Assembly: GCF_040529335.1 (NCBI RefSeq)
Contig: NZ_CP159534.1
Location: forward strand, 1,984,001 to 2,048,000
Length of the DNA: 64,000 nucleotides
Source of the DNA: Streptomyces sp. HUAS MG91
Lineage (GTDB): Bacteria > Actinomycetota > Actinomycetes > Streptomycetales > Streptomycetaceae
Direction of reading: 5' to 3'
Numbering within the stretch: the first letter of the stretch is position 1; every line of letters begins with the position of its first letter. The translations under genes were made by a program, and so were the position numbers. Below the pieces are notes generated by a model that was given only the letters and a program-made list of their open reading frames with translations, was not told the DNA's origin and searched no databases. Of this stretch, positions 1-64,000 are shown one piece after another.

Positions 1-361
1 GGGTGCGGGCGATGTGCCGGCCGGCCCTGATGATGCGCGGCAGGTCCTCGCGGTCGTCGATCCAGCGGGTGTCGGAGGGCGAGCCCGCGTCGCGCAGGAG
101 GAGCGTGCCCGCGTCCCGGTCGGTCAGGGCCTGCTTCTCGGCGGTCTCGGCGGGCACCGGGCCGTGGGCGTCGAGGCCCACGTGGCAGTGCGCGTCGACC
201 AGGCCGGGCAGCGCCCAGCCGTCGACCGTGGTCACGTCGAGCCCGGCCGTGGCCGGACGGTCGTAGGTGACGCGGCCGCCGACCACCCACAGTTCGTCGC
301 GTACGTCGTCGGGCCCGGCCAGCACCCGGCCCCTCACATGCAGCACCCCGCCATCGGTCAT
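1..361 (-). CDS. Amidohydrolase family protein, N-terminal part (cut by window edge)
   Basis: Reading leftward from an ATG at 361, the frame stays open to the window edge, giving about 120 residues. After a short beta-rich N-terminus comes DAHCHVGLD, the metal-binding H-x-H loop of the amidohydrolase superfamily (imidazolonepropionase/dihydroorotase-like metal-dependent hydrolases). It is followed by a DRDAGTLLLRDAG stretch typical of the same fold. The family hydrolyses C-N bonds in cyclic or linear amides using one or two divalent metals in a TIM barrel. The substrate cannot be deduced because most of the barrel is outside the window. The gene is divergent from the aminotransferase at 440, with about 80 bp between the starts. 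The superfamily is fairly sure; a specific function is not claimed. Confidence 0.75.
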   Translation of the reverse strand, partial: MTDGGVLHVRGRVLAGPDDVRDELWVVGGRVTYDRPATAGLDVTTVDGWALPGLVDAHCHVGLDAHGPVPAETAEKQALTDRDAGTLLLRDAGSPSDTRWIDDREDLPRIIRAGRHIART

Positions 362-439
362 GGCGGAAAGCCTAGAGGCGCTGTGGGTACGCTCGTCATC
401 GGCATCCCGTCCGAACCCGTGAGCGAAGAGAGCACCACC

Positions 440-1540
440 GTGACGCATCCGTTTCTCGACCTGGCCCCCTTGAGCGCCGAGCACTTCGCCTCCATCGAGG
501 ACCGTGTGGCCCGTCTCATGGACACGTCACAGGATGTCGTGATCATGCAGGGTGAGGCGCTGCTGCCGCTGGAGGGCGCGATCCGCGGCACGGCGGCGCC
601 CGGGACCGTCGCGCTGAACGTGATCACCGGCCCGTACGGTCAGACCTTCGGCGACTGGCTGCGCGACTGCGGGGCGACCGTGCACGATCTGGCGGTCCCC
701 TTCCACACGGCCGTCACCGCGGAGCAGGTGCGGGCGGCGCTCGCCGAGCACCCCGAGATCGACTTCGTGTCGCTGGTGCACGCGGAGGCCGCGACCGGCA
801 ACACCAACCCCGTCGCCGAGATCGGCGCGGTGGTGCGGGAGCACGGCGCGCTGTTCTACCTCGACGCCGTCGCCTCGATCGCCGCCGAGCCGGTGCTGCC
901 GGACGCGTGGGGCGTGGACCTGTGCGTGATCGGCGCGCAGAAGGCGATGGGCGGCCCGGCCGGTGTCTCGGCGGTGTCGGTGAGCGCCCGCGCCTGGGAG
1001 CGGATGACCGCCAACGAGCAGGCGCCGCGCCACTCCTACCTGTCGCTGCTCGACTGGAAGCAGCGGTGGATCGACGGCGGCCGGAAGGCGCTGCTGCACG
1101 CGCCCGCGCAGCTGGAGATGCTCGCACTGGAGGCATGTGTCGAGCGGATCGAGAGCGAGGGGCTCGACGCGCTGATGGCGCGGCACGCGAGCGCCGCGGC
1201 CGCCACCCGCGCCGGAACGCTGGCCCTGGGCGGCGGCCTGGAGCCGTACGTCCACGAGGCGCGGGACGCCGCGCCGGTCGCCACGACGCTGCGGGCGCCC
1301 GCCGGCACCGACGCCCGTGAGCTGGTCGCGAAGGCCCTCGCCGTGGACCCGGTGCTGCCGCTGGTCGCGGGCGGCGGGGCCCTCGCGCAGGAGATGATCC
1401 GGGTCAACCACTACGGCCCGCAGGCCACCCGCGGGGTCGTGCAGTCCTCGCTGGCCGCGCTCGGCGGGGCGCTCGCGGAGGCCGGCATCGCGGTGGACCT
1501 GGAGGGTGCGCGCAAGGCGGTCGCGGCCGCCTGGCAGTAA
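440..1540 (+). CDS. Class V PLP-dependent aminotransferase (alanine-glyoxylate/serine type)
   Basis: A protein of 366 residues. The PLP lysine lies in IGAQKAMGGPAG, and the cofactor Asp in FYLDAVASI precedes it by about 30 residues, as in the alanine-glyoxylate and purine-catabolic (S)-ureidoglycine aminotransferases. The region around VHAEAATGNTNP matches the substrate-loop of that group. I chose the GTG at 440 because an AGAG-type ribosome site sits 7 nt upstream; an in-frame GTG at 419 lacks one. The frame stays open further upstream to position 14, but that part overlaps the divergent amidohydrolase and is not coding. The gene ends in a strong hairpin terminator, so it is probably not cotranscribed with ectA although it points the same way. 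With an amidohydrolase beside it, a role in purine or ureide nitrogen metabolism is possible but only an inference. Confidence 0.8.
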   Translation: MTHPFLDLAPLSAEHFASIEDRVARLMDTSQDVVIMQGEALLPLEGAIRGTAAPGTVALNVITGPYGQTFGDWLRDCGATVHDLAVPFHTAVTAEQVRAALAEHPEIDFVSLVHAEAATGNTNPVAEIGAVVREHGALFYLDAVASIAAEPVLPDAWGVDLCVIGAQKAMGGPAGVSAVSVSARAWERMTANEQAPRHSYLSLLDWKQRWIDGGRKALLHAPAQLEMLALEACVERIESEGLDALMARHASAAAATRAGTLALGGGLEPYVHEARDAAPVATTLRAPAGTDARELVAKALAVDPVLPLVAGGGALAQEMIRVNHYGPQATRGVVQSSLAALGGALAEAGIAVDLEGARKAVAAAWQ

Positions 1541-1558
1541 TTCCCCGCACGCGGAAGC

Positions 1559-1594
1559 AGCGCCGCCTTCATGAGATTTCATGAGGGCGGCGCT
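1559..1594 (+). terminator. Rho-independent terminator after the aminotransferase
   Basis: A 16-bp stem with arms starting AGCGCCGCC and ending GGCGGCGCT is closed by a 4-nt GATT loop. The inner arms are the self-complementary TCATGA, with one T-G wobble. A T-rich run (TTTCTTTATTCTT) follows. This is a textbook terminator, and it separates the aminotransferase from the ect operon. Confidence 0.9.
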
Positions 1595-1913
1595 TTTCTT
1601 TATTCTTCTCCAACACATTCTTCACGTATTTATGGGAGCAGCTTCCCGTATGACTTCTGCCCGCTTTTCTCGGGCGTAAACACTAAGGTTTCGACAACGC
1701 AGAGCGACGTAATTCCGACGGGTGCCGGACCGGTTACAACGTTGTGACGCACTCCACACACGCAGCTTTTTGTCCCTTATGGTCGCCGCAAATCGCCATA
1801 TAACGCGGCCCGTTCGTGCGCGCACCCACCCGCGCGCGGTAACACACATCGACCACTCACGTAACCCCTCACCCGGATGCAATCCAAAAAATAGGTCGGT
1901 AAATTCAATTTGC
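1595..1913 (+). promoter_or_regulatory. AT-rich control region of ectABCD
   Basis: About 320 bp of unusually A/T-rich DNA precede ectA and hold no credible gene. Visible elements are a near-perfect 16-bp palindrome at 1733-1748 (GTTACAAC followed by GTTGTGAC, one mismatch), an extra GACAACG half-site at 1713, and two possible -10 boxes: TATAAC at 1799-1804 and TAAATT at 1900-1905. The second would start transcription around 1912, almost on the ectA ATG, giving a leaderless message. That would explain why no Shine-Dalgarno sequence precedes ectA. Ectoine operons are osmotically induced. The palindrome is a candidate binding site for an unidentified regulator. Confidence 0.5.
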
Positions 1914-2438
1914 ATGACCGCCGCACAAGCGCAATTCCAGCTCGACCATCCAGGCGTCTCCGACGGCGCTGCGATCTGGCGTATCGCACGCGACTCGAAG
2001 GTGCTCGACCTCAACTCCTCGTACAGCTATCTGCTCTGGTGCCGTGATTTCGCGGCCACCTCCGTGGTGGCCCGCGACGAGCGGGGCGAGGTGGCCGGGT
2101 TCGTCACCGGGTACATCCGTCCGGAGCGCCCGCGCACCCTCGTGGTGTGGCAGGTCGCCGTGGACGAGGCCCACCGCGGGCACGGTCTGGCCGGCGAACT
2201 GCTGGACGGACTGACGGCCAAGGTCCTGGGCGCCGGGCGGCCGGTCAGCACGATCGAGACCACCATCACCCCGGACAACTCGGCGTCCCAGGCGCTGTTC
2301 CTGTCCTACGCGCGCCGGCACGGCGCCGGGGTGGCCCGCGAGGTCCTGTTCGACGCCGGGCTGTTCCCGGACGACGGGCACCTGCCCGAGGAGCTGTACC
2401 GCATCGGGCCCATCGGCCCCGGCAGCACCCCCGTCTGA
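1914..2438 (+). CDS. ectA: L-2,4-diaminobutyrate acetyltransferase EctA
   Basis: A 174-residue GNAT-fold enzyme that acetylates the gamma-amino group of L-2,4-diaminobutyrate with acetyl-CoA, the second step of ectoine synthesis. The diagnostic EctA block NSSYSYLLWCRDFA lies near residues 34-47. The acetyl-CoA loop VDEAHRGHGLAGELL (about 83-97) carries the R-x-x-G-x-G/A motif, followed by ETTITPDN. The reading frame extends upstream to 1722, but EctA proteins begin with the short segment seen here, so the ATG at 1914 is chosen. There is no convincing ribosome site, and a leaderless start is suspected. It is the first gene of ectABCD, with ectB 57 bp downstream. Confidence 0.96.
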   Translation: MTAAQAQFQLDHPGVSDGAAIWRIARDSKVLDLNSSYSYLLWCRDFAATSVVARDERGEVAGFVTGYIRPERPRTLVVWQVAVDEAHRGHGLAGELLDGLTAKVLGAGRPVSTIETTITPDNSASQALFLSYARRHGAGVAREVLFDAGLFPDDGHLPEELYRIGPIGPGSTPV

Positions 2439-2495
2439 CCCCGATCCCACCCACCGCGAACCCCCCTCACCCGCTTCCCCAGAGGAGCTATTGCT

Positions 2496-3767
2496 GTGAC
2501 CATCACCCAGCCGGACCTGAGCGTCTTCGAGACCCTTGAGTCGGAGGTGCGCAGCTACTGCCGCGGCTGGCCCACCGTCTTCGACCGGGCCCGGGGCAGC
2601 CGCATGTACGACGAGGACGGCCACGAGTACCTGGACTTCTTCGCGGGCGCCGGATCGCTCAACTACGGGCACAACAACCCGGTGCTGAAACGCGCGCTCA
2701 TCGACTACCTGGAGCGGGACGGCGTCACGCACGGCCTCGACATGTCGACGGCGGCGAAGCGCAACTTCCTGGAGTCGTTCCAGAACATCATCCTGCGCCC
2801 GCGCGACCTGCCCTACAAGGTCATGTTCCCGGGCCCGACGGGCACCAACGCCGTCGAGTCCGCGCTGAAGCTGGCCCGCAAGGTCAAGGGCCGCGAGTCG
2901 ATCGTGTCGTTCACGAACGCCTTCCACGGCATGTCGCTCGGCGCGCTCGCGGTCACCGGCAACGCGTTCAAGCGGGCCGGCGCCGGCATCCCGCTGGTGC
3001 ACGGCACCCCGATGCCGTTCGACAACTACCTGGACGGGCAGACGCCGGACTTCATCTGGTTCGAGCGGCTCCTGGAGGACTCCGGCTCGGGCCTGAACAC
3101 GCCCGCCGCCGTGATCGTCGAGACGGTCCAGGGCGAGGGCGGCATCAACGTGGCCCGCGCCGAGTGGCTGCGCAAGCTGGCCGACGTGTGCAAGCGCTGG
3201 GACATGCTGCTGATCGTCGACGACATCCAGATGGGCTGCGGCCGCACCGGTGCCTTCTTCTCCTTCGAGGAGGCGGGCATCACACCGGACATCGTGACTG
3301 TTTCGAAGTCCATCAGCGGGTACGGACTCCCTATGTCCCTGTGCCTGTTCAAGCCGGAGCTCGACGTCTGGGAGCCGGGCGAGCACAACGGCACGTTCCG
3401 CGGCAACAACCCCGCGTTCGTGACGGCCGCCGCCGCTCTGGAGACGTACTGGACCGACGGCGCCGCGATGGAGAAGCAGACGCTGGCCCGCGGCGAGCAG
3501 ATCGACCAGGCGCTGCGCGCCCTGCGCGACGAGTTCCCCGGCGACACCGTCGAGTACCGCGGCCGTGGCCTGGTGTGGGGCCTGGAGTTCCGCGACAAGG
3601 AGCGGGCGGGCAAGGTCGCCAAGCGCGCCTTCGAGCTCGGCCTGCTCATCGAGACGTCCGGCCCCGAGAGCGAGGTCGTCAAGCTGCTTCCGGCGCTGAC
3701 GATCACGCCCGAGGAGCTGGAGGAAGGCCTGCGCACGCTCACCAGGGCTGTGCGCGAAACGGCCTGA
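2496..3767 (+). CDS. ectB: Diaminobutyrate-2-oxoglutarate transaminase EctB
   Basis: A class III PLP aminotransferase of 423 residues. It converts aspartate-beta-semialdehyde and glutamate to L-2,4-diaminobutyrate, the committing step of ectoine synthesis. Visible features are [15 protein letters not shown] near the N-terminus, [17 protein letters not shown] for phosphate binding, [14 protein letters not shown] around the cofactor Asp, and the PLP lysine in [12 protein letters not shown]. The length is normal for EctB. The start is a GTG at 2496 preceded by a good GAGGAG ribosome site. It lies between ectA and ectC in the usual order, and the substrate semialdehyde is shared with lysine and threonine synthesis. 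Confidence 0.97.
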
Positions 3768-3804
3768 CACCTATTCAGAAACACTAGAGAGGCAGCAACT
3801 CACC

Positions 3805-4203
3805 GTGATCGTCCGTTCGTTCAAGGAGATCGAGAACACCGACCGGCACATTAAGTCGGCGACCGGCACCTGGGAGAGCAAGCGCATCGTCCTGGCCAAG
3901 GAGAAGGTCGGCTTCTCCCTGCACGAGACGATCCTCTACGCCGGCACGGAGACCGACATGTGGTACGCCAACCACATCGAGGCCGTGCTGTGCGTCGAGG
4001 GCGAGGCCGAGCTCGAGAACAGGGAGACCGGCGAGAAGCACTGGATCGAGCCGGGCACGATGTATCTCCTGAACGGCCACGAGCGCCACACGCTCCGGCC
4101 CAAGACGGACTTCCGCTGCGTGTGCGTGTTCAACCCCCCGGTGACCGGACGGGAGGACCACGACGAGAACGGCGTCTACCCGCTGCTGACCGAGGAGGGC
4201 TGA
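3805..4203 (+). CDS. ectC: L-ectoine synthase EctC
   Basis: A small cupin of 132 residues that cyclises N-gamma-acetyl-diaminobutyrate to ectoine by removing water. The start ([27 protein letters not shown]) and the metal/substrate regions [18 protein letters not shown] and [12 protein letters not shown] are characteristic of EctC. The GTG start at 3805 is preceded by an AGAGAGGCAG ribosome site. It is 37 bp after ectB and 5 bp before ectD, so these genes form one operon. Confidence 0.97.
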
Positions 4204-4208
4204 GCCAG

Positions 4209-5090
4209 ATGACCACTGACCTGTATCCGACCCGTGGCACTTCCGAGGTGGCGACGCCCCGTGTCGACCCGGTCGTCTGGTCGGCTCCCGGCACCCGTGG
4301 TCCGATCCGCGAGTCGGACCTCGCCTCCTTCGAGCGGGACGGCTTCCTCGCGATCGACGAACTGATCGGCCCGGACGAGATCGGCACCTACCAGGCCGAG
4401 CTCAACCGCCTCGTCAACGACCCGGCGATGCGCGCCGACGAGCGCTCCATCGTCGAGAAGAAGTCGCAGGAGATCCGTTCGGTCTTCGAGATCCACAAGA
4501 TCAGCGAGGTGTTCGCGAACCTGGTCCGCGACGAGCGCGTCGTGGACCGGGCCCGGCAGATCCTCGGCTCGGACGTCTACGTCCACCAGTCGCGGATCAA
4601 CGTCAAGCCCGGCTTCGGGGCGAGTGGCTTCTACTGGCACTCGGACTTCGAGACCTGGCACGCCGAGGACGGCCTCGCGAACATGCGGACGGTGTCCGTC
4701 TCCATCGCGCTGACGGAGAACTACGACACCAACGGCGGGCTCATGATCATGCCCGGCTCGCACAAGACGTTCCTCGGCTGCGCGGGCGAGACGCCGGAGG
4801 ACAACTACAAGCGGTCGCTCCAGATGCAGGACGCGGGCATCCCCTCGGACGAGTCGCTGACCAAGTTCGCCGACGCGCACGGCATCAGGCTGTTCACCGG
4901 CAAGGCCGGCTCGGCCACCTGGTTCGACTGCAACGCGATGCACGGCTCCGGGGACAACATCACCCCGTATCCGCGCAGCAATGTCTTCATCGTGTTCAAC
5001 AGCGTGGAGAACACGGCGGTGGAGCCGTTCGCGGCGCCCGTGCGGCGCCCGGAGTTCATCGGCGCGCGGGACTTCACTCCGGTGAAGTGA
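4209..5090 (+). CDS. ectD: Ectoine 5-hydroxylase EctD
   Basis: A 293-residue non-haem Fe(II), 2-oxoglutarate-dependent dioxygenase that hydroxylates ectoine to 5-hydroxyectoine. The EctD signature FYWHSDFETWHAEDG supplies the H-x-D iron ligands. The distal histidine is in CNAMHGSGDN, and RSNVFIVFNSVEN carries the 2-oxoglutarate-binding Arg. An upstream in-frame extension overlaps ectC; the ATG at 4209 gives the normal EctD N-terminus and follows a weak GAG ribosome site next to the ectC stop. The operon ends with a strong hairpin. Its presence predicts that the strain makes both ectoine and hydroxyectoine. Confidence 0.97.
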   Translation: MTTDLYPTRGTSEVATPRVDPVVWSAPGTRGPIRESDLASFERDGFLAIDELIGPDEIGTYQAELNRLVNDPAMRADERSIVEKKSQEIRSVFEIHKISEVFANLVRDERVVDRARQILGSDVYVHQSRINVKPGFGASGFYWHSDFETWHAEDGLANMRTVSVSIALTENYDTNGGLMIMPGSHKTFLGCAGETPEDNYKRSLQMQDAGIPSDESLTKFADAHGIRLFTGKAGSATWFDCNAMHGSGDNITPYPRSNVFIVFNSVENTAVEPFAAPVRRPEFIGARDFTPVK

Positions 5091-5130
5091 TCCTCGTACG
5101 CGCATGAGTACGCGCATGAGTACGCACCCG

Positions 5131-5164
5131 AGTGGGGCGGGACCGGTCACGGTCCCGCCCCACT
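5131..5164. terminator. Bidirectional hairpin terminator between ectD and the ene-reductase
   Basis: A perfect 15-bp stem (AGTGGGGCGGGACCG and its complement) closed by a 4-nt GTCA loop lies between two convergent genes, so it can serve both. Just upstream, at 5097-5127, the 12-nt unit TACGCGCATGAG is repeated about two and a half times. Confidence 0.88.
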
Positions 5165-5170
5165 GGTGTG

Positions 5171-6235
5171 TCACAGGGCCGGGTAGTCCGTGTATCCCTG
5201 CGCGCCGCCGCCGAAGAACGAGGACGAGTCGGGGGTGTTGTACGGGCCCTCGGTGCGCAGCCGGGCCGGCAGGTCCGGGTTGGCGAGGAAGAGGGCGCCG
5301 AAGGTGAGGACGTCGGCGAGGCCGTCCTCGATCAGGGGGAGCGCGGTGTGGTCGGTCGGGGTTCCGGTGAACGCGTTGAGGAAGAAGGGGCCGCTGAAGC
5401 GCTTGCGCAGGTCGGTGGTGACCTCGCGGGCGTCCGCGGTGGCCTCCAGGACGTGCAGGTACGCGAGGCCGAGCGGCTCGATCTCGGTGACCAGCGCCTG
5501 GTAGGTCTCGGCGGTGTCGGTGCCCGGCATCGAGTTGTACGGGTTCAGCGGCGAGACGCGCAGCGCGGTGCGCTCGGGGCCGATGGCCTCGGCGACGGCC
5601 TTGACGACCTCGACGGCGAACCGGATCCGGTTCTCGACGCTGCCGCCCCACTCGTCGGTGCGCTCGTTGGAGCCCGGGGCGAGGAATTGGTGGATCAAGT
5701 AGCCGTTGGCACCGTGCAGTTCGATGCCGTCGAACCCGGCCTCGATCGCGTTCTTCGCCGCGGTGGCGTAGTCGGCGATCGTGGCGCGGACCTCGTCGCC
5801 GGTCAGCTCGCGCGGCGCGACGAAGTCCTGGAAGCCGTCGAGCGTGAAGGCCTTGCCCTCGGGGGCGATCGCGGAGGGCGCCACCGGCAGGCCGCCCTCG
5901 GGCTGGAGCGACGGGTGGCTGATCCGGCCCGCGTGCATGATCTGGGCGAAGATCGTGCCGCCCGCCGCGTGCACGGCGTCGGTGACCTTGCGCCAGGACG
6001 CTATCTGCTCGGCGCTGTGCAGACCCGGGGTCCAGGCATAGCCCTGGCCCTCGGCGGAGGGCTGGATGCCCTCGGTGATGATCAGGCCGGCGGAGGCGCG
6101 CTGCGCGTAGTACTCGGCCGTCAGCTCGGTGGCGGTACCGCCGGCGCCGGCCCTGCTGCGGGTCATCGGGGCCATCGCGATGCGGTTGGCGATCCGGGTG
6201 CCGGGGAGGTCGAACGGGTCGAAAGCGGTGGTCAT
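5171..6235 (-). CDS. Old Yellow Enzyme family ene-reductase (NADH:flavin oxidoreductase)
   Basis: A 354-residue FMN TIM-barrel enzyme that reduces activated C=C bonds with NAD(P)H. Visible family features are NRIAMAPMTRSRA (flavin-contacting strand), EYYAQRASAGLIITEG, the HAGRISHPS active-site strand, and GANGYLIHQFLAPGSNERTDEWGGSVENR, which includes the phosphate/flavin loop of OYE proteins. I took the ATG at 6235 (MTTAFDPFDLPGTRI); further upstream the frame runs into the operator region. It is transcribed away from the MarR gene at 6377, with paired operator half-sites between them, so it is probably repressed by that MarR and induced by an electrophile or quinone-like signal. Confidence 0.93.
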   Translation of the reverse strand: MTTAFDPFDLPGTRIANRIAMAPMTRSRAGAGGTATELTAEYYAQRASAGLIITEGIQPSAEGQGYAWTPGLHSAEQIASWRKVTDAVHAAGGTIFAQIMHAGRISHPSLQPEGGLPVAPSAIAPEGKAFTLDGFQDFVAPRELTGDEVRATIADYATAAKNAIEAGFDGIELHGANGYLIHQFLAPGSNERTDEWGGSVENRIRFAVEVVKAVAEAIGPERTALRVSPLNPYNSMPGTDTAETYQALVTEIEPLGLAYLHVLEATADAREVTTDLRKRFSGPFFLNAFTGTPTDHTALPLIEDGLADVLTFGALFLANPDLPARLRTEGPYNTPDSSSFFGGGAQGYTDYPAL

Positions 6236-6279
6236 GACTGCTCCGATCAACATCGGTACGGGACCGCCACGGAAATATA

Positions 6280-6333
6280 TGGTCGGCCAATCAATTGCGC
6301 TGATGCCACTGTAGCGCATTACTTGGCCGACCA
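6280..6333. promoter_or_regulatory. Paired inverted MarR operator sites
   Basis: TGGTCGGCCAA at 6280-6290 is repeated as its exact reverse complement TTGGCCGACCA at 6323-6333, in the divergent promoter between the ene-reductase and the marR gene. Each copy is itself a partial palindrome around GGCC. The spacing of about 43 bp is roughly four helical turns, allowing two MarR dimers on one DNA face. Assignment to the adjacent MarR is by position. Confidence 0.7.
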
Positions 6334-6376
6334 AGGTAATCTCTGTGTGAAGCCAGAATCAGCCGCAGGAGCAGCC

Positions 6377-6871
6377 ATGGAGTCCACGCCCAAGGACGGC
6401 GAGCCCGTCTGTACCGCCCCCGTCCCGGCCGCCGCCCTCAGCGGTCCGGTCAGCCTCGCCCTGGCGCGGGTCGCCCGGCTGCACCGCGCCGCGGCGGGCC
6501 GCCGGCTGCGCGGGCTCGGGCTCTACCCGGGGCAGGAGTTCGTGATGATGCACCTGTGGGACAAGGGGCCCGTACGGCAGTCGGAGCTGATCAAGGCGGT
6601 CGAGCTGGACCCGTCGACGGTCACCAAGATGCTGCAGCGTCTCGAACAGGCCGGGCACGTCCGCCGCTCCCCCGACCCGGACGACCGGCGTGCGGTGCGC
6701 GTGGAGGCGACGGAGCAGAGCTGCGGGCTCCTGAAGGATGTGGGCGACGCGTGGTGCGCCCTGGAGGAGCAGACCCTGGCCGGGCTCTCCGAGGCGGAGC
6801 AGACGGAGTTCGTGCGGCTGCTCGCGCGGGTGGAGGGCAATCTCTGCACCGAGACCGGGGCCTGCTCCTGA
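6377..6871 (+). CDS. MarR-family transcriptional regulator
   Basis: A 164-residue winged-helix protein. The core GLYPGQEFVMMHLWDKGPVRQSELIKAVELDPSTVTKMLQRLEQAGHVRR is the MarR helix-turn-helix, and DPDDRRAVRV is the wing with its DxR motif. I chose the ATG at 6377, preceded by AGGAG; a GTG at 6347 is in frame but lacks a ribosome site. Being divergent from the OYE gene across two inverted operator copies, it most likely represses both genes and is released by a small ligand or oxidant. Cysteines occur near both ends (CTAPVP, GNLCTETGACS) and could sense redox state, but that is speculative. Confidence 0.92.
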   Translation: MESTPKDGEPVCTAPVPAAALSGPVSLALARVARLHRAAAGRRLRGLGLYPGQEFVMMHLWDKGPVRQSELIKAVELDPSTVTKMLQRLEQAGHVRRSPDPDDRRAVRVEATEQSCGLLKDVGDAWCALEEQTLAGLSEAEQTEFVRLLARVEGNLCTETGACS

Positions 6872-6899
6872 CCGGTTCCCCTCGATCGGGCGCCGGGGT

Positions 6900-7979
6900 T
6901 CAGCGCGCCAGCGCGGTGAGCAGCCGGTCGACGTCCTCGTCCGTGTTGTACAGGTGGAAGGACGCCCTCAAGTTGCCCGCCCGGTCGGAGAGTTCGACTC
7001 CGGCGGCGTGCAGCTCCGGCTGGCGCACGCCGAGGCCGGGGACGGAGACGATGGGCGAGCCCGGGGCGGGCGCCGGCTCGTGGCCCAGCTCGGCGAGGCC
7101 CGTGCGGAAGCGGTCGGCGAGCGCCAGGTCGTGGGCGCGGATCGCCTCCGGCCCCAGCTCCTCGATCAGCTCCAGCGAGCGGCGGGCGCCGGTGTACGCG
7201 ACGAGGCCGGGGGTCTCGTCGAAGCGGCGGGCGGAGCGGGCGAGCTCGGTGACCGGTCCGTAGCAGGAGTCCCAGGGCCGCTCCCCCGCGACCCAGCCGC
7301 CGAAGACGGGGGTCAGGTCGGCGGGGTCGGGCGGGCCGATGAAGAAGGCGGCGCCGCGCGGGCAGGTGAGCCACTTGAAGGCGACGGAGGAGACGTAGTC
7401 GGCCTCGGCGGCGTGCCCGGCGAGCGGGAACCAGCCGGCCGCCTGGGACACGTCGACGTAGAGGCGGGCGCCGTGCGCGCGGGTGGTGGCCCGCAGCTCC
7501 GCCAGGTCCGTGATCCGGCCGTCCGCCGACTGCGCGGCGCTGACCGCGACCAGGGCCGTCCCGGGACGCACCGAATCGGCGAGCGCCCCGAGCGGCACGG
7601 TGCGCACCTTGAGGTCCTGCCGTACGTGGAAGGGGTTGATGGTGGAGCTGAACTCGCCCTCGGCGACGAGGACTTCGGCGCCCTCGGGCAGCGAGGCGGC
7701 GATCAGTCCGGTGTAGACGGCGACGGACGCGCCGGTCGCCACCCGGGAGGCCGGGACCCCGGCGATCCGGGCGAAGGCCGCCCGCGCCTCCTCCACGTCC
7801 GTGAAGAGGGAGTCGATGGGGCGGCCTTCGGCCATCGCGGTGATCGCCGCGTGCATCGCGCGCACGGCGCGGGCGGGCAGCAGGCCGGAACTGGCCGTGT
7901 TCAGGTAGCTGGTGGCAGGGCTGTACTCGGCGCGGACCAGGTCCGTGTCGAGCTGTCGGGGCGCACCGGAAGTCTCCAT
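6900..7979 (-). CDS. Class V aminotransferase / cysteine-desulfurase-like PLP enzyme
   Basis: A 359-residue fold-type I PLP protein. YLNTASSGLLP near residue 25 and the PLP lysine in VSSVAFKWLTCPRGAAFF, preceded by YVDVSQAAGWFPL, place it in the class V group that includes kynureninase- and isopenicillin-N-epimerase-like proteins. The ATG at 7979 is chosen over a TTG 24 nt upstream. The catalytic Cys loop of true NifS desulfurases is not evident, so a role in Fe-S supply is unlikely. The gene converges on marR with 28 bp between stops. The substrate is unknown. Confidence 0.8.
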   Translation of the reverse strand: METSGAPRQLDTDLVRAEYSPATSYLNTASSGLLPARAVRAMHAAITAMAEGRPIDSLFTDVEEARAAFARIAGVPASRVATGASVAVYTGLIAASLPEGAEVLVAEGEFSSTINPFHVRQDLKVRTVPLGALADSVRPGTALVAVSAAQSADGRITDLAELRATTRAHGARLYVDVSQAAGWFPLAGHAAEADYVSSVAFKWLTCPRGAAFFIGPPDPADLTPVFGGWVAGERPWDSCYGPVTELARSARRFDETPGLVAYTGARRSLELIEELGPEAIRAHDLALADRFRTGLAELGHEPAPAPGSPIVSVPGLGVRQPELHAAGVELSDRAGNLRASFHLYNTDEDVDRLLTALAR

Positions 7980-8061
7980 GCCCCCACTGTGCCCCGCCGC
8001 CAACTACCCGTCCATCGCGGATGTTTGAGCAGTACCTCTAAGTGGTCCTTATCGATGCCGG

Positions 8062-8781
8062 TCAGGCCTGCGGGACGGCGCAGCCGTCGGGGCCGCAGGT
8101 GTCGGCGTCGCCGGTGGCGCCGTCGATGACGGTGAGCGGGGAGCGGGCGCCCCACGCCTGGGTCAGCGCCTGGGTGAAGACCTCGGCGGGCTGGGCGCCG
8201 GAGACGCCGTACTTGCGGTCGAGGACGAAGAACGGCACGCCGGTCGCGCCGAGCTCGGCCGCCTCGCGCTCGTCGGTGCGCACGTCCTCGGCGTAGGCGT
8301 CCGGGTCGGCGAGGACGCCGCGGACGTCGGCCTCGGCCAGGCCCGCGCCGACGGCGAGCCGCACGACGTGCTCCTCGTCGGCGAAGACGGACTCCTTGTC
8401 GACGAAGTTGCCCCGGTACAGCGCGTCGATCAGGGCGTCCTGCACGCCCTTGTCCTTGGCGAGGTGGAGCAGGCGGTGCAGGTCGAAGCTGTTGCCGTAG
8501 TCGCGGCCCTCGGTGAGGTAGGGCAGGCCGAGGGCGGCGGCCTGCTGGCCGAGCCCCTGCTCGTTCGCCGCGGCCTGGGCCTCGCTGATGCCGTACTTGT
8601 GCGCGATGTGCGGGACGACGAGACCGGTCTCGCCCTTCTTGACGGTCGGGTCCAGCTCGAAGGAGCGGTGGACGACCTCGACCTCGTCCTTGTGCGGGAA
8701 GGCATCGAGGGCCTGCTCGAACCGGGACTTGCCGATGTAGCAGAAGGGGCAGTTGATGTCGGTCCAGATCTCGACGCGCAT
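8062..8781 (-). CDS. DsbA-family (FrnE-like) thiol oxidoreductase
   Basis: A 239-residue cytoplasmic DsbA-fold protein without a signal peptide. CPFC in WTDINCPFCYIGKSRFE near residue 10 is the thioredoxin-fold redox motif. The conserved cis-proline region TGVPFFVLD near residue 175 and the all-alpha insertion are those of FrnE/2-hydroxychromene isomerase-like proteins. The C-terminus carries an additional CGPDGC pair, as in Deinococcus FrnE, whose extra cysteines take part in disulfide exchange. It starts with ATG at 8781, and the ribosome site GAGAGA lies just upstream. It probably acts in oxidative-stress protection or polyketide-type redox; the substrate is not known. Confidence 0.9.
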   Translation of the reverse strand: MRVEIWTDINCPFCYIGKSRFEQALDAFPHKDEVEVVHRSFELDPTVKKGETGLVVPHIAHKYGISEAQAAANEQGLGQQAAALGLPYLTEGRDYGNSFDLHRLLHLAKDKGVQDALIDALYRGNFVDKESVFADEEHVVRLAVGAGLAEADVRGVLADPDAYAEDVRTDEREAAELGATGVPFFVLDRKYGVSGAQPAEVFTQALTQAWGARSPLTVIDGATGDADTCGPDGCAVPQA

Positions 8782-8873
8782 GAGGGTCTCTCGCTCCAGC
8801 TGGTTACGTGTTCACGTCCTGACGGGCAGGGGGTGCCCTGCGCCGTACGGGTACAACCGGATGCCGCCTCCGC

Positions 8874-9344
8874 TCATTCCCGGGGCAGGTCGAGCCGCAG
8901 CTCACGGTGGTGGCCGGAGCCGGTCCGGGCGCCGTGCCAGCCGTGGGCGGCGTAGAAGGCCTGGGCGCGCTCGTTGTCGCGGTGCACGTCCAGGAGGGCC
9001 TTGGTCATGCCGTCCGCCCGCCACTGCTCGACGCAGGCGGCGTGCAGCTCCGTGCCGATGCCGCGGCGCCAGTGGGCGGGGTCGGTGTGCAGCTGGAAGA
9101 GCTTGACCGTGGTGCCGTACGGGTCCTCGTCGGGCCGGCGGAAGGAGGCGATGCCGACCGGGGCGCCGTCGCGTACGCAGACCAGGACGTGGGCGCGGGG
9201 CCGGAGAATGGCCTGCGTCCACCGCTCCTGCCACAGCTCGGGGGTGTCGCCGGCCGGGAACCCGTCGGGGTAGTAGGTCGCGCGGGCCCGCTGGTGCAGG
9301 GCGGTGATGGCGGGGGCGTCGGCGGGCACGGCGGTTCGGATCAT
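8874..9344 (-). CDS. GNAT-family N-acetyltransferase
   Basis: 156 residues with an intact acetyl-CoA fold: MIRTAVPADAPAITAL at the start, KLFQLHTDPAHWRRGIGTELH carrying R-R-G-I-G-T, and LDVHRDNERAQAFYAAHGW, the closing motif. The ATG at 9344 is chosen because the homologous region begins with MIRTAVP; the upstream extension reads through a dispersed repeat. The acceptor amine is unknown. It is followed by the DsbA gene after about 90 bp. Confidence 0.88.
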   Translation of the reverse strand: MIRTAVPADAPAITALHQRARATYYPDGFPAGDTPELWQERWTQAILRPRAHVLVCVRDGAPVGIASFRRPDEDPYGTTVKLFQLHTDPAHWRRGIGTELHAACVEQWRADGMTKALLDVHRDNERAQAFYAAHGWHGARTGSGHHRELRLDLPRE

Positions 9345-9419
9345 GCCCGGATAGACGGCCCGGGCCCCACCACGGTTCCTGACCTGGACCGGGGCGGCCC
9401 GAGTCGTGCAGCCCCGCCA

Positions 9420-9453
9420 GGGGCGCGGGGAACTGCGCGAGAAGCCCCACCGG
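9420..9453 (+). repeat. Dispersed GC-rich repeat, copy A
   Basis: One copy of a roughly 34-nt element beginning GGGGCGCGGGGAACTGCGCG and ending AGAAGCCCCACCGG. Further copies lie at 16228-16262 (inverted), 50428-50450 (partial, inverted) and three in tandem at 50715-50870. All are intergenic. Confidence 0.8.
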
Positions 9454-9501
9454 GCGTGCACCCGCGAACGGCGCTGTACTGGCCGCCCCTGAAGCGCTCA
9501 C

Positions 9502-9517
9502 CCCGCCCCGGGGCGGG
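9502..9517. terminator. Perfect 16-bp palindrome downstream of the KGSADH/DUF1349 operon
   Basis: CCCGCCCCGGGGCGGG is fully self-complementary and lies about 55 bp past the leftward DUF1349 gene. It is a plausible U-tract-less hairpin terminator of the kind common in Streptomyces, though as a palindrome without a loop it may instead be a protein site. Confidence 0.5.
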
Positions 9518-9572
9518 AAGGCGGCGGGCGCAGACCAAGGCGGGGCGCACGCGCGAGGCGGGCGGCGCAGCG

Positions 9573-10178
9573 TCAGGAGCCGTCGCGGAGGTCCTTCGGC
9601 CAGCCCGGGTGGAACTCGATGTGGTCGTAGGAGACGTCACAGCCCTCGCCGGTCGGCGACTGCGCCAGGAACCCGATCAACGGCGGAGCCGACGTGTCGT
9701 CCCCGAGCGCGAACACCCGGACGAAGGTCCACGTCTCCCCGTCGGTGGACGCGTGGAACGCGAACGCCGACCCGGTACGACTGACCCGCAGCCACACCGA
9801 CCGCCCCGGCACCACGAAGGAGTTGGCGTCGTCGGAGCGCCCGCGCGTGACGACCGTACAGATGGTCGGCTCGTGCGGCGACTGCTCGTAGCAGAGCTTC
9901 GCCCACTGCCGGTCCCCGACGTGGACGTAGAGCACACCGGCGTCGAAGGGCGCGGCGAACCCGACGGTGACCCGCGCGCTGAACCGGAAGTCGCCCTCCG
10001 GCGCGCCCAGCAGCCGCGGCGCGTCGGACGCGGGGTCGAGGGCGTCGCCGGCCGGCGGCACGAAGCGGTCCTGGCGGGCGCCGGCCCGGCCGGTGAGGAC
10101 GCCGTCGTCGTACGCCCAGTGGCCGTCGGGCCCGAAGGCGGTCAGCGGAAAGGGCAGTTCAGGGAGGTTCAGTTCCAT
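9573..10178 (-). CDS. DUF1349 family (concanavalin-like) protein
   Basis: 201 residues resembling the DUF1349/regulation-of-enolase-1 family, a beta-sandwich of the concanavalin A-like fold. The segment FDAGVLYVHVGDRQWAKLCYEQSP and the closing IEFHPGWPKDLRDGS are recognisable. Such domains often bind or trim glycans, and stand-alone cytoplasmic forms are uncharacterised. No signal peptide is present. It starts 5 bp after the stop of the aldehyde dehydrogenase, so the two are cotranscribed. The context therefore suggests a helper in sugar-acid metabolism, for example handling a sugar ligand, but no reaction can be assigned. Confidence 0.8.
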   Translation of the reverse strand: MELNLPELPFPLTAFGPDGHWAYDDGVLTGRAGARQDRFVPPAGDALDPASDAPRLLGAPEGDFRFSARVTVGFAAPFDAGVLYVHVGDRQWAKLCYEQSPHEPTICTVVTRGRSDDANSFVVPGRSVWLRVSRTGSAFAFHASTDGETWTFVRVFALGDDTSAPPLIGFLAQSPTGEGCDVSYDHIEFHPGWPKDLRDGS

Positions 10179-10183
10179 GGCGG

Positions 10184-11725
10184 TCAGTTTTCCAGGCGTC
10201 CGTCGTAGCGCCGCGGCAGCCCCAGCGGATTGTCGTCGCGCAGCTCGGGCGGGAGCAGGGCCTCGGGCGCGGTCTGGTACGTGACCGGGCGCAGCCAGCG
10301 CTCGATCGCCGTGCCACCGACGGAGGTGGAGGTGGAGGTGGTCGCCGGGTACGGGCCGCCGTGGTGCTGGGCGGGGGCGACGGCGACACCGGTGGGCCAG
10401 CCGTTGACGAGGACGCGGCCCGCGACGGGCGTCAGCTCGGTGAGCAGCTCGGCTCCCCGGCCCTCGCCCGCGGCCTCGGCCGAGGACAGCTGGACGGTGG
10501 CGGTGAGGTTGCCGGGCAGGCGGGAGACGACGGCGGTGATCTCGTCGGCGGACGCGTAGCGGGCGACCACCGTGACCGGGCCGAAGCACTCCTCCAGGAG
10601 CAGGTCGTGCGGGCCGCCCGCGACGGCGAGGCGCGCGGCCGGGACCGTGAGGAAGCCGGGCGAGACCGAGTGCTCGCCGCCCGCGCCGGGCGTGACCGGT
10701 GCCTCGACGTCCGGGAGCGCGGCGCGCTCGGCGACTCCGGCGACGAAGTTGTCGCGCATCCGGTGGTCGAGCAGGACGCCTGAGCCGGTGTCGCTGACGG
10801 CCGCGGTCAGCGACTTGACCAGGCTGTCGCCCGCCTCGCCGACGGGCGCCAGGACCAGGCCGGGCTTGACGCAGAACTGGCCGACGCCGAGCGTCATGGA
10901 GCCCGCGAGCCCGGCACCGATCGCCTCGGCGCGCTCGGCCGCGGCGGCCTCGGTGACGACGACGGGGTTGAGCGACCCCAGCTCGCCGTGGAACGGGATC
11001 GGCACCGGGCGGGCCGCCGCCGCGTCGAAGAGGGCGCGACCGCCCCGTACGGAACCGGTGAAGCCGGCCGCCGCGACCAGCGGGTGCCGGACCAGCTCGA
11101 CCCCTGCCTCGAAGCCGTGGACGAGGCCGAGGACGCTCTCGGGGATGTCGTGCCGGGCGGCGGCCCGGCGGATCACGGAGGCGACCAGTTCGGAGGTGGC
11201 CGGGTGGTCGGGGTGGGCCTTGACCACGACCGGGCAGCCGGCCGCGAGGGCGCTCGCCGTGTCGCCGCCGGGGACGGAGAAGGCGAAGGGGAAGTTCGAG
11301 GCGGCGTAGACCGCGACGACACCCAGCGGGATCTTGTAGCGGCGCAGGTCGGGGATGGGCGGGGTGGCCGTGTCGTCGGGGTGGTCGATGACGATGCCGA
11401 GGAAGGCGCCCTCGTCGACGATGTCCGCGAAGGCCCGCAGCTGGAAGCAGGTGCGCGCCAGTTCGCCGGTGAGCCGGACCGGGCCGAGGGCGGTCTCCGC
11501 GTCGGCCGCCTCCACCAGGTGGTCCTTGGCCTGGTCGAGCAGGTCGGCCGCGGTGCGCAGGAAGGCGGCGCGCACGGTGCGGTCGGCGAGGGCCGGGCGG
11601 GCGGCGTCGGCGGCGCGGACCGCCTCGTCCACCTCCTGGGCCGTGGCTTCGACCGCGACCTGCTCCCGCTGCTTCCCGGTTCGGGGGTCCACACTCCAGA
11701 CTGGTGCTGCTGCCTCGACTGCCAC
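10184..11725 (-). CDS. Alpha-ketoglutarate (2,5-dioxopentanoate) semialdehyde dehydrogenase
   Basis: 513 residues of the NAD(P)-dependent aldehyde dehydrogenase superfamily. The catalytic Cys is in GVGQFCVKPGL and the general-base Glu in PFHGELGSLNPVVV, a pairing typical of KGSADH enzymes rather than ordinary ALDHs. AVYAASNFPFAFSVPGGDTASALAAGCPVVVKAHPDHP is the nucleotide-binding region. KGSADH oxidises 2,5-dioxopentanoate to alpha-ketoglutarate, the last step of oxidative pentose, glucarate and galacturonate pathways. That fits kdgD, uronate dehydrogenase and the IlvD dehydratase elsewhere in the window. It is divergent from an iclR gene across a palindromic site. The start codon is ATG/GTG-like at 11725, just before CGATG-rich promoter DNA. 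Confidence 0.9.
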   Translation of the reverse strand: MAVEAAAPVWSVDPRTGKQREQVAVEATAQEVDEAVRAADAARPALADRTVRAAFLRTAADLLDQAKDHLVEAADAETALGPVRLTGELARTCFQLRAFADIVDEGAFLGIVIDHPDDTATPPIPDLRRYKIPLGVVAVYAASNFPFAFSVPGGDTASALAAGCPVVVKAHPDHPATSELVASVIRRAAARHDIPESVLGLVHGFEAGVELVRHPLVAAAGFTGSVRGGRALFDAAAARPVPIPFHGELGSLNPVVVTEAAAAERAEAIGAGLAGSMTLGVGQFCVKPGLVLAPVGEAGDSLVKSLTAAVSDTGSGVLLDHRMRDNFVAGVAERAALPDVEAPVTPGAGGEHSVSPGFLTVPAARLAVAGGPHDLLLEECFGPVTVVARYASADEITAVVSRLPGNLTATVQLSSAEAAGEGRGAELLTELTPVAGRVLVNGWPTGVAVAPAQHHGGPYPATTSTSTSVGGTAIERWLRPVTYQTAPEALLPPELRDDNPLGLPRRYDGRLEN

Positions 11726-11775
11726 GACGATGTCCTCCAGCTTTTCTCGCGGCTCGGCGGACGAGTCCCGAGGGT

Positions 11776-11793
11776 CGTTCGATATACTGAACG
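11776..11793. promoter_or_regulatory. IclR-type palindromic operator
   Basis: CGTTC and GAACG flank an 8-nt A/T-rich centre (GATATACT) in the divergent promoter between the semialdehyde dehydrogenase and iclR genes. Position, length and the G-T-T-C/G-A-A-C arms fit IclR operators. The first ten bases, CGTTCGATAT, recur exactly at 24779-24788 in front of the sugar ABC operon. Confidence 0.65.
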
Positions 11794-11853
11794 CTGTCTC
11801 TGTTGATGAACGATACGGAGACTATTTCTCGTCGAACGAAGGGGTCAAGGGCG

Positions 11854-12636
11854 ATGTCGGCAGGCGAGACGGGGGCCGGGGCGGGTGGCGCGCAGGTCAA
11901 GTCGGCGGTGCGGACGGTCGAGTTGCTGGAGTACTTCGCGGGCCGTCCCGGGATGCACTCGCTGGCCGCGGTCCAGGAGGCCGTCGGCTATCCCAAGTCC
12001 AGCCTGTACATGCTGCTGCGGACCCTCGTCGAGCTGGGCTGGGTGGAGACCGACGCGACCGGCACGCGGTACGGGATCGGGGTCCGGGCGCTGCTCGTCG
12101 GCACGTCGTACATCGACGGTGACGAGGTCGTCGCCGCGGCCCGGCCGACCCTGGACCGGCTCTCCGACGACACCACGGAGACCATCCACCTGGCGCGTCT
12201 CGACGGCACGAACGTGGTGTACCTGGCCACCCGGCAGTCGCAGCACTATCTGCGCCCCTTCACGCGTGTGGGCCGCCGGCTGCCCGCGCACTCCACGTCG
12301 CTCGGCAAGGCACTCCTTGCCACCCACACCGACGAGCAGGTCCGCAAGCTGCTCCCCGAGACGCTGCCCGCGCTGACCGAGCACACGATCACCGACCGCG
12401 AGAAGCTCATCGAGGAGCTGCACGCGGTGCGCGAGCAGGGCTTCGCGGTGGACCGCGAGGAGAACACGCTGGGGCTGCGCTGCTTCGGCGTCGCCATCCC
12501 CTACCGGACCCCGGCGAGGGACGCGATCTCCTGCTCGGTGCCGGTGGCCCGGCTGACGCCCGCGCACGAGCAGATGGTCAAGGACGCGCTGTTCGACGCC
12601 CGGGACCGGCTGACCCTGGCCACGCGCCGTCTCTGA
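11854..12636 (+). CDS. IclR-family transcriptional regulator
   Basis: 260 residues. The N-terminal winged helix (KSAVRTVELLEYFAGRPGMHSLAAVQEAVGYPKSSLYMLLRTL) is followed by the IclR effector domain. That domain carries RLPAHSTSLGKALLA and DREENTLGLRCFGVAIP, the ligand-pocket segments. I took the ATG at 11854 (MSAGETG); an upstream ATG at 11803 lies inside the promoter and would overlap the operator. Divergence from the KGSADH gene argues that it controls that gene, with a sugar-acid intermediate as the likely effector. The shared operator motif suggests it may also act on the ABC transporter operon. Confidence 0.92.
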   Translation: MSAGETGAGAGGAQVKSAVRTVELLEYFAGRPGMHSLAAVQEAVGYPKSSLYMLLRTLVELGWVETDATGTRYGIGVRALLVGTSYIDGDEVVAAARPTLDRLSDDTTETIHLARLDGTNVVYLATRQSQHYLRPFTRVGRRLPAHSTSLGKALLATHTDEQVRKLLPETLPALTEHTITDREKLIEELHAVREQGFAVDREENTLGLRCFGVAIPYRTPARDAISCSVPVARLTPAHEQMVKDALFDARDRLTLATRRL

Positions 12637-12717
12637 CCGGGCACTGTCCGGGACGCTCGGTGAGAGCTTCCTGAGAATGTCTGTGACAAGCGTCGCCATC
12701 GGAACGAAACCCTTCGT

Positions 12718-12738
12718 CCCGCTCGTCTTCCGAGCGGG
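12718..12738 (+). promoter_or_regulatory. Hairpin abutting the PBP start codon
   Basis: A perfect 8-bp stem (CCCGCTCG and CGAGCGGG) with a 5-nt TCTTC loop ends exactly one base before the ATG at 12739. The only Shine-Dalgarno-like bases (GCGGG) are in the 3' arm. It could act as a translational gate or a terminator for iclR. Alternatively it is untranscribed, if the PBP message is leaderless. Confidence 0.6.
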
Positions 12739-14199
12739 ATGAACAAGACGATCAGACGTGCCTCCGTCTTCTGTCTGCTGCTCGTGCTCGCCCTGCTGGT
12801 GAGGGTGACATGGGTGCAGTTCTACGACGGCAAGGCCCTCGCGGACGACAAGAACAACCGGCGGACCCTGATGCAGCAGTACGCGCATCCGCTGGGCGAC
12901 ATCATCGTGGGCGGAAAGGCGGTGACCGGCTCCACGAAGACGCGCGGCGACAACGATCTCGCGTACAAGCGGAGCTACACGGACGGCTCGCTGTACTCGG
13001 CGGTGACGGGCCACACGTCACAGGTGTACGGCTCCACCCAGCTGGAGTCCCTCTACCAGGGCGTGCTCGACGGCACCGACAACAAGATCAAGAACCCCGT
13101 GGACATGCTCACCGGGAAGAGCACCGCGCCCGGTGACGTGATCACGACGATCGACCCGGGTGTGCAGAAGGCCGCGTACCGGGCGCTCGGCGACAAGAAG
13201 GGCGGCGCCGTCGCCATCGACCCGGAGACCGGGAAGATCCTCGGCATGGTGTCGACGCCGTCGTACGACCCGTCGAAGATCAGCGGTTCGGGCTCGTCGG
13301 ACGCCGCGGCGTGGAAGAAGCTGGCGGCCGACAAGGACGTGCCGACACTGAACCGCGCGCTGAAGCAGGCGCTGCCGCCCGGCTCGACGTTCAAGCTGGT
13401 GGTCGCCGCGGCCGCCCTGGAGAACGGGCTGTACTCGTCGGTCGACGAGAAGACCGACTCCCCCAATCCGTATCCGCTCCCCGGCACCAGCAAGGACCTG
13501 AAGAACGAGAGCGCGTCGGCTCCCTGCGAGAACGCCACGCTCAGGACCGCGCTCCAGTACTCCTGCAACAACGTCTTCGGCAAGGTCGCCGTCGATCTCG
13601 GGCAGAAGAAGCTGAAGGCGATGGCCGAGAAGTTCGGCTTCGACGATGCCGAGCAGGACGTGCCGGTGCGGGCCGCGAAGAGCGTCTACCCGTCCGGCAT
13701 GGACGACGCGCAGACCGCCCTGTCCGGCATCGGCCAGTTCGACGTCACGGCCACGCCGCTGCAGATGGCGATGGTGTCGGCCACCATCGCCAACGGCGGC
13801 GAGCAGGCGTCGCCGCACATGGTCTCCCAGGTGACGGACGCGGACGGGGACGCGGTCACGTCGTTCGCGGACTCCGAGAACACCCGGGTCGTCAGCGCGT
13901 CGACCGCGTCGCAGCTGCGGTCCGCGATGGAGACGGTCGTGAACCAGGGCACGGGCACCAACGCCCGGATCTCCGGGGCGACCGTGGGCGGCAAGACCGG
14001 TACCGCGCAGCACGGCGAGAACAACAGCCAGACGCCGTACGCCTGGTTCACCTCGTACGCGAAGGACCACTCGACCGGGAAGTCCGTCGCCGTCGCGGTG
14101 GTCGTGGAGCAGTCGAACGCGGCGCGCTCAGAGGTCAGCGGCAACGGGCTGGCGGCGCCCATCGCGAAGGCGATGATGGCGGCGGCGCTGAAGAACTGA
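12739..14199 (+). CDS. Class B penicillin-binding protein (PbpA/PBP2 type transpeptidase)
   Basis: 486 residues. The N-terminus MNKTIRRASVFCLLLVLALLVRVTWVQFYDG is a single membrane anchor identical in style to actinobacterial PbpA. The three transpeptidase motifs are present and in order: S-T-F-K in LPPGSTFKL near residue 217, S-C-N in YSCNNVFG near 275, and K-T-G in GGKTGTAQHG near 420. It cross-links peptidoglycan outside the membrane. Unlike the principal pbpA, it is not beside ftsW/rodA or serine-threonine kinase genes but stands alone downstream of iclR, so it is probably an accessory, growth-phase- or stress-specific paralogue. The start site lies directly against a hairpin. Confidence 0.92.
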   Translation: MNKTIRRASVFCLLLVLALLVRVTWVQFYDGKALADDKNNRRTLMQQYAHPLGDIIVGGKAVTGSTKTRGDNDLAYKRSYTDGSLYSAVTGHTSQVYGSTQLESLYQGVLDGTDNKIKNPVDMLTGKSTAPGDVITTIDPGVQKAAYRALGDKKGGAVAIDPETGKILGMVSTPSYDPSKISGSGSSDAAAWKKLAADKDVPTLNRALKQALPPGSTFKLVVAAAALENGLYSSVDEKTDSPNPYPLPGTSKDLKNESASAPCENATLRTALQYSCNNVFGKVAVDLGQKKLKAMAEKFGFDDAEQDVPVRAAKSVYPSGMDDAQTALSGIGQFDVTATPLQMAMVSATIANGGEQASPHMVSQVTDADGDAVTSFADSENTRVVSASTASQLRSAMETVVNQGTGTNARISGATVGGKTGTAQHGENNSQTPYAWFTSYAKDHSTGKSVAVAVVVEQSNAARSEVSGNGLAAPIAKAMMAAALKN

Positions 14200-14203
14200 C
14201 GCT

Positions 14204-14791
14204 TCAGCGGCGGCGCTTCGCGAGCGCCCACCGCAGCGGCCGGCGGCGCACCGGGGCCGGGGACGACCGATCCCCGGCCCCGGTCGCCGTTTCCGGGGGC
14301 ATCGGGCGCTTGTACCAGTCGTAGACGACCCAGGTGCCGCAGGGCTCCCAGCCCTCGGGGGCGGCGGCGCCGGGGACGGCCGGTTCCCTGCGGTACTCCC
14401 AGCGCCCGGGGTGTTCCGGGTCGCGGAGGCAGACGAAGCGGCCGAGGCCGTCGATCTCGCGCAGTTCCCAGCCCTCGGCGCCGAAGCGGTCGAGGAGCGC
14501 CGCGTCGGCGTAGGTGTCGGCGGTCCAGCGCCAGATCTCGACGTGCTCGTCGGGCGCGGTCCGGTCCGGGGCCAGCCTGTCGGCCAGTTCACCGGCCGGT
14601 CCGAACGCGACGGCCGGGTCCGCGGCGTCGGACCGCGCGGCGAGCTCGGCGACCGTCGCCGTGACATGGCCGGGCGGCAGACCGCGGCCGCGCAGGTCCC
14701 GGGAGAGCTCGTCCCAGTACGCCGCCGTCCCCGTGCCGTCGCCCACGCGCCGCCGCCCTCCATGGCCTGACCTGCCTGCTCGGACCGTCAA
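14204..14791 (-). CDS. Uncharacterised protein with an HAAS-like N-terminal segment
   Basis: Up to 195 residues; the start is uncertain, since a GTG at 14746 would give 180 residues and a cleaner N-terminus. YWDELSRDLRGRGLPPGHVTATVAEL, with FGPAGELADRLAP after it, resembles the helical HAAS-type signalling segment found next to membrane proteins. The middle (HVEIWRWTADTYADAALLDRFGAEGWELREI) looks like the DUF2812-type beta domain. There is no clear transmembrane helix and a basic C-terminus (PLRWALAKRRR). It converges on the PBP gene with only 4 bp between stops. The function is unknown; I am fairly sure it is a real gene from codon bias and length. Confidence 0.65.
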   Translation of the reverse strand: MTVRAGRSGHGGRRRVGDGTGTAAYWDELSRDLRGRGLPPGHVTATVAELAARSDAADPAVAFGPAGELADRLAPDRTAPDEHVEIWRWTADTYADAALLDRFGAEGWELREIDGLGRFVCLRDPEHPGRWEYRREPAVPGAAAPEGWEPCGTWVVYDWYKRPMPPETATGAGDRSSPAPVRRRPLRWALAKRRR

Positions 14792-14807
14792 TCTAGACCG
14801 GTCCCCT

Positions 14808-14829
14808 GTTGTCCGGCATCACGGACAAC
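14808..14829 (-). terminator. Hairpin terminator of the HAD phosphatase gene
   Basis: An 8-bp perfect stem (GTTGTCCG and CGGACAAC) with a 6-nt loop lies 27 bp after the leftward HAD gene. Confidence 0.6.
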
Positions 14830-14855
14830 CATCGAGGCCGACAGCGCTCCGCCGG

Positions 14856-15650
14856 CTACTCGACGAAGTACGTCGGGTTGGGGAACTTGTACGTCTTGTC
14901 GGCGTGGCCGCCCTGGAGGTCGGAGTACTGGTCGCCGAAGTTGCCGACGATGTCGTACCCGAGGGACTCGATGTGCTGCCGGGTGCCCGACTTGTACTGC
15001 ACCGTGGTGCAGTTCCAGGCGGCCGCGGTGGCGCAGTCGCTCAGGTAGGCGGGCGGGTTGGCGGTGTCCTTGAGGAAGATGTGGCCGGCGTCGAGGTTGA
15101 CGTCGATGCCGACCTTCTTCAGGTTCGCCACGGCGCCGGCGCGCTGCGACTCCTTGAGCCCGGAGTTGTAGAACACCGTGACGCCCTTGCGGGTGGCGTA
15201 CTTGACGAGCTCGGGGGTCCCGGGCACGGCGGGCCGGTCGGCCCTGGCAACGTACTCGGCCCAACTCGCGCTGTTGTACGTGTAGTTGGTCTTGATCTCG
15301 TAGTCGAGGCTGAGCAGCAGCGTGTCGTCGATGTCGAAGACGACGGCGAGCTTCTTCCCGTGCCTGCCGTGCTGCTCGGCCGCCTTGTCGATGGACCGCT
15401 CGGCCTTGGCGACGACGCGCGCCATGTCGTCGGCGTACGCGCTGTCCGGCGAGGCCTGCCACACGCCGTCGGCGTCCTGGGCGGCGCCGTAGTAGCTCTT
15501 GATCTCGTTGACGAGCTCGCCGATGTTGTGCGGTTCGGCCGTCGTGTTCCCGGTCGGGCGGTCGGCGCCGGCGGCACCGGCGCCGTAGACGGCTCCGCCC
15601 ACGAGGGCGCAGGCCGCGGCGAGGCCCGCGATTCTGATGGAACTCCGCAT
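14856..15650 (-). CDS. Secreted HAD-superfamily acid phosphatase
   Basis: 264 residues. The N-terminus has a basic start, a hydrophobic core (IAGLAAACALVGGAVYGAGA) and a likely AGA cleavage region, so the protein is exported. VVFDIDDTLLLS near residue 108 is the HAD motif I (D-x-D-x-T) with the nucleophilic Asp. GVTVFYNSGLK corresponds to motif II, and GYDIVGNFGDQYSDL to the C-terminal motif of class B/plant-type acid phosphatases. It would release phosphate from extracellular organophosphates. I chose the ATG at 15650 because the signal peptide begins there. The gene is divergent from a small membrane protein gene at 15867, with 216 bp between. Confidence 0.88.
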   Translation of the reverse strand: MRSSIRIAGLAAACALVGGAVYGAGAAGADRPTGNTTAEPHNIGELVNEIKSYYGAAQDADGVWQASPDSAYADDMARVVAKAERSIDKAAEQHGRHGKKLAVVFDIDDTLLLSLDYEIKTNYTYNSASWAEYVARADRPAVPGTPELVKYATRKGVTVFYNSGLKESQRAGAVANLKKVGIDVNLDAGHIFLKDTANPPAYLSDCATAAAWNCTTVQYKSGTRQHIESLGYDIVGNFGDQYSDLQGGHADKTYKFPNPTYFVE

Positions 15651-15866
15651 GTGATGTCTCCCCAATCCGGCCCGAGGCACGCGGGAGGCGCGCCAGATCA
15701 CGCACTGTCTACGCGCATCACACACGGAGGGCGAGCCCCTTTACTCGATCGATATCCGACACATGGGCGACGCGGCCGCCGGCGGGGTGCTTTCAGGGCC
15801 ATTGCCCAGGTGTGAACCGCACTTGACCTGGTGTTGAACCCGGGCCCATAAGGTCGTCTGACACAC

Positions 15867-16208
15867 ATGAAGCCGATGGAGCAAGGACGGACCACCGTGA
15901 CTGCCGGAGTCACCCTCACCGCCTCGGGACACGGCCCCTCCCCCGTGATCCTCGGCGCCTTCCTGGTGGGCGGCGTCGTCGCGATCTGGACCGGAATGAA
16001 CTGGGCGCTCGACCTGCGCGGGATCACCACGCGGCGCGTCCGCCACAAGCGGGACGCTTCCTGGGACGTGACGAGCACGGTGAACGATCTCGACGCCACG
16101 GGCGACCTGCTCGCCCGTCCCGGGTATCTGCGGCTTCTGGGCGCGGTGATGACCCTGGCCGGGCTGCTGCTGATCGTGGTCGCGTACGCGTTGTGGCAAC
16201 TGGGCTGA
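15867..16208 (+). CDS. Small two-helix membrane protein
   Basis: 113 residues with two hydrophobic segments: VILGAFLVGGVVAIWTGMNWAL near residues 28-49 and LLGAVMTLAGLLLIVVAYALW near 90-110. A charged loop (RRVRHKRDASWDV) separates them. No family recognised. Codon bias, a methionine start and conservation-like composition make it a probable real gene. An internal GTG at 15897 (VTAGVTLTASG) is an alternative start. It converges on the pectate lyase gene across a dispersed repeat. Confidence 0.7.
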   Translation: MKPMEQGRTTVTAGVTLTASGHGPSPVILGAFLVGGVVAIWTGMNWALDLRGITTRRVRHKRDASWDVTSTVNDLDATGDLLARPGYLRLLGAVMTLAGLLLIVVAYALWQLG

Positions 16209-16227
16209 GGCCCCGGTCAGGTGCGGC

Positions 16228-16291
16228 CCGGTGGGGCTTCTCGCGCAGTTCCCCGCGCCCCTGAGATGCGCACTTCGTGCGCCATCTCATC
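16228..16291 (-). repeat. Dispersed GC-rich repeat, copy B with hairpin tail
   Basis: The inverted copy of the element seen at 9420. It is followed by a hairpin-forming tail: GAGATGCGCAC, then TTC, then GTGCGCCATCTC. The same tail occurs at 50694-50714, joined to the tandem copies there. It fills the gap between two convergent genes, so it could act as a terminator. Confidence 0.75.
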
Positions 16292-16341
16292 GGAGGCACC
16301 CGCCTCGAGAAGAGGCCACCGGCCCGCGGGCGGAGAACGGG

Positions 16342-17640
16342 TCAGCGGAGGTGGGCGGCACCCGCGTCGCGGGCGACGAGTCGGGGGACGGACTTGGCCG
16401 GGTCGACCCGGAGCCGCAGCTCGGGCGTCCACCCGGCCCCCGACCGCAGCGGAGCGGAAGCGTTCGCCGCGTTGTAGGCGGCGATGAGGTCGGTCCCGAC
16501 ACCGTTGACGACGTTCCCCTTCGCGGTGAGGGGATAGTCGTTCCACCGGTGGAGGATCGACCCGGCGCCGATCCCTTCAGGAAGCGTGAAGGCGTTCTTC
16601 TCGGCGTAGAGCTGCGACTTGAACCCGATGCCGAACGAGTAGCCGTAGTCGGCGTTCGCGACGTACCAGTTGTTGTACGCGTCGACCTGCCCGAAGCGGA
16701 CGCGCGGCGCGCGCTCGACGAGGTTCTTGAAGAGGTTGTGGTGCAGGGTGACGCGCAGCCGGCCCTCGTCGGTGGCGGCGGCGCCGTCGCTGTTGCCGAT
16801 CATCAGGGTCTTGTCGTGGTCCTCGAAGACGTTCCAGGACACGGTGACGAGGTCGGCGCCCTTGACGATGTCGAGTTCGCCGTCGTGCTGCTGGTAGAGG
16901 CGGCCGTAGTAGGTGGGCAGCGTGGAGTCGGGGTGGTCGCCGTCGGTGAAGGTGTTGTGGTCCAGCCAGACGTGGGTGGAGCCGTGGACGACGGCGGCGT
17001 CGTACTCGGAGTTCCAGTTGCCGGTGTCGCCGTCGGTCGGGTCCCACTGCGGGAAGCAGTCGAGCGGCGACTCCAGGGTGAGGCCGCGCACGATGACGTT
17101 GTCGACGCCGGTGATCTGGAGGCTGCCGCCGACGATCCCGGCGTCCTTGCCGACGCCGACGATGGTGGTGTTGGCGGGCACGTCGGCCTTGACGGCCTTG
17201 GCCTGGGCGGTGGCGGAGGCGGCTCGCAGGTCCTCCTGTTCGCCGCTGACCTCGTTCTCGTAGCCCCAGACGGCCGGGTCGTAGTCGGCGAGGTACCGGT
17301 CGAAGTCGTAGCCGTCGGCGGCGAAGTCGTCGCAGGTCGAGCCGTCCGCGTCGAGCGTCCCCCGGATCCTGACGATCTTCGGTGCGGTGCCGCCGTCGGC
17401 GAAGGCGGCCTTCAGTCCGGCCCAGGTGGTGACGGTGTAGACGTGCGCGGCGTCGGCGGCGGCGCCCCCGGTGGTGCCGGTGGTCGCCGAGCCCCAGCCG
17501 TCACCGGCGGCGAGGGTCTGGCGGGCGGTGTCGCGGCCGTGCGCGTGGGCGGTGCCCGCGGTGCCGGTGACGACGAGGGCCAGGGCGGTGCAGCCGACCA
17601 GTCCGGATATGACACGTCCATGACATCTGCGTGTGCTCAT
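16342..17640 (-). CDS. Secreted pectate lyase (polysaccharide lyase family 1)
   Basis: 432 residues with a signal peptide (MSTRRCHGRVISGLVGCTALALVV, then GTAHA cleavage). The right-handed beta-helix lyase motifs are clear: VIVRGLTLESP near 190, DAAVVHGSTHVWLDHNTFTDG with calcium-binding Asp residues near 215-235, and TLHHNLFKNLVERAPRVRFG near 295, which includes the catalytic Arg. It cleaves polygalacturonate by calcium-dependent beta-elimination, giving unsaturated oligogalacturonides. It is the last gene of the leftward run that begins with ABC permeases at 24705, 85 bp after the solute-binding protein. That links the lyase to uptake of the products. Confidence 0.95.
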   Translation of the reverse strand: MSTRRCHGRVISGLVGCTALALVVTGTAGTAHAHGRDTARQTLAAGDGWGSATTGTTGGAAADAAHVYTVTTWAGLKAAFADGGTAPKIVRIRGTLDADGSTCDDFAADGYDFDRYLADYDPAVWGYENEVSGEQEDLRAASATAQAKAVKADVPANTTIVGVGKDAGIVGGSLQITGVDNVIVRGLTLESPLDCFPQWDPTDGDTGNWNSEYDAAVVHGSTHVWLDHNTFTDGDHPDSTLPTYYGRLYQQHDGELDIVKGADLVTVSWNVFEDHDKTLMIGNSDGAAATDEGRLRVTLHHNLFKNLVERAPRVRFGQVDAYNNWYVANADYGYSFGIGFKSQLYAEKNAFTLPEGIGAGSILHRWNDYPLTAKGNVVNGVGTDLIAAYNAANASAPLRSGAGWTPELRLRVDPAKSVPRLVARDAGAAHLR

Positions 17641-17725
17641 TGTGTGCTCCTTGCCGGTATCGGGCGGGTGTCGTGGCGGGCGGGCCGGCGGGGGTGTCCC
17701 GGTGCCACCGGCCCGGCGTGCGGGG

Positions 17726-19075
17726 CTAGTTGGCCTGCTGCTTCCAGTCGTCCTGGGCCTTGTTCAGCTGGTCGGCCATGGTGTCGAGGAAGTCCTTGGC
17801 GGATTCCTTGCCGAGCAGGACCTTCTGGAAGTTGGCCTCGTTGTCGGCCTTGGAGATGGTGTTCCAGTCGGGCAGGTAGTACGGCAGCTGCACGATCTTG
17901 GTGGAGCCGGACTCCAGGGCCTCGGCGGCGAGCCTGGTGGGCTCGGCCTTCTGGACCCAGGCGTCCTTGGCGGCGTCGGTGTTGGCCGGGATCTGGCCCG
18001 CCGACTCGTTCCACTTGCTGTTCTCGCTGTGCGAGGCGGCGAACTCCATGAACTTCCAGGCCGCCGTCTTGTTCTTGCTCGCCTTGAACAGGCCGAGTCC
18101 GTCCACCGGATTGGAGACCTGCACACGGGTGCCGTCGTCACCGGTCGGGTTCGGCAGGCCCTTGAACTTGTCGGCGCCCAGCGCCTTCACATGGCCCGCG
18201 TAGGAGCCCAGGTTGTGGTTGAGCATGCCGATGGTGCCGCTGTCCCACTGGCTGACCATCTTGGTGAAGTCGTTGTTGACGTCGGCCGACGGGGTGGCCT
18301 TCTTGAAGAGGGCGGCGTACTTCTCCAGCGCGGCGACGTTCTTGGGGTCGTTGACGGTCGTCCGCTCGCTGTCGCCGTCCCAGAACGAGGTGATGCCGCT
18401 CTGCCCGTACATCACGTCGAGGGCCTGGGCGATGGAGCCCTCGCCGCCGCGGATGGTGTATCCGAACCGGTTCTTCGAGGTCTTGGTCAGCTTGCCCGCC
18501 GCGTCGAAGAATCTGGACCACGTGGTCGGCGCTTCCAGGCCCGCCTTGTCGAACAGGTCGGTGCGGTAGTACAGGACGCCGTTGTTGGCGGACGTCGGGA
18601 TCGTGTACAGCTCGCTGCTGCCCCCGGCCGCCTTCACCGAGTCCAGGAACTTGCTGTTCAGCTTGTCGTTGAGGGCGCTGGTGGCCAGCCGGTCGCCGAC
18701 CGGTTCGAGGGCGTTCTGCGCGGTGAGGGTGGCCAGCATCGCGGTGCCCACGCCGCCGACGTCGGGCAGGCCGCCGCCCTGGATGGCGGTGTCGTACTTG
18801 GACTGCACGCTCTCGGCGGGGATGCCGACGTACTTGACCTCGATGTCGGGGTTCTTCTCCTCGAAGTCCTTGATGATCTCCATCCAGACGTCGCGGCGCA
18901 CGGCCGTGTTGTTGTCCCAGAAGGTGATCGTGCCCTTGCCGGAGCCCTCGTCGCCCTTGTCGCCGCCGGCGCCGGAGCCGTCGTCGCCACAGGCCGTGGC
19001 GGTCAGGGCGAGCAGCGTGGACAGGGTCACGGCGGTGCCGGTGCGGAGCGCGCCTTTGCGCATGCGGAGGTTCAT
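17726..19075 (-). CDS. Carbohydrate ABC transporter substrate-binding lipoprotein
   Basis: 449 residues of the family 1 extracellular solute-binding proteins. The lipobox is LTATAC followed by a GDDGSGAGGDKGDEG linker, so it is anchored outside the membrane. The segment TITFWDNNTAVRRDVWMEIIKDFEEKNPDIEVKYV is the typical start of the mature protein. Its membrane partners are the two permeases at 22844-24705. No ATPase gene is present, as usual in Streptomyces, where MsiK energises many sugar importers. The ribosome site AGGAGAAGAGAG precedes the ATG. Context (pectate lyase, GH43) suggests a pectin- or hemicellulose-derived oligosaccharide ligand. Confidence 0.94.
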   Translation of the reverse strand: MNLRMRKGALRTGTAVTLSTLLALTATACGDDGSGAGGDKGDEGSGKGTITFWDNNTAVRRDVWMEIIKDFEEKNPDIEVKYVGIPAESVQSKYDTAIQGGGLPDVGGVGTAMLATLTAQNALEPVGDRLATSALNDKLNSKFLDSVKAAGGSSELYTIPTSANNGVLYYRTDLFDKAGLEAPTTWSRFFDAAGKLTKTSKNRFGYTIRGGEGSIAQALDVMYGQSGITSFWDGDSERTTVNDPKNVAALEKYAALFKKATPSADVNNDFTKMVSQWDSGTIGMLNHNLGSYAGHVKALGADKFKGLPNPTGDDGTRVQVSNPVDGLGLFKASKNKTAAWKFMEFAASHSENSKWNESAGQIPANTDAAKDAWVQKAEPTRLAAEALESGSTKIVQLPYYLPDWNTISKADNEANFQKVLLGKESAKDFLDTMADQLNKAQDDWKQQAN

Positions 19076-19144
19076 GATCGGCTCTCTTCTCCTGGTTCGG
19101 ACTTCTTCTGATCCGGGCTTCTTCTGGATCGGATCTCTTCTGGA

Positions 19145-20746
19145 TCAGGCGGGTGTGACGGGTGTGACGGGTGCCTGTGCGGAGAGTTCGGTGCTGCGGA
19201 AGCGGGTGAAGAGGGCGGTCCCGGCGGGTCCCGTACCGCCGGGAACCGCCCCGTCAGGGGCCGCGGCGAAGAGGCCGAGCAGTGCTCCGACCCAGCGCCA
19301 CGGCAGTGCGGCGAACAGCTGGCCCGAGGGCCGGAATCCGTCGCCGGTGTCGACGAGGAAGCGGCAGCGTGCCCCGTCGTGGATGTCGATGCGCAGCCGC
19401 GCCGTGCCGTCCGGTGCCGGGCGCGGGTGGGCGGCGGCGCGTTCGGTGTCGGCGGTCGGGCCCTCGGCGAACCGGTGCACGACGTGGGCGGTGCCGTCGG
19501 CGGCGCGCTCCAGGCCGATCCAGGAGTAGGCGTCGCCGAGCACCACGAGTCCCGCGCGGGCGCCGGGTGCCGTGCTGTCCAGCCGGAGGCCGACCTCCAC
19601 GCGGGAGGGGGCCAGGGGCAGCCGCTGGGTGAGGACGTGCGGGACGCGGCGCAGGTCGCGCATCCCGTCGGCGGAGCGCACACAGGTCAGGCGCAGGCCG
19701 TCGCCGCCGTGCGCGGTGGCGAGGCCGTCGCGCGGGTTGGCGGTCCACTGCCACTGCCGGCCGAACCGGCCGCCGGGGAAGTCGTCGCCGGTCGCGGGCG
19801 CCGTGACCGGCTGGGCGGGCAGCTCCGGCTTGGGGTGGACGTCCACGGGAACGCCGGGCGCGTCCTCGGCTCCGAGCTCCGGCCAGCCCTGCGCGTCCCA
19901 GCGCATCGGCTGGAGATGCACCACACGCCCGTACGCACCGCGTTGCTGGAAGTGCAGGAACCAGTCCTCCCCCGCGGGCGTGTCCACCCAGCCGCCCTGG
20001 TGGGGGCCGTTGACGGCGGTGGCGCCCTGTTCGAGGATCACGCGCTCCTCGTACGGGCCGTGGAACGAGCGGGAGCGGAAGGCGCCCTGCCAGCCCGTCT
20101 CCACGCCTCCGGCCGGGGCGAGGATCCAGTACCAGCCGTCGCGCCGGTACAGCTTGGGCCCCTCGACGGTGAACCAGCCGGGGATCCGGTCCCCGTCGAT
20201 CAACAGGGTTCCCTCGTCGAGGAGTTCGGTGGCGTCGGCGCTCATCCGGTGGCCGGTGAGCCGGTTCTTGATGCCGGCCCGCGATCGGGCGTAGGCGTGC
20301 ACGAGGAACGCCTCGCCGCTCTCCTCGTCCCACAGCGGGCAGGCGTCGATCAGGCCCTTGCCCGCCTTCAGCAGGTGCCTACGGCTCCAAGGGCCCCTGA
20401 TCGAGGGTGCGTTGATCTGGTGGATGCCGTGGTCGGGGTCGCCCCAGAAGATCCAGAAGCGCTCGTCGTGGTACCGGATCGAGGGCGCCCACACGCCGCA
20501 GTCGTGGCGCGGCGCCGTGAACGCCTCGGTGGGTTCGAGGCGGTCGAGGGCATGGCCGATCAGGGTCCAGTTGACGAGGTCGCGGGAGTGCAGCAGGGGC
20601 AGGCCCGGCGCCCGGCCGAAGCTGGACGCGGTGAGGTAGAAGTCGTCGCCGACGCGGCACACGTCGGGGTCGGACCAGTCGGCGGCGAGGACCGGGTTGC
20701 GGTAGGTGCCGTCGCCCAGGTCGCCGAAGCGGGCCGCGGGGGTCAT
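19145..20746 (-). CDS. Glycoside hydrolase family 43 (arabinofuranosidase/xylosidase type)
   Basis: 533 residues, no signal peptide, so intracellular. The five-bladed propeller has NPVLAADWSDPDVCRVGDDFYLTASSF near residue 15 with the catalytic base Asp, and WFTVEGPKLYRRDGWYW near 200 with the acid Glu. The C-terminal third (DFPGGRFGRQWQWTANPRDG onward) is the concanavalin-like GH43 C-terminal domain. The ATG overlaps the stop of the upstream DUF6807 gene (ATGA). It would trim arabinose or xylose, or act as an exo-galactanase on imported oligosaccharides; the exact linkage is not predictable by eye. The 70-bp gap to the binding-protein gene holds three direct repeats of TTCTGGATC-like units. 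Confidence 0.9.
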   Translation of the reverse strand: MTPAARFGDLGDGTYRNPVLAADWSDPDVCRVGDDFYLTASSFGRAPGLPLLHSRDLVNWTLIGHALDRLEPTEAFTAPRHDCGVWAPSIRYHDERFWIFWGDPDHGIHQINAPSIRGPWSRRHLLKAGKGLIDACPLWDEESGEAFLVHAYARSRAGIKNRLTGHRMSADATELLDEGTLLIDGDRIPGWFTVEGPKLYRRDGWYWILAPAGGVETGWQGAFRSRSFHGPYEERVILEQGATAVNGPHQGGWVDTPAGEDWFLHFQQRGAYGRVVHLQPMRWDAQGWPELGAEDAPGVPVDVHPKPELPAQPVTAPATGDDFPGGRFGRQWQWTANPRDGLATAHGGDGLRLTCVRSADGMRDLRRVPHVLTQRLPLAPSRVEVGLRLDSTAPGARAGLVVLGDAYSWIGLERAADGTAHVVHRFAEGPTADTERAAAHPRPAPDGTARLRIDIHDGARCRFLVDTGDGFRPSGQLFAALPWRWVGALLGLFAAAPDGAVPGGTGPAGTALFTRFRSTELSAQAPVTPVTPA

Positions 20747-21636
20747 GCGGACACCGCCTTTCCGACCAGCGCGACGGTCCGCTCGCGGTCGGGGCGGCCG
20801 TCGGCGACGACCGTGACGATCCGGCGTACGACGGTGTCGCCGGGGGCGATCGGCAGGCGCTCCCGGGCGGCGAGCGAGGAGCCGACGCCCGGGTACTCGG
20901 CGGTGCGCACGAACCACGGGTCGCGCCGGGTCTCGGCGGTGGCCCCGGCGAAGACCAGGGTCCAGCCGTCGCCGGTCAGGGCGAGCCAGTCGGCGGGGCG
21001 CCCGTGCACGGCCTCCTCGCCCTCGGCGTCGGGGGTGCGCACCGAGGGGACGGCGCTCTCCTTGGGCGCCCGCCAGAAGAAGCCCCCGTACCCGGCGCCG
21101 GGGCGGCCGTTGGTGGCGGGGCTGCCGACGATGACCGGCTCACGGCCCGGGTTGGTGAGCGCGAAGGTGAGGTCGAGCGCCCAGGCGTCGTCGGCGAGCC
21201 GGGTCACGGCGACGGTGCGGCGCTCGCGCAGCAGCAGGCGCGCTTCCGCGTTCCGGTCCAGGTCCCCGACGATCCAGTCCAGGTCCTCGACGATCCGGTC
21301 CAGGTCCTCGACGCGGCCGTCCGGGCAGCGCGGCTCGAACGCGCGGTGCCGCTGCTCGCCGTGGTTGTCGAGCGCGGTCGGGCCCTGGCCGCGTACGTAC
21401 GTCCGGCCGCCCCAGAAGTTGTGTCCGTCGACGTCCGGCACGGCGACGCCGGCCCCGAGGTGGTGCGGGTGATCGGCGGGCGCGTACTCGGTGACGGGGG
21501 TGCCGGCGAGGGTCGTCACCGGGTGCAGGAACGGGCGCGGTGCGCTGCGCCGGCCGAGGTCGGCGCGGACCTCGTAGCGGGCGACCGGGCGGCCCGCGCA
21601 GTGCAGGGTGAGGGGTGCGGTGGCGGTCGTGTTCAC
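20743..21636 (-). CDS. DUF6807 (PmoA-like) family protein
   Basis: 297 residues. PFLHPVTTLAGTPVTEYAPADHPHHLGAGVAV and GHNFWGGRTYV near the N-terminus are the hallmark of DUF6807, called PmoA in some annotations though unrelated to methane oxidation. The family is found in sugar-catabolic operons of actinobacteria and planctomycetes and has an aldose-epimerase/beta-sandwich flavour. The conserved HPHH histidines may bind metal or sugar. The GTG start at 21636 overlaps the stop of the oxidoreductase gene (GTGA). An internal three-fold 7-residue repeat (VEDLDRI, VEDLDWI, VGDLDRN) near residues 107-127 is encoded by a 21-bp tandem triplication. No biochemical function is established. Confidence 0.85.
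   Translation of the reverse strand: MNTTATAPLTLHCAGRPVARYEVRADLGRRSAPRPFLHPVTTLAGTPVTEYAPADHPHHLGAGVAVPDVDGHNFWGGRTYVRGQGPTALDNHGEQRHRAFEPRCPDGRVEDLDRIVEDLDWIVGDLDRNAEARLLLRERRTVAVTRLADDAWALDLTFALTNPGREPVIVGSPATNGRPGAGYGGFFWRAPKESAVPSVRTPDAEGEEAVHGRPADWLALTGDGWTLVFAGATAETRRDPWFVRTAEYPGVGSSLAARERLPIAPGDTVVRRIVTVVADGRPDRERTVALVGKAVSA
21256..21318 (+). repeat. Three tandem 21-bp units inside the DUF6807 gene
   Basis: Units at 21256-21276, 21277-21297 and 21298-21318 share GTCCAGGTCCTCGACG with one to five differences. Each encodes seven residues of the form V-x-D-L-D-x-x, so copy number changes would keep the reading frame. Confidence 0.9.
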
Positions 21637-22847
21637 CGGGCGGCCTCCTGTTCCGTGCGGGCCGGGTCGGCTTCCCGCCGGGCCCAGGTCGCGCCGAGTC
21701 CGGCGAAGCCGGTGAGGGTGTCGGCGCTGGCCGCGACGAGTCCGTCGATGCCGCGCACGACCCGGCGGACGGTGCCGTCGCCCCCGCCGCCGGGCACCGT
21801 GTGCCACGCGGAGGCGGGCAGCGGGCGCGGGTCGGGCGCGCGCCGGACCGCCTCGACGACCCGCATGAAGGCGCCGGTCGCGGCGGGGGTGACGAGGAGT
21901 CCGGTGGCTCCGGCCGGGTCGGTGAGGTGGGCGACCAGGTTCTCCAGGAGGTCCGTACGGGCGTACGTGCTCTCGCGCGGGCCGTGTCCGGCGCGCTGCA
22001 CGAGGACGCGGTCCTGCTTGTACCAGAAGGTGATCCGGCCACGGGTGCCGTGCACGACGACGTAGGGCTCGTCGGGCCGCTCGGCGCACAGGGTCGCGGC
22101 GACGGTGACCCGCGAGCCGGTGCGGGTGGTGATCGAGACGTACGAGGTGTCGTCGGCCTCGATGGCGTTGGCGCGGAACAACTCGGTGCGGATGTCGGTC
22201 AGGTCGTCGGCGCCGGTCGCGCCGTCGAGGGCGAGGCCGGTGGCGACGGCGTGGGCCAAGGGGTTGGTGAGCACGCCGTCGACCACGTCGACCTGGCTGC
22301 CGGTGCCGTCGGGGAGCCTGCGCCGCCCCGCCCAGGGGGCGCGCCGGAAGTAGGCCTCGTCGCGGGCCCAGGCTCCGGCGGCGCCGATGCCGAGGGGTTC
22401 GCCGATGACCCCGTCCCGTACGAGATCTCGTATATGAGACACCGCGTGCGAGCCGAGCGACTGGAACCCGATCTGGCAGGCGACACCGGCCGCGGCGACC
22501 CCGGCGGCCATCCGCTCGTACTCCGCGTACGACGGCGCGGGCGGCTTCTCCAGGAGCAGGTGCACGCCCCGCGCGGCGGCGGTGAGCGCCAGGCCGGTGT
22601 GGGTCGGGATCGGGGTGCAGATGACCGCGGCGCGGGCGCCGGTGCGGTCAAGGAGGTCGCCGAGGTCCGGGGATTGGGCCACATCTCCGAAGCCGGCCAG
22701 CTCGGAGTCCGAGAGAGGCTTCGGTTCGCAGACCCCGGCGAGGGTGACGAGGCGTGCGTCGGCCAGCCGCCGGATGTTGTCCAGGTGCCAGCGGCCGTGT
22801 CCGCGGGCACCCGCGAGAACGACGGGTACCGGAATCTCGGTGGTCAT
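21633..22847 (-). CDS. Gfo/Idh/MocA-family oxidoreductase
   Basis: 404 residues. The N-terminal Rossmann start PVVLAGARGHGRWHLDNIRRL binds NAD(P), and ICTPIPTHTGLALTAAARGVHLLLEKPPA near 95-125 holds the conserved E-K-P catalytic motif. The C-terminal alpha/beta domain follows. These enzymes oxidise or reduce hydroxyls of sugars, inositols or glycosides. The ATG at 22847 overlaps the permease stop, and its own stop overlaps the DUF6807 start, so translation is coupled. The paired DUF6807 and Gfo/Idh/MocA genes suggest they act on the same imported glycoside. Confidence 0.93.
   Translation of the reverse strand: MTTEIPVPVVLAGARGHGRWHLDNIRRLADARLVTLAGVCEPKPLSDSELAGFGDVAQSPDLGDLLDRTGARAAVICTPIPTHTGLALTAAARGVHLLLEKPPAPSYAEYERMAAGVAAAGVACQIGFQSLGSHAVSHIRDLVRDGVIGEPLGIGAAGAWARDEAYFRRAPWAGRRRLPDGTGSQVDVVDGVLTNPLAHAVATGLALDGATGADDLTDIRTELFRANAIEADDTSYVSITTRTGSRVTVAATLCAERPDEPYVVVHGTRGRITFWYKQDRVLVQRAGHGPRESTYARTDLLENLVAHLTDPAGATGLLVTPAATGAFMRVVEAVRRAPDPRPLPASAWHTVPGGGGDGTVRRVVRGIDGLVAASADTLTGFAGLGATWARREADPARTEQEAAR
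22426..22440. promoter_or_regulatory. Possible intragenic GntR site
   Basis: TCTCGTATATGAGAC, a 12-of-14 palindrome, lies inside the oxidoreductase gene. Read on the other strand it shares GTCTCATATA-(C/T)-GA with the palindrome in front of the gntR gene at 28195-28209. A second copy of such an A/T-rich palindrome in coding DNA of this GC content is unexpected by chance. Binding is unproven. Confidence 0.4.
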
Positions 22848-23764
22848 CCCTTCACCGCCCCGGCGCTGAAGCCCGTGACGAGCCACTTCTGGATGAAGGC
22901 GAAGACGATCACGACGGGCAGGGCGGCCACGACCCCGCCCGCGGCGAGCGCGCCCAGGTCGACGGAGTCGGCGCCCATGAGGGTGGCGAGGCCGACCGGG
23001 ATCGTCTGCTTGCTCTGGTCCGAGAGGAACATCAGGGCGAACAGGAAGTGGTTCCAGCTGTGCACGAAGGCGAAGGAGCCCACCGCGATGAGTCCGGGCC
23101 GCAGCAGTGGCAGGACGACCGCGCAGAAGGCGCGGAAGCGTCCGCAGCCGTCGACCCAGGCGGCCTCCTCCAGGGAGGGCGGCACGTTCCGGATGAAGCC
23201 GCTGATCAGGATCATCGTCAGCGGCAGCTGGAAGACCGTCTCGGCGATGATGACACTGCCCAGCGAGTTGATCATCTTCAGGTTGGCGAAGATCTCGAAG
23301 AGCGGGACCAGCATCAGCGCGCCCGGGATGAACTGCGAGCAGAGCAGGGCCAGCATGAAGGCCCTCTTGACCTTGAAGTCGAAGCGGGCGAGCGCGTAGC
23401 CGCCGGCCAGGGCGACGACCGTCGTCATGAGCATCGAGGCGACGCCGACGAGCAGGCTGTTCTGGAAGAAGGTGGCGAACGCCCGCTCGTTCCAGACCTT
23501 GTCGAAGTGCTCGAAGGTGAGCGGCCACGGCACGAGCGAGGTCGAGCCGGTGGGCCGGAACGCGAAGAGCAGCATCCAGTAGAAGGGGATCAGCGTGAAG
23601 AGGAGGTACACGCCGAGCGGCACGTAGATCTGCCGGCGAGGCACGTCGTCCCAGGACGAACCCTTCTTCGACGGCCTGGTCTCCGGGCGGCGCCGGCCGG
23701 GTGCCGGGGGCGCGGAGGCGGTGGCGGTGGCGGCGGGGGTCAACTGCGCTTCCTTTACGGTCAC
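22844..23764 (-). CDS. Sugar ABC transporter permease (MalG type)
   Basis: 306 residues with six predicted transmembrane helices after a Pro/Ala-rich cytoplasmic N-terminus. EEAAWVDGCGRFRAFCAVVLPLLRPGL near 200-226 is the EAA loop that contacts the ATPase. The GTG at 23764 overlaps the upstream permease stop (GTGA). It pairs with the permease at 23761-24705 and the binding protein at 17726. Confidence 0.94.
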   Translation of the reverse strand: MTVKEAQLTPAATATASAPPAPGRRRPETRPSKKGSSWDDVPRRQIYVPLGVYLLFTLIPFYWMLLFAFRPTGSTSLVPWPLTFEHFDKVWNERAFATFFQNSLLVGVASMLMTTVVALAGGYALARFDFKVKRAFMLALLCSQFIPGALMLVPLFEIFANLKMINSLGSVIIAETVFQLPLTMILISGFIRNVPPSLEEAAWVDGCGRFRAFCAVVLPLLRPGLIAVGSFAFVHSWNHFLFALMFLSDQSKQTIPVGLATLMGADSVDLGALAAGGVVAALPVVIVFAFIQKWLVTGFSAGAVKG

Positions 23765-24705
23765 TTGTCGTCGCCCCCGAACTTGCTCAGGCGGAGATAG
23801 AGCATCGAGCAGAACAGGAGGATCACGAAGGCGATGGAGGTCAGCGCGGACGCGTAGCCGAAGTCGTGGCTGTCGACGGCGATGGAGGCGATCCGCAGCG
23901 GCAGGGTCGTCGTCTCCCCCGCGGGCCCGCCGCCGGTGAGGGTGTAGAGCAGGTCGACGTTGTTGAACTCCCACACCGCGCGCAGCAGGGTGGACAGGAT
24001 GATGGCGTCCTTCAGGTGCGGCAGCGTGATGTGGAGGAACTGCCGCAGCCGGCTCGCACCGTCGACCTCGGCCGCCTCGTACAGGTCCTTGGAGACGGAC
24101 TGGAGGTCGGCGAGGATGAGGATCGCGAAGAACGGTACGCCGCGCCAGAGTTCGGCGGTGACGACGGCCGGGAAGACGGTCGCGGTGTCGGAAAGCCACG
24201 ACGTCCCGTAACTACCGATGCCCGCGTCGGCGAGGTAACGGGTGATGCCGGTCTGGGAGTTGTAGAGCAGCATCCAGATGGACGAGGTCAGCACGCCGGA
24301 GACGGCCCACGGCGAGAAGACCAGCGCGCGGGCGAGGCCGCGGCCGATGAACGTCTGGTTCACGACGAGCGCGAGCCCGAGCCCGAGCAGGAGTTGCAGG
24401 ACGACCTGCACCACGACCCACTGGAGGCTGAAGCCGAGCGTGCTCCAGAAGTCGGGGTCGCCGGTGAACGCGGTGACGAAGTTGTCGAGGCCCGCGAAGC
24501 CGTTCCGCCACGGCTTGGTGGGGTTGTAGTTCTGGAGGCTGTAGTAGAAGACGCTGATGACGGGGTACGCGATGAAGCCCAGCATCAGCAGACCGGCGGG
24601 CGCGATCAGCAGATACGGCAGCCTGCGCGGGGTGGCGGACGTGCGGCGGCGCCGGGGCGGCGGTCCGGCCGGCGGGGCTTTGGCCACGGCTGCGGCTTGG
24701 GCCAT
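23761..24705 (-). CDS. Sugar ABC transporter permease (MalF type)
   Basis: 314 residues, six transmembrane helices, and the EAA motif in YEAAEVDGASRLRQFLHITLPHLKDAI near 200-226. It is the first gene of the leftward operon: permease, permease, oxidoreductase, DUF6807, GH43, binding protein, pectate lyase. All of its early junctions are ATGA/GTGA overlaps. Its promoter region at 24706-24832 carries an IclR-like half-site. Confidence 0.94.
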   Translation of the reverse strand: MAQAAAVAKAPPAGPPPRRRRTSATPRRLPYLLIAPAGLLMLGFIAYPVISVFYYSLQNYNPTKPWRNGFAGLDNFVTAFTGDPDFWSTLGFSLQWVVVQVVLQLLLGLGLALVVNQTFIGRGLARALVFSPWAVSGVLTSSIWMLLYNSQTGITRYLADAGIGSYGTSWLSDTATVFPAVVTAELWRGVPFFAILILADLQSVSKDLYEAAEVDGASRLRQFLHITLPHLKDAIILSTLLRAVWEFNNVDLLYTLTGGGPAGETTTLPLRIASIAVDSHDFGYASALTSIAFVILLFCSMLYLRLSKFGGDDK

Positions 24706-24778
24706 GACGGGAACTCCGTTCTCAGTGGCTCAGGTCGGCGGGTCGGTACGTCGTGCGGGTGAAGCGCTTCGCGGACAC

Positions 24779-24796
24779 CGTTCGATATGTCGATCA
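24779..24796. promoter_or_regulatory. IclR-like site upstream of the sugar ABC operon
   Basis: CGTTCGATATGTCGATCATG includes the exact ten bases CGTTCGATAT of the iclR/KGSADH operator at 11776, and a degenerate second arm (CGATC in place of GAACG). It sits 74-91 bp upstream of the first permease start, where an operator would be expected. Confidence 0.45.
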
Positions 24797-24832
24797 TGGA
24801 GAGCCGGGGGCGGGGCCCGCGCGGCGGCGGGC

Positions 24833-26569
24833 TCAGCTCGCGTACGGGTCCGGCACCTTGCCCGGCCTGGCCAGGAAGGCGAAGTCGCAGCCGGTGTCGG
24901 CCTGGGTGATCTGCTCGTTGTAGAGCGCGCCGTAGCCGCGCCCGTACCGCTCGGGCGGTGCGCTCCACTCGGCGCGGCGGCGCGCCAGCTCCTCGTCGTC
25001 CACGTCGAGCCGGAGGCTGCGGGCGGCCACGTCGAGGGTGATGCGGTCGCCGGTGCGGACCAGTGCGAGCGGGCCGCCGATGTACGACTCGGGGGCCACG
25101 TGCAGGACGCACGCCCCGTAACTGGTGCCGCTCATCCGGGCGTCGGAGATCCGCACCATGTCCCGTACGCCCTGCTTGAGCAGGTGGTCGGGGATGGGGA
25201 GCATGCCGTACTCGGGCATGCCGGGCCCGCCCTTGGGACCGGAGTTGCGCAGTACGAGCACACTCTCGGCGGTGATGCCCGACTCCGGGTCGTCGATGGT
25301 GCGTTGCATGGTCTTGTAGTCGTCGAAGACGACGGCGGGACCGGTGTGCTCGAGCAGGTGCGGCTCGGCGGCGATGTGCTTGATGACGGCGCCGTCGGGA
25401 CAGAGGTTGCCGCGCAGGACGGCGACACCGCCCTCGGCGGCGACCGGGTTGTCCCGGGTGCGGATGACGTCGTCGTCGTGGACGACGGCACCGTCGAGCT
25501 GGTCCCCCAACGTGCCGTTCACCGTGGGCCGTTCGAGGTGCAGCAGGTCGGTGATCCGGGAGAGGAAGGCGGGCAGTCCGCCGGCGAAGTGGAAGTCCTC
25601 CATGAGGTACGTCCGTCCGCCGGGCCGCACGTTGGCGAGGACCGGCACGGTGCGGGCGATGCGGTCGAAGTCGTCGAGGGTGAGCGCGACGCCCGCGCGT
25701 CCGGCCATCGCGATGAGGTGGATGACGGCGTTGGTGGAGCCGCCGAGGCCGAGCACGGTGGTGACGGCGTCGTCGAAGGCCTCGCGGGTGAGGATCTCGG
25801 ACGGCCTGAGCGCTGTCCACGCCAGCTCGACGGCGCGGCGCCCGGAGGCGGCGGCCATCCGCTCGTGCGCAGAGTCGACGGCGGGAACGGAGGACGCGCC
25901 GGGCAGTGTCATGCCGAGGACCTCGGCGGCGGCGGTCATGGTGGAGGCGGTCCCCATGGTCATGCAGTGGCCCGGCGACCGCGCCAACCCGCCCTGGAGT
26001 TCGCGCAGTTCGCAGTCGGTGAGGTTGCCCGCGCGGTGCTCGTCCCAGTACTTCCACATATCGGTGCCGGAGCCGAGCGTCTCGCCGCGCCAGTGCCCCG
26101 GCAGCATCGGCCCGGCGGGCACGAACAGGGCGGGGACGTCGGCGGAGGTGGCGCCCATGAGGAGCGCGGGGGTCGACTTGTCGCAGCCGCCGAGCAGCAC
26201 CGTCGCGTCGACCGGATAGGAGCGGAGGAGTTCCTCGGTCTCCATGGCGAGGAGGTTGCGGTAGAGCATCGGGGTCGGCTTCTGGTACGTCTCCGAGAGC
26301 GTGGAGACGGGGAATTCGAGGGGGAAGCCGCCCGCCTGCCACACGCCCCGCTTGACCGCCTCGGCGCGCTCGCGCAGATGGACGTGGCAGGGGTTGATGT
26401 CGGACCAGGTGTTGAGGACGGCGATCACCGGGCGGCCCCGGTACTCCTCGGCCTCGTAACCGAGTTGGCGCATCCGGGCGTTGTGCGACCAGGTGCGCAG
26501 GGCGCCCTCGGTGCCGTACCACTGGTGGGAGCGCAGTTCCTCGGGGGCGAGCCGCCGACGGCCGGTCAT
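24833..26569 (-). CDS. IlvD/Edd-family sugar-acid dehydratase
   Basis: 578 residues. Three cysteines typical of Fe-S dehydratases lie in NTWSDINPCHVHL, LLGGCDKSTPALLMG and GHCMTMGTASTM. VLGLGGSTNAVIHL and SDARMSGTSYGACVLH are the other family signatures. The sequence style is that of aldonate dehydratases (L-arabinonate, D-xylonate, D-galactonate) rather than the branched-chain enzyme: it is paired with a DHDPS-family lyase and a GntR regulator in an overlapping operon. It would dehydrate a sugar acid to its 2-keto-3-deoxy derivative. L-arabinonate is my preferred guess given the GH43 and KGSADH genes, but galactarate or galactonate are open. The ATG at 26569 overlaps the lyase stop. Confidence 0.88.
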   Translation of the reverse strand: MTGRRRLAPEELRSHQWYGTEGALRTWSHNARMRQLGYEAEEYRGRPVIAVLNTWSDINPCHVHLRERAEAVKRGVWQAGGFPLEFPVSTLSETYQKPTPMLYRNLLAMETEELLRSYPVDATVLLGGCDKSTPALLMGATSADVPALFVPAGPMLPGHWRGETLGSGTDMWKYWDEHRAGNLTDCELRELQGGLARSPGHCMTMGTASTMTAAAEVLGMTLPGASSVPAVDSAHERMAAASGRRAVELAWTALRPSEILTREAFDDAVTTVLGLGGSTNAVIHLIAMAGRAGVALTLDDFDRIARTVPVLANVRPGGRTYLMEDFHFAGGLPAFLSRITDLLHLERPTVNGTLGDQLDGAVVHDDDVIRTRDNPVAAEGGVAVLRGNLCPDGAVIKHIAAEPHLLEHTGPAVVFDDYKTMQRTIDDPESGITAESVLVLRNSGPKGGPGMPEYGMLPIPDHLLKQGVRDMVRISDARMSGTSYGACVLHVAPESYIGGPLALVRTGDRITLDVAARSLRLDVDDEELARRRAEWSAPPERYGRGYGALYNEQITQADTGCDFAFLARPGKVPDPYAS

Positions 26570-27483
26570 ATCGACCACCCCGCCGCGATCTCCGCAACCT
26601 CGGCGCGCTCCGCCTCGGGCAGTTCCCGGCTGGGCGGCCGGACGTCGCGGCGGCACAGGCCGAGCGAGGCCAGGGCCTCCTTGACGACGGAGACGTTGTT
26701 GGCCGAGGCGTCGGCGGCGCGCAGTTCCTCGAAACGGCGGATCTGCTCCCAGACCTTCATCGCGGCCGGGTAGTCCCCGGATCGAAGCGCTTCGATCATG
26801 GACAGCGAGACGCTCGGGGCGACGTTCACCAGTCCGGAGGTGAAGCCGGTGGCGCCCGCCGAGAAGTAGGAGGGGGCGTACGGCTCGGCGAGTCCGGCCA
26901 CCCATACGAAACGGTCCAGGCCCGCGTCGCGCGCGAAGGCCGCGAAGCGCGCCGCGTCGGGGACGGCGTACTTGACGCCGATCACGTTCGGGCAGGCCGC
27001 GCCGAGTTCGGCGAGCCGGGCGCCCGGCAGGGTGGCGGTCTTGATGTAGGGGACGACACCGAGGCCGGGCACCGCGTCGGCGATGGCCCGGTGGTAGTCG
27101 ACCCAGCCGCCCTCGGAGACGTACGGGTGCACCGGCTGATGCACCATCACCATGCTCGCGCCGTGCTCCTGGGCGTGCCGGGCGGCGGCGATCGCGGTCG
27201 GCACGTCGTGGCCGACGCCGGCCAGGACGGCGGCCGAGGCGCCCGCCTCGTCGAGGGCCGCCTCGGCGACCAGGCGACGCTCGGCGTCGGTCAGGGCGTA
27301 GAACTCGCCGGTGTTGCCGTTCGGCGTGAGGACGCGCACGCCGCCGTCGAGCAGCCGCCGCAGCAGGGTCCGCAGCGCCGGCTCGTCGACGGAGCCGTCC
27401 GCGGCGAACGGGGTCACCGGGATCGCCACGACGTCGGCGAGCGCGGACCGCTGGGTCGGGTACGAGGCCTTCGGCGCGGTCAT
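26566..27483 (-). CDS. DHDPS/NAL-superfamily 2-keto-3-deoxy sugar-acid lyase or dehydratase
   Basis: 305 residues, a TIM-barrel class I aldolase. The Schiff-base lysine is in NVIGVKYAVPD near 165, the active-site Tyr in VVPYIKTA, and PNGNTGEFYALTDAERR replaces the GTTGE-type loop of dihydrodipicolinate synthase. The loop resembles those of 2-keto-3-deoxy-sugar-acid dehydratases. It follows gntR by an ATGA overlap and precedes the IlvD-type dehydratase in the same way, so it probably acts on that enzyme's product. If that is L-2-keto-3-deoxyarabonate, the product would be 2,5-dioxopentanoate, the KGSADH substrate. Confidence 0.86.
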   Translation of the reverse strand: MTAPKASYPTQRSALADVVAIPVTPFAADGSVDEPALRTLLRRLLDGGVRVLTPNGNTGEFYALTDAERRLVAEAALDEAGASAAVLAGVGHDVPTAIAAARHAQEHGASMVMVHQPVHPYVSEGGWVDYHRAIADAVPGLGVVPYIKTATLPGARLAELGAACPNVIGVKYAVPDAARFAAFARDAGLDRFVWVAGLAEPYAPSYFSAGATGFTSGLVNVAPSVSLSMIEALRSGDYPAAMKVWEQIRRFEELRAADASANNVSVVKEALASLGLCRRDVRPPSRELPEAERAEVAEIAAGWSI

Positions 27484-28142
27484 GACGGCTGCTCACTCTC
27501 TTCCTCACGGGCCTCGGGGAAGGCCCGGCGCACGAACGACGCGATGTGGTCGCGCAGCGCGCGCGAGGCGCCCTGCGCGTCGCCGGCCAGGGCGAGTTCC
27601 AGGATCTCCCGGTGCTCGGCGGCCTCCCGCTCCCAGGACGGGTCGGCGGCCCAGGCCACCGCGGAGACCAGTGCGGCCTGGTCGCGCACCTCGTCGAGCA
27701 TCTTGCCCAGCAGCGGGTTGCCGCAGGGGGCGTAGAGGGCGCGGTGGAACTCCCGGTTGGCCAGCGACCGTTGGGCGGTGTCGGCCGCGGTGTCGGCGGC
27801 GCGCAGGGCGTCGCGGGCGGCGTCGAGGGACGCCTTGCGGCGCACGGTGCGGCGCAGGGCCTCCGGTTCGAGCAGGAGGCGCACGTCGTAGACCTCGCGG
27901 GCCATGTCCGCGTCCACCATGCGCACCGTGACGCCCTTGTACTGGTTCATCACGACGAGCCCGGTCCCGGCGAGCGTCTTGAGCGCCTCGCGCACCGGTG
28001 TCTTGGAGACCCCGAACTGCGCGGCCAGGTCGGTCTCGACCAGGGCCTGGCCGGGTCTCAACTGCCCCGTCAGGATGCGGCGCTTGATCTCCTCCAGGAC
28101 GAACTGGGTGCGGGAGGGAATCGGGGTGGGCACAGAGGTCAT
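27480..28142 (-). CDS. GntR-family (FadR subfamily, FCD domain) regulator
   Basis: 220 residues. RRILTGQLRPGQALVETDLAAQFGVSKTPVREALKTLAGTGLVVM is the GntR winged helix; the all-helical C-terminal FCD domain has the metal-binding Asp/His positions (EFHRALY, EHREILELAL). First gene of the operon with the lyase and dehydratase, it is likely a repressor that senses a sugar acid. A palindrome with a TCATATATGA core lies 53-67 bp upstream. The ATG at 28142 begins the conserved part; the longer open frame crosses the operator. Confidence 0.92.
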   Translation of the reverse strand: MTSVPTPIPSRTQFVLEEIKRRILTGQLRPGQALVETDLAAQFGVSKTPVREALKTLAGTGLVVMNQYKGVTVRMVDADMAREVYDVRLLLEPEALRRTVRRKASLDAARDALRAADTAADTAQRSLANREFHRALYAPCGNPLLGKMLDEVRDQAALVSAVAWAADPSWEREAAEHREILELALAGDAQGASRALRDHIASFVRRAFPEAREEESEQPS

Positions 28143-28194
28143 GCGCGCCTCTCGGTGTGGGCCGGGGTACCGCGTACCGCGTATCACGTATCGC

Positions 28195-28209
28195 GTCTCA
28201 TATATGACG
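28195..28209. promoter_or_regulatory. GntR operator candidate
   Basis: GTCTCATATATGACG contains a perfect 10-bp palindrome TCATATATGA and lies between the divergent gntR operon and the MFS gene. It is flanked by further partial repeats of TACCGCG, TATCACG and TATCGCG (28168-28194), so several half-sites are stacked here. Confidence 0.6.
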
Positions 28210-28359
28210 TACGAAGTACGACGCGTTGAAGCTAGAAGCACGGCGAGGTTTCGTCAACGCTTCCGGCAAAAGAAGTCCGCACGGGCCCACGTACGGCCGC
28301 GCGGATTAGGGCAGTTGACCGATCCCGGGGCCCGGTCCTTAGCCGCAGTCTGAGCTGCC

Positions 28360-29583
28360 ATGACGACTCCGACCGAGAAGGCACCGGCCCCGCTCCTCCG
28401 CGTGCTGCGCGACCGGGCCGCCTCCCGCTATCTGCTCGCCGTGTTCGTGTCCGGGTTCGGCACCAGCGCGCTGTGGCTGGTCGCGGGGGTCTGGACGAAG
28501 GAGCTGACCGGTTCGGACGGGCTGGCGGCGCTGTGCGTGTCCGCGCTGTGGGCGCCGACGCTGGCCGGTCCCTGGCTGGGCGCGGTCGTGGACCGGGTCC
28601 GGCGCGGGCGGCTGCTCGTCGTGGTGAACGCGGGACTGGCCGTGCTCCTCCTCGCGCTGTTCGCGGTCGACGGTCCTGACCGGCTGTGGATCCTGTTCAC
28701 GGTCCTGGTCCTGTACGGGGCGTGCGGGGTGGTCACGGAGGCGGCGGAGGCGGCGTTCGTGGCGAGCGCCGTGCCCGGGGACGTGCTCGGTGATCTGAAC
28801 GGCCTGCGCATGTCGGTGAACGAGGGTACGAAGATCCTGGCGCCGCTCGCCGGGGCCGCGCTCTACACGGCGTTCGGCGGGCCGCGGGTGGCGCTGCTCG
28901 ACGCGGTGACGTTCGCCGTCGCGGCGGGCCTGTTCGCGGCGATTCCGGGCTCCCGTGCGCAGCGCCGGGCGCGCCGGGTACGCCCCCAAGCCCTGGACGG
29001 CGTACGGGAGTTGTGGGCGCGGCCGCCCGTGCGCCGCCTCGTGCTGGCCGGGGGCGCCACCATGTTCCTGTCGGGGATCGCCGCCGGGTCGCTGTTCGCG
29101 GTCGTCGGGGCGCTGGGCCGCGCGCCGTCGTACACGGGGGTGCTGTACGCGGTGCAGGGCGCGGGCTCCGTGGCGTCGGGTCTGCTGACGGGCGCGCTGC
29201 TGCGCCGGTTCGGCCCGCACCGGTTCGCGGCGTACGGCATCGCGCTGTTCGCGCTGGGCAACGCGGTGCGGGCGCTGCCGTACGACGCGGCGGCGCTGGC
29301 GGGCGGCGCGGTGATCGGGTTCGGGCTGCCGTGCCCGCTGGTGGCGGCCCTGACGACGGTGCAGCGTACGACGCCGGACGCGCTGCTCGGCCGGGTGTCG
29401 GCGGCGGCGCACACCGTGCTGTTCACGCCGACCGCGGTGGCGCTCGCCGCGGGCGCGGGGCTGGTGGAGGTGGCGCCGCCCGGGGTGCTGCTGCCGGTGG
29501 TGGGCGCGGCGGGCCTGGCGGTGGCCGTCGCCGCGGGAGCGGGGGCCGGGGCTACGGACGCCAGCCAGGGTCGCGGCCGCTGA
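28360..29583 (+). CDS. MFS transporter (efflux type)
   Basis: 407 residues with about twelve hydrophobic helices. The loop GAVVDRVRRGRLLVVVNAGLAVLLL between helices 2 and 3 is the MFS signature, and the paired halves are similar. It resembles actinobacterial MFS proteins of the enterobactin-exporter-like group; the substrate is unknown. The ATG at 28360 has no obvious ribosome site. Its last 32 bp overlap the convergent gene 29552-30136, which is tight but compatible with both being real. Confidence 0.85.
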   Translation: MTTPTEKAPAPLLRVLRDRAASRYLLAVFVSGFGTSALWLVAGVWTKELTGSDGLAALCVSALWAPTLAGPWLGAVVDRVRRGRLLVVVNAGLAVLLLALFAVDGPDRLWILFTVLVLYGACGVVTEAAEAAFVASAVPGDVLGDLNGLRMSVNEGTKILAPLAGAALYTAFGGPRVALLDAVTFAVAAGLFAAIPGSRAQRRARRVRPQALDGVRELWARPPVRRLVLAGGATMFLSGIAAGSLFAVVGALGRAPSYTGVLYAVQGAGSVASGLLTGALLRRFGPHRFAAYGIALFALGNAVRALPYDAAALAGGAVIGFGLPCPLVAALTTVQRTTPDALLGRVSAAAHTVLFTPTAVALAAGAGLVEVAPPGVLLPVVGAAGLAVAVAAGAGAGATDASQGRGR

Positions 29584-30136
29584 GCCCGATGACCCGGTCG
29601 GTGAGCGGCGCATCCTCGGGCACCGGGACGACCGGGCCGAACAGGCCGCCGCGCGCGCTGTCGTCCGCGGCCGGGGCGAGCAGCGCGTGGGCGGCGCCGA
29701 GGGCCGCCTCGTCCGGGGCGTATTCCTGGCCGGTGGCGCGGGCCAGGTCCCAGCCGTGCACGACGAGTTCGTCGGCGGTGACGAGCCCGGCGACGGCGCC
29801 GGGCAGGTCGAGACCGCCCGCGTGGGTCGTGCCGTCCCAGGCGGCGGGGGCCCGCCAGGCCTCGGCCAGCTCGTCCAGCGCCTTGGGCAGCGCGGCGCGC
29901 CAGTCCGGGGACAGCTCGGGGAGGGTGCTGCCGGGCTGCGCCGTGTCGCCGTCCGCGCGCTCCTTCCGGGCCGTCGCGCGCAGGCCGCCGGCGAGGCCGA
30001 CGAGGTGCCCGATGAGATGGCGTACCGCGTAGTCGGGACAGGGCGTGGGCAGGTCGAGCTGGTCCTCGCGGACGCCGTGGGCGAGCCGGGCGACGATCCG
30101 GGCCTGGGGGCCGAGGTCCACTGTCGTGTCACTCAT
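29552..30136 (-). CDS. TIGR03086-type mycothiol-dependent/DinB-like metal-binding protein
   Basis: 194 residues of the four-helix DinB/maleylpyruvate isomerase fold. DQLDLPTPCPDYAVRHLIGHLVG near residues 25-47 and ADELVVHGWDLARATGQ near 120-136 supply the histidines of the metal triad. Actinobacterial members of the TIGR03086 group are putative mycothiol-S-transferases of unknown substrate. It has an ATG start. Convergent overlap of 32 bp with the MFS gene. Confidence 0.85.
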   Translation of the reverse strand: MSDTTVDLGPQARIVARLAHGVREDQLDLPTPCPDYAVRHLIGHLVGLAGGLRATARKERADGDTAQPGSTLPELSPDWRAALPKALDELAEAWRAPAAWDGTTHAGGLDLPGAVAGLVTADELVVHGWDLARATGQEYAPDEAALGAAHALLAPAADDSARGGLFGPVVPVPEDAPLTDRVIGLSGRDPGWRP

Positions 30137-30217
30137 GGTGACCCTTCCGGTGAGGCGTGGTGTGCCGTGTTCACCGGTACTGACCCCGTGGTGGCCCGGA
30201 ACTCATCGGTGCTGCCT

Positions 30218-31387
30218 CTACAGCTCCGCGAGGGCCTCCGCGACGAGGCCGAGGTCGGCGTCCGACGCCAGCCCCGCGTGGTACAGGCGCAGCTCGTTCG
30301 CGCCCAGCTCGCGGGCGGCCCGCGCGTCGGCGGCGAGGGTGTGGGGGCTGCCGCCCATGCCCCGTACGACGGTGAGGTTCGCGGCGAGCACCTTCCCGCC
30401 CCCCTTGTCCTGCTCGGCGAAGGGGGTCAGCGGTCCGGCGCCGCCGGTGCACGGCACGACCACCCCGTCGGCGACGGACAGGATGTGCGCGGGGTCCACG
30501 CCGGCGTTGGCGCCGCAGTGGTAGGAGACGGGGTCGGCGTGGAGGAGTACCTGGAAGCCGGCCGGGGCCGCTTCCCGTACCGCCGCGACGGCGGCTTCCT
30601 GGAGGCCGCGGGCGGTGGCGTCGCGATGGGCGCGGGTGGCGGCGGCCGTCTCGGCGCCGAGCAGCTTCTCGACGCTCCCCCAGCCGTCGTCGGCGGCCTC
30701 GCCCCGCCATACGGGTTCCAGGGCGGCCCGCACCGAACGCCTCAACTCATCCGGTTCCAGGCCGTGTCGGGCGTACCCGTCCCGGCAGTCCGGGCAGAAG
30801 CAGAGCGCCATCAGGTACTGCGCGGCCTCGCCGAGGCCGACGCCGCCGGTCTTGTCGTGGGCGTGCAGATGGGCGAGGCCGTACCAGCCGAGCGATTCGA
30901 GTTCGGTGCCGCGCGCGCCGGGCCGGGTGGCGGCCTCGGCGGCGAGGGCGACGAGGTGGGCGCGGGTGGCGGGTTGGGCGATGCAGGGGGCCCACGGGTA
31001 GCGGTCGCCGTACGCGTTGACGACCGAGGTGTCCGGATGCTCGTCTCCCATGCGGGAGTTGTGGGCGAGGACGACCCAGGTGTGCACGTCGAGACCGGCG
31101 TCGGTGAGCGCGGCGGCGGCCTCGCCCCAGGCGTCGCCGGGCGCCCAGTCCCCGGCCGGGTACGGCCGCAACTCATGTGCCGCCCAGTGCTGTTCGTCGG
31201 GCGGGTAGAGGACGGAGGCGTGGTCGGCGGTGACCACGCGGTGCCGGGGGTGGCGGGGGGTGAGGGCCCGGGTGGAGTGGTAGGCGGCGGCGAGGGTGAC
31301 CTGCCGGACGCCGAGGTCCGCGATGCGGCGGGCGGCGTCCGGGTCACCGACGACGTCCCAGGGGTAGACGAAGGCGGAGGTCTTCAC
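30218..31387 (-). CDS. Uncharacterised TIM-barrel-like protein in the kdgD operon
   Basis: 389 residues; no family recognised with certainty. The start MKTSAFVYPWDVVGDPDAARRIADLGVRQVTLAAAYHS and later segments LHADPVSYHCGANAG and LRLYHAGLAS suggest an alpha/beta barrel like those of glycoside hydrolases or sugar isomerases. FCPDCRDGY near residue 200 is a C-x-x-C pair that recurs in such uncharacterised barrel proteins and may bind metal. No signal peptide. Its ATG overlaps the kdgD stop (ATGA), so it is coupled to uronate degradation. A missing step, such as lactone opening or galactarate dehydration, could be its role. That is a guess from context only. Confidence 0.7.
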   Translation of the reverse strand: MKTSAFVYPWDVVGDPDAARRIADLGVRQVTLAAAYHSTRALTPRHPRHRVVTADHASVLYPPDEQHWAAHELRPYPAGDWAPGDAWGEAAAALTDAGLDVHTWVVLAHNSRMGDEHPDTSVVNAYGDRYPWAPCIAQPATRAHLVALAAEAATRPGARGTELESLGWYGLAHLHAHDKTGGVGLGEAAQYLMALCFCPDCRDGYARHGLEPDELRRSVRAALEPVWRGEAADDGWGSVEKLLGAETAAATRAHRDATARGLQEAAVAAVREAAPAGFQVLLHADPVSYHCGANAGVDPAHILSVADGVVVPCTGGAGPLTPFAEQDKGGGKVLAANLTVVRGMGGSPHTLAADARAARELGANELRLYHAGLASDADLGLVAEALAEL

Positions 31388-32343
31388 GCGCCCTGCTCCT
31401 CACTCGCGGAGTCCAGCAACTCCGCCGCCCGGTCGATGAGTTCGGCGAGCTGCTTGACGTGTTCCTCGGTCGGCTCGTGCAGCGGCGGGCGGACCTCGCC
31501 GACGTCGAGCCCGCGCAACCGTACCCCGGCCTTCACCAGCGCGACCGCGTAGCCCCGCCCCTGGTTGCGCAGTTCGACGAGCGGCCGGTAGAAGCCGTCG
31601 AGCAGCGCGTTGACCGTGGTGTCGTCGCCGGTGTTCACGGCCCGGTGGAAGGCCTGGGCGATCTCGGGGGCGAAGCAGAACACGGCGGAGGAGTAGAGCG
31701 TGATGCCGATGCCCCGGTAGGCGAGCATGGTGAGTTCGGCGGTGGGCAGCCCGTTGAAGTACAGGAAGTCGTCGCGGACGCCCGAGGCGCGCACCGCGCT
31801 CACGGTCCGCTGCATCAGGTCGAGGTCGCCGAGCCCGTCCTTGAGACCGATCACCTTCGGGTGGCGGGCGAGCGCGACGACGGTCTCCGGGGTGAACACG
31901 GCGTTGTCGCGCTGGTAGACGATGACGTCGAGGGAGGTCGCGTCGGCCAGTTCGGTGTAGTGCCGCAGCAGGCCCTCCTGCCCGGCGACGACGAGATAGG
32001 GCGGCATCGCCAACAGGCCGTCGGCGCACGCCCGTTCGGCCGCGCGTGCGTAGCGGACCGCGAGCGCGGTGCCGTATCCGGCGCCCGCGACCACCGGTAC
32101 CCGCCCGTCCGCCGCCTCGACCGCGGCGGCCACGCACGCCTCGAACTCCTCGGGGGCGAGCGCGTGGAACTCCCCGGTGCCGCAGCAGGCGAAGACGGCG
32201 GCGGCCCCGGCCTCGACGCCGCGCCGCACATGGGTGCGGTAGGTGTCGAGGTCGACGGCGCCGTCCGGCCCGTACGGGGTGACCGGGAAGAAGAGCGGGC
32301 CACTCGGGACACCGAGTCGAACGGCGAGGGCGGCTGACGTCAC
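31384..32343 (-). CDS. kdgD: 5-dehydro-4-deoxyglucarate dehydratase KdgD
   Basis: 319 residues. GPLFFPVTPYGPDGAVDLDTYRTHV, then ACCGTGEFHALAPEEF near residue 50, is the signature of KdgD within the DHDPS superfamily. The Schiff-base lysine is in KVIGLKDGLGDLDLMQR near 185, and the catalytic Tyr in DVIVYQRDNAVF. It converts 5-keto-4-deoxy-glucarate to 2,5-dioxopentanoate with loss of CO2 and water. I selected the GTG at 32343, preceded by GGGAGAG; earlier in-frame codons lie in promoter DNA. Divergent from uronate dehydrogenase, it completes with it and KGSADH most of an oxidative uronate pathway. Confidence 0.93.
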   Translation of the reverse strand: MTSAALAVRLGVPSGPLFFPVTPYGPDGAVDLDTYRTHVRRGVEAGAAAVFACCGTGEFHALAPEEFEACVAAAVEAADGRVPVVAGAGYGTALAVRYARAAERACADGLLAMPPYLVVAGQEGLLRHYTELADATSLDVIVYQRDNAVFTPETVVALARHPKVIGLKDGLGDLDLMQRTVSAVRASGVRDDFLYFNGLPTAELTMLAYRGIGITLYSSAVFCFAPEIAQAFHRAVNTGDDTTVNALLDGFYRPLVELRNQGRGYAVALVKAGVRLRGLDVGEVRPPLHEPTEEHVKQLAELIDRAAELLDSASEEQGA

Positions 32344-32370
32344 GGGCTCTCCCTGAGCGTTGCACGCACG

Positions 32371-32406
32371 CATGTGCATGTTTCTGATCCGCGTCTATAT
32401 TTCTGA
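32371..32406. promoter_or_regulatory. Repeat-rich divergent promoter of kdgD and udh
   Basis: CATGTGCATG at 32371-32380 is followed by TTTCTGA at 32381-32387 and again at 32400-32406, a direct repeat 19 bp apart. Around it, GCGT at 32391 and ACGC at 32407 make a longer imperfect palindrome over CTATATTTCTGA. The placement between divergent genes of one pathway suggests a shared operator; the cognate protein is not known (the DeoR gene at 33650 and the GntR at 27480 are candidates). Confidence 0.45.
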
Positions 32407-32542
32407 ACGCATGTACCGTAAGCCGCCCCAAAGCAGACGGTCAAGCGTCCGAACTCGGCGGGACCTTGACGGAGCGGGGCCGCCTCCTTAGCGTGTCCAC
32501 GAATGTGAATGCCGCTCACGCATGGACATGGAGATCTCGCAC

Positions 32543-33388
32543 ATGCCAGTCCCCTCCGCGCCCCGCACTCTCCTGCTCACCGGCGCCGCCGGCGGACTCG
32601 GCACCCTGATGCGCGAGTTGCTGCCGCAGTACGGGTACACCCTGCGCCTGCTCGACGTCCGCCCCGTCGAGGGCGCGCGGGACGCGATCGTCGCGGACCT
32701 GAACGACCCGGAGGCGCTGCGCGAGGCGGTGCGCGGCGTCGACGGCGTGCTGCATCTGGCGGGCATCTCCCTGGAGTCGACCTTCGACAAGATCGTCGAG
32801 TCGAACATCAAGGGCACCCAGCGGCTCTACGAGGCGGTCCGCGCGGAGGGCGGGTCCCGTGCCGACGGCACCGCGCCGCGCGTCGTCTTCGCCTCCTCCA
32901 ACCACGCGATCGGCTACACCCCGCGCCCGCGCACCGAGGACGGCGCCCCGGTGGTCCCGGTCTCGACCCCGCGCCGCCCCGACACCTTCTACGGCCTGTC
33001 CAAGTCGTTCGGCGAGGACCTCGCCCAGTTCTACTGGGACCAGTACGGCGTCGAGACGGTGTCGGTCCGGATCGGCTCCTGCTTCAGGGAGCCCACCGAC
33101 GTCCGCATGATGTCGGTCTGGATGAGCCCCGCCGACGGCGCCCGCCTCTTCCACGCCGCGCTGTCCGCGCCGGACGTCGGCCACACCGTCGCCTACGGCT
33201 CGTCCGCCAACACCCGTGTCTGGTGGGACCTGTCGAGCGCCCGCGCCCTCGGCTACGAGCCGCAGGACGACTCCGAGGTGTACGCGGAGAAGCTGCTCGC
33301 CGAGTTCGGCCCGCTCAGCGACGACAATCCGGCACACCGGTACATGGGCGGGCGTTTCATCAACGACCCGCCGATCTGGCCGTACTGA
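32543..33388 (+). CDS. udh: Uronate dehydrogenase
   Basis: 281 residues of the extended SDR (NAD-dependent epimerase/dehydratase) fold. TLLLTGAAGGLGTLMRELLPQYG binds NAD; VVFASSNHAIGYTPR provides the catalytic Ser region; FYGLSKSFGEDLAQFY holds the Tyr-x-x-x-Lys pair. VSVRIGSCFREPTDVRMMSVWMSP and VAYGSSANTRVWWD are characteristic of uronate dehydrogenases. It oxidises galacturonate or glucuronate to the aldaro-lactone with NAD+. The ATG at 32543 follows a GGAG at 9 nt; an ATG at 32522 has none. The pathway partner kdgD is divergent. Confidence 0.92.
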   Translation: MPVPSAPRTLLLTGAAGGLGTLMRELLPQYGYTLRLLDVRPVEGARDAIVADLNDPEALREAVRGVDGVLHLAGISLESTFDKIVESNIKGTQRLYEAVRAEGGSRADGTAPRVVFASSNHAIGYTPRPRTEDGAPVVPVSTPRRPDTFYGLSKSFGEDLAQFYWDQYGVETVSVRIGSCFREPTDVRMMSVWMSPADGARLFHAALSAPDVGHTVAYGSSANTRVWWDLSSARALGYEPQDDSEVYAEKLLAEFGPLSDDNPAHRYMGGRFINDPPIWPY

Positions 33389-33649
33389 CCCCCGCACGGC
33401 CCGCGCCCCACTCGGGCACCAAGCGGGCCCCCTCGCCCCGCGAAACGGGCAGCCACCCCGCCCGAAACCACATGATCCCCGGCTCCTTCCCTGGTCCGGG
33501 CCGGGCAGCCACGCCCCGAAACGGACACAAGCGGGCCGCATCGCCTCCCTGACAGACCTGGTCACCACCTCGTAGCCCCGGTAGAAATTCCGGAGCGGGC
33601 CCCACCGGGCCCGAACGGGCACGACGGCACCAGGGCACGGAGGGGCGAC

Positions 33650-34411
33650 ATGAGCGCCGAGGAACGGCAGCGGGAGATCGTACGCGCGGCGCGCCGCACC
33701 GGCAGCGTCGACGTGACCGGACTCGCGGCCGAACTGGGCGTCGCCAAGGAGACGGTCCGCCGCGATCTGCGCGCCCTGGAGGACCACGGTCTGGTCCGGC
33801 GCACGCACGGCGGGGCGTACCCGGTGGAGAGCGCCGGGTTCGAGACGACGCTCGCGTTCCGCACCACCATGCACGTCCCCGAGAAGCGGCGGATCGCCAC
33901 GGCCGCCGCCGATCTGCTCGGCGACGCGGAGACGGTCTTCGTCGACGAGGGGTTCACCCCGCAGCTCATCGCGGAGGCGCTGCCGCGCGACCGGCAGCTC
34001 ACCGTCGTCACGGCGTCGCTGGCCACGGCGGGCGCGCTGGCCGAGGCGCCGAACACCACGGTCCTGCTGCTCGGCGGGCGGGTCCGCGCGGGCACGCTGG
34101 CCACCGTGGACCACTGGACGACGAAGATGCTCGCCGGCTTCGTCATCGACCTCGCCTACATCGGCGCCAACGGCATCAGCCGCGACCACGGCCTGACCAC
34201 CCCCGACCCGGCGGTCAGCGAGGTCAAGGCGCAGGCGATCCGGGCGGCCCGGCGCACGGTCTTCGTGGGCGTGCACACCAAGTTCGGCGCGGTCAGCTTC
34301 TGCCGGTTCGCGCCCGTGGGCGCCCTGGAGACGATCGTGACGAGCAGCCAGCTGCCCGTGTCCGAAGCACACCGCTACTCACTGATGGGCCCGCAGGTCA
34401 TCCGCGCCTGA
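33650..34411 (+). CDS. DeoR-family transcriptional regulator
   Basis: 253 residues. The N-terminal helix-turn-helix (RQREIVRAARRTGSVDVTGLAAELGVAKETVRRDLRALEDHGLVRRTHGGA) is the DeoR signature, and the C-terminal DeoR sensor domain carries the phosphosugar-pocket segments FVDEGFTPQLIAEAL and GANGISRDHGLTTPD. It is immediately upstream of the polyol ABC operon and in the same direction, so it most likely regulates that operon in response to a phosphorylated or free sugar. Three CGAAAC repeats (33441, 33463, 33517) in the 260-bp gap before it could be operator half-sites. Confidence 0.92.
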   Translation: MSAEERQREIVRAARRTGSVDVTGLAAELGVAKETVRRDLRALEDHGLVRRTHGGAYPVESAGFETTLAFRTTMHVPEKRRIATAAADLLGDAETVFVDEGFTPQLIAEALPRDRQLTVVTASLATAGALAEAPNTTVLLLGGRVRAGTLATVDHWTTKMLAGFVIDLAYIGANGISRDHGLTTPDPAVSEVKAQAIRAARRTVFVGVHTKFGAVSFCRFAPVGALETIVTSSQLPVSEAHRYSLMGPQVIRA

Positions 34412-34430
34412 ACACCGGACGCACCGTCAC

Positions 34431-34451
34431 CTCCCGTGCGGCGCACGGGAG
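34431..34451 (+). terminator. Hairpin between deoR and the polyol operon
   Basis: Perfect 9-bp arms (CTCCCGTGC and GCACGGGAG) around a 3-nt GGC loop, 20 bp past the deoR stop and 65 bp before the binding-protein start. It can end the deoR message or act as a leader attenuator of the transporter operon. Confidence 0.65.
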
Positions 34452-34515
34452 TCGGCACCGCACACCCATCGGTCAAGCGATTCATCCCATACGCGACAGA
34501 AGTCCAGGAGCATCC

Positions 34516-35886
34516 ATGCGAACCCAGAGCCGACGGAGGCCGCCGGGCGCCCTGCTCGCGACGGCCGCCGCAGGGACGCTGCTCACCCCTCTGCTGTCCG
34601 GCTGCTGGGCCGGAGCGGGCGGACTCGGGGGCGGCGACTCCATCAACGTCCTGATGGTGAACAACCCGCAGATGACCGAATTGCAGAAACTCACCGCGAA
34701 GTACTTCACCCGTGAGACCGGGATCAAGGTGAACTTCACGGTCCTGCCGGAGAACGACGTCCGCGACAAGATCAGCCAGGACTTCGCCAACCAGGCGGGC
34801 CAGTACGACGTGGCGACGCTCTCCAACTACGAGATCCCGATCTACGCCCGCAACGGCTGGCTGCACGAACTGGGCCCGTACGTGAAGAAGGACCCCGGCT
34901 TCGACCAGCAGGACATCCTCGCGCCGATGCGGCAGTCGCTGACCGGCGACGACGGCAAGCTCTACGGGGAGCCCTTCTACGGCGAGTCGTCCTTCCTGAT
35001 GTACCGCAAGGACGTCTTCGCGAAGAAGGGCCTGACGATGCCCGCGCACCCGACCTGGAAGCAGGTCGCGGACCTCGCGGCGAAGGCCGACGGCGCCGAG
35101 TCCGGCATGAAGGGCATCTGTCTGCGCGGCCTGCCCGGCTGGGGCGAGCTGATGGCGCCGCTGACGACGGTGGTGAACACCTACGGCGGCACCTGGTTCG
35201 ACAAGGACTGGACGGCGCGCCTCGACGACAAGGGCTTCAAGGACGCGACGCGGTTCTACGTCGACCTCGTACGCGAGCACGGCGAGTCGGGCGCCGCGCA
35301 GTCCGGGTTCGCCGAGTGCCTCAACAACCTCACCCAGGGCAAGACCGCCATGTGGTACGACGCCACGTCCGCCGCCGGTTCCCTGGAGTCGGCCAAGTCG
35401 CCGGTCAAGGGAAAGATCGGATACGTCGCCGCGCCCACCGAGAAGACGAGGTCCAGCGGCTGGCTGTACACGTGGGCGTGGGGCCTGCAGAAGGCGTCCC
35501 ACAACCCCGACAAGGCCTGGAAGTTCATCTCCTGGGCGTCCGGCAAGGAGTACGAGAAGCTGGTCGGCGAGAAGTTCGGCTGGGCCAACGTGCCCGCCGG
35601 CAAGCGCGCCTCGACCTACGACATCCCGCAGTACCGCGCCGAGGCCGCCGCCTTCCAGGACCAGACCCGCGCCGCCATCGAGGGCGCAAGGCCCCGCGAC
35701 CCGGGCGTCCAGCCGCGGCCCGCACCGGGCATCCAGTTCGTCGGCATCCCCGAGTTCACCGATCTCGGCACCAAGGTCTCGCAGGAGATCAGCGCGGCGA
35801 TCGCCGGGCGCCAGTCCGTCGACTCGGCGCTGAACAAGTCCCAGAAACTCGCCTCCGAGATCGCGAAGGAGTACGAGGGCCGATGA
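34516..35886 (+). CDS. Polyol/sugar ABC transporter substrate-binding lipoprotein
   Basis: 456 residues. The lipobox is LLSGC after a hydrophobic stretch. The mature start SINVLMVNNPQMTELQKLTAKYFTRETGIKVNFTVLPENDVRDK is typical of sorbitol/mannitol-type (SmoE-like) solute-binding proteins. The downstream partners are two permeases and a zinc-dependent polyol dehydrogenase in the same overlapping operon. The ATG at 34516 is preceded by CAGGAG. The ligand is probably a sugar alcohol. Confidence 0.93.
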   Translation: MRTQSRRRPPGALLATAAAGTLLTPLLSGCWAGAGGLGGGDSINVLMVNNPQMTELQKLTAKYFTRETGIKVNFTVLPENDVRDKISQDFANQAGQYDVATLSNYEIPIYARNGWLHELGPYVKKDPGFDQQDILAPMRQSLTGDDGKLYGEPFYGESSFLMYRKDVFAKKGLTMPAHPTWKQVADLAAKADGAESGMKGICLRGLPGWGELMAPLTTVVNTYGGTWFDKDWTARLDDKGFKDATRFYVDLVREHGESGAAQSGFAECLNNLTQGKTAMWYDATSAAGSLESAKSPVKGKIGYVAAPTEKTRSSGWLYTWAWGLQKASHNPDKAWKFISWASGKEYEKLVGEKFGWANVPAGKRASTYDIPQYRAEAAAFQDQTRAAIEGARPRDPGVQPRPAPGIQFVGIPEFTDLGTKVSQEISAAIAGRQSVDSALNKSQKLASEIAKEYEGR

Positions 35887-36821
35887 CGACCGTGACCTCG
35901 GCCCCCGTGGCCGCACCGCAGACCGCCGCGAGCCGGCGCCCGCCCCGACGGCTGCGCGCCTGGGCCACCCGCGCGCCGCTGCTCCCCGCCCTGGTCTTCA
36001 TGATCGTCGTCACCCAGCTGCCGTTCGTGGCCACGCTGGTGATCTCGTTCTTCGACTGGAACGCCCTCTACCCCGACGCCCGCCACTTCGCCGGGTTCGC
36101 CAACTACTCCGAGGTCCTCACCGATCCCGATCTGCGCAAGTCGGTCCTGACGACGATCCTGCTGACGGTGACCGTGGTCGTGGTGAGCCTGGTCGCCGGG
36201 CTGGCGCTCGCGCTGCTCCTCGACCGGAGGTTCAGAGGCCGCGGCATCGTCCGTACGCTGCTGATCGCGCCGTTCCTCGTCGTGCCCGTGGCGGCCGCCC
36301 TGCTGTGGAAGCACGTCCTCTACAACCCCGAGTACGGGCTGCTCAACGGCCTGCTGCACTACGTCGGCGGCCCCCAGCCCGACTGGATCTCGAAGACGCC
36401 GCTGCTCGCCGTGGAGATGTCGCTGATCTGGCAGTGGACCCCGTTCATGATGCTGATCCTGCTCGCGGGCCTGCAGTCACGCTCCGCCGAGCAGATCGAG
36501 GCGGCCCGGATGGACGGCGCGAGCCCCTGGCAGATCTTCCGCCACCTCACCCTCCCCCACCTGCGCCGCTACCTCGAACTCGGCGCCCTGCTCGGCTCGA
36601 TCTACATCGTGCAGAACTTCGACGCGGTGTTCACCCTCACCTCCGGCGGGCTGGGCACGGCGAACCTGCCCTACACCGTCTACCAGACCTTCTACCAGGC
36701 CCACGAGAACGGTCTCGCCTCCGCGGCGGGCGTCCTCGTCGTCATCGGTTCCATCATCATCGCGACGTTCGCGCTGCGCGTCGTGTCGTCGCTGTTCCGC
36801 GAGGAGGTGGGCCGCGGATGA
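35883..36821 (+). CDS. Polyol ABC transporter permease 1
   Basis: 312 residues, six transmembrane helices. The EAA loop is EQIEAARMDGASPWQIFRHLTLPHLRRYL near 205-232. The ATG overlaps the binding-protein stop, and its stop overlaps the next permease start (both ATGA). It belongs to the SmoF/MalF-type family. Confidence 0.94.
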   Translation: MTTVTSAPVAAPQTAASRRPPRRLRAWATRAPLLPALVFMIVVTQLPFVATLVISFFDWNALYPDARHFAGFANYSEVLTDPDLRKSVLTTILLTVTVVVVSLVAGLALALLLDRRFRGRGIVRTLLIAPFLVVPVAAALLWKHVLYNPEYGLLNGLLHYVGGPQPDWISKTPLLAVEMSLIWQWTPFMMLILLAGLQSRSAEQIEAARMDGASPWQIFRHLTLPHLRRYLELGALLGSIYIVQNFDAVFTLTSGGLGTANLPYTVYQTFYQAHENGLASAAGVLVVIGSIIIATFALRVVSSLFREEVGRG

Positions 36822-37651
36822 ACCTCGCAACGGTCCTCAAAGGCAAGGGACTCGGCCTTGCGGCCTGGCTGCTCGGCATCGTCTTCTTCCTGCCGATCGC
36901 CTGGATGGTCCTGACCTCCTTCCACTCGGAGGAGAACGCCGCGACCAACCCGCCGTCCTTCGCGGCCGCGCTGACCCTCGACGGCTACCGCGACTTCTTC
37001 GGCGCGGGCGGCGGCGCGAGCCCCTGGCCCGCGCTGATCAACTCGCTGGTGGCGTCGCTCGGTTCGACCCTGTTCGTGCTGCTCCTCGCGCTCCCGGCCG
37101 CGTACGCCCTCGCCATCCGGCCGGTGAAGAAGTGGACCGACGTCCTGTTCTTCTTCCTGTCGACGAAGATGCTGCCGGTCGTCGCCGGGCTGCTGCCGAT
37201 CTATCTCTTCGCGAAGAACACCGACTTCCTCGACAACATCTGGCTGCTGGTCATCCTCTACACGTCGATGAACCTGCCGATCGCGGTGTGGATGATGCAG
37301 TCCTTCCTCGCCGAGGTGCCGGTCGCGGTGATCGAGGCGGCGCAGATCGACGGCGCCCGGCTGCCGACCGTCCTCACCCGGGTCGTGGCCCCCATCGCGC
37401 TGCCCGGCATCGCGGCGACGGCCCTGATCTGCTTCATCTTCAGCTGGAACGAACTTCTCTTCGCACGGGTGCTCACCGGGGTCGTCGCCCAGACCGCGCC
37501 CGTCTTCCTGACCGGCTTCATCACCAGCCAGGGCCTGTTCCTGGCGAAGGTGTGCGCCGCGTCGCTCGTGATCTCCCTGCCGGTGCTCGCCGCGGGGTTC
37601 GCCGCCCAGGACAAGCTGGTCCAGGGCCTGTCGTTGGGAGCAGTGAAATGA
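36818..37651 (+). CDS. Polyol ABC transporter permease 2
   Basis: 277 residues, six transmembrane helices. The EAA loop is AVIEAAQIDGARLPTVLTRVVAPIALPGI near 172-200. It overlaps the preceding permease by 4 bp and the dehydrogenase by 4 bp. The ATPase is missing from the locus, suggesting a shared one. Confidence 0.94.
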   Translation: MNLATVLKGKGLGLAAWLLGIVFFLPIAWMVLTSFHSEENAATNPPSFAAALTLDGYRDFFGAGGGASPWPALINSLVASLGSTLFVLLLALPAAYALAIRPVKKWTDVLFFFLSTKMLPVVAGLLPIYLFAKNTDFLDNIWLLVILYTSMNLPIAVWMMQSFLAEVPVAVIEAAQIDGARLPTVLTRVVAPIALPGIAATALICFIFSWNELLFARVLTGVVAQTAPVFLTGFITSQGLFLAKVCAASLVISLPVLAAGFAAQDKLVQGLSLGAVK

Positions 37652-38637
37652 AGGCAGCGATCGTCGAGTCCGTCGGCAAGGTCACCGTCGGCGAGGTGCC
37701 CGACCCCACGCCGGGGCCCCGGGACGTGGTCGTCGAGGTCGCGGCCTGCGGGCTGTGCGGCACCGATCTGCACATCCTCCAGGGCGAGTTCGCGCCCACG
37801 CTGCCGGTGGTGCCGGGCCACGAGTTCGCCGGCACGGTCGCCGAGGTCGGCCGCGACGTCACGGAGCTGCGCGTGGGCGACCGGGTCGCCGTCGACCCCT
37901 CCCTGCACTGTCACGAGTGCCGCTTCTGCCGGGCGGGCCGGGGCAACCTGTGCGAGCGGTGGGCCGCGATCGGTGTGACCACCGCGGGCGGCGCCGCCCA
38001 GTACGCGCTTGCCCCCGCCGCCAACTGCGTCCTCCTGCCCGACCACGTACGCACCCAGGACGCGGCCCTCATCGAGCCGCTGTCCTGCGCGGTGCGCGGC
38101 TACGACGTGCTGAACTCCCGGCTCGGGGCGCATGTGCTGATCTACGGCTCGGGGACCATGGGCCTGATGATGCTGGAGCTCGCCAAGCGGACCGGCGCCG
38201 CGAGCGTCGACGTCGTGGACCTCAACCCCGACCGGCTCGCCACGGCCCAGCGGCTCGGCGTCTCCGCGTCGGCGGCGGGCCCCGACGAGCTGGACCGGCC
38301 CGAGGGCTGGGACGTCGTCATCGACGCGACCGGCAACGCGGCGGCGATCCAGGACGGCCTCGGCCGGGTGTCCAAGGCCGGTACGTTCCTCCAGTTCGGC
38401 GTCGCCGACTACGCGACCCGGGTGACCATCGACCCGTACCGCATCTACAACCAGGAGATCACCATCACCGGGTCGATGGCGGTCCTGCACAGCTACGAGC
38501 GCGCGGCCGAACTCTTCGCGGGCGGCGTCCTCGACCCGGACGTCTTCATCAGCGACCGCCTCCCGCTGGACGCCTACCCGCAGGCCCTCGACCAGTTCGC
38601 GTCGGGGGTGGGCCGCAAGATCGTGGTGGTGCCGTAG
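37648..38637 (+). CDS. Zinc-dependent polyol (sorbitol/L-iditol-type) dehydrogenase
   Basis: 329 residues, medium-chain dehydrogenase family. Catalytic zinc ligands are in CGLCGTDLH and GHEFAG. The structural-zinc cysteines are in CHECRFCRAGRGNLC near 92-106, and the NAD-binding glycine turn is YGSGTMGLMML near 165. Last gene of the transporter operon, it would oxidise the imported polyol to a ketose. Its ATG overlaps the permease stop, and the operon ends at the strong hairpin at 38646. Confidence 0.93.
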   Translation: MKAAIVESVGKVTVGEVPDPTPGPRDVVVEVAACGLCGTDLHILQGEFAPTLPVVPGHEFAGTVAEVGRDVTELRVGDRVAVDPSLHCHECRFCRAGRGNLCERWAAIGVTTAGGAAQYALAPAANCVLLPDHVRTQDAALIEPLSCAVRGYDVLNSRLGAHVLIYGSGTMGLMMLELAKRTGAASVDVVDLNPDRLATAQRLGVSASAAGPDELDRPEGWDVVIDATGNAAAIQDGLGRVSKAGTFLQFGVADYATRVTIDPYRIYNQEITITGSMAVLHSYERAAELFAGGVLDPDVFISDRLPLDAYPQALDQFASGVGRKIVVVP

Positions 38638-38645
38638 GACGGTCG

Positions 38646-38683
38646 GGCCCCTCCGGCGCCGAGGTCGCGGCGCCGGAGGGGCC
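38646..38683. terminator. Bidirectional terminator between the polyol operon and the TerD gene
   Basis: A perfect 16-bp stem (GGCCCCTCCGGCGCCG and complement) with a 6-nt loop lies 8 bp after the dehydrogenase and 5 bp before the stop of the convergent TerD gene. Confidence 0.9.
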
Positions 38684-38688
38684 GGCCC

Positions 38689-39921
38689 TCAGAGCGCGGC
38701 GGCGGCGGGCTTCACCATCCCCCGCACGGTCCGCGACTTCACGAAGTCGCCCATCGCGGTCATCTCCCACTCACCGCTGAACTGCTTGATGAGCTTGGCC
38801 ATCATGACGCCGGTCTGCGCCTCGGCGTTCGTGAGGTCGAAGCGGACCAGCTCCTCGTCCGTCGCCGCGTCGACCAGGCGGCAGTACGCCTTGGCGACCT
38901 CGGTGAACTTCTGGCCCGAGAACGAGTTCACCGTGAAGACCAGGCCCGTGACGTCCTGCGGGAGGCGGCCCAGGTCGACGACGATCACCTCGTCGTCGCC
39001 GCCGCCCTCACCCGTGAGATTGTCGCCCGAGTGCTTGATCGCGCCGTTCACGATCGACAGCTTGCCGAAGTAGCAGCTGTCCACGTGGTTGCGCTGCGGC
39101 CCGTACGCGATGACCGACGCGTCCAGGTCGATGTCCTTGCCCCGGTAGGCGGGCTCCCAGCCGAGGCCCATCTTGACCTGGCTCAGCAGCGGCCGGCCGC
39201 CCTTGACCAGGGACACCGTCTGGTTCTTCTGGAGGGAGACCCGCCCCTTGTCCAGATTGATCTTCCCGGCACCCGGGGCGGGGGCCGGCGGCGCGGGCGG
39301 CGCGGCGGGAGCGGCGGTCTGCGGCGGGGGCGGCGCGATGCGCGGGTCGACCGGCGGCGTGGTCGGCGGGGGCGGCGACGTCACCGGAGCGGCCGGAGCC
39401 GGGGCGGGCGCGGCCTCCGGCTCCTCGACGGAGACGCCGAAGTCGGTGGCGATGCCCGCCAGCCCGTTCGCATACCCCTGGCCCACCGCGCGGGCCTTCC
39501 ACGCGCCGTTCCTCAGGTACACCTCCATGACCACCAGCGCCGTCTCCGTGCCGAGCTGCGGCGGGGTGAACGTGGCGAGGACCGAGCCGTCGTCCGCGTT
39601 CCGGATCGTGGCCGTGGGCTCGATGCCCTGGAACGTCTGGCCTTCTGCGTCCGGGCTCGCGGTGACGACGATCTTCTCGATGCCGGGCGGCACGGCCGTG
39701 GTGTCCACGGTGATCGAGTCGGGGGACGTGCCCCCGCCCGACGCGTACGTCACACCGGGCCCGGCGGGCTGGTTGTAGAAGATGAAGTCGTCGTCCGAGC
39801 GCACCTTACCGTCGGCGGTGAGCAGCAGGCCCGAGACGTCGAGCCGCACGGGAGCGGTGACGTCCACCGCCACGCGCTGGGCCGTGAGCGGGATGTTCGA
39901 ACCGGGGGTCATAGCGGTCAT
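38689..39921 (-). CDS. Tandem TerD-domain protein (tellurium-resistance/stress family)
   Basis: 410 residues: two TerD domains joined by a Pro/Ala-rich linker (about residues 170-215). The first runs from VRLDVSGLLLTADGKVRSDDDFIFYNQPA to YLRNGAWKARAVGQGY. The second runs from RVSLQKNQTVSLVKGG through GLGWEPAYRGKDIDLDASVIAYG to DVTGLVFTVNSFSGQKFTEVAKAYCRLVD. The acidic calcium-binding positions (SDDDF, DIDLDAS, GGGDDE) are present. TerD proteins act in cytoplasmic stress complexes. The fused form resembles the TerF/CABP-like proteins. Start at 39921, with a nearby alternative ATG at 39912. The function in this strain is unknown. Confidence 0.92.
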   Translation of the reverse strand: MTAMTPGSNIPLTAQRVAVDVTAPVRLDVSGLLLTADGKVRSDDDFIFYNQPAGPGVTYASGGGTSPDSITVDTTAVPPGIEKIVVTASPDAEGQTFQGIEPTATIRNADDGSVLATFTPPQLGTETALVVMEVYLRNGAWKARAVGQGYANGLAGIATDFGVSVEEPEAAPAPAPAAPVTSPPPPTTPPVDPRIAPPPPQTAAPAAPPAPPAPAPGAGKINLDKGRVSLQKNQTVSLVKGGRPLLSQVKMGLGWEPAYRGKDIDLDASVIAYGPQRNHVDSCYFGKLSIVNGAIKHSGDNLTGEGGGDDEVIVVDLGRLPQDVTGLVFTVNSFSGQKFTEVAKAYCRLVDAATDEELVRFDLTNAEAQTGVMMAKLIKQFSGEWEMTAMGDFVKSRTVRGMVKPAAAAL

Positions 39922-39999
39922 GCCCCAGATAACGAGCGGCTCCGCTTTACCGTTCCCTTACCGAAGACTTTTCTACGGTTCTCTTACCCCGGCCCGCCC

Positions 40000-40593
40000 T
40001 TACGCGGAGGTCCGCAGGCCCTCCAGCATCAGCCGCCGGTAGCGGGTCACGCCCCGCGGGTCGCCCCCGGCCAGCTGGGCCGCCTCGACGACGGCGTGAT
40101 TGAGCCGCAGCAGCTCCAGATGGGTCAGGTCGGCCCGCATCTCGCCCGCCTCCTGCGCCGCGGCGAGCAGCTCGGCGGCCGCGGTCTTGAGGCACTGGCC
40201 GCACTTAATGACGATCGGCGCCCCGTTCTCGGCGACGACCGCGCCGAGCAGCGTCTTGAGGGCCTTCACGCGCACGGTCTGGTCGCCGAGCTCCTCGAGC
40301 CAGGCGAAGAGCGCCGCCCCCGGCGGCAGCTCGGCGCTCAGCGCCTTCGCCCGCTCGGCCAGCGCCTCGAAGCTGTCGACGTACACGGCCTCCATGAGGG
40401 CCTCGCGGGTCGGGAAGTGCCGGTAGAGCGTGCCCGAACCGACGCCGGCCCGCTTGGCGATGTCGTCCAGCGAGGCCTGCGGCCCCTTCTCGGCGAACGC
40501 CGCGGCGGCCTCCGTCAGGAGCCGTTCGTAGTTGCGGCGCGCGTCCGCCCGCTTCGGCTTCGCCGGTCGCCCGGCCGCTCCCACCTGGGCCAT
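40000..40593 (-). CDS. TetR-family transcriptional regulator
   Basis: 197 residues. ADARRNYERLLTEAAAAFAEKGPQASLDDIAKRAGVGSGTLYRHFPTREALMEAVY is the TetR helix-turn-helix, followed by a variable ligand domain with two cysteines (KCGQCLKTA). The ATG at 40593 is preceded by a strong GGAGGAGG site. It is divergent from the DHA2-type exporter at 40755; a 47-bp nested palindrome between them is the likely operator, so it should repress both. Confidence 0.95.
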   Translation of the reverse strand: MAQVGAAGRPAKPKRADARRNYERLLTEAAAAFAEKGPQASLDDIAKRAGVGSGTLYRHFPTREALMEAVYVDSFEALAERAKALSAELPPGAALFAWLEELGDQTVRVKALKTLLGAVVAENGAPIVIKCGQCLKTAAAELLAAAQEAGEMRADLTHLELLRLNHAVVEAAQLAGGDPRGVTRYRRLMLEGLRTSA

Positions 40594-40637
40594 GTCTGCC
40601 TCCTCCGGGGGTGCCTTCAAGAACCCCTTGCACAACC

Positions 40638-40684
40638 GGGGACTGTCTCCGTATGTTAGCCGGAGCTAAACGGAGACAGTCCCC
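40638..40684. promoter_or_regulatory. Double TetR operator
   Basis: The 15-nt arms GGGGACTGTCTCCGT (40638-40652) and ACGGAGACAGTCCCC (40670-40684) are exact reverse complements. Each arm is itself near-palindromic around GACTGTC. Between them, TTAGC and GCTAA form an inner palindrome (40655-40668). This gives two TetR sites facing each other in the divergent promoter. Confidence 0.85.
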
Positions 40685-40754
40685 GCTTCATCTCGCGGGC
40701 AGTCCGGGCTGCCCGCGCGCCTCTCAACCCACCGTCCCCGTACGGGAGTCGAGC

Positions 40755-42218
40755 ATGTCCTCCGACGCACCGCCCGCCACCACGTCCACGAGCCCCGGGG
40801 AACGCACCGTAACGCGCCCCGGCGCGGTCCTCACCCTCATCGTCACCGCGTACCTGATGGTGGGCCTGGACTCCACCGTCGTGAACGTCGCCCTCCCCGA
40901 CATCCGGCGCACCCTCGGCTTCACGCCCACCGGCCTGTCCTGGGTCCTCAACGCCTACACCCTCGCCTTCGGCGGCCTGCTCCTGCTGGCCGGCCGCGCG
41001 GGCGACATCCTCGGCCGCCGCCGGACCCTGACCGGCGGCGTCCTGGTCTTCGCCGCCGCGTCGCTGTGCGGCGGCCTCGCCACCGACGGCGCGTTACTGC
41101 TGGCCGCCCGCGCCGTCCAGGGCGTCGGCGCCGCACTGATCGCGCCCAGCACCCTCGCCCTGATCACCACCCACTTCGCCGACGGCCCCGCCCGCCACCG
41201 CGCCCTCGCCGTCTACTCCTCGATGGCCGGCATCGGCGCCTCCATCGGTCTGGTCCTCGGCGGTGCCCTCACCGACCTCGCCTCCTGGCGGTGGTCGCTC
41301 CTGATCAACGTACCGATCGGGGTGGCGCTCGCCCTCGCCCTGCCGCGCACGGTCCGCGAAACCCCGCGCCACAACGGCCGGTTCGACACCACGGGCGCCG
41401 TCACCGGCACGGCCGGGATGTTCTTCCTCGTCTACGCCTTCCTCCGCGTCTCGGACAGCTCCTGGACCGACACACTCGCCCTGACCTGCTTCTTCTCGGC
41501 GGCCGCGCTGCTCGCCGGATTCCTCTGGACCGAGTCGCGCGCCCGGCAGCCCATCGCCCCGCTCGCCCTGTTCAGGGACCGCGACCGCGCGGCCGCCTAC
41601 GCGGTCATCCTGCTGCTTCCGGCCGGGAACTTCGGCGCCTTCTACTTCCTCACGCTCTACGTCCAACAGGTCCTGGACTACAGCCCGTTGAAGGCGGGAT
41701 TCGCGTTCCTGCCGCTGACCGTGGCGGTGTTCGCGACGGTGCGGTGCGCGCCGCGTCTGCTCGCCCGGTTCGGCCCCAAGCCGCTCCTGGTCACCGGATC
41801 GCTCCTGATGATCGCGACCGGCGCCTGGCTGAGCCGCCTCGGCACCGGAGACGGTTTCGCGACCGGCCTGCTCGGCCCGATGCTGCTGCTCGGCACGGGC
41901 GTCGGCCTGAGCTTCATGCCCTTGAACGCGACGATCCTGAAGGACATCACCCCGGCCGAGGCGGGCGCGGCCTCGGGCCTCCTCCAGACGTTCCAGTGGC
42001 TGGGCGGCACGCTGGGCCTCGCGGCGCTGGTCACGGTGTACGGCACGGCGACGCGCCACGCCCACGGGTCGGCGGACGCGATCCTGGTGCACGGGGCGAC
42101 GAGGGCGTTCGGGGTGGGCGCCCTGATCGCGACGGGGGCCCTGCTGGTGATCGCGGTGGGGCTACGGTCCCGCCGGCGCGACCGGCCGCACACCCTCCGC
42201 GCCCGGCAACCCGGCTGA
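40755..42218 (+). CDS. MFS drug exporter (DHA2, 14-helix type), TTA-containing
   Basis: 487 residues with about fourteen membrane helices. Motif A is GRAGDILGRRRTLTGG near 78-93, motif C-type glycines are in SSMAGIGASIGLVLGGALTD near 155-174, and LDSTVVNVALPDI is the motif D1 of DHA2 exporters. A TTA leucine codon at 41094-41096 (residue 114) is the only one I found in the genes of this window, so expression may depend on the bldA tRNA. It is divergent from and probably repressed by the TetR protein. The drug or metabolite exported is unknown. Confidence 0.94.
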   Translation: MSSDAPPATTSTSPGERTVTRPGAVLTLIVTAYLMVGLDSTVVNVALPDIRRTLGFTPTGLSWVLNAYTLAFGGLLLLAGRAGDILGRRRTLTGGVLVFAAASLCGGLATDGALLLAARAVQGVGAALIAPSTLALITTHFADGPARHRALAVYSSMAGIGASIGLVLGGALTDLASWRWSLLINVPIGVALALALPRTVRETPRHNGRFDTTGAVTGTAGMFFLVYAFLRVSDSSWTDTLALTCFFSAAALLAGFLWTESRARQPIAPLALFRDRDRAAAYAVILLLPAGNFGAFYFLTLYVQQVLDYSPLKAGFAFLPLTVAVFATVRCAPRLLARFGPKPLLVTGSLLMIATGAWLSRLGTGDGFATGLLGPMLLLGTGVGLSFMPLNATILKDITPAEAGAASGLLQTFQWLGGTLGLAALVTVYGTATRHAHGSADAILVHGATRAFGVGALIATGALLVIAVGLRSRRRDRPHTLRARQPG

Positions 42219-42236
42219 CCCGGCGGACGAGGAGCC

Positions 42237-42264
42237 GGGTCGAGCGGCCCGAGCCGCTCGACCC
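42237..42264. terminator. Bidirectional terminator between the MFS and Ro genes
   Basis: A 12-bp perfect stem (GGGTCGAGCGGC and complement) with a CCGA loop fills the gap between the two convergent stops. Confidence 0.88.
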
Positions 42265-42266
42265 CG

Positions 42267-43844
42267 CTACATCCAGGGCCAGTCCGCGTCCCGCCCGGCC
42301 TCGAGCAGCGCCACCATCCGGAACGCCGCGTCCGAGAGCCCGCCGAACGCGTGCCGGTTCGCGGAACCGGAGGGCGCGTGGCCCGCCCGGTACCCGGCCA
42401 GGTTCCAGGTGTAGACCGGGACCCGCGCCGGGACCTGCCCGGTCGGGTCGCCGTGCCGGCTGTAGTGCGCCTGCTCGTCGGTGACGATCAGCACCCGGTC
42501 GTGGCCGCGGTAGTGGCGCCGGACCGCCTCGGCGGTGTTCGTCCCGCCCAGGTCACCGAAGCGCTCCAGGACCTTCAGGACGGACTCGCCCTTGCGGTAC
42601 ATCACGTCCGTGCTGCCCGTGCCGAACTGCACCAGGTCGGCCCGCTCCGCCCGCAGCGCGAGCGCCGCGCCGAACACGGCGGCCGCGTCCGCCCGGTTGA
42701 GCCGCGACCGCTCGGACAGCGGGCTCCACATGGAGCCGGAGCGGTCCACCAGGATCAGCGAACGGCCCTTCAGGGACGGCACGTTGGCCAGCGAGTGGCC
42801 GAGCGCCGTCTCCAGCGGGTACGCCCAGCGCAGCGACGGGGCGTGCTGGTACGCGGCGAGGTAGCGGAACGGGAACTGCCGCGAGCGCGCCACCTCGGCC
42901 GGGTCGGAGATCCTGGCGGCGACCCGCGCCGCGACCTCGTCCGAGACGCCCGCCTCGTCGAAGTTGCGCAGGTTGCGGATCAGCGCCATCGCGCCCATGG
43001 ACGGGATCACGGCCTCCCAGGCCGCCTTGTCCATCGGGCCCTGGAGCCAGCCCGCCAGCGCCTCCCACGTCACACCCGCCGCCGCGAGCCGCTCGGCGCC
43101 GTCGGGCGCGAGCAGCACGGAGCGCCGCTCGGCGACCGGCAGGGCCATCAGCTCCCGGTGGGCGCGCAGGACGTCGCTGCCCGCCGGGGGCACGGCCGTG
43201 TCGGGGTGGTGGCGCCGGTCGAGGGCGTACCGGAACAGCTCGCCCTGCCACGGCTTGGCCGGGTCGGGCGCCGCGTGCACCAGGTTGAGGACGTCGCCGA
43301 AGCGGTAGCCCTTGGACGCGGTGTCGTACTTCAGGAGCGCCTTGCCGTGGTACAGGTGCCGCACGGCGTCGGCGATGCCGCGCTTGACCGGCTTGGGGAC
43401 GGCACGCCCGTACGTCTGCGTCCAGTAGCCGAGCAGCTCGCCGGGCTCGTCGGGGCGGCGCAGCACGGAGCCGACGACCGCCCGGTTCGACGGCCCGTCG
43501 CTCGCGCCGGCGTCCAGGCGTGCCTTCACGTACTCGGCGGCGCCCACGACCGACGCCGTACGCATGTTGCCCTCGCCGCGCAGCCAGCCGAGCAGGCCCG
43601 CGGTCCACTCCGGGTCGCTCACGGCCAGCCCGCGCACGAGCGCGGCGAACCGGTCGTCGCGGTCCGCGCCGTCCTCGTAGAAGGTGCGCTGGGAGACGAA
43701 GTTGGCGACGGCGAGCAGGAAGAGCTCGGAGCGGGCGTCCCGCTCGAAGCCGGCGCCGCCCTCGTGCGTGCGCACGGTGCGGCCGGTGGTGCGGACGACG
43801 GAACGCAGCGCCTGCTTGGCGCCCTTGCGGTTGTAACGAGCCAT
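42267..43844 (-). CDS. Ro60/TROVE-domain RNA-binding protein
   Basis: 525 residues. Residues 20-355 form the TROVE HEAT-repeat ring (FVSQRTFYEDGADRDDRFAALVRGLA, LLGWLRGEGNMRTASVVGAAEYVKARL, IRNLRNFDEAGVS are typical). The C-terminal von Willebrand A domain has an intact MIDAS: D-R-S-G-S near 365, GGTNTAE near 425 and VTDEQ near 455. In animals and in Deinococcus, Salmonella and mycobacteria, Ro proteins bind Y RNAs and misfolded RNA; in Deinococcus a Y RNA tethers Ro to PNPase for RNA degradation. Here about 400 bp immediately upstream on the same strand hold three Y-RNA-like modules. The ATG at 43844 has GGGGGGA as its ribosome site, lying in the loop of an AGAATTC/GAATTCT inverted repeat. 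Confidence 0.95.
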   Translation of the reverse strand: MARYNRKGAKQALRSVVRTTGRTVRTHEGGAGFERDARSELFLLAVANFVSQRTFYEDGADRDDRFAALVRGLAVSDPEWTAGLLGWLRGEGNMRTASVVGAAEYVKARLDAGASDGPSNRAVVGSVLRRPDEPGELLGYWTQTYGRAVPKPVKRGIADAVRHLYHGKALLKYDTASKGYRFGDVLNLVHAAPDPAKPWQGELFRYALDRRHHPDTAVPPAGSDVLRAHRELMALPVAERRSVLLAPDGAERLAAAGVTWEALAGWLQGPMDKAAWEAVIPSMGAMALIRNLRNFDEAGVSDEVAARVAARISDPAEVARSRQFPFRYLAAYQHAPSLRWAYPLETALGHSLANVPSLKGRSLILVDRSGSMWSPLSERSRLNRADAAAVFGAALALRAERADLVQFGTGSTDVMYRKGESVLKVLERFGDLGGTNTAEAVRRHYRGHDRVLIVTDEQAHYSRHGDPTGQVPARVPVYTWNLAGYRAGHAPSGSANRHAFGGLSDAAFRMVALLEAGRDADWPWM

Positions 43845-43898
43845 GAGAATTCCCCCCGAATTCTTGAGATGCGCACAGGGGGAGGCACAGCGAATGGA

Positions 43899-44040
43899 GC
43901 GTGCCCGAGGTCGGGAATCGACGACGGAAACAGTCTGGTGCTCTCGCCATTTGAGCTACGGCGACCCGAAGTCACCGACGGGATTCGAACCCGCAACCGC
44001 CAGTTCCAGGAAGTACCCGTTGTCTGCGCACCGGGCACAC
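43899..44040 (-). ncRNA. Y RNA module 2 with circularly permuted tRNA-like domain
   Basis: Read leftward, the ends pair: GUGUGCCC (44040-44033) with GGGCACGC (43906-43899), one wobble. Next come GGU paired with ACC, a 2-nt UC bulge on the 3' strand, one bulged G, and CG/CG. An inner helix GACAACGG/CCGUCGUC follows with one mismatch. The apical part is tRNA-like but rearranged: T-arm first (GCGGG, TTCGAAT loop, CCCGT), then the acceptor 3' strand CGGTGAC. A UUCGG linker joins this to the acceptor 5' strand GTCGCCG, then TA and the D-arm (GCTC, AAATGGC-type loop, GAGC). All 7 acceptor pairs form, one as G-U. This is the published layout of bacterial YrlA-type Y RNAs. It ends 54 bp before the Ro start codon. 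Confidence 0.85.
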
Positions 44041-44050
44041 ACCATCTGCT

Positions 44051-44129
44051 GCGCCTCCCGAGATCAGACCGGCCACGGCGTCGGTTTCTTGTCGAGAGAA
44101 GGAGCCGTGGCCTTCGCACCGGGAGGTGC
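44051..44129 (-). ncRNA. Y RNA module B without tRNA-like domain
   Basis: A 79-nt segment between modules 1 and 2 repeats the same Ro-binding-stem pattern. CCUCCC (44126-44121) pairs with GGGAGG (44059-44054). Then GGU pairs with AUC, a UC bulge lies on the 3' strand, a bulged G and a CG/UG pair follow. The centre is a perfect 9-bp stem GGCCACGGC/GCCGUGGCC with a 24-nt loop and no tRNA features, recalling YrlB-like Y RNAs. A local hairpin (CTTCGCACC with GGTGCGAAG, 44133-44112) competes with the outer helix, so folding depends on where the RNA is cut or started. Confidence 0.65.
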
Positions 44130-44142
44130 GAAGAATGCATGC

Positions 44143-44281
44143 GTCCAGAGATCGAGGCCGGCGGAACCGACGGATGGTGCTCTGCCACTGAGCTACACCG
44201 GCTCGAAATGCCGGCGGCGGGAATCGAACCCGCGGCCTCCCCATGATGAGTGGAAGTAGGTCCTGCCTGTCGCACCTGGAC
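44143..44281 (-). ncRNA. Y RNA module 1 with circularly permuted tRNA-like domain
   Basis: Ends GUCCA (44281-44277) and UGGAC (44147-44143) pair. Then GGU pairs with AUC, with the same UC bulge on the 3' strand, the bulged G, and CGA/UCG. The apical domain runs T-arm (GCGGG, TTCGATT loop, CCCGC at 44233-44217), acceptor 3' strand CGCCGGC, 7-nt ATTTCGA linker, acceptor 5' strand GCCGGTG, TA, D-arm (GCTC, AGTGGCA loop, GAGC ending at 44179). All seven acceptor pairs form, one as U-G. The stem sequences differ from module 2 while pairing is kept, which is covariation evidence. There is no anticodon arm; the Ro-binding stem takes its place. Confidence 0.85.
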
Positions 44282-44288
44282 AAGAACG

Positions 44289-44294
44289 ACTGTA
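44289..44294 (-). promoter_or_regulatory. Possible -10 box of the Y RNA / Ro transcript
   Basis: TACAGT on the minus strand ends 7 nt before the 5' base of module 1, the spacing expected for a housekeeping promoter. No clear -35 is visible (CTGGCA at 19 bp is the best candidate). Confidence 0.4.
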
Positions 44295-44345
44295 CGGCGG
44301 CGCGCATCAGCCATGCCAGGCATTTATTTTGCGAGAGTTCCCCGC

Positions 44346-45821
44346 GTGCACCAGGACAGGAATCCAGACTCGCGGCTCGACGACCCGACCACCGCCGAAG
44401 GCGTCGCCGACGCCGGTGACCTCGGCTACAGCAAGACGCTCAAGCCCCGCCACATCAGCATGATCGCGATCGGCGGTGCGATCGGCACCGGGCTGCTCTA
44501 CGGCGCGGGCGGAAATCTCGCCAAGGCCGGGCCCGCGCTCGCCATCGCCTATCTCGTGTGCGGGGTGTTCGCCTTCTTCGTCGTACGGGCGCTGGGCGAA
44601 CTGGTGGTGCACCGGCCGTCGTCCGGCTCGTTCGTGAGTTACGCGCGTGAGTTCCTGGGCGAGCAGGGCGCGTTCGCGGCGGGCTGGATGTACGTCCTGC
44701 AATGGTCGACCGCGGGGATGGCGGACATCACGGCGGCCGCGGTGTACGTGCACTACTGGTCGCTCTTCACCTCGGTGCCGCAATGGGTGCTCGCGGCGAT
44801 CGCCCTGGGGATCGTCCTCACGGTCAATCTCATCTCGGTGAAGGCGTTCGGCGAGATGGAGTTCTGGTTCGCGATCGTCAAGGTCGCCGCACTGGTGATC
44901 TTCCTGCTGATCGGGATCTATTTCCTCGTCTCGCGCGAGCCGGTCGACGGTCACCCGGCGGGCATCTCCCTGATCGCCGACAACGGCGGCATGTTCCCGC
45001 TGGGCATCTGGCCGGTCGTGCTGATCACCCAGACCGTGATCTTCGCGTACGCGGCCGTGGAGATGGTCGGCGTGACGGCGGGCGAGACCGCCGACCCGGC
45101 GACCGTCGTGCCGCGCGCGGTGAACTCGATCATGTGGCGGGTGGCGGTCTTCTACGTCGGCTCGGTCGTGATGCTGACGCTGATGCTGCCCTGGACGTCG
45201 TACTCGGCGAGCGAGAGCCCGTTCGTGACGGTGCTGTCGAAGATCGGGGTGCCCTCGGCGGGCGGCATCATGAACCTGGTGGTGCTGACCGCCGCGCTGT
45301 CGTCGCTCAACTCCGGGCTCTACACGACCGGCCGCATCCTGCGCTCGATGTCGATGGCGGGCTCGGCGCCGTCCTTCACCGCCCGGATGAGCCGCAGCCA
45401 TGTCCCGTACGGCGGGATCCTGCTGGTCGCGGTGGTGGCGCTGCTCGGCGTCGCGCTCAACGCGTGGCTGCCCGACAAGGCGTTCGAGATCGTCACCAAC
45501 ATCTCCTCGCTCGGCGTGATCTCCACCTGGTCGATGATCATGGTCTGTCATCTGCTGTTCGTGCGGCGCGCGAAGCAGGGCCTGGTGCACCGGCCCGCGT
45601 TCCGGCTGTGGGCCTCGCCGTGGATCGAGCTGTCGACGATCGCCTTCCTGCTGGCGGTCGTCGTCATGATGTGGTTCGACACGGACGGCGCGGGCCGGGA
45701 CACGGTCCTCACCCTGATCCCGATCGCCGCCGCACTGCTGATCGGCTGGTACGCGGTGCGGCGGCGGGTCCACCGGATCGCCGCGGAGCGCGAGGCGCCG
45801 CCGGTGGACCCGCTGAGCTGA
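44346..45821 (+). CDS. Amino acid permease (APC family, GABA/proline-type)
   Basis: 491 residues, twelve hydrophobic helices. KTLKPRHISMIAIGGAIGTGLLYGAG near residue 25-50 is the APC signature, with LGELVVHRPSSGSFVSYAREFLGEQGAFAAGWMY following. It resembles GabP/AnsP/CycA-type H+-symporters. I chose the GTG at 44346, preceded by GAGAG at 8 nt; an ATG at 44313 is in frame but would sit close to the Y RNA promoter. It is divergent from the Y RNA/Ro unit, with no obvious functional link, and nearly touches the convergent PhoX gene. Confidence 0.9.
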   Translation: MHQDRNPDSRLDDPTTAEGVADAGDLGYSKTLKPRHISMIAIGGAIGTGLLYGAGGNLAKAGPALAIAYLVCGVFAFFVVRALGELVVHRPSSGSFVSYAREFLGEQGAFAAGWMYVLQWSTAGMADITAAAVYVHYWSLFTSVPQWVLAAIALGIVLTVNLISVKAFGEMEFWFAIVKVAALVIFLLIGIYFLVSREPVDGHPAGISLIADNGGMFPLGIWPVVLITQTVIFAYAAVEMVGVTAGETADPATVVPRAVNSIMWRVAVFYVGSVVMLTLMLPWTSYSASESPFVTVLSKIGVPSAGGIMNLVVLTAALSSLNSGLYTTGRILRSMSMAGSAPSFTARMSRSHVPYGGILLVAVVALLGVALNAWLPDKAFEIVTNISSLGVISTWSMIMVCHLLFVRRAKQGLVHRPAFRLWASPWIELSTIAFLLAVVVMMWFDTDGAGRDTVLTLIPIAAALLIGWYAVRRRVHRIAAEREAPPVDPLS

Positions 45822-45825
45822 GCGA

Positions 45826-47280
45826 CTAGCGCTGGCGCTTCCAGGGGCCGGTGATGGCGAGCATGATGCCGGGCGTCTGGATGTTGGCGAACAGCGTGCG
45901 TCCGTCGGGCGAGAAGGTGACGCCGGTGAACTCGCTGTACTCCGGGTCCTCCTCGGTGCCGATGTTCAGCTCGTTGCGCGCGATCGGGTACGTACGGCCC
46001 TTCTCGGTCGCGCCGAACAGGTGCTGGACGCCCTCGCCGTCCTCGGCGATGACCAGACCGCCGTAGGGCGAGACGGTGATGTTGTCCGGGCCGTCGAACG
46101 CGCCGTCCTTCGACGGGTCGGGGTTCACGCCGAGCAGCACCTTCAGGGTCAGGGTGCGGCGCTTGGGGTCGTAGAACCAGACCTGGCCGTCGTGCTGGAC
46201 GGGGCTCTCGGTGCGGGCGAAGGAGGAGACGATGTACGCGCCGCCGTCACCCCACCACATGCCCTCCAGCTTGCGGGCGCGGGTGACCTCGCCGTCCTTG
46301 AACTGCTTGCGGGTGGAGACGGTCTTGGCGTCGCGATCGGGGACCTCGACCCAGTCGACGCCGTAGACCGTGCCGATCTTGGTGGCGCGGGAGAGGTCGT
46401 CGACGAACCGGCCGCCGGAGTCGAAGCACTTGAACGCCTGGAGGACGCCCGCGTCGTCGGCGAGGGTACGCAAGCGACCGCGCCCGTGCTTGAAGCCGTG
46501 CGGCGGCACCCAGCGGTACAGCAGGCCGTTGGGGCTCGACGCGTCCTCGGTGAGCAGCGCCTGGCCGTTCTTGGGGTCGATGACGACGGCCTCGTGGGCG
46601 TACCGGCCCAGCGCCTTGACCGGCTTGGGCGAGCGGTTGGCGCGCCGGTCGGCGGGGTCGACCTCGAAGACGTAGCCGTGGTCCTTGGTGAAGCCCTTGG
46701 AGCCGGCCTTGTCCTCGGTCTCCTCGCAGGTCAGCCAGGTGTCCCAGGGGGTGGAGCCGCCCGCGCAGTTGGTGGCGGTGCCGGCGATGCCGACCCACTC
46801 GGCGACCTCGCCGCCGCGGCGGACCTCGACGACGGTGCAGCCGCCGGCCGCCCCCGGGTCGTAGACGAGTCCCTCGGTGAGCGGCACCGGGTGCGGCCAG
46901 TCGGCGCGGGCGCCGGCCAGCTCGTGGTTGTTGACGAGGAGGGTGGTGCCGCGCGGGCCCTCGAAGGTGGCGGTGCCATCGTGGTTGGACGGGGTGAACT
47001 CGCCGGACTCCAGCTTGGTCTTCCCGCTGTAGGTGATGACCTTGTACGAGAAGTGGGCGGGCAGCGCGAGCAGGCCGGCCGGGTCGGGGATCAGCGGTCC
47101 GTAGCCGACGCCGTGCTCGTGGTGGTGGTCGTGATCGTGCCCGTGGTCGTGGTCGTGACCGTGGTCCGTGGCCGCGAGCGCGTTCGGCGCGGTGGCGAGG
47201 GCGCCGACGGAGCCGGCCAGGGCGACTCCGGCACCGGTGGCCGCGGAGCGTCTGGCGAAGTCCCTGCGAGTGAGCGACAT
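45826..47280 (-). CDS. Tat-exported PhoX/DUF839-family protein with histidine-rich N-terminus
   Basis: 484 residues. The signal SLTRRDFARRSAATGAGVALAGSVGAL has the twin-arginine motif. The mature part begins with a His/Asp run near residues 39-57 (alternating H and D, about ten histidines), likely to bind zinc, copper or iron. The propeller carries TLLVNNHELAGARADWP, WDTWLTCEETEDKAGSKGF and GRYAHEAVVIDP, typical of DUF839/PhoX proteins, which are calcium/iron alkaline phosphatases. Whether this member has all PhoX iron ligands cannot be confirmed by eye. A PHO-box-like repeat lies 65-86 bp upstream. Confidence 0.88.
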   Translation of the reverse strand: MSLTRRDFARRSAATGAGVALAGSVGALATAPNALAATDHGHDHDHGHDHDHHHEHGVGYGPLIPDPAGLLALPAHFSYKVITYSGKTKLESGEFTPSNHDGTATFEGPRGTTLLVNNHELAGARADWPHPVPLTEGLVYDPGAAGGCTVVEVRRGGEVAEWVGIAGTATNCAGGSTPWDTWLTCEETEDKAGSKGFTKDHGYVFEVDPADRRANRSPKPVKALGRYAHEAVVIDPKNGQALLTEDASSPNGLLYRWVPPHGFKHGRGRLRTLADDAGVLQAFKCFDSGGRFVDDLSRATKIGTVYGVDWVEVPDRDAKTVSTRKQFKDGEVTRARKLEGMWWGDGGAYIVSSFARTESPVQHDGQVWFYDPKRRTLTLKVLLGVNPDPSKDGAFDGPDNITVSPYGGLVIAEDGEGVQHLFGATEKGRTYPIARNELNIGTEEDPEYSEFTGVTFSPDGRTLFANIQTPGIMLAITGPWKRQR

Positions 47281-47344
47281 GTGGCTGTCTCCCGTTGTGA
47301 TGGTGTAGCGGGGGGCGGGCCTGTTTCGGCCACACGTTCTCGCT

Positions 47345-47366
47345 CGCGTATAAACGGCGGTTGAAC
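47345..47366 (-). promoter_or_regulatory. Possible PHO box of the PhoX gene
   Basis: On the minus strand, two 11-nt direct units, GTTCAACCGCC and GTTTATACGCG, match the Streptomyces PhoP unit (consensus GTTCACC at the left) in 6 of 7 and 4 of 7 positions. They sit at promoter distance from the PhoX-like gene. Confidence 0.4.
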
Positions 47367-47394
47367 ACCGTCCTAAGCCGAGGGGCCCCCTTTC

Positions 47395-48159
47395 ATGACT
47401 TCAGTGAACCTGCCGGAATCCGGACGGCGCGTGCTGGTGAGCGGCGCCTCGCGCGGCCTGGGCCGGGCGCTGGCACAGGCGTTCGCGGCGGGCGGCGATC
47501 GGGTGGCGGTGCACTACGGCTCCCGGGAGGCGGAGGCCCGCGCCACCCTCGACTCGCTGACCGGCACCGGGCACGTGCTCGTCGGGGGCGATCTGGCGGA
47601 CCCGGCGGGCGCGGCGGCGATCGCGGGGCGGGCGGCCGAGGGTCTGGGCGGGATCGACGTCCTCGTGAACAACGCGGCCGTGAACCTGCCGCACCCGCCC
47701 GCCACCACCTCGTACGAGGAGTGGTCGGAGCTGTGGCAGCGCCATGTGGCGGTGAATCTGCTCGGCACCGCGCACCTGAGCCATCTGGCCGCGCACCGCA
47801 TGATCGAGCAGGGCACGGGCGGCCGGATCGTCAACGTGGGCTCGCGCGGTGCCTTCAAGGGCGAGCCGGACCACCCGGCGTACGGGGCGACGAAGGCCGC
47901 CGTGCACGCGCTCGGGCAGTCCCTCGCGGTCGCGCTCGCGCCGCACGGGATCGGGGTGGCGTCGGTGGCGCCCGGGTTCATCGAGACGGAGCGGGTGGCG
48001 CACCGGCTGACGGACGAGGTGCGGGCGCAGAGTCCGTTCGGCCGCGTCGCCTCGGCCGAGGAGATCGCCGGGGCCGTGCTGTGGCTGGCGTCGCCGGGGG
48101 CGCAGTGGGCCTCGGGAACCGTCCTGGACCTCAACGGCGCCTCCTACCTGCGGACCTGA
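47395..48159 (+). CDS. SDR-family oxidoreductase
   Basis: 254 residues, classical short-chain dehydrogenase. VLVSGASRGLGRALAQAF near residue 13 binds NADP, VLVNNAAVN near 88 is the NNAG-type motif, a Ser lies in VNVGSRGAFKG, and YGATKAA near 160 is the catalytic Tyr-x-x-x-Lys. FabG-like; the substrate is unknown. The ATG follows the T-rich leader CCCCCTTTC without a clear purine-rich site. It is divergent from the PhoX-like gene. Confidence 0.9.
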   Translation: MTSVNLPESGRRVLVSGASRGLGRALAQAFAAGGDRVAVHYGSREAEARATLDSLTGTGHVLVGGDLADPAGAAAIAGRAAEGLGGIDVLVNNAAVNLPHPPATTSYEEWSELWQRHVAVNLLGTAHLSHLAAHRMIEQGTGGRIVNVGSRGAFKGEPDHPAYGATKAAVHALGQSLAVALAPHGIGVASVAPGFIETERVAHRLTDEVRAQSPFGRVASAEEIAGAVLWLASPGAQWASGTVLDLNGASYLRT

Positions 48160-48332
48160 CAGCCCTGACAGCGCTTTCCCGCAGACATCGGAAGAATCTT
48201 CGTAAAGAAGGTCAACAGGCGCATCCCACCGGTAAACCCAAGATTTCGCGCAGAACGTCTTGACCGCCTTCCCGGCCGTCACTAGACAGGCCCTACCTGC
48301 ATCACCGCATCACCGCATCACCCGCTGAGGGG

Positions 48333-48605
48333 GTGGCGAGCCGAGTGGACGCACGGCGGGCGCGCACCCTCCATGAGAGCCGGCTGATGAAGCTGGCCAA
48401 CGTCACGGGAGTCGGGATCGGAAGGGACGAGCACTCGGGGACGGACGTGATCGTCGTCTTCGTCACCCGGAAGGTGCCCCCGGACCGGCTCCCCGCGGAC
48501 GACGTGGTTCCCGAGGAGCTGGACGGCGTACCGGTGCGCGTGCTCGCGATCGGCGACGTCCGGTCCCGGGACGGGACGCCCGGCGAACCGCCCGAAGGGC
48601 GCTGA
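48333..48605 (+). CDS. Small protein homologous to the N-terminal domain of the adjacent protease
   Basis: 90 residues from a GTG (an alternative GTG at 48345). The core LANVTGVGIGRDEHSGTDVIVVFVTRKVPPDRLPADDVVPEELDGVPVRVLAIGDV aligns along its whole length with residues 34-95 of the protease at 48676 (LANVVGYGHG, VLVFVTQKVPESMLPERDVIPRQMDDGTP). It is therefore a free-standing copy of the protease's N-terminal domain, perhaps an inhibitor, chaperone or adaptor. Three GCATCACC direct repeats precede it (48299-48320). No known family name is recalled. Confidence 0.75.
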   Translation: MASRVDARRARTLHESRLMKLANVTGVGIGRDEHSGTDVIVVFVTRKVPPDRLPADDVVPEELDGVPVRVLAIGDVRSRDGTPGEPPEGR

Positions 48606-48675
48606 CCGGCTCCGGGAACCCCCGCACAGCAGTGCACGGCATCCATGTGCACGTCAGGGGAAGAGGTGGTCTGGC

Positions 48676-49833
48676 GTGAGCCAGCCCGAATTGATGCGAG
48701 GCCCGGCCGGCGGTCAGCTCAGCGACAGCTCCCGTCGGCAGGCACAGAGCGACTTCCTGCGGCGCGAACAGCCGCTGGCCAACGTGGTCGGCTACGGCCA
48801 CGGCGTGAAATGGGTCGACGGCCGGCCCACCGGTGAACCGGCCGTCCTGGTCTTCGTGACCCAGAAGGTGCCCGAATCCATGCTGCCCGAGCGGGATGTG
48901 ATCCCGCGTCAGATGGATGACGGCACCCCCACCGACATCGTGGCCGTCGGCCAGATCTCCGCCCAGCGGCGGCAGAGCCGGCCGGGCGCCGGGGCACGTC
49001 AGCAGGAGATGGGCTACGGGCCCGACGGCGGCGTCACCCAGCAGCTCGGCGGCATGGGCCAGCCGATGCTGGAGGAGCTGGGCGGCCTCGCGAGCTTCGA
49101 GCCGCAGGTCCTGGTCCGCCGGATGCGGCCGTGTCCGGCCGGCTTCTCGGTCGGCAACGTGGCCATCACCGCGGGCACCCTGGGCAGCGTGGTCTACGAC
49201 TTCCTGCCGGGCGCCACCGTGGACCCGCCGGGGCCCGGCCTCGGCACCCCGGCCAAGTTCTACGTCCTGTCCAACAACCACGTGCTCGCCGACGCCAACC
49301 GGGCGCAGCTGGGCAGCGTCATCCTCCAGCCCGGCACGTTCGACGGAGGCAGCAACCCGGCGGACCGGATCGCCACGCTGTCCCGGTTCATCACCATCCA
49401 GTTCGCCCCGACGACCCCGATCGACCAGCACAACAACGTGGTCGACGCGGCGCTGGGCGAGGTCCAGTTCCAGGACGCCACGCGCGAGCAGTACTTCAGC
49501 GGCGCGCCGCGTGCCTGGCGGCGCAGGGCCAATGTCGCGGTCGGCGACCTCGTGAAGAAGACCGGCCGCACGACGAACATCTCCTTCGGCCGGATCATCG
49601 CGGTCGACTCGACGATCGACGTCAACTACGGCACCGCGGGCACGGCCCGCTTCAAGGACCAGATCCTCACCACGAACATGTCGGCCGGCGGCGACTCCGG
49701 CTCCCTGGTGACCTCCCTCGACAACGTCGCGGTGGGCCTGCTCTTCGCCGGTTCCTCGCAGGTCACGGTCGCCAACCACATCGAGAACGTCCGCGCGCTG
49801 CTGCGCGTCGAGATCGCCGAGCAGCTGGCATAG
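48676..49833 (+). CDS. Trypsin-like serine protease with N-terminal prodomain-like region
   Basis: 385 residues, no signal peptide. Residues 30-95 form the domain shared with the 90-residue neighbour. After a Gln/Gly-rich linker, the chymotrypsin-fold core has the catalytic His in YVLSNNHVLADANRAQLGS near 200, Asp in NNVVDAALGEVQF near 260, and Ser in MSAGGDSGSLVTSL near 340, all intact. The arrangement resembles the NAL1-like group of intracellular trypsin-like peptidases. The GTG at 48676 is preceded by GGGGAAGAGG. It lies 70 bp after its small paralogue and 11 bp before a conserved hypothetical gene, so the three are probably one operon with a shared job that is unknown. Confidence 0.88.
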   Translation: MSQPELMRGPAGGQLSDSSRRQAQSDFLRREQPLANVVGYGHGVKWVDGRPTGEPAVLVFVTQKVPESMLPERDVIPRQMDDGTPTDIVAVGQISAQRRQSRPGAGARQQEMGYGPDGGVTQQLGGMGQPMLEELGGLASFEPQVLVRRMRPCPAGFSVGNVAITAGTLGSVVYDFLPGATVDPPGPGLGTPAKFYVLSNNHVLADANRAQLGSVILQPGTFDGGSNPADRIATLSRFITIQFAPTTPIDQHNNVVDAALGEVQFQDATREQYFSGAPRAWRRRANVAVGDLVKKTGRTTNISFGRIIAVDSTIDVNYGTAGTARFKDQILTTNMSAGGDSGSLVTSLDNVAVGLLFAGSSQVTVANHIENVRALLRVEIAEQLA

Positions 49834-49844
49834 GGGGTGACGTC

Positions 49845-50291
49845 ATGACCACTCAGGCACGCAGGCAGAAGAGCCCGTCACGCGCCGAGCACCGGTTCCA
49901 CAACCCGCAGGGCGCGGAGGTCAAGACCCGCGACGAGGCGTTCGCCGCGCAGGCCGACGTGTCCGCCGAGGCGGTGTCCGTCGACTGCAGGCTGGAGCTG
50001 AACAACGGGACCGTCACGTTCGGCATCACCGCTCAGGTCAATCCGAACACGCATCCCTACGTGGTGACCGGGGGCCAGATCACGTCCGGCATCTGCGGGG
50101 CGCCGTGGGACATCACGGGCGGCTTCATCGGCGACTCGATCCGGATCGACGCCAAGCGGGCCGGGCAGGGCTCCTGCGCCAACACCATCACCATCGTCGG
50201 GGATTACCAGAATCCGCCGGCGTACCGGGGTACGTACGGCTTCGACGGCGCGACGTCATCCTTCAAGCACACGACGCGCTATCTCAGCTAG
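49845..50291 (+). CDS. Hypothetical protein of the protease operon
   Basis: 148 residues, no signal peptide or membrane segment. After a polar N-terminus (MTTQARRQKSPSRAEHRFHNPQGAEVKTRDEAFAAQ) a beta-rich region follows: CRLELNNGTVTFGITAQVNPNTHPYVVTGGQI, then SICG-type and GSCANTITIVGDYQNP. It contains three cysteines (VDCRLE, GICGAP, GSCANT). No family recognised. The 11-bp spacing from the protease and matching codon use argue that it is a substrate, inhibitor or partner of that enzyme. It ends at the repeat field. Confidence 0.75.
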   Translation: MTTQARRQKSPSRAEHRFHNPQGAEVKTRDEAFAAQADVSAEAVSVDCRLELNNGTVTFGITAQVNPNTHPYVVTGGQITSGICGAPWDITGGFIGDSIRIDAKRAGQGSCANTITIVGDYQNPPAYRGTYGFDGATSSFKHTTRYLS

Positions 50292-50488
50292 CGGGTGCAC
50301 GGCGGGCCGGCACTTTCGCGGTGCCGCCCCGCCCTGATCCCCACCGTTGCGCTCCGCGCGTGCCCCGGTGACCGCTTCCCGCGCCCCTAAAACCAGCCGT
50401 CACGCACGCCACCGTCGCGGCTGACCGCGCAGTTCCCCGCGCCCCTGAGGCATGCGCTCCGCGCAGCCTCCCCTCGAGGCTGCGCTCC

Positions 50489-50699
50489 GCGCGCCTCTCC
50501 GAGGAAAGGCCATCCGGGGGCACGCCTCTGCGAAGGAAGGCCATCCGGGAGCGCGCCTCTCCGAGGAAAGGCCATCCAGGGGCGCGCCTCTCTGAAGGAA
50601 GGCCGTCGGAGGCGCGCCTCTCCCAGGAAAGGCCATCCAGAGGCGCGCCTCTCCGAGGGAAGGCCGTCCGAGGCGCGCCTCTCTGATGAGATGCCGCAC
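50489..50699. repeat. Minisatellite of about seven 30-31-nt units
   Basis: Units start at 50489, 50520, 50551, 50582, 50612, 50643 and 50673 (the last diverges after about 15 nt). Each begins GCGCGCCTCTCCGAGG or close to it and continues AAAGGCCATCC. Unit length alternates between 31 and 30 nt. The palindrome GGCGCGCC recurs at most junctions. No spacers occur, so it is not a CRISPR array. The preceding 50450-50488 holds a GAGGCTGCGCTCCGCGC-type inverted repeat. Confidence 0.9.
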
Positions 50700-50870
50700 G
50701 AAGTGCGCATCTCAGGGGCGCGGGGAACTGCGCGAGAAGCGGCCACCGGCCCGCACACGAACGACAACCGAAAAAGGGGCGCGGGGAACTGCGCGAGAAG
50801 CCCCACCGGCCGGCACCCGACCGACGACCCAACAGGGGCGCGGGGAACTGCGCGACCAGCCCCCACCGGC
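50694..50870 (+). repeat. Three tandem copies of the dispersed GC-rich element
   Basis: Copies start at 50715, 50776 and 50835 (periods 61 and 59 nt). All share GGGGCGCGGGGAACTGCGCG. They diverge only in a short ACGAACGAC-like spacer. They are preceded at 50694-50714 by the same GAGATG/CATCTC hairpin tail seen with copy B at 16263-16291. A partial inverted copy lies at 50428-50450. The whole 50292-50892 gap contains no gene I can support. Confidence 0.88.
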
Positions 50871-50892
50871 GCCGCAGACGAACGACACCCGC

Positions 50893-52341
50893 CTACTGCG
50901 CAGCAGACCGCGCCTTGAAGGCAGCCTTCCGCGCCTCCTTGGCAACCCGCTTGTCGGGATGCAGACGCCCCATCGCCTCCAGCACATCCGGCGTGGCCGG
51001 ATGATCGACCCGCCACGCGGCAGCGAAGAACCCGCTGTGCTGCGCGGCAAGCCCCTCCACCAGCGCCTGCAACTCGTCCGAGTTCCCCTCCAGGGAGAGC
51101 TGCGCCGCGATGGTGTCGACGGTGAGCCAGAAGACCAGGTCCTCCGAGGGCGCCGGAACATCGCCGAACCCGTGCTCGGCGAGCCACACCCGGGCCAGCC
51201 CCCCGAGCTCGGGATCGTCGAGAACCTCCCGGAGCGCCGGCTCGGCCCCGCCCCCTACCAGGGACAACGCCTGCTGACACCGCAGCCTGCGCAACGGCGC
51301 CCCCTCGTCGGCCCCGCGCGCCGCCCCCAGCAACTCCCGCGCCGCCCCCAGCGGTTCACGCCGCGCGAGCCACAGCTCGATCTCGGCCTGGGCGGCCGCC
51401 TGCGGGAACCCGGACGTGCTGTCGAGGAGCACGTCGGCCCCCTTGTCCGCGAGGTCACCGACGGCCGGCGCGTCCACCCCGGCCTCCAGCATCCGCGCCC
51501 GGATCCCGTACAGCCCGAGCGGAGTGAGCCGCACCATGCCGTACCGGGAGACGTCGGAGTCGTCGACCGGCTCGGCGACGGTCTCGGCCGCCTCGTCGAT
51601 GTCGGCCATCAGCGCCTCGTCGACCGGCTGGAACTCCACGAGCCCGACCGGATCGAGCAGCCGGAACTGGTCGTCGAGCCGCATCATCGCGTCCGACACC
51701 TGCTCCAGGATGTCGTCGGTGGGCTCCCCCATGTCGTCGGGGACGATCATCGACGCGGCGAGGGCGGGCAGCGGCACGGGCCCCTCGCCCGCGCCGCCCT
51801 CGGCGACGGTCAGCAGATACAGATTGGCGAGGACGCCGTCCAGGAACTCGGACTCCGCGTCGGGGTCCCAGTCGAGCTGCGAGAAGTCGATCTCGCCGCC
51901 CTCCTCCATGGCGCCGACCAGATCCTCCAGGTCCGGCACGGAGGCGTCGGCGAGCACGCTGTCGAGCGCGCCGAGCCACAGGCCGAGGATGTCGGCGGGG
52001 CCGCCGGAGGTGAGCACGCCCAGCTCCTCGCCGACGGTGACGGTGCCCTGCTCCTCGTCGACGATCTCCACGAGCCCCGTGTCGACGGCGATCCGCCAGG
52101 CCTCGCTCGCGTACGCGGCGGCCTCGCCGTCGTCGGCACCGGCGCCGGAGAGCCCCAGCTCGGCAGCGGCGGCGGGCAGCTGCTCCTCGACGAGTTCGCC
52201 GCCCGCGCCGACCCGGGTGTCCGGTCCGGCCCAGCGCGCGAGCTGCACCGCGCGCGACAGCAGGGGGCTGGCGAGGGCGTCCCGCGCCAGCTCCGCTTCG
52301 GCGGGCAGCCGCACCGGCGGCAGGGGGGAGCTGTCTGACAT
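50893..52341 (-). CDS. Conserved hypothetical protein, acidic, all-helical
   Basis: 482 residues. The ATG at 52341 is chosen because GAGGAGAACC lies 7 nt upstream. The composition is rich in Asp/Glu/Ala/Leu with repeated helical segments (LARDALASPLLSRAVQLARWAG, LPAAAAELGLSGAG, ALREVLDDPELGGLARVWLAEHG). The C-terminal half reads like HEAT-type repeats. No catalytic motif or family is recognised. A basic tail (KRVAKEARKAAFKARSAAQ) contrasts with the acidic body. It is likely a real, Streptomyces-conserved gene. Confidence 0.8.
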   Translation of the reverse strand: MSDSSPLPPVRLPAEAELARDALASPLLSRAVQLARWAGPDTRVGAGGELVEEQLPAAAAELGLSGAGADDGEAAAYASEAWRIAVDTGLVEIVDEEQGTVTVGEELGVLTSGGPADILGLWLGALDSVLADASVPDLEDLVGAMEEGGEIDFSQLDWDPDAESEFLDGVLANLYLLTVAEGGAGEGPVPLPALAASMIVPDDMGEPTDDILEQVSDAMMRLDDQFRLLDPVGLVEFQPVDEALMADIDEAAETVAEPVDDSDVSRYGMVRLTPLGLYGIRARMLEAGVDAPAVGDLADKGADVLLDSTSGFPQAAAQAEIELWLARREPLGAARELLGAARGADEGAPLRRLRCQQALSLVGGGAEPALREVLDDPELGGLARVWLAEHGFGDVPAPSEDLVFWLTVDTIAAQLSLEGNSDELQALVEGLAAQHSGFFAAAWRVDHPATPDVLEAMGRLHPDKRVAKEARKAAFKARSAAQ

Positions 52342-52420
52342 CGGCTGGTTCTCCTCGGGCCGTACAAGAGTCATGCGTTGCGACGGTTCAGCGTAGACGG
52401 ATTTGACCCTTTGCCGCCCA

Positions 52421-52453
52421 GTTCATGTACCCGTCAGGTTTCGCTCGCCTGTG
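52421..52453 (+). promoter_or_regulatory. Possible PHO box upstream of the nuclease gene
   Basis: Three consecutive 11-nt units, GTTCATGTACC, CGTCAGGTTTC and GCTCGCCTGTG, have GTTCACC-like heads matching 5, 3 and 5 of 7 positions. The block is just upstream of the candidate promoter below. PhoP control of a secreted nuclease is plausible, but the match is weak. Confidence 0.3.
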
Positions 52454-52469
52454 GGACACCCGGAAAACC

Positions 52470-52499
52470 TTGACAACTCCCCTGCCCAGGAAAGAGATT
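52470..52499 (+). promoter_or_regulatory. Promoter of the secreted nuclease
   Basis: A perfect -35 TTGACA at 52470-52475 and a weak -10 GAGATT at 52494-52499, 18 bp apart. About 130 bp of leader follow to the TTG start. Confidence 0.45.
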
Positions 52500-52626
52500 G
52501 ACGCGCGTAGACGTAGACAGGCAGTAGTCAGTCGGAAGCACGGGCCGGAACGGACCCCCGTCCCGCCCGCGCCCCGCTCCACCCTCGTCCCGGCGCTCGC
52601 CACACGCACGCCCCCGGAGGCATTCC

Positions 52627-54489
52627 TTGTCGAGCAGATCCGTATCGTCCGTATCGCCCGCGTACTCCGCGCGTACCCGTTCGCGCCTGGCCGCGCTCGC
52701 CGTCGCCACCGCGAGCTGCGCGACCTGTGCGGTCGTGGTGACGGCCCCCGCGCACGCCGCCACGGTCGCCATCCACGACATCCAGGGCAGCACCCGCGTC
52801 TCCCCGCTGGCCGGCCAGGCGGTCGCGGACGTCCCCGGCGTGGTGACCGGTGTCCGTACGTACGGCTCGTCGAAGGGTTTCTGGTTCCAGGACCCGAACC
52901 CGGACGCCGACCCGGCGACCAGTGAGGGCGTCTTCGTCTTCACCGGCTCGGCCCCGACCGTGAAGGCCGGTGACGCAGTGACCGTCTCCGGCACGGTCAC
53001 CGAGTACGTGCCGGGCGGCGCCTCGTCCGGCAACCAGTCGCTGACCGAGATAACCAAGCCGACGGTGACGGTCGTCTCGTCCGGCAACCCGGTCCCGGTG
53101 ACGACGATCAGCGCGAAGTCCGTCCCGGACGCCTACACCCCGGCGGGCGACAGCGCCGCGAACGGCTCGGTCAACGGCCTGCCGCTCCAGCCGAAGAAGT
53201 ACGCCCTCGACTACTACGAGTCCCTGGAGGGCCAGAACGTCCGGATCGGCTCGTCGCGGGTGGTGACCGCGTCGGACCCGTACACGGAGCTGTGGGTCAC
53301 GGTGAAGCCGCACGAGAACGCGACGAAGCGCGGCGGCACCCGCTACGGCTCGTACGAGTCCCAGAACACGGGCCGAATCCAGGTCCAGTCGCTCGGCGCG
53401 ACGGCCGACTTCCCGGTCGCCGACGTCGGTGACGTGCTGACCGGCACCACCGAGGGCCCGCTCGACTACAACTCCTTCGGCGGATACACGCTCGTGGCAC
53501 GGGAGTTGGGCGGTCTGGAGAAGTCGGGGCTGACCCGCGAGACGACCCGCGCGCAGAAGTCGGGCGAGCTGGCCGTGGCGACGTACAACGTCGAGAACCT
53601 CGACCCGGGTGACGCCACCTTCGAGGAGCACGCCGCCGCCATCGTCGACAACCTCCGCTCCCCCGACATCGTGTCCCTGGAGGAGATCCAGGACAACAAC
53701 GGCGCGAAGAACGACGGCACCGTCGCGGCCGACCGGACGATGGCCAAGCTGATCGACGCGATCGTCGCGGCGGGCGGCCCGCGCTACGAGTGGCGCTCCA
53801 TCGACCCGGTGAACAACGCCGACGGCGGCGAGCCGGGCGGCAACATCCGCCAGGTGTTCCTGTTCAACCCGGAGCGGGTCTCCTTCACCGACCGGGCGGG
53901 CGGCGACGCGACGACGGCGGTCGGCGTGACCCGCGCCGGCAAGAACAAGGCCGCGCTCACCGCGTCGCCGGGCCGTGTCGACCCGGCGAACGCGGCCTGG
54001 ACGAACAGCCGCAAGCCGCTGGCCGGCGAGTTCACCTTCCGCGGAAAGACGGTCTTCGTCATCGCCAACCACTTCGCGTCGAAGGGCGGCGACCAGGGCC
54101 TGACCTCGCAGTACCAGCCGCCGGCGCGCAGCTCCGAGACGCAGCGCCACGCGCAGGCGACGGCCGTGAACTCCTTCGTGAAGGAGATCCTGAAGGTCCA
54201 GAAGGACGCCGACGTGATCACGCTCGGCGACATCAACGACTTCGAGTTCTCGGACACGGCGAAGCTCCTGGAGAACGGCGGCGCGCTCTGGTCGGCGATC
54301 AAGTCGCTGCCGAAGAGCGAGCGCTACACGTACGACTACCAGGGCAACAGCCAGGTCCTCGACCAGATCCTGGTCAGCCCGTCGATCCGGTGGAAGGGCG
54401 CCTTCCAGTACGACAGCGTGCACATCAACAGCGAGTTCCACGATCAGATCAGCGACCACGACCCGCAGGTGCTGCGCCTGCGCCCGTGA
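52627..54489 (+). CDS. Secreted endonuclease/exonuclease/phosphatase-family nuclease
   Basis: 620 residues beginning at a TTG with GGAGG 6 nt upstream. A signal peptide (LAALAVATASCATCAVVVTAPAHA) is followed by an OB-fold-like N-terminal region (residues 45-300). The catalytic domain then begins: VATYNVENLDPG near 325 has the metal-binding Asn/Glu, VSLEEIQDNNG near 350, FVIANHFASKGGD near 480, ITLGDINDFE near 535, and ISDHDPQVLRL at the end with the catalytic Asp-His. It resembles extracellular DNases of the ExeM/Xds type, which release nucleotides and phosphate from DNA. It converges on the SRPBCC gene with a short GC hairpin (54493-54507) between. Confidence 0.92.
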   Translation: MSSRSVSSVSPAYSARTRSRLAALAVATASCATCAVVVTAPAHAATVAIHDIQGSTRVSPLAGQAVADVPGVVTGVRTYGSSKGFWFQDPNPDADPATSEGVFVFTGSAPTVKAGDAVTVSGTVTEYVPGGASSGNQSLTEITKPTVTVVSSGNPVPVTTISAKSVPDAYTPAGDSAANGSVNGLPLQPKKYALDYYESLEGQNVRIGSSRVVTASDPYTELWVTVKPHENATKRGGTRYGSYESQNTGRIQVQSLGATADFPVADVGDVLTGTTEGPLDYNSFGGYTLVARELGGLEKSGLTRETTRAQKSGELAVATYNVENLDPGDATFEEHAAAIVDNLRSPDIVSLEEIQDNNGAKNDGTVAADRTMAKLIDAIVAAGGPRYEWRSIDPVNNADGGEPGGNIRQVFLFNPERVSFTDRAGGDATTAVGVTRAGKNKAALTASPGRVDPANAAWTNSRKPLAGEFTFRGKTVFVIANHFASKGGDQGLTSQYQPPARSSETQRHAQATAVNSFVKEILKVQKDADVITLGDINDFEFSDTAKLLENGGALWSAIKSLPKSERYTYDYQGNSQVLDQILVSPSIRWKGAFQYDSVHINSEFHDQISDHDPQVLRLRP

Positions 54490-54507
54490 CGTGCCGGGCG
54501 GCCCGGC

Positions 54508-55278
54508 TCAGCGGAAGAGAGCCGTGAGCCAGGCGCTCCAGTCGTCCGCGTTCCGGTCGGCGTCGGCGTCCCGCGCGAAGTCGTGAACGGTGACGCCGAC
54601 GGGGGCGCCCCAGCGGCCGCGGCCGAAGATCCGGTAGAGCGCGGTGTCGGTGCGCAGACCGATGAACCAGTCGTTGCGGTAGTCGAGAACGGTGTCCAGG
54701 GTCGTCCCGTCCGGGCCCTGGACCCGGACCCGCGCCCCCGCGGCGGCGTCCTCCGGCAGGTTCAGCGCACGGCCCACGGCGGCGAGGGCCGCCTCGGTCG
54801 CCGAGGCGGCCGGGGCGTCGAGGCTGGAGAAGGCTGCCGTGCGGCCCGCGAAGTGCGTCACGTACTGGCGCAGGGTGTGCAGATAGAAGTCGGTGTGCTT
54901 GTCGGCGCCGTCGTAGTAGTCGTCCCAGTTGTCGACGAAGATGCCGCTGTGCACGTAACGGACCCAGGAGCGGGTGCCGCCGTCCCTCGGCTCGACCGTG
55001 TAGTCGAGCTGGTTGCTCGTCTGGAACGGGGGCAGCGCCTCCGGGTCGTCGGAGCGGACGGTGAGCCGGTGCGGCGGTTCCCACGCGGTCAGTACGGAGT
55101 TGAAGGGGCCCGCGCCGCCCTCCTTCGGCTCGAACTCCATGGGCCACTGCCAGCCGTCGGTGTGCCGGGTGACGGCGTCCCAGACCTGCTCGGGCGAGGC
55201 GCCCACCTCGAACTCGCGGGGGATCTCGAACTCTTTCCCGCTCTTGGCATTCTCGGCGTGCCGCTTCTCGTCAGTCAT
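54508..55278 (-). CDS. SRPBCC (AHSA1/START-like) family protein
   Basis: 256 residues. EFEIPREFEVGASPEQVWDAVTRHTDGWQWPMEFEP at the start and VRYVHSGIFVDNWDDYYDGADKHTDFYLHTLRQYVTHFAG near 108-147 are typical of the Activator of Hsp90 ATPase homologue 1-like SRPBCC group. The C-terminal 100 residues look like a diverged second lobe. It starts 6 bp after the stop of the ArsR-type gene. ArsR/SRPBCC pairs are common in actinobacteria and are regulated by the partner; the ligand is unknown. Confidence 0.9.
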   Translation of the reverse strand: MTDEKRHAENAKSGKEFEIPREFEVGASPEQVWDAVTRHTDGWQWPMEFEPKEGGAGPFNSVLTAWEPPHRLTVRSDDPEALPPFQTSNQLDYTVEPRDGGTRSWVRYVHSGIFVDNWDDYYDGADKHTDFYLHTLRQYVTHFAGRTAAFSSLDAPAASATEAALAAVGRALNLPEDAAAGARVRVQGPDGTTLDTVLDYRNDWFIGLRTDTALYRIFGRGRWGAPVGVTVHDFARDADADRNADDWSAWLTALFR

Positions 55279-55284
55279 GGCCTG

Positions 55285-55911
55285 TCACTCCGTCAATTCC
55301 TGGTCACTGGTGGGCAGTCGGGGTTCCTCGTCACGGACCTTCGGGTGCAGGGCGATCACCAGGCGATGGTCGCGCCCGTCGGCGGCGTCCGCCGCGTGGT
55401 ACTTGCGGACCAGCCCCTCGACACCCTGCGTCAGCTCCGCCACGAACGCCGCCCGGTCGGCGGCGGACGCGAACCGCACCTCGCCGTCGAGCGCGAACGT
55501 CGCCAGCCGTTTACGGGCCTTCGCCGCGCCGGTGAGCAGCGCGCCCATGTCCCGCAGGAGGCGGGCGGCGAGCGCGATCAGCCAGTGCGCGGAGAGCCGG
55601 TCGCGGTCCCGCTCCGGGTCGGGCTGCACCGCGCCGAGCGCCCCGGGCGAGATCACGTAGCTGGCGGCGCTCGCCCGCATCAGCCGCTCGGTCACATTGC
55701 CCTTGCGCCGCTCGCCGGCCAGCTCGACCAAGCCGTGCTTCTCCAGCGTCTTCAGGTGATAGTTCACCTTCTGCCGCGGCAGGCCGACCTTGGGCGCCAG
55801 CATCGCCGCGGACGCGGGCCCCGCGGCGAGCTCGGCGAGCAGCCGGGCCCGCACGGGGTCGAGCGAGACCGCGGCGGCGGCCGGATCCTCGATGACGGTG
55901 ACGTCGAACAT
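55285..55911 (-). CDS. ArsR-like winged-helix regulator
   Basis: 208 residues. SLDPVRARLLAELAAGPASAAMLAPKVGLPRQKVNYHLKTLEKHGLVELAGERRKGNVTERLMRAS is the helix-turn-helix with wing. No metal-binding CxC motif is visible, so it is probably not a metal sensor. The C-terminal domain is of the type paired with SRPBCC genes. ATG start; an ACA-N5-TGT palindrome inside AAAACATTTTTTGTC (55930-55945) lies just upstream as a possible autoregulatory operator. The A/T run is striking in this GC-rich DNA. Confidence 0.9.
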   Translation of the reverse strand: MFDVTVIEDPAAAAVSLDPVRARLLAELAAGPASAAMLAPKVGLPRQKVNYHLKTLEKHGLVELAGERRKGNVTERLMRASAASYVISPGALGAVQPDPERDRDRLSAHWLIALAARLLRDMGALLTGAAKARKRLATFALDGEVRFASAADRAAFVAELTQGVEGLVRKYHAADAADGRDHRLVIALHPKVRDEEPRLPTSDQELTE

Positions 55912-55977
55912 GACTCCACCGTCCCACCGAAAACATTTTTTGTCGAGGCGGAGAATCTGTTCGGATCGCCCGGTCCC

Positions 55978-56658
55978 CTACGGCCGCGCCTCCGGCCCAC
56001 CTCCGCCCTGCGCCTCGCCGAGCCGGCCCAGCTGCCCCTGGAACCAGTCGAGCCGGGCCTGCAACAGGGCCGCCTCGGCGACCAGCTCCGGCGTACCGGG
56101 GAGGTCGCCCGCGAGCTGCGTACCGGGCGCGGCGATCACCTTCAGCCCCTGCCCCGCGCGCTCGGCGAAGGTCGCGAGGGTCCAGCGCGCCCGACCGCCC
56201 GCACAGCCGCCGCACGCCGCTTCGAGGGCCCGCTGCCCGTCGCGCCCCCACCCGGCGTCGGCGAGCACGGAGGCCGCGGCGCCGCACGGGCACGGTCCTA
56301 CGGTCATGGTGCGCACCCGCTGCCGGGCGTAGCGGAAGCCCTGCTCGAACCGGATGTAGCGACCGAGCACGGAGACCTCGAGGAGGACCGTCTTGCGGTG
56401 CTCGGCGAGCACCAACAGCCCCTCGGCGACGGCGCGTTCGTGCACACAGTGGAACCCGCAGTCGCAGCGCCGGTGGGGAACGCGGTGCCGCCTCCCGTAC
56501 ACGCACCGCGCCTGGTCGAGCACTCCGTAGGGCGCTGCCGCGCCGAGCGAGACGCCCAGGAAACCGGCGCGCCCACCGTCCGTGTGGAGCACGGGGTGGG
56601 CGATCTTGAATCCGGTGGGCGGCTCCTTCGGGCTCTCCTCGGGGAGCCGGAGTCTCAT
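55978..56658 (-). CDS. Cysteine-rich hypothetical protein
   Basis: 226 residues, cytoplasmic. Cysteine clusters CDCGFHCVHE near residue 65, CPCGAA near 122 and CGGCAGG near 150 suggest one or two zinc or Fe-S sites. RFEQGFRYARQRVRTMTV lies between them. The N-terminal segment KIAHPVLHTDGGRAGFLGVSLG recalls a small beta domain. No family name can be given. It overlaps by 4 bp the 51-residue gene upstream, so the two are coupled. Confidence 0.75.
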   Translation of the reverse strand: MRLRLPEESPKEPPTGFKIAHPVLHTDGGRAGFLGVSLGAAAPYGVLDQARCVYGRRHRVPHRRCDCGFHCVHERAVAEGLLVLAEHRKTVLLEVSVLGRYIRFEQGFRYARQRVRTMTVGPCPCGAAASVLADAGWGRDGQRALEAACGGCAGGRARWTLATFAERAGQGLKVIAAPGTQLAGDLPGTPELVAEAALLQARLDWFQGQLGRLGEAQGGGGPEARP

Positions 56659-56810
56659 CGGACGGCCGGAACCTCGAGGGGCTCCGGCACATCGGCCGCA
56701 CCCGTCGACTGCCGCTGATCCTGGCTGACTTCACGGTCCGCGGCGACCTCGACGGCCTCCTGCGGCGCTTCCTCGGCGATCCCGGTGGCGAGTGCCTTGC
56801 CCAGCCTCAT
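56655..56810 (-). CDS. 51-residue small protein coupled to the Cys-rich gene
   Basis: MRLGKALATGIAEEAP begins the peptide, followed by an acidic low-complexity tail (QEAVEVAADREVSQDQ, then PEPLEVPAVR). A strong GGGGAGG ribosome site precedes the ATG at 56810, and its stop overlaps the next start (ATGA). These two signs make it a credible small gene despite the lack of a known family. Confidence 0.7.
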   Translation of the reverse strand: MRLGKALATGIAEEAPQEAVEVAADREVSQDQRQSTGAADVPEPLEVPAVR

Positions 56811-56882
56811 GCTGCCTCCCCTGAACGGCCTGCGAGCTACGCCTTCATGGTGGCGCATACGGGGCGATTTGGCAGCAGGGCC

Positions 56883-57815
56883 TCAGACCTCCTCGGTCAG
56901 CAGCGCGGCCAGCCGCCCGGCGAGCGCCACGACGCCGTCGCGGTCGAGCCCGGGGCGCTCGCGGCCGGGGCCGTACCGCAGCGCCCAGAACACGGTCTGG
57001 ACTGCGCGGAGTTGGCACCAGCGCCGGACGCGGTCGCGGTCGAGGCCGGCGGCGTCGGTGAAGATGTCCAGGCTGCGCCGGACGGCTTTGTCGAGGTCGT
57101 CCTCCGCCAGAAGGAAGAGCAGGTGTGCCTTGATGACCGTACCGGCGTCGTAGGCGGGGTCGCCCGCGCACCCTTTCGGATCGACGGCCAGCCAGGGTTC
57201 GCGTCCGGCGCGCAGGATGTTCCTCGCGTGCAGGTCGCCGTGGACGAGCAGACCGGGCTGGTCCCGTCCGAGATCGCGCACGGTGTCGAACGCGACCGCG
57301 ACCATCCGCGACGGCAGCGGATGAGCGAACTCGTCCTCGTCGGTGCGGAGTTGTGTCTCCCACTCGTCGGCGCGGTCGCGCAGGCGGGGCAGTTCGGGCG
57401 GTGCGGGCACGGCGAGCCGTCGGCTGAGGCGGCCCGCGACGGACATCATCGTGTCGGGTTCGCCGCACTCGGCGAGGGTCGGCCCCGCCGCCCGTTCCAG
57501 GAGCATCGCGAAGCGGTCGTCGGCGCGTTCGTGGAGCCGCACGGCGCCGTGCCCGTCCCACAGCTCCAGGGCATCCGGTTCGTGGACGTTGCCGGGGTGC
57601 GGGAAGGACACCTTCAGCGCCGCGGGCGTCCCGCCCCGCCGTCGCACGGGCACGATGACACCGACCCCGCCGTGCAGCACGGCTCCGTCGGGCACGCACT
57701 GCCACCGCTCCAGCAACTCCGCGACGAGATGCGGGAGTTCGGCGATCCAGGCCGCCCCGGGCTCTCCTTCACGGGCGACGGTCCCGCGCGCGAACGCCTC
57801 CGGCACTTCGATCAT
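56883..57815 (-). CDS. Aminoglycoside/hydroxyurea-type phosphotransferase
   Basis: 310 residues of the kinase-like APH fold, closest in style to the APH(6)/hydroxyurea kinase group. VHGDLHARNIL near 195 has the catalytic Asp and the Asn, and LAVDPKGCAGDPAYDAGTVI near 212 is the metal-binding D-P-K-G. AALKVSFPHPGNVHEPDALELWDG near 63 carries the ATP lysine. It phosphorylates a small molecule, perhaps an antibiotic. The 47-bp overlap with the membrane-protein gene upstream suggests co-expression. Self-resistance is possible, but no biosynthetic cluster is nearby. Confidence 0.88.
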   Translation of the reverse strand: MIEVPEAFARGTVAREGEPGAAWIAELPHLVAELLERWQCVPDGAVLHGGVGVIVPVRRRGGTPAALKVSFPHPGNVHEPDALELWDGHGAVRLHERADDRFAMLLERAAGPTLAECGEPDTMMSVAGRLSRRLAVPAPPELPRLRDRADEWETQLRTDEDEFAHPLPSRMVAVAFDTVRDLGRDQPGLLVHGDLHARNILRAGREPWLAVDPKGCAGDPAYDAGTVIKAHLLFLLAEDDLDKAVRRSLDIFTDAAGLDRDRVRRWCQLRAVQTVFWALRYGPGRERPGLDRDGVVALAGRLAALLTEEV

Positions 57816-58032
57816 CCGGGAACTTTATGCCACCGGCGCACAGCGCGAACTCGTCGGCCACGATCGCCTCGGCCACCACGACCGCGCGCTCACCGGCGAG
57901 CCGCAGCCCGGCCTGCGAGTACGGCGGTGGCGCCGGACGCCTGCGCCGCCACCAGGCGGCACCGGCCGCGTAGATCCCACTCGCGCACATCAGCGCGGGC
58001 ATGGCCAGGGCATAGACCACGTCTCGCACCAC
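57769..58032 (-). CDS. Small membrane protein overlapping the kinase gene
   Basis: 87 residues from a GTG at 58032 with AAGGGG 5 nt upstream. A single hydrophobic helix (VVYALAMPALMCASGIYAAGAAWW) is followed by RRRR, giving an inside-positive topology, then an Ala-rich tail. It overlaps the kinase gene by 47 bp in another frame. No family is recognised; the good ribosome site supports it. Confidence 0.6.
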   Translation of the reverse strand: MVRDVVYALAMPALMCASGIYAAGAAWWRRRRPAPPPYSQAGLRLAGERAVVVAEAIVADEFALCAGGIKFPDDRSAGGVRARDRRP

Positions 58033-58125
58033 AACCCCTTCGTGAACCGCATGAACCGCTAGTACTCAGAACACCTGCTGTGCAGTTCATCGGATTCCGG
58101 CCGATCTCACTGAAGTACTCCTTTA

Positions 58126-58227
58126 GGCCAAAACAAGGCCAGAACCGGCCAAGTCAACAGAAAAAACCGCGTCACCCTCCTCCCACTTAAGCAACGCTTC
58201 ACATCACCTCGTAGAGAATTTAAGTGG
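58126..58227. promoter_or_regulatory. Repeat-rich divergent control region before dapA
   Basis: GGCCA occurs at 58126, 58137 and 58147, i.e. every 10-11 bp on one DNA face. Further on, CCACTTAA (58183-58190) and TTAAGTGG (58220-58227) form an inverted repeat with 29 bp between, and GCTTCAC is repeated at 58195 and 58229. No ribosome site precedes dapA. Confidence 0.4.
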
Positions 58228-58259
58228 AGCTTCACCGTCGGGCGGCCGAAACTGCACCC

Positions 58260-59174
58260 ATGGACACCACCGCCCCGCGAAGCCCCCGCAGCCCGTTCGG
58301 CCGCGCCCTGTGCGCCTTGGTCACCCCCTTCACCGACGACGGCGCCCTGGACCTGACCGCCGCGCAGCGGCTGGCCGACCGGCTGGTGGCCGAGGGCTGC
58401 GAGGGGCTCGTCCTGTCCGGGACCACCGGGGAGTCCCCCACCACGACGGACGCGGAGAAGGCGGACCTGATCCGGGCGGTGCGCGAGGCGGCCGACGGCC
58501 GGGCCACGGTCCTCGCGGGTGTCGGCACGTCCGACACCCGGCACACGCTCGCCCTGGCCAGACAGGCCCAACACGCGGGAGCCGAAGGCCTGTTGGTGGT
58601 CACCCCGTACTACAGCAGGCCGCCGCAGGACGCCGTGGAGGCCCACTTCCGCGAGCTGGCCGACGCCGTCGACGTACCTGTGATGCTGTACGACATCCCG
58701 GGCCGCACCGGCACCCGTATCGAGCCGGAGACCATGATCCGGCTCGCCGCGCATCCGCGGATCGTCGCCGTGAAGGACTGCGCCTACGACCTGCTCGGCA
58801 CGCAGCGGGTCATGGCCGCCACCGACCTGGCGTACTACACGGGCTGCGACGAGTACGTGCTCGCGCTGTACGCGCTGGGCGGCGCCGGTTACGTCTCGAC
58901 GGTCGCGAACGCCGCGCCCCGCGCCTTCCGCGCGATCGTCGACGCGTACGACGCCGGGAACACCGCCGAGGCCGCCCGCCGCCAGCGGCTGACGGTGCCG
59001 CTGACGCAGGCGGTGATGAACGCAGGGCTGCCCGGCACCGTCACCGTGAAGGCCCTCCTGACCGCACTCGGCCTGCCGGGCGGCGGCCCGGTCCGGGCAC
59101 CCCTGCGGCCCGCCGGCCAGGAGGTGGCCGACGGGCTGCTCGGGGTGTACGAGGAGTTGGTCAGCGCGTCGTGA
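58260..59174 (+). CDS. dapA: 4-hydroxy-tetrahydrodipicolinate synthase
   Basis: 304 residues. FGRALCALVTPFTDDGALDLTAAQRL opens the TIM barrel, LSGTTGESPTTTDAEK near 53 is the GTTGE substrate loop, VMLYDIPGRTG near 140 has the catalytic Tyr, and IVAVKDCAYDL near 168 the Schiff-base Lys. The motifs are those of genuine DapA, which condenses pyruvate with aspartate semialdehyde for lysine and cell-wall diaminopimelate. It contrasts with the two catabolic relatives at 26566 and 31384. The ATG at 58260 is preferred over a GTG at 58224. It overlaps the convergent gene by 14 bp. It is likely one of more than one dapA in the genome. Confidence 0.9.
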   Translation: MDTTAPRSPRSPFGRALCALVTPFTDDGALDLTAAQRLADRLVAEGCEGLVLSGTTGESPTTTDAEKADLIRAVREAADGRATVLAGVGTSDTRHTLALARQAQHAGAEGLLVVTPYYSRPPQDAVEAHFRELADAVDVPVMLYDIPGRTGTRIEPETMIRLAAHPRIVAVKDCAYDLLGTQRVMAATDLAYYTGCDEYVLALYALGGAGYVSTVANAAPRAFRAIVDAYDAGNTAEAARRQRLTVPLTQAVMNAGLPGTVTVKALLTALGLPGGGPVRAPLRPAGQEVADGLLGVYEELVSAS

Positions 59175-60336
59175 ACTGGGGGTACCAGCGGCCCGGATAG
59201 TCCGCCGATGCCTTCCTGAAGTCGCTCAGCGGGACCGTCTTGTGGCTGTGCAGCGTGACGAGCAGCAACTGATTGCGGAACTCGCCCTTCTTGTCGCACT
59301 TCTTGGGATCGCAACCCCAGGCGATGACCCGGTCGTCGTCCGCCCAGGCCAGCGGCGTCTGCACGGACAGCTGGTCGACGGGTGTCCCGCTCCGGGCGTC
59401 GAGCACGGCGCCACCGTCCTGGATCACCAGCGTGCCGTTCGGGGAGATGCCCTGGTCGACGTACGGCTGGAAGTGCAGAGCGTTGTCGGGGACCGCCGCC
59501 TCCCTGCCCTTCAGGTCGTAGTACGCACCGCTGCCCATGGCGTCGCTGAGCACGAGGTTCCCGGCGTGACTGAAGACGAAGTCCTGGCGGGCGTTGCTGT
59601 TCGACTCGTCGGCGGACACCGCGTGCCACTTGCCCTCGCCCTTGTCGGCATCGAGGACGTAGAAACCGGTCCGGGTCGAGGCCTGCGGTCCCGGCTCGCC
59701 GCCGTCGGTCATCCCGGACCCGGTCGTCCAGTGGTCCGGGTCCTTCTCGTACGTCGTCGCGACGAGCCTGCCGCCGTCGGGCGAGAACGCGACCGCGGCC
59801 ACCTTGTGGTCGACGGCGATCCACCGCACGACCTTGTCGGTGGCGAGGTCGAGGATCCCGATCCGGTCGGCGGGCAGCTTCCGCTCCAGCACGGCGGCGG
59901 TGCGCAGGCCGGGGGCGACGGTCAGCCAGGACCAGCGGGTGGTCTTGCGGTAGGTCTTCGTGGTCGGGTCGAGCACACCGTAGGTGCGGGTCAGTTCGAC
60001 GTCGCCGCCGTCCAGCTTCACCCTCTTGTACGTCTGGAAGGCGGCCAGTGCCGAGCGTCCCGCAGCGATCACGTCGCGCGGGGGCGACTGGTCGGCGTGC
60101 GCGATGACGTCCTCGGTGCCGAGCACGCCCGCGGTCCGGTCCTCGTCCTCCAGGGCCCGGGGCACCAGCACGGCCGCGGCCACGACGGCGGTCACCGCGA
60201 GCACCGCCGTCACGGCGGTACGTCCCCGGCGGCGGCGCCGGGCCACGAGCACCCGGTCAGCCAGGTCGGGCGCGGCGGGACCGGTGCCGTCGGCCTGCTC
60301 GCGCAAGGTGTCCTTCAGTACCTCTTCGACGTTCAC
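59161..60336 (-). CDS. Membrane protein with extracytoplasmic propeller, partner of the SigE-type factor
   Basis: 391 residues. A cytoplasmic N-terminus of about 35 residues ends in RRRRRGR, followed by one membrane helix (TAVTAVLAVTAVVAAAVLVP). An extracytoplasmic beta-propeller-like region comes next (VAAVAFSPDGGRLVATTYEKDPDHW, DQGISPNGTLVIQDGGAVLD). Its GTG overlaps the sigma-factor stop (GTGA), the usual place for an anti-sigma or sensor partner of SigE-family ECF factors. The N-terminal tail lacks the zinc HxxxCxxC motif, so it is not a ZAS anti-sigma factor. A WGCDPKKCDKKGE cysteine pair lies near the C-terminus. Confidence 0.8.
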   Translation of the reverse strand: MNVEEVLKDTLREQADGTGPAAPDLADRVLVARRRRRGRTAVTAVLAVTAVVAAAVLVPRALEDEDRTAGVLGTEDVIAHADQSPPRDVIAAGRSALAAFQTYKRVKLDGGDVELTRTYGVLDPTTKTYRKTTRWSWLTVAPGLRTAAVLERKLPADRIGILDLATDKVVRWIAVDHKVAAVAFSPDGGRLVATTYEKDPDHWTTGSGMTDGGEPGPQASTRTGFYVLDADKGEGKWHAVSADESNSNARQDFVFSHAGNLVLSDAMGSGAYYDLKGREAAVPDNALHFQPYVDQGISPNGTLVIQDGGAVLDARSGTPVDQLSVQTPLAWADDDRVIAWGCDPKKCDKKGEFRNQLLLVTLHSHKTVPLSDFRKASADYPGRWYPQFTTR

Positions 60337-60890
60337 GGGCGCACCTCCACGGGCGCGTAGTCACGGGACGGCGACGGTCCGGCGGCGCCGGGCCCCAGCT
60401 CCGGCACGAGGGCGCGCAGCTTGGCCAGGGACCGGTGGGTGGTGGAGCGGACGGTACCGACGGAACAGCCCAGGAGCCGGGCCACGTCCGCCTCGGGCAG
60501 ATCCTCGAAGTAGCGCAGGACGAGCACGGCGCGCTGGCGGCCGGTGAGCCGGCCCAGGGCCTCGCGCACGACGACCCGCAGATCAGCTGCCGAGGCGCTC
60601 CCCTCACCGGCGGCGCTGTCCGGCACCTCCCCGTAACTGACCTCCCTCTTGGGCCATTTCAGCCGCCACCGGCCGATCTGCTGCCGGTAGAGAACCTGTC
60701 GCACGTACGCCTCGGGGTCCTCGACCCGGTTCCACTTCCCCGCGACCTTGATCAGCGCGTTCTGCAACAGATCCTCGCCCGCGTGCCGGTCGCCGCCGCT
60801 GAGCAGCACGGCGGTCTTCAGCAGCGCCGACGACCGACCGGCCACGAACTCCCGGAAACTCTCCGCGCCCTGATCGTGCACGGCATCCAT
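60333..60890 (-). CDS. SigE-family ECF RNA polymerase sigma factor
   Basis: 185 residues. Region 2: FREFVAGRSSALLKTAVLLSGGDRHAGEDLLQNALIKVAGKWNRVEDPEAYVRQVLYRQQIGRWR. Region 4: LGRLTGRQRAVLVLRYFEDLPEADVARLLGCSVGTVRSTTHRSLAKLRAL. The pattern is that of the actinobacterial 'SigE family' (TIGR02983-like) group. The ATG at 60890 has GGGAAGG upstream. It directs RNA polymerase to a small regulon, probably including itself; its overlap with the membrane gene suggests that the latter controls it. Confidence 0.93.
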   Translation of the reverse strand: MDAVHDQGAESFREFVAGRSSALLKTAVLLSGGDRHAGEDLLQNALIKVAGKWNRVEDPEAYVRQVLYRQQIGRWRLKWPKREVSYGEVPDSAAGEGSASAADLRVVVREALGRLTGRQRAVLVLRYFEDLPEADVARLLGCSVGTVRSTTHRSLAKLRALVPELGPGAAGPSPSRDYAPVEVRP

Positions 60891-60996
60891 CGACACCTTC
60901 CCTCTCCCCCACCACCGACGTGGTGCTCCTGACCTTGGTGACGCCTGTGAACGCCCCCTGCTATGCCACCCCACCGAAAATCTTTCGCCGTACATG

Positions 60997-61040
60997 CCAC
61001 GGGCGGCCCGCACCGGAGATCCGGTGCGGGCCGCCCGTGG
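60997..61040. terminator. Very strong terminator at the element boundary
   Basis: A perfect 20-bp stem, arms starting CCACGGGCGGCCCG, closed by an AGAT tetraloop. It lies 13 bp past the 12-codon tail described below and 107 bp before the sigma-factor start, so it would stop leftward transcription from the integrase. Confidence 0.92.
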
Positions 61041-61052
61041 GGCCTGAGGCGG

Positions 61053-61091
61053 TCAGTTGTGGCTGTTCTGATGACGCAGCAGGTCAGGCAC
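61053..61091 (-). other. Candidate attachment site / 3' remnant of a chromosomal gene
   Basis: Directly after the int stop, the leftward frame GTG-CCT-GAC... encodes V-P-D-L-L-R-H-Q-N-S-H-N and a stop, followed by the 20-bp-stem terminator. A dozen sensible codons ending just before a terminator look like the 3' end of a chromosomal gene kept by site-specific integration. No tRNA 3' end is visible here. Confidence 0.45.
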
Positions 61092-62333
61092 TCAATCCTC
61101 CCCCTGGGCCGTCTCCGGGCCGTCGTACGTTACGTCCTCCCCGCGGAATACGCGATCTACGGCGGCCCGGGTCCGGGCCTCACTAGACGGCATCAGGTGC
61201 GTGTACGTGCGGAGCGTGAAGGCCGGGTCGTGGTGGCCGAGGTATTCGCTCAGGGCCTTGATGCTCTCGCCCGCGTCGAGGAGGACGGAGGCGTAGAAGT
61301 GCCGGAGCGCGTGCATCCCGTTCTCGCGGCCGGAGGGCACGCCAGCGGTGCGGAGAGCCGGTTGCCACACCTTCTCGTTGAAGCGCGTGCGGTTGAGCGG
61401 CTTGCCCGTCACGGTGACGAAGATGAGCGAGGCCGTGACAGCGGGCCCATCGAGGGTCTTCCAGGGCAAGGTCACCTGTACCGGCGGATGCCGGGTGATG
61501 TGAGCGGCGAGCGCGAACGCCACGGTCTCGGGCAGCGGGACGTCACGTTCCTTGCCGCCCTTGGGAGGCCCGAATACGGGACGGGTCCCCTGGAGGAGCT
61601 TCACCTGTCGGACCACGTGCAGGGTGCCGCCGAGGAAGTCGATGTCTTCGACGGCCAGCCCGAAGATCTCCCCTTGCCGCAGTCCGCAGCCCGCGCCGAC
61701 CGAGGTCGTCTCCTGGTACTGATCGGGCAGGGTCTCGTGCAGCTGCATCACGCGGTCCGCGGTCCACGGCTTGATCTTGCGCGGGTCCAGTCGCGGCGCG
61801 CGGACCGATCGAGCCCGGCAAGGGTTCTCGGCGATGATGCGGTCCTCTACGGCCGCCGTGAAGACCGCCGAGACGTTCGCGAAGATCGAGCGCCGGTAGG
61901 AGGCAGCGCGGCCAGTCGCTTCGAGTTGCCTCATCCACACGCGGAGGTGCGACGGCCGGAAGGACGCCATGGGCCGATCTCCCAAGAAGGGGAAGGCGTG
62001 CACGCGTAGGCGGATCTCGACGCTCTCGCGCGTCACGGGGTCCGTGGTGAGCGCCGCCATCCAGGTCTTCGCGTACTGCTCGAAGGTCACCACTCCGGCC
62101 GAGGGATCGATGTAGCGCCCTTGGGATACGTCCGCCTCGATGTTGGCCAGCCAGGTGTCAGCCTTGCGCTTCTGCTTGTCCGGGAAGCTCTTGGACTTTT
62201 CCGAGCCGTCCGGGCCGATGTACCGGGCTCGGTAGCGGAGGCCGACGCCGTAGCGGTCGCTCTTGACCCTCCGGGGCTTGCCGTCCGGGCCGATCTCGAC
62301 CTTGAACCAGCGGTCCTGGATGTGCCCGGCCAT
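61092..62333 (-). CDS. int: Tyrosine-recombinase integrase of the element
   Basis: 413 residues. An N-terminal arm-binding region (RVKSDRYGVGLRYRARYIGPDGSEKSKSF) and a SAM-like core-binding domain (TFEQYAKTWMAAL) precede the catalytic domain. Catalytic residues are seen in SVGAGCGLRQGEIFGL (Arg), HALRHFYASVLLDAG (His-x-x-Arg) and LGHHDPAFTLRTYTHLM (His and nucleophile Tyr). It mediates site-specific insertion and excision. Its ATG shares the last base of the xis stop (TGATG), so int expression depends on rep-xis transcription, as in pSAM2. Confidence 0.94.
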   Translation of the reverse strand: MAGHIQDRWFKVEIGPDGKPRRVKSDRYGVGLRYRARYIGPDGSEKSKSFPDKQKRKADTWLANIEADVSQGRYIDPSAGVVTFEQYAKTWMAALTTDPVTRESVEIRLRVHAFPFLGDRPMASFRPSHLRVWMRQLEATGRAASYRRSIFANVSAVFTAAVEDRIIAENPCRARSVRAPRLDPRKIKPWTADRVMQLHETLPDQYQETTSVGAGCGLRQGEIFGLAVEDIDFLGGTLHVVRQVKLLQGTRPVFGPPKGGKERDVPLPETVAFALAAHITRHPPVQVTLPWKTLDGPAVTASLIFVTVTGKPLNRTRFNEKVWQPALRTAGVPSGRENGMHALRHFYASVLLDAGESIKALSEYLGHHDPAFTLRTYTHLMPSSEARTRAAVDRVFRGEDVTYDGPETAQGED

Positions 62334-62539
62334 CAGGCAGCCGCTCTTTCCATCAGGGAGTCCACCCAGGAGCGCACGTCTCCGGGGTGATAGCGAACGT
62401 GCCGGCCAACGCGGAATCCCTTGGGACCAGTGCCCTTGCGACGCCACTGATAAAGGGTCTCGACCGGGACGCCGAGCAGGTCAGCAACGTCTGTCGGGGG
62501 CAGGTAGCGCTCAGGCAGGGCACGCTTCACGGTCACCAC
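62333..62539 (-). CDS. xis: Excisionase (MerR-like helix-turn-helix)
   Basis: 68 residues at most. RYLPPTDVADLLGVPVETLYQWRRKGTGPKGFRVGRHVRYHPGDVRSWVDSL is the HTH_17/excisionase domain. The start is ambiguous: GTG codons at 62539, 62536 and 62530. The AAGGAG at 62544-62539 fits best with 62530, while 62536 would overlap the rep stop as GTGA. It bends att DNA to favour excision. Confidence 0.9.
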   Translation of the reverse strand: MVTVKRALPERYLPPTDVADLLGVPVETLYQWRRKGTGPKGFRVGRHVRYHPGDVRSWVDSLMERAAA

Positions 62540-63918
62540 TCCTTCTCGTCGGCAAGGTCTGCGAGTGCTTCGCGTGCTGTCTCTCGATTCAGTTGGATGT
62601 CGCGGGCGATCGTGGCAGCGAGGGCGGATTCGCCGGGGGTGTGTCCGTGCCCGGCGTACTGCCAGTCGGCGAGGACGAGGACCGTTCCCGGCTCGTAGTC
62701 AGGCGTGCCGAGGGCTTCGCGTTCTTGGGCGGCTCGGAAGTCGGCACGGGCCTGGCGGAGTTCGCCGAGGGTGGTCGAGTAGCGGCGGGACTTCGAGGAG
62801 AAGTGGCCGCGGAAGCCCAGCATGTGAGCCCAGGCCCAGAGGCGCCGGTCCGGGTAGAGCGGATCGAGCAGCTTGCATGCGGTGATCAGTCGGCGGGCAT
62901 GGTCGGGGACGCCGTGGCGGTCGAGTTCAGCGAGTTCGCCGATCCGGCGGTCGAGGGTGCCTGTGTCCTCTGCGGCTTTGGTGGCGTACTTGGCGACGTA
63001 GGAGGCGACGGCCTGTTCGGTGATGTCGGAGCCGTTGCCGAAGGCTTTGACGGGTCGCACGTCGAGCTGTCGGCCCCACCGGAAGGTACGGGCCGGTTGG
63101 TCGTCGGCGGCGGGGACGCTGACGCTCGTGTAGGCGTGCGCTGCGGCGGCCCGGATCGCGTCGTCGAGGAGGGCGACGCTGGCCCAGGAGGGCGGCGGGG
63201 TATCCGGTCCATCGGGCCCGTCGAGGCGGATCACGGAGTGGAAGTGGATGGCGCCTCGCTTCTGGAACTCGGCGACCTTGCCGTACGAGACGCGGGCAGA
63301 CTCGGCGAGTTCGCGTTGAGTGAGTCCGGCGCGAGCGGCGATCTCACGGCGGAGCCGGTTGACGAAGCGCATCCACAGTTCGCCGGACAGATTGTTGAAG
63401 AGGACCGTGCCCGCGTAGTCGTACGTGCTCGTGTCGAGCGCGGTTCCGAGGGCTGGATCATCCGGGGTGTGTCGCGTGCCGCAGCGGCAGGTGCCGCGGT
63501 CGGGCCGGTTGTGGACCGGGCCGAACGAGGGCGCGGTCAGGGTGGTGAAGACCCGGGGGTGATCGCGGACTGTGGCGGTGATGTCGCAGCGGTCGTCGCC
63601 AACGAGTCCGGCGCGGATCAGGTGGTAGGTGTCCCCGGCGTAGGTCCAGGCGCAAGCCGGGCAGCGGGAGGCGCGGCGGTTGCCGCAGGCGACGCGGAGC
63701 CGACCGCCCGGCTCGGTCTCGGTCGAGTAGTGGTGCAGGGTCTCACCGGTCGTCTTGTTCTTGGTCAGCGTCCAGCCGGTCAGGTGGATGGGGTTGGCGC
63801 AGCCGCCGGTACGGCGTATCTGGTCTTGCCAGCGGTCAAAGCCGTCGGACCCGTCCACTCTCAGCAGGTCGCCGAGGGTGGTCGGGTCCAGGCCCGCGAA
63901 GGTCGCGGTGTCGGTCAT
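62533..63918 (-). CDS. repSA: RepSA-like replication initiator
   Basis: 461 residues. KRGAIHFHSVIRLDG near 230 carries the H-x-H metal motif and SYVAKYATKAAED near 305 the catalytic Tyr of rolling-circle initiators. Cysteines CGNRRASRCPACAWTY and CRCGTRH upstream form a zinc-binding region, as in pSAM2 RepSA. It nicks the double-strand origin of the excised element; the origin itself is often inside or next to this gene. Its ATG overlaps the stop of the upstream partial gene. Confidence 0.93.
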   Translation of the reverse strand: MTDTATFAGLDPTTLGDLLRVDGSDGFDRWQDQIRRTGGCANPIHLTGWTLTKNKTTGETLHHYSTETEPGGRLRVACGNRRASRCPACAWTYAGDTYHLIRAGLVGDDRCDITATVRDHPRVFTTLTAPSFGPVHNRPDRGTCRCGTRHTPDDPALGTALDTSTYDYAGTVLFNNLSGELWMRFVNRLRREIAARAGLTQRELAESARVSYGKVAEFQKRGAIHFHSVIRLDGPDGPDTPPPSWASVALLDDAIRAAAAHAYTSVSVPAADDQPARTFRWGRQLDVRPVKAFGNGSDITEQAVASYVAKYATKAAEDTGTLDRRIGELAELDRHGVPDHARRLITACKLLDPLYPDRRLWAWAHMLGFRGHFSSKSRRYSTTLGELRQARADFRAAQEREALGTPDYEPGTVLVLADWQYAGHGHTPGESALAATIARDIQLNRETAREALADLADEKEW

Positions 63919-64000
63919 GCGCGGCCCCCGGCGAGGGCGATGGTGCGGCGGGTCGTGGTTCCGGTGCCGTGGCACTTCGAGCAGTGCACGGTGATGGTGC
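63915..64000 (-). CDS. C-terminal part of a small zinc-finger-like protein (cut by window edge)
   Basis: The last 28 codons read T-I-T-V-H, then CSKCHGTGTTTRRTIALAGGRA and a stop overlapping the rep ATG (ATGA). The C-x-x-C-x-G-x-G is like a DnaJ or small zinc-ribbon repeat. Elements of this type carry small regulatory or transfer proteins here; which one cannot be told. Confidence 0.65.
   Translation of the reverse strand, partial: TITVHCSKCHGTGTTTRRTIALAGGRA

Follow-up and report, generated by a model that had tools for sequence, protein, structure and literature searches.

The 400 nt preceding the ro60 gene of Streptomyces sp. HUAS MG91 probably form a tandem array of Y-RNA modules, a leader that would be cut into separate Y RNAs associated with Ro60, with tRNA-like heads available to other partners. 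The array consists of three modules, M1, M2, and M3 (Table 1), whose positions refer to the window, i.e., the whole 64,000-nt stretch of DNA that was analyzed. Its main feature, overlooked in the preliminary description of this DNA, is the tRNA mimicry of M1 and M3: judging by their sequences, the heads of these two modules are circularly permuted tRNAs, with the T arm followed by an acceptor-like stem capped by a short loop and then by the D arm.

Table 1. Features of the ro60 locus and of the upstream module array (window positions)
Feature	Position	Strand	Sequence or detail	Evidence
ro (Ro60, Rsr) gene	42267..43844	(-)	525 aa	TROVE; vWA match under its cut-off
Palindrome with presumed Shine-Dalgarno sequence of ro	43847..43863	(-)	GAATTCGGGGGGAATTC	
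M3, Y-RNA module whose permuted tRNA-like domain is of the open YrlA type	43899..44040	(-)		Rfam, covariation
M3 D arm	43940..43956	(-)		Rfam alignment
M3 acceptor-like stem	43959..43977	(-)	CGGTGAC / GTCGCCG, closing loop TTCGG (43966-43970)	
M3 T arm	43978..43994	(-)	GCGGG-TTCGAAT-CCCGT	Rfam alignment, covariation
M2, short Y-RNA module without tRNA-like domain	44054..44126	(-)		Words, helix pattern, covariation
M2 alternative hairpin	44112..44133	(-)	CTTCGCACC-TCCC-GGTGCGAAG; would sequester the M2 GGTGCG word	
M1, Y-RNA module with permuted tRNA-like domain including anticodon arm	44143..44281	(-)		Words, Rfam, covariation
M1 D arm	44179..44193	(-)	GCTC-AGTGGCA-GAGC	Rfam alignment, covariation
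M1 acceptor-like stem	44196..44216	(-)	CGCCGGC / GCCGGTG, closing loop ATTTCGA (44203-44209)	Covariation
M1 T arm	44217..44233	(-)	GCGGG-TTCGATT-CCCGC	Rfam alignment, covariation
M1 anticodon arm	44239..44255	(-)	TTCCA-CTCATCA-TGGGG; 5 bp, 7-nt loop, "anticodon" CAT	
-10-like element	44289..44294	(-)	TACAGT, 7 nt upstream of M1 as delimited here	
Promoter-like element	44315..44326	(-)	TAAATGCCTGGC (TTAATTCGCTCGCC in many orthologues)	Consensus across 76 loci, with the -10-like word as anchor

The ro60 gene and the three modules

The gene starting at 43,844 is a genuine Ro60, as the preliminary description had it. Its product contains a TROVE domain (51.5 bits, against a Pfam cut-off of 23), and a profile built from 12 relatives matches the solved structures 2nvo (Deinococcus Rsr), 1yvp (Ro), and 9nen (RO60) with E values of 5e-9 to 3e-7. 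The predicted structure, in which confidence is modest (mean pLDDT 64.7), has 13 fold matches at E <=0.001, all of them to Ro60/TROVE entries. On the side away from ro, the module array is flanked by a divergent amino-acid permease gene. A TerD-domain gene is found 3' of ro60 (38689-39921), and no rtc gene was seen among the few window neighbors checked.

All three units that had been drawn on the minus strand, with the words GGUGCG and AYCUC and pairing terminal helices, are indeed present there. M1, M2, and M3 each have GGTGCG toward their 5' end and A[CT]CTC toward their 3' end, and the outer strands pair as GTCCA/TGGAC in M1, CCTCCC/GGGAGG in M2, and GTGTGCCC/GGGCACGC in M3; paired ends combined with conserved words are what is seen in the basal stem of bacterial Y RNAs. 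In mononucleotide shuffles of 90 upstream regions (20 each), one such word-and-helix unit appeared in 6/1800 sequences and two in 0/1800. The two words are constant among the three window units, but AYCUC varies in M1 orthologues, which may have AACTC or TTCTC instead, and the spacers, given earlier as 13 and 10 nt, come to 16 and 13 nt by the module boundaries used here. The identification of these units as Y-RNA modules beside Ro60 is upheld by their conservation, covariation, and co-occurrence with Ro60, together with the subthreshold matches of M1 and M3 to YrlA described below. The apical part opens with the word T[AC]CTTC in 49/50 M1, 67/67 M2, and 66/67 M3 modules (182/184 in all).

Because free folding of lone modules gave weak z-scores (-1.5 for M1 and -1.2 for M3) and the minimum-energy structure of the entire leader is a different global fold, comparative evidence was used. 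The M1 alignment includes 23 of 50 modules (25 were picked for diversity; L050 and L055, in which the anticodon arm is shortened or missing, were removed, which biases this alignment in favor of that arm), the M2 alignment includes 44 of the 45 picked from 67 (the degenerate L035 was removed), and the M3 alignment includes 24 of the 36 picked from 67 (8 of the 12 removed had a Leu-type D arm). In M1, at 86% mean column identity, 99.3% of the cells are paired and there are 13 double-changed pairs, with 0/500 shuffles reaching any of the five measures; M3 has 96.7% of its cells paired, 19 double-changed pairs, and 84 double-changed cells (0/500 shuffles); and M2 has 97.7% paired, with 3 double-changed pairs that were reached by 17/500 shuffles and further pair types reached by 342/500, all these controls allowing only partly for relatedness. 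Orthologue covariation supports M1 and M3 and, weakly, M2. The tRNA-like arms contribute most of this support, together with the inner helix and the outer helix of M3; double-changed pairs in the outer helices number 1 in M1, 0 in M2, and 4 in M3.

Several details of the proposed fold had to be revised. The differing terminal helices of the three units, initially taken as covariation within one locus, belong to paralogous units and so do not represent covariation. Across aligned homologues, the terminal helix does covary in M3, with its four pairs, but those of M1 and M2 are nearly invariant. The UC bulge, which would follow from pairing GGU with AYC, is tentative: the middle pair of GGU:AYC is broken in 7/23 M1 and 3/24 M3 orthologues, whereas a rival register that pairs GG with both C residues of CUC is broken in 0/23 M1, 0/24 M3, and 1/44 M2 sequences.

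An extended outer helix of M2 was considered as the cause of the conserved GCA that precedes this module and is, by eye, unlikely. As the 3' side of such a helix is less conserved and a competing hairpin, GCACC-N4-GGTGC, is kept in 62 of the 67 M2 modules, this alternative hairpin explains the conserved GCA better. It is possible that it serves as a folding switch or a processing site.

The tRNA-like heads of M1 and M3

In searches with the Rfam YrlA model (RF02553) at a permissive threshold, M3 scored 43.5 bits (E = 2.8e-8) with the whole model aligned, and M1 scored 33.5 bits (E = 2.2e-5) over the core of the model (positions 24 to 84). The gathering threshold of this family is 69 bits, so that by gathering score neither module is a member; at that threshold, Rfam gave no match in the window and none in 20 related loci, where the best YrlA score was 54.9 bits. 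YrlA of Salmonella is similarly located beside the Ro60/Rsr gene and similarly combines a basal stem with a permuted head that has T, acceptor, and D arms, and M3 aligns with all of it. Unlike YrlA, the modules described here score below the gathering threshold, lie upstream of ro, and are arranged in tandem, M1 has an extra closed anticodon arm, and a minority of M3 orthologues have a tRNA-Leu-type D arm. According to the review PMC8394870, the head of bacterial Y RNA resembles the D, T, and acceptor arms of tRNA.

M3, with its open head, fits the whole YrlA model, while M1 matches its core and has a closed anticodon arm; the structure line of the Rfam YrlA model contains no anticodon arm. 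Because it keeps this arm, which is not part of the known YrlA head, M1 has nearly the whole tRNA shape. In the window M1, the arm is located between TAC and the T arm, is followed by a 5-nt variable region, and has the canonical loop residues C32, U33, and A38. It can be parsed in all but two of 50 Streptomyces M1 modules: the loop of L050 is shortened, and L055 has no anticodon arm. All 48 loops start with CU and end with A, and 47 of them have U36. The "anticodons" are CAT, GAT, CTT, GTT, TTT, CCT, TCT, and GGT, with CAA in one loop, and the arm stems are TTCCA/TGGGG (39 modules), TTCGA/TCGGG (6), TTCCG/CGGGG (1), and variants differing in one 3' base (2).

A pooled set of 171 modules was compiled from M1, M3, the 15 unlinked copies described below, and 39 of the 55 M1-model matches in other loci. 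Of these, 168 could be parsed and 89 had the spacing expected for the arm (including 46/50 M1 modules, compared with 48/50 in the direct parse, as the pool parser misplaced a few M1 arms); 87 of the 89 pair at 4 or 5 of the 5 positions. Among 42 distinct arms, unfiltered for pairing, 201/210 cells are paired, whereas 1,000 permutations averaged 162 and never exceeded 174. The 87 closed arms have U33 in 86, A38 in 86, C32 in 81, and A or G at position 37 in 79 cases, while positions 34 to 36 vary. Conserved residues at 32, 33, and 38 and a purine at 37, around variable positions 34 to 36, are the signature of a tRNA anticodon loop. The constancy of U36, which would suit tRNAs of the t6A type, is confined to the Ro-linked Streptomyces M1 modules; in the pool, it is found in only 57/87 arms.

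When M1 was un-permuted, ARAGORN called a tRNA in 48/48 modules and in 0/480 whole shuffles. However, it still called a tRNA in 456/480 sequences in which the anticodon arm alone had been shuffled, so these calls back the D, T, and acceptor parts of M1 and not the arm. Un-permuted M3 was called in 24/24 cases, with a hand-chosen filler loop and without a shuffle control. As for functional tRNA genes, the permuted order, the capped acceptor stem, and an "anticodon" that varies among orthologues set these heads apart.

Other heads point to other tRNAs. The D arm TGGCGGAA is found in 17/67 M3 modules and, among the 58 distinct tRNAs of the host, only in tRNA-Leu. Many of these Leu-type heads also appear by eye to have an extra sequence resembling a variable arm, as in L008, L015, L017, L023, and L026 (all among the 17), and in that respect look like a class II tRNA mimic. 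The D arm TCGTCCAG is found in 12 of the 15 unlinked copies, which also carry a closed anticodon arm; in the host, TCGTC[TC]AG is found in tRNA-Glu only. Of the 15, 14 could be parsed and, when un-permuted, all 14 were called as tRNAs (shuffles, 0/140), these calls being as insensitive to shuffling of the anticodon arm as those for M1. Streptomyces thus has a series of heads: no tRNA part, open, closed with an anticodon arm, with a Leu-type D arm, and with a Glu-type D arm.

The permuted core of the M1 model is matched by tandem tRNA-Asn genes in the genome of this strain (G000 C1 2751619-2751769) with 57 bits and, as a full-length match, in G108 (L225 3034-3186) with 61.3 bits. Other partial matches of about 60 bits exist elsewhere, and the tRNA-Asn identity covers these two genomes. 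This match suggests that the permuted head was derived from neighboring tRNA genes.

Taken together, these features raise the possibility, which we consider tentative and on balance doubtful, that actinobacterial Ro60 Y-RNA arrays carry interchangeable, nearly complete permuted-tRNA heads (anticodon-bearing, Glu-type, and class II Leu-type) that probably came from tandem tRNA genes and were repeatedly remodeled, and that the anticodon arm is functional. If so, the arm would let the Ro ribonucleoprotein recruit, sense, or decoy enzymes that recognize whole tRNAs, for which heads with D, T, and acceptor arms alone would be insufficient; candidate readers would be t6A or pseudouridine enzymes, anticodon nucleases, and repair enzymes.

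Distribution in Streptomyces and other actinobacteria

Of 150 Streptomyces genomes, 84, including the one studied here, have a Ro60 relative. Upstream regions were compared in a set of 89, from which short fragments of Ro60 in G066, G125, and G132 were excluded and which includes a few regions shortened by contig ends (e.g., 292 nt in L007). The strict word-and-helix pattern detected three units in 15 of these regions, two in 44, one in 18, and none in 12. Nucleotide profiles derived from units of this kind detected the M1-M2-M3 order in 42 (in L025, with M3 in two pieces) and M2-M3 in 22, the remainder having M2 only (12), M1-M3 (4), M3-M2 (4), M1-M2 (3), M1 (1), or, upstream of a partial gene, no module (1). 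At least one module is therefore present in 88/89 regions, the position beside Ro60 that is typical of bacterial Y RNAs. In 80 named Streptomyces records drawn from 290, M1-M2-M3 was seen in 37 (one with M3 in two pieces), among them L248 from S. violaceoruber, and M2-M3 in 26; as the named records overlap with the first genome set, the two surveys are not independent. The tandem array, an arrangement that had seemed unfamiliar, is real but common in Streptomyces Ro60 loci and not peculiar to this strain.

Ten of the M2-only regions precede more divergent Ro proteins, whose alignment begins at residue 8 to 26. In L070 to L075 and L077 to L079, a second, more divergent Ro60 class is accompanied by a single M2-like unit with GATGCG in place of GGTGCG. 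Three loci of the M1-M3 type (L020, L026, and L041) contain a mini-M2 of ~32 nt, a Ro-type frame without an apical stem. G125 (L226) encodes Ro60 fragments only, and M2 and M3 are still present there.

Full-length matches to the M1 model of at least 63.9 bits, a cut-off picked after the list was seen, are found in 72/84 Ro60-bearing versus 0/66 other Streptomyces genomes, the next match in a non-Ro60 genome being the tandem tRNA-Asn genes of G108; such a match is missing from 12 of the 84. Fifteen of the loci found in Ro60-bearing Streptomyces (L210 to L224; 97.6 to 140.3 bits with the M1 model) are located away from ro60. Fourteen of these are single modules, and L212 consists of M2 followed by a module of the M1/M3 type. 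By eye and without a control, 13/15 have TANNGT just upstream and 13/15 a GC-rich hairpin just downstream. The 10 proteins encoded next to L210 to L215 revealed no common gene.

Across the class, a Ro60 relative was found in 52/394 genomes (22 of the 52 being Streptomyces) and in 20/137 genera. In 30 further loci, which include four more from Streptomyces (L177, L181, L206, and L207), the relaxed pattern detected at least two units in 15, one in 2, and none in 13, compared with one unit in 15/600 and two in 1/600 shuffles. The M1 model gave its 55 matches across 29 of these 30 loci, and closed anticodon arms are present in such actinobacterial loci as well. Two loci from other genera, L189 and L190, have five tandem units upstream of Ro60 by the pattern, four of which are also matched by the M1 model. 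A blastn search against plasmids and phages gave no match.

The leader, its processing, and its relation to known Y RNAs

The word TANVGT, chosen after the sequences were read, occurs 8 to 45 nt before the first module in 76/87 loci, compared with 5/608 background windows and 2/118 linkers, and its distance is the same in all but one of the 49 M1-first loci with the word (48/49). Where M1 is absent, this -10-like element precedes M2; 11/87 loci have no such word, and scans for sigma-70 promoters and terminators returned none in the window region. The presence of the element before the first module and its scarcity in linkers, along with the shortness of the linkers, suggest that a single precursor, reading into ro, is likely. 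The preliminary description had proposed one precursor, which these counts support indirectly.

We envisage that a putative conserved promoter upstream of M1 would drive a primary transcript M1-M2-M3-ro, in which the basal stem of each module, judging from its conservation and homology, would bind Ro60. M1 and M3 would display circularly permuted tRNA-like effector domains and M2 a simple stem. The most likely next step is cleavage of the leader at or close to the short linkers, which would release individual Y RNAs for association with Ro60; their tRNA-like heads may bind partners such as PNPase, as in Deinococcus. What is left would be the ro mRNA, whose ribosome-binding site would be enclosed in a hairpin. 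The best supported interpretation, by analogy, is that two tRNA-mimicking Y RNAs and one plain one serve the adjacent Ro60 and act like known bacterial Y RNAs, as a tether or a gate.

Alternatively, the array might stay uncut, in line with the second option of the preliminary description, one RNA with three Ro-binding sites. Such a long RNA would carry as many as three Ro60 rings along with several tRNA-like heads. The linkers are short and steady in length (15 to 24 nt between M1 and M2 and 13 to 16 nt between M2 and M3, by profile boundaries in the named records), and the promoter-like element is largely limited to the first module, all of which would be expected of such an RNA. However, a Ro60 tree of 80 rows (the window and 79 of the 80 named loci) requires at least 17 changes in the presence of M1, 7 in that of M2, and 4 in that of M3 (no shuffle control). 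As the modules vary singly and nearly all unlinked copies consist of a single module, one module seems to suffice, and we regard the uncut array as unlikely.

A slightly less probable alternative is that the region is mainly a cis-regulatory leader, with Ro60 binding the leader of its own mRNA to control translation and free Y RNAs being by-products. A distance of 54 nt separates the array from the ro start codon, and the presumed Shine-Dalgarno sequence lies within a palindrome, GAATTC..GAATTC, that is conserved in 49 of the 73 loci whose start could be aligned; when the leaders of the window and of two orthologues are folded, this Shine-Dalgarno sequence pairs with an upstream C-rich stretch. 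However, in none of the four leader folds does the stability clearly exceed that of the shuffles (z from -1.4 to 0.2), and a purely cis function leaves the copies away from ro60 unexplained.

That M1 and M3 are permuted tRNA genes or tRNA remnants processed into real tRNAs, as the ARAGORN calls on un-permuted M1 and the tandem tRNA-Asn matches might suggest, is very improbable, given nine different "anticodons" on so uniform a body, the insensitivity of those calls to the arm, and the Ro-type frame, link to Ro60, and acceptor cap loop, which indicate mimicry. Permuted tRNA genes of algae and archaea, in which the 3' half precedes the 5' half with a short joining loop between them, do give functional tRNAs; the modules share this order and the short loop but look like mimics.

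Several related systems are known from other bacteria. As described in PMC7790460, Salmonella has a Ro operon with two Y RNAs, rsr-yrlBA-rtcBA, in which, by the operon name, the Y RNAs follow rsr, whereas here they precede ro. In Deinococcus radiodurans, Ro60 is tethered to PNPase by Y RNA in the RYPER complex (PMC7790460, PMC4726728, and PMC8394870), and PMC4726728, citing Chen et al. (2014), describes an actinobacterial Y RNA bound by Rsr in Mycobacterium smegmatis. By analogy with these relatives, tethering of PNPase might be expected here too. M2 may correspond to YrlB, the type without a tRNA-like head. Chen et al. reportedly concluded in 2014 that each species has at least one Y RNA with a tRNA-like domain; in this genome, M1 and M3 have such a domain and M2 does not.

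Tandem or permuted-tRNA-like Y RNAs of Streptomyces were not found among the literature matches listed, and an earlier description is possible. With respect to the accessible literature, the conserved tandem arrays, the head with an anticodon arm, the heads of the Leu and Glu types, and the modules unlinked to ro60 are new, with some of them possibly in print, and they suggest that Y RNAs of bacteria mimic tRNA in more varied ways than that literature describes. Why Y RNAs mimic tRNA is a standing question, and a series of heads within one genus allows one to ask which part of the tRNA is read and by what reader, in a genetically tractable group of hosts. Covariance models also become feasible for Y RNAs that fall below Rfam's own threshold. 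A caution for annotation comes from ARAGORN, whose tRNA-Met at 44208-44280 is a false call inside a Y-RNA module, resulting from a misreading of M1.
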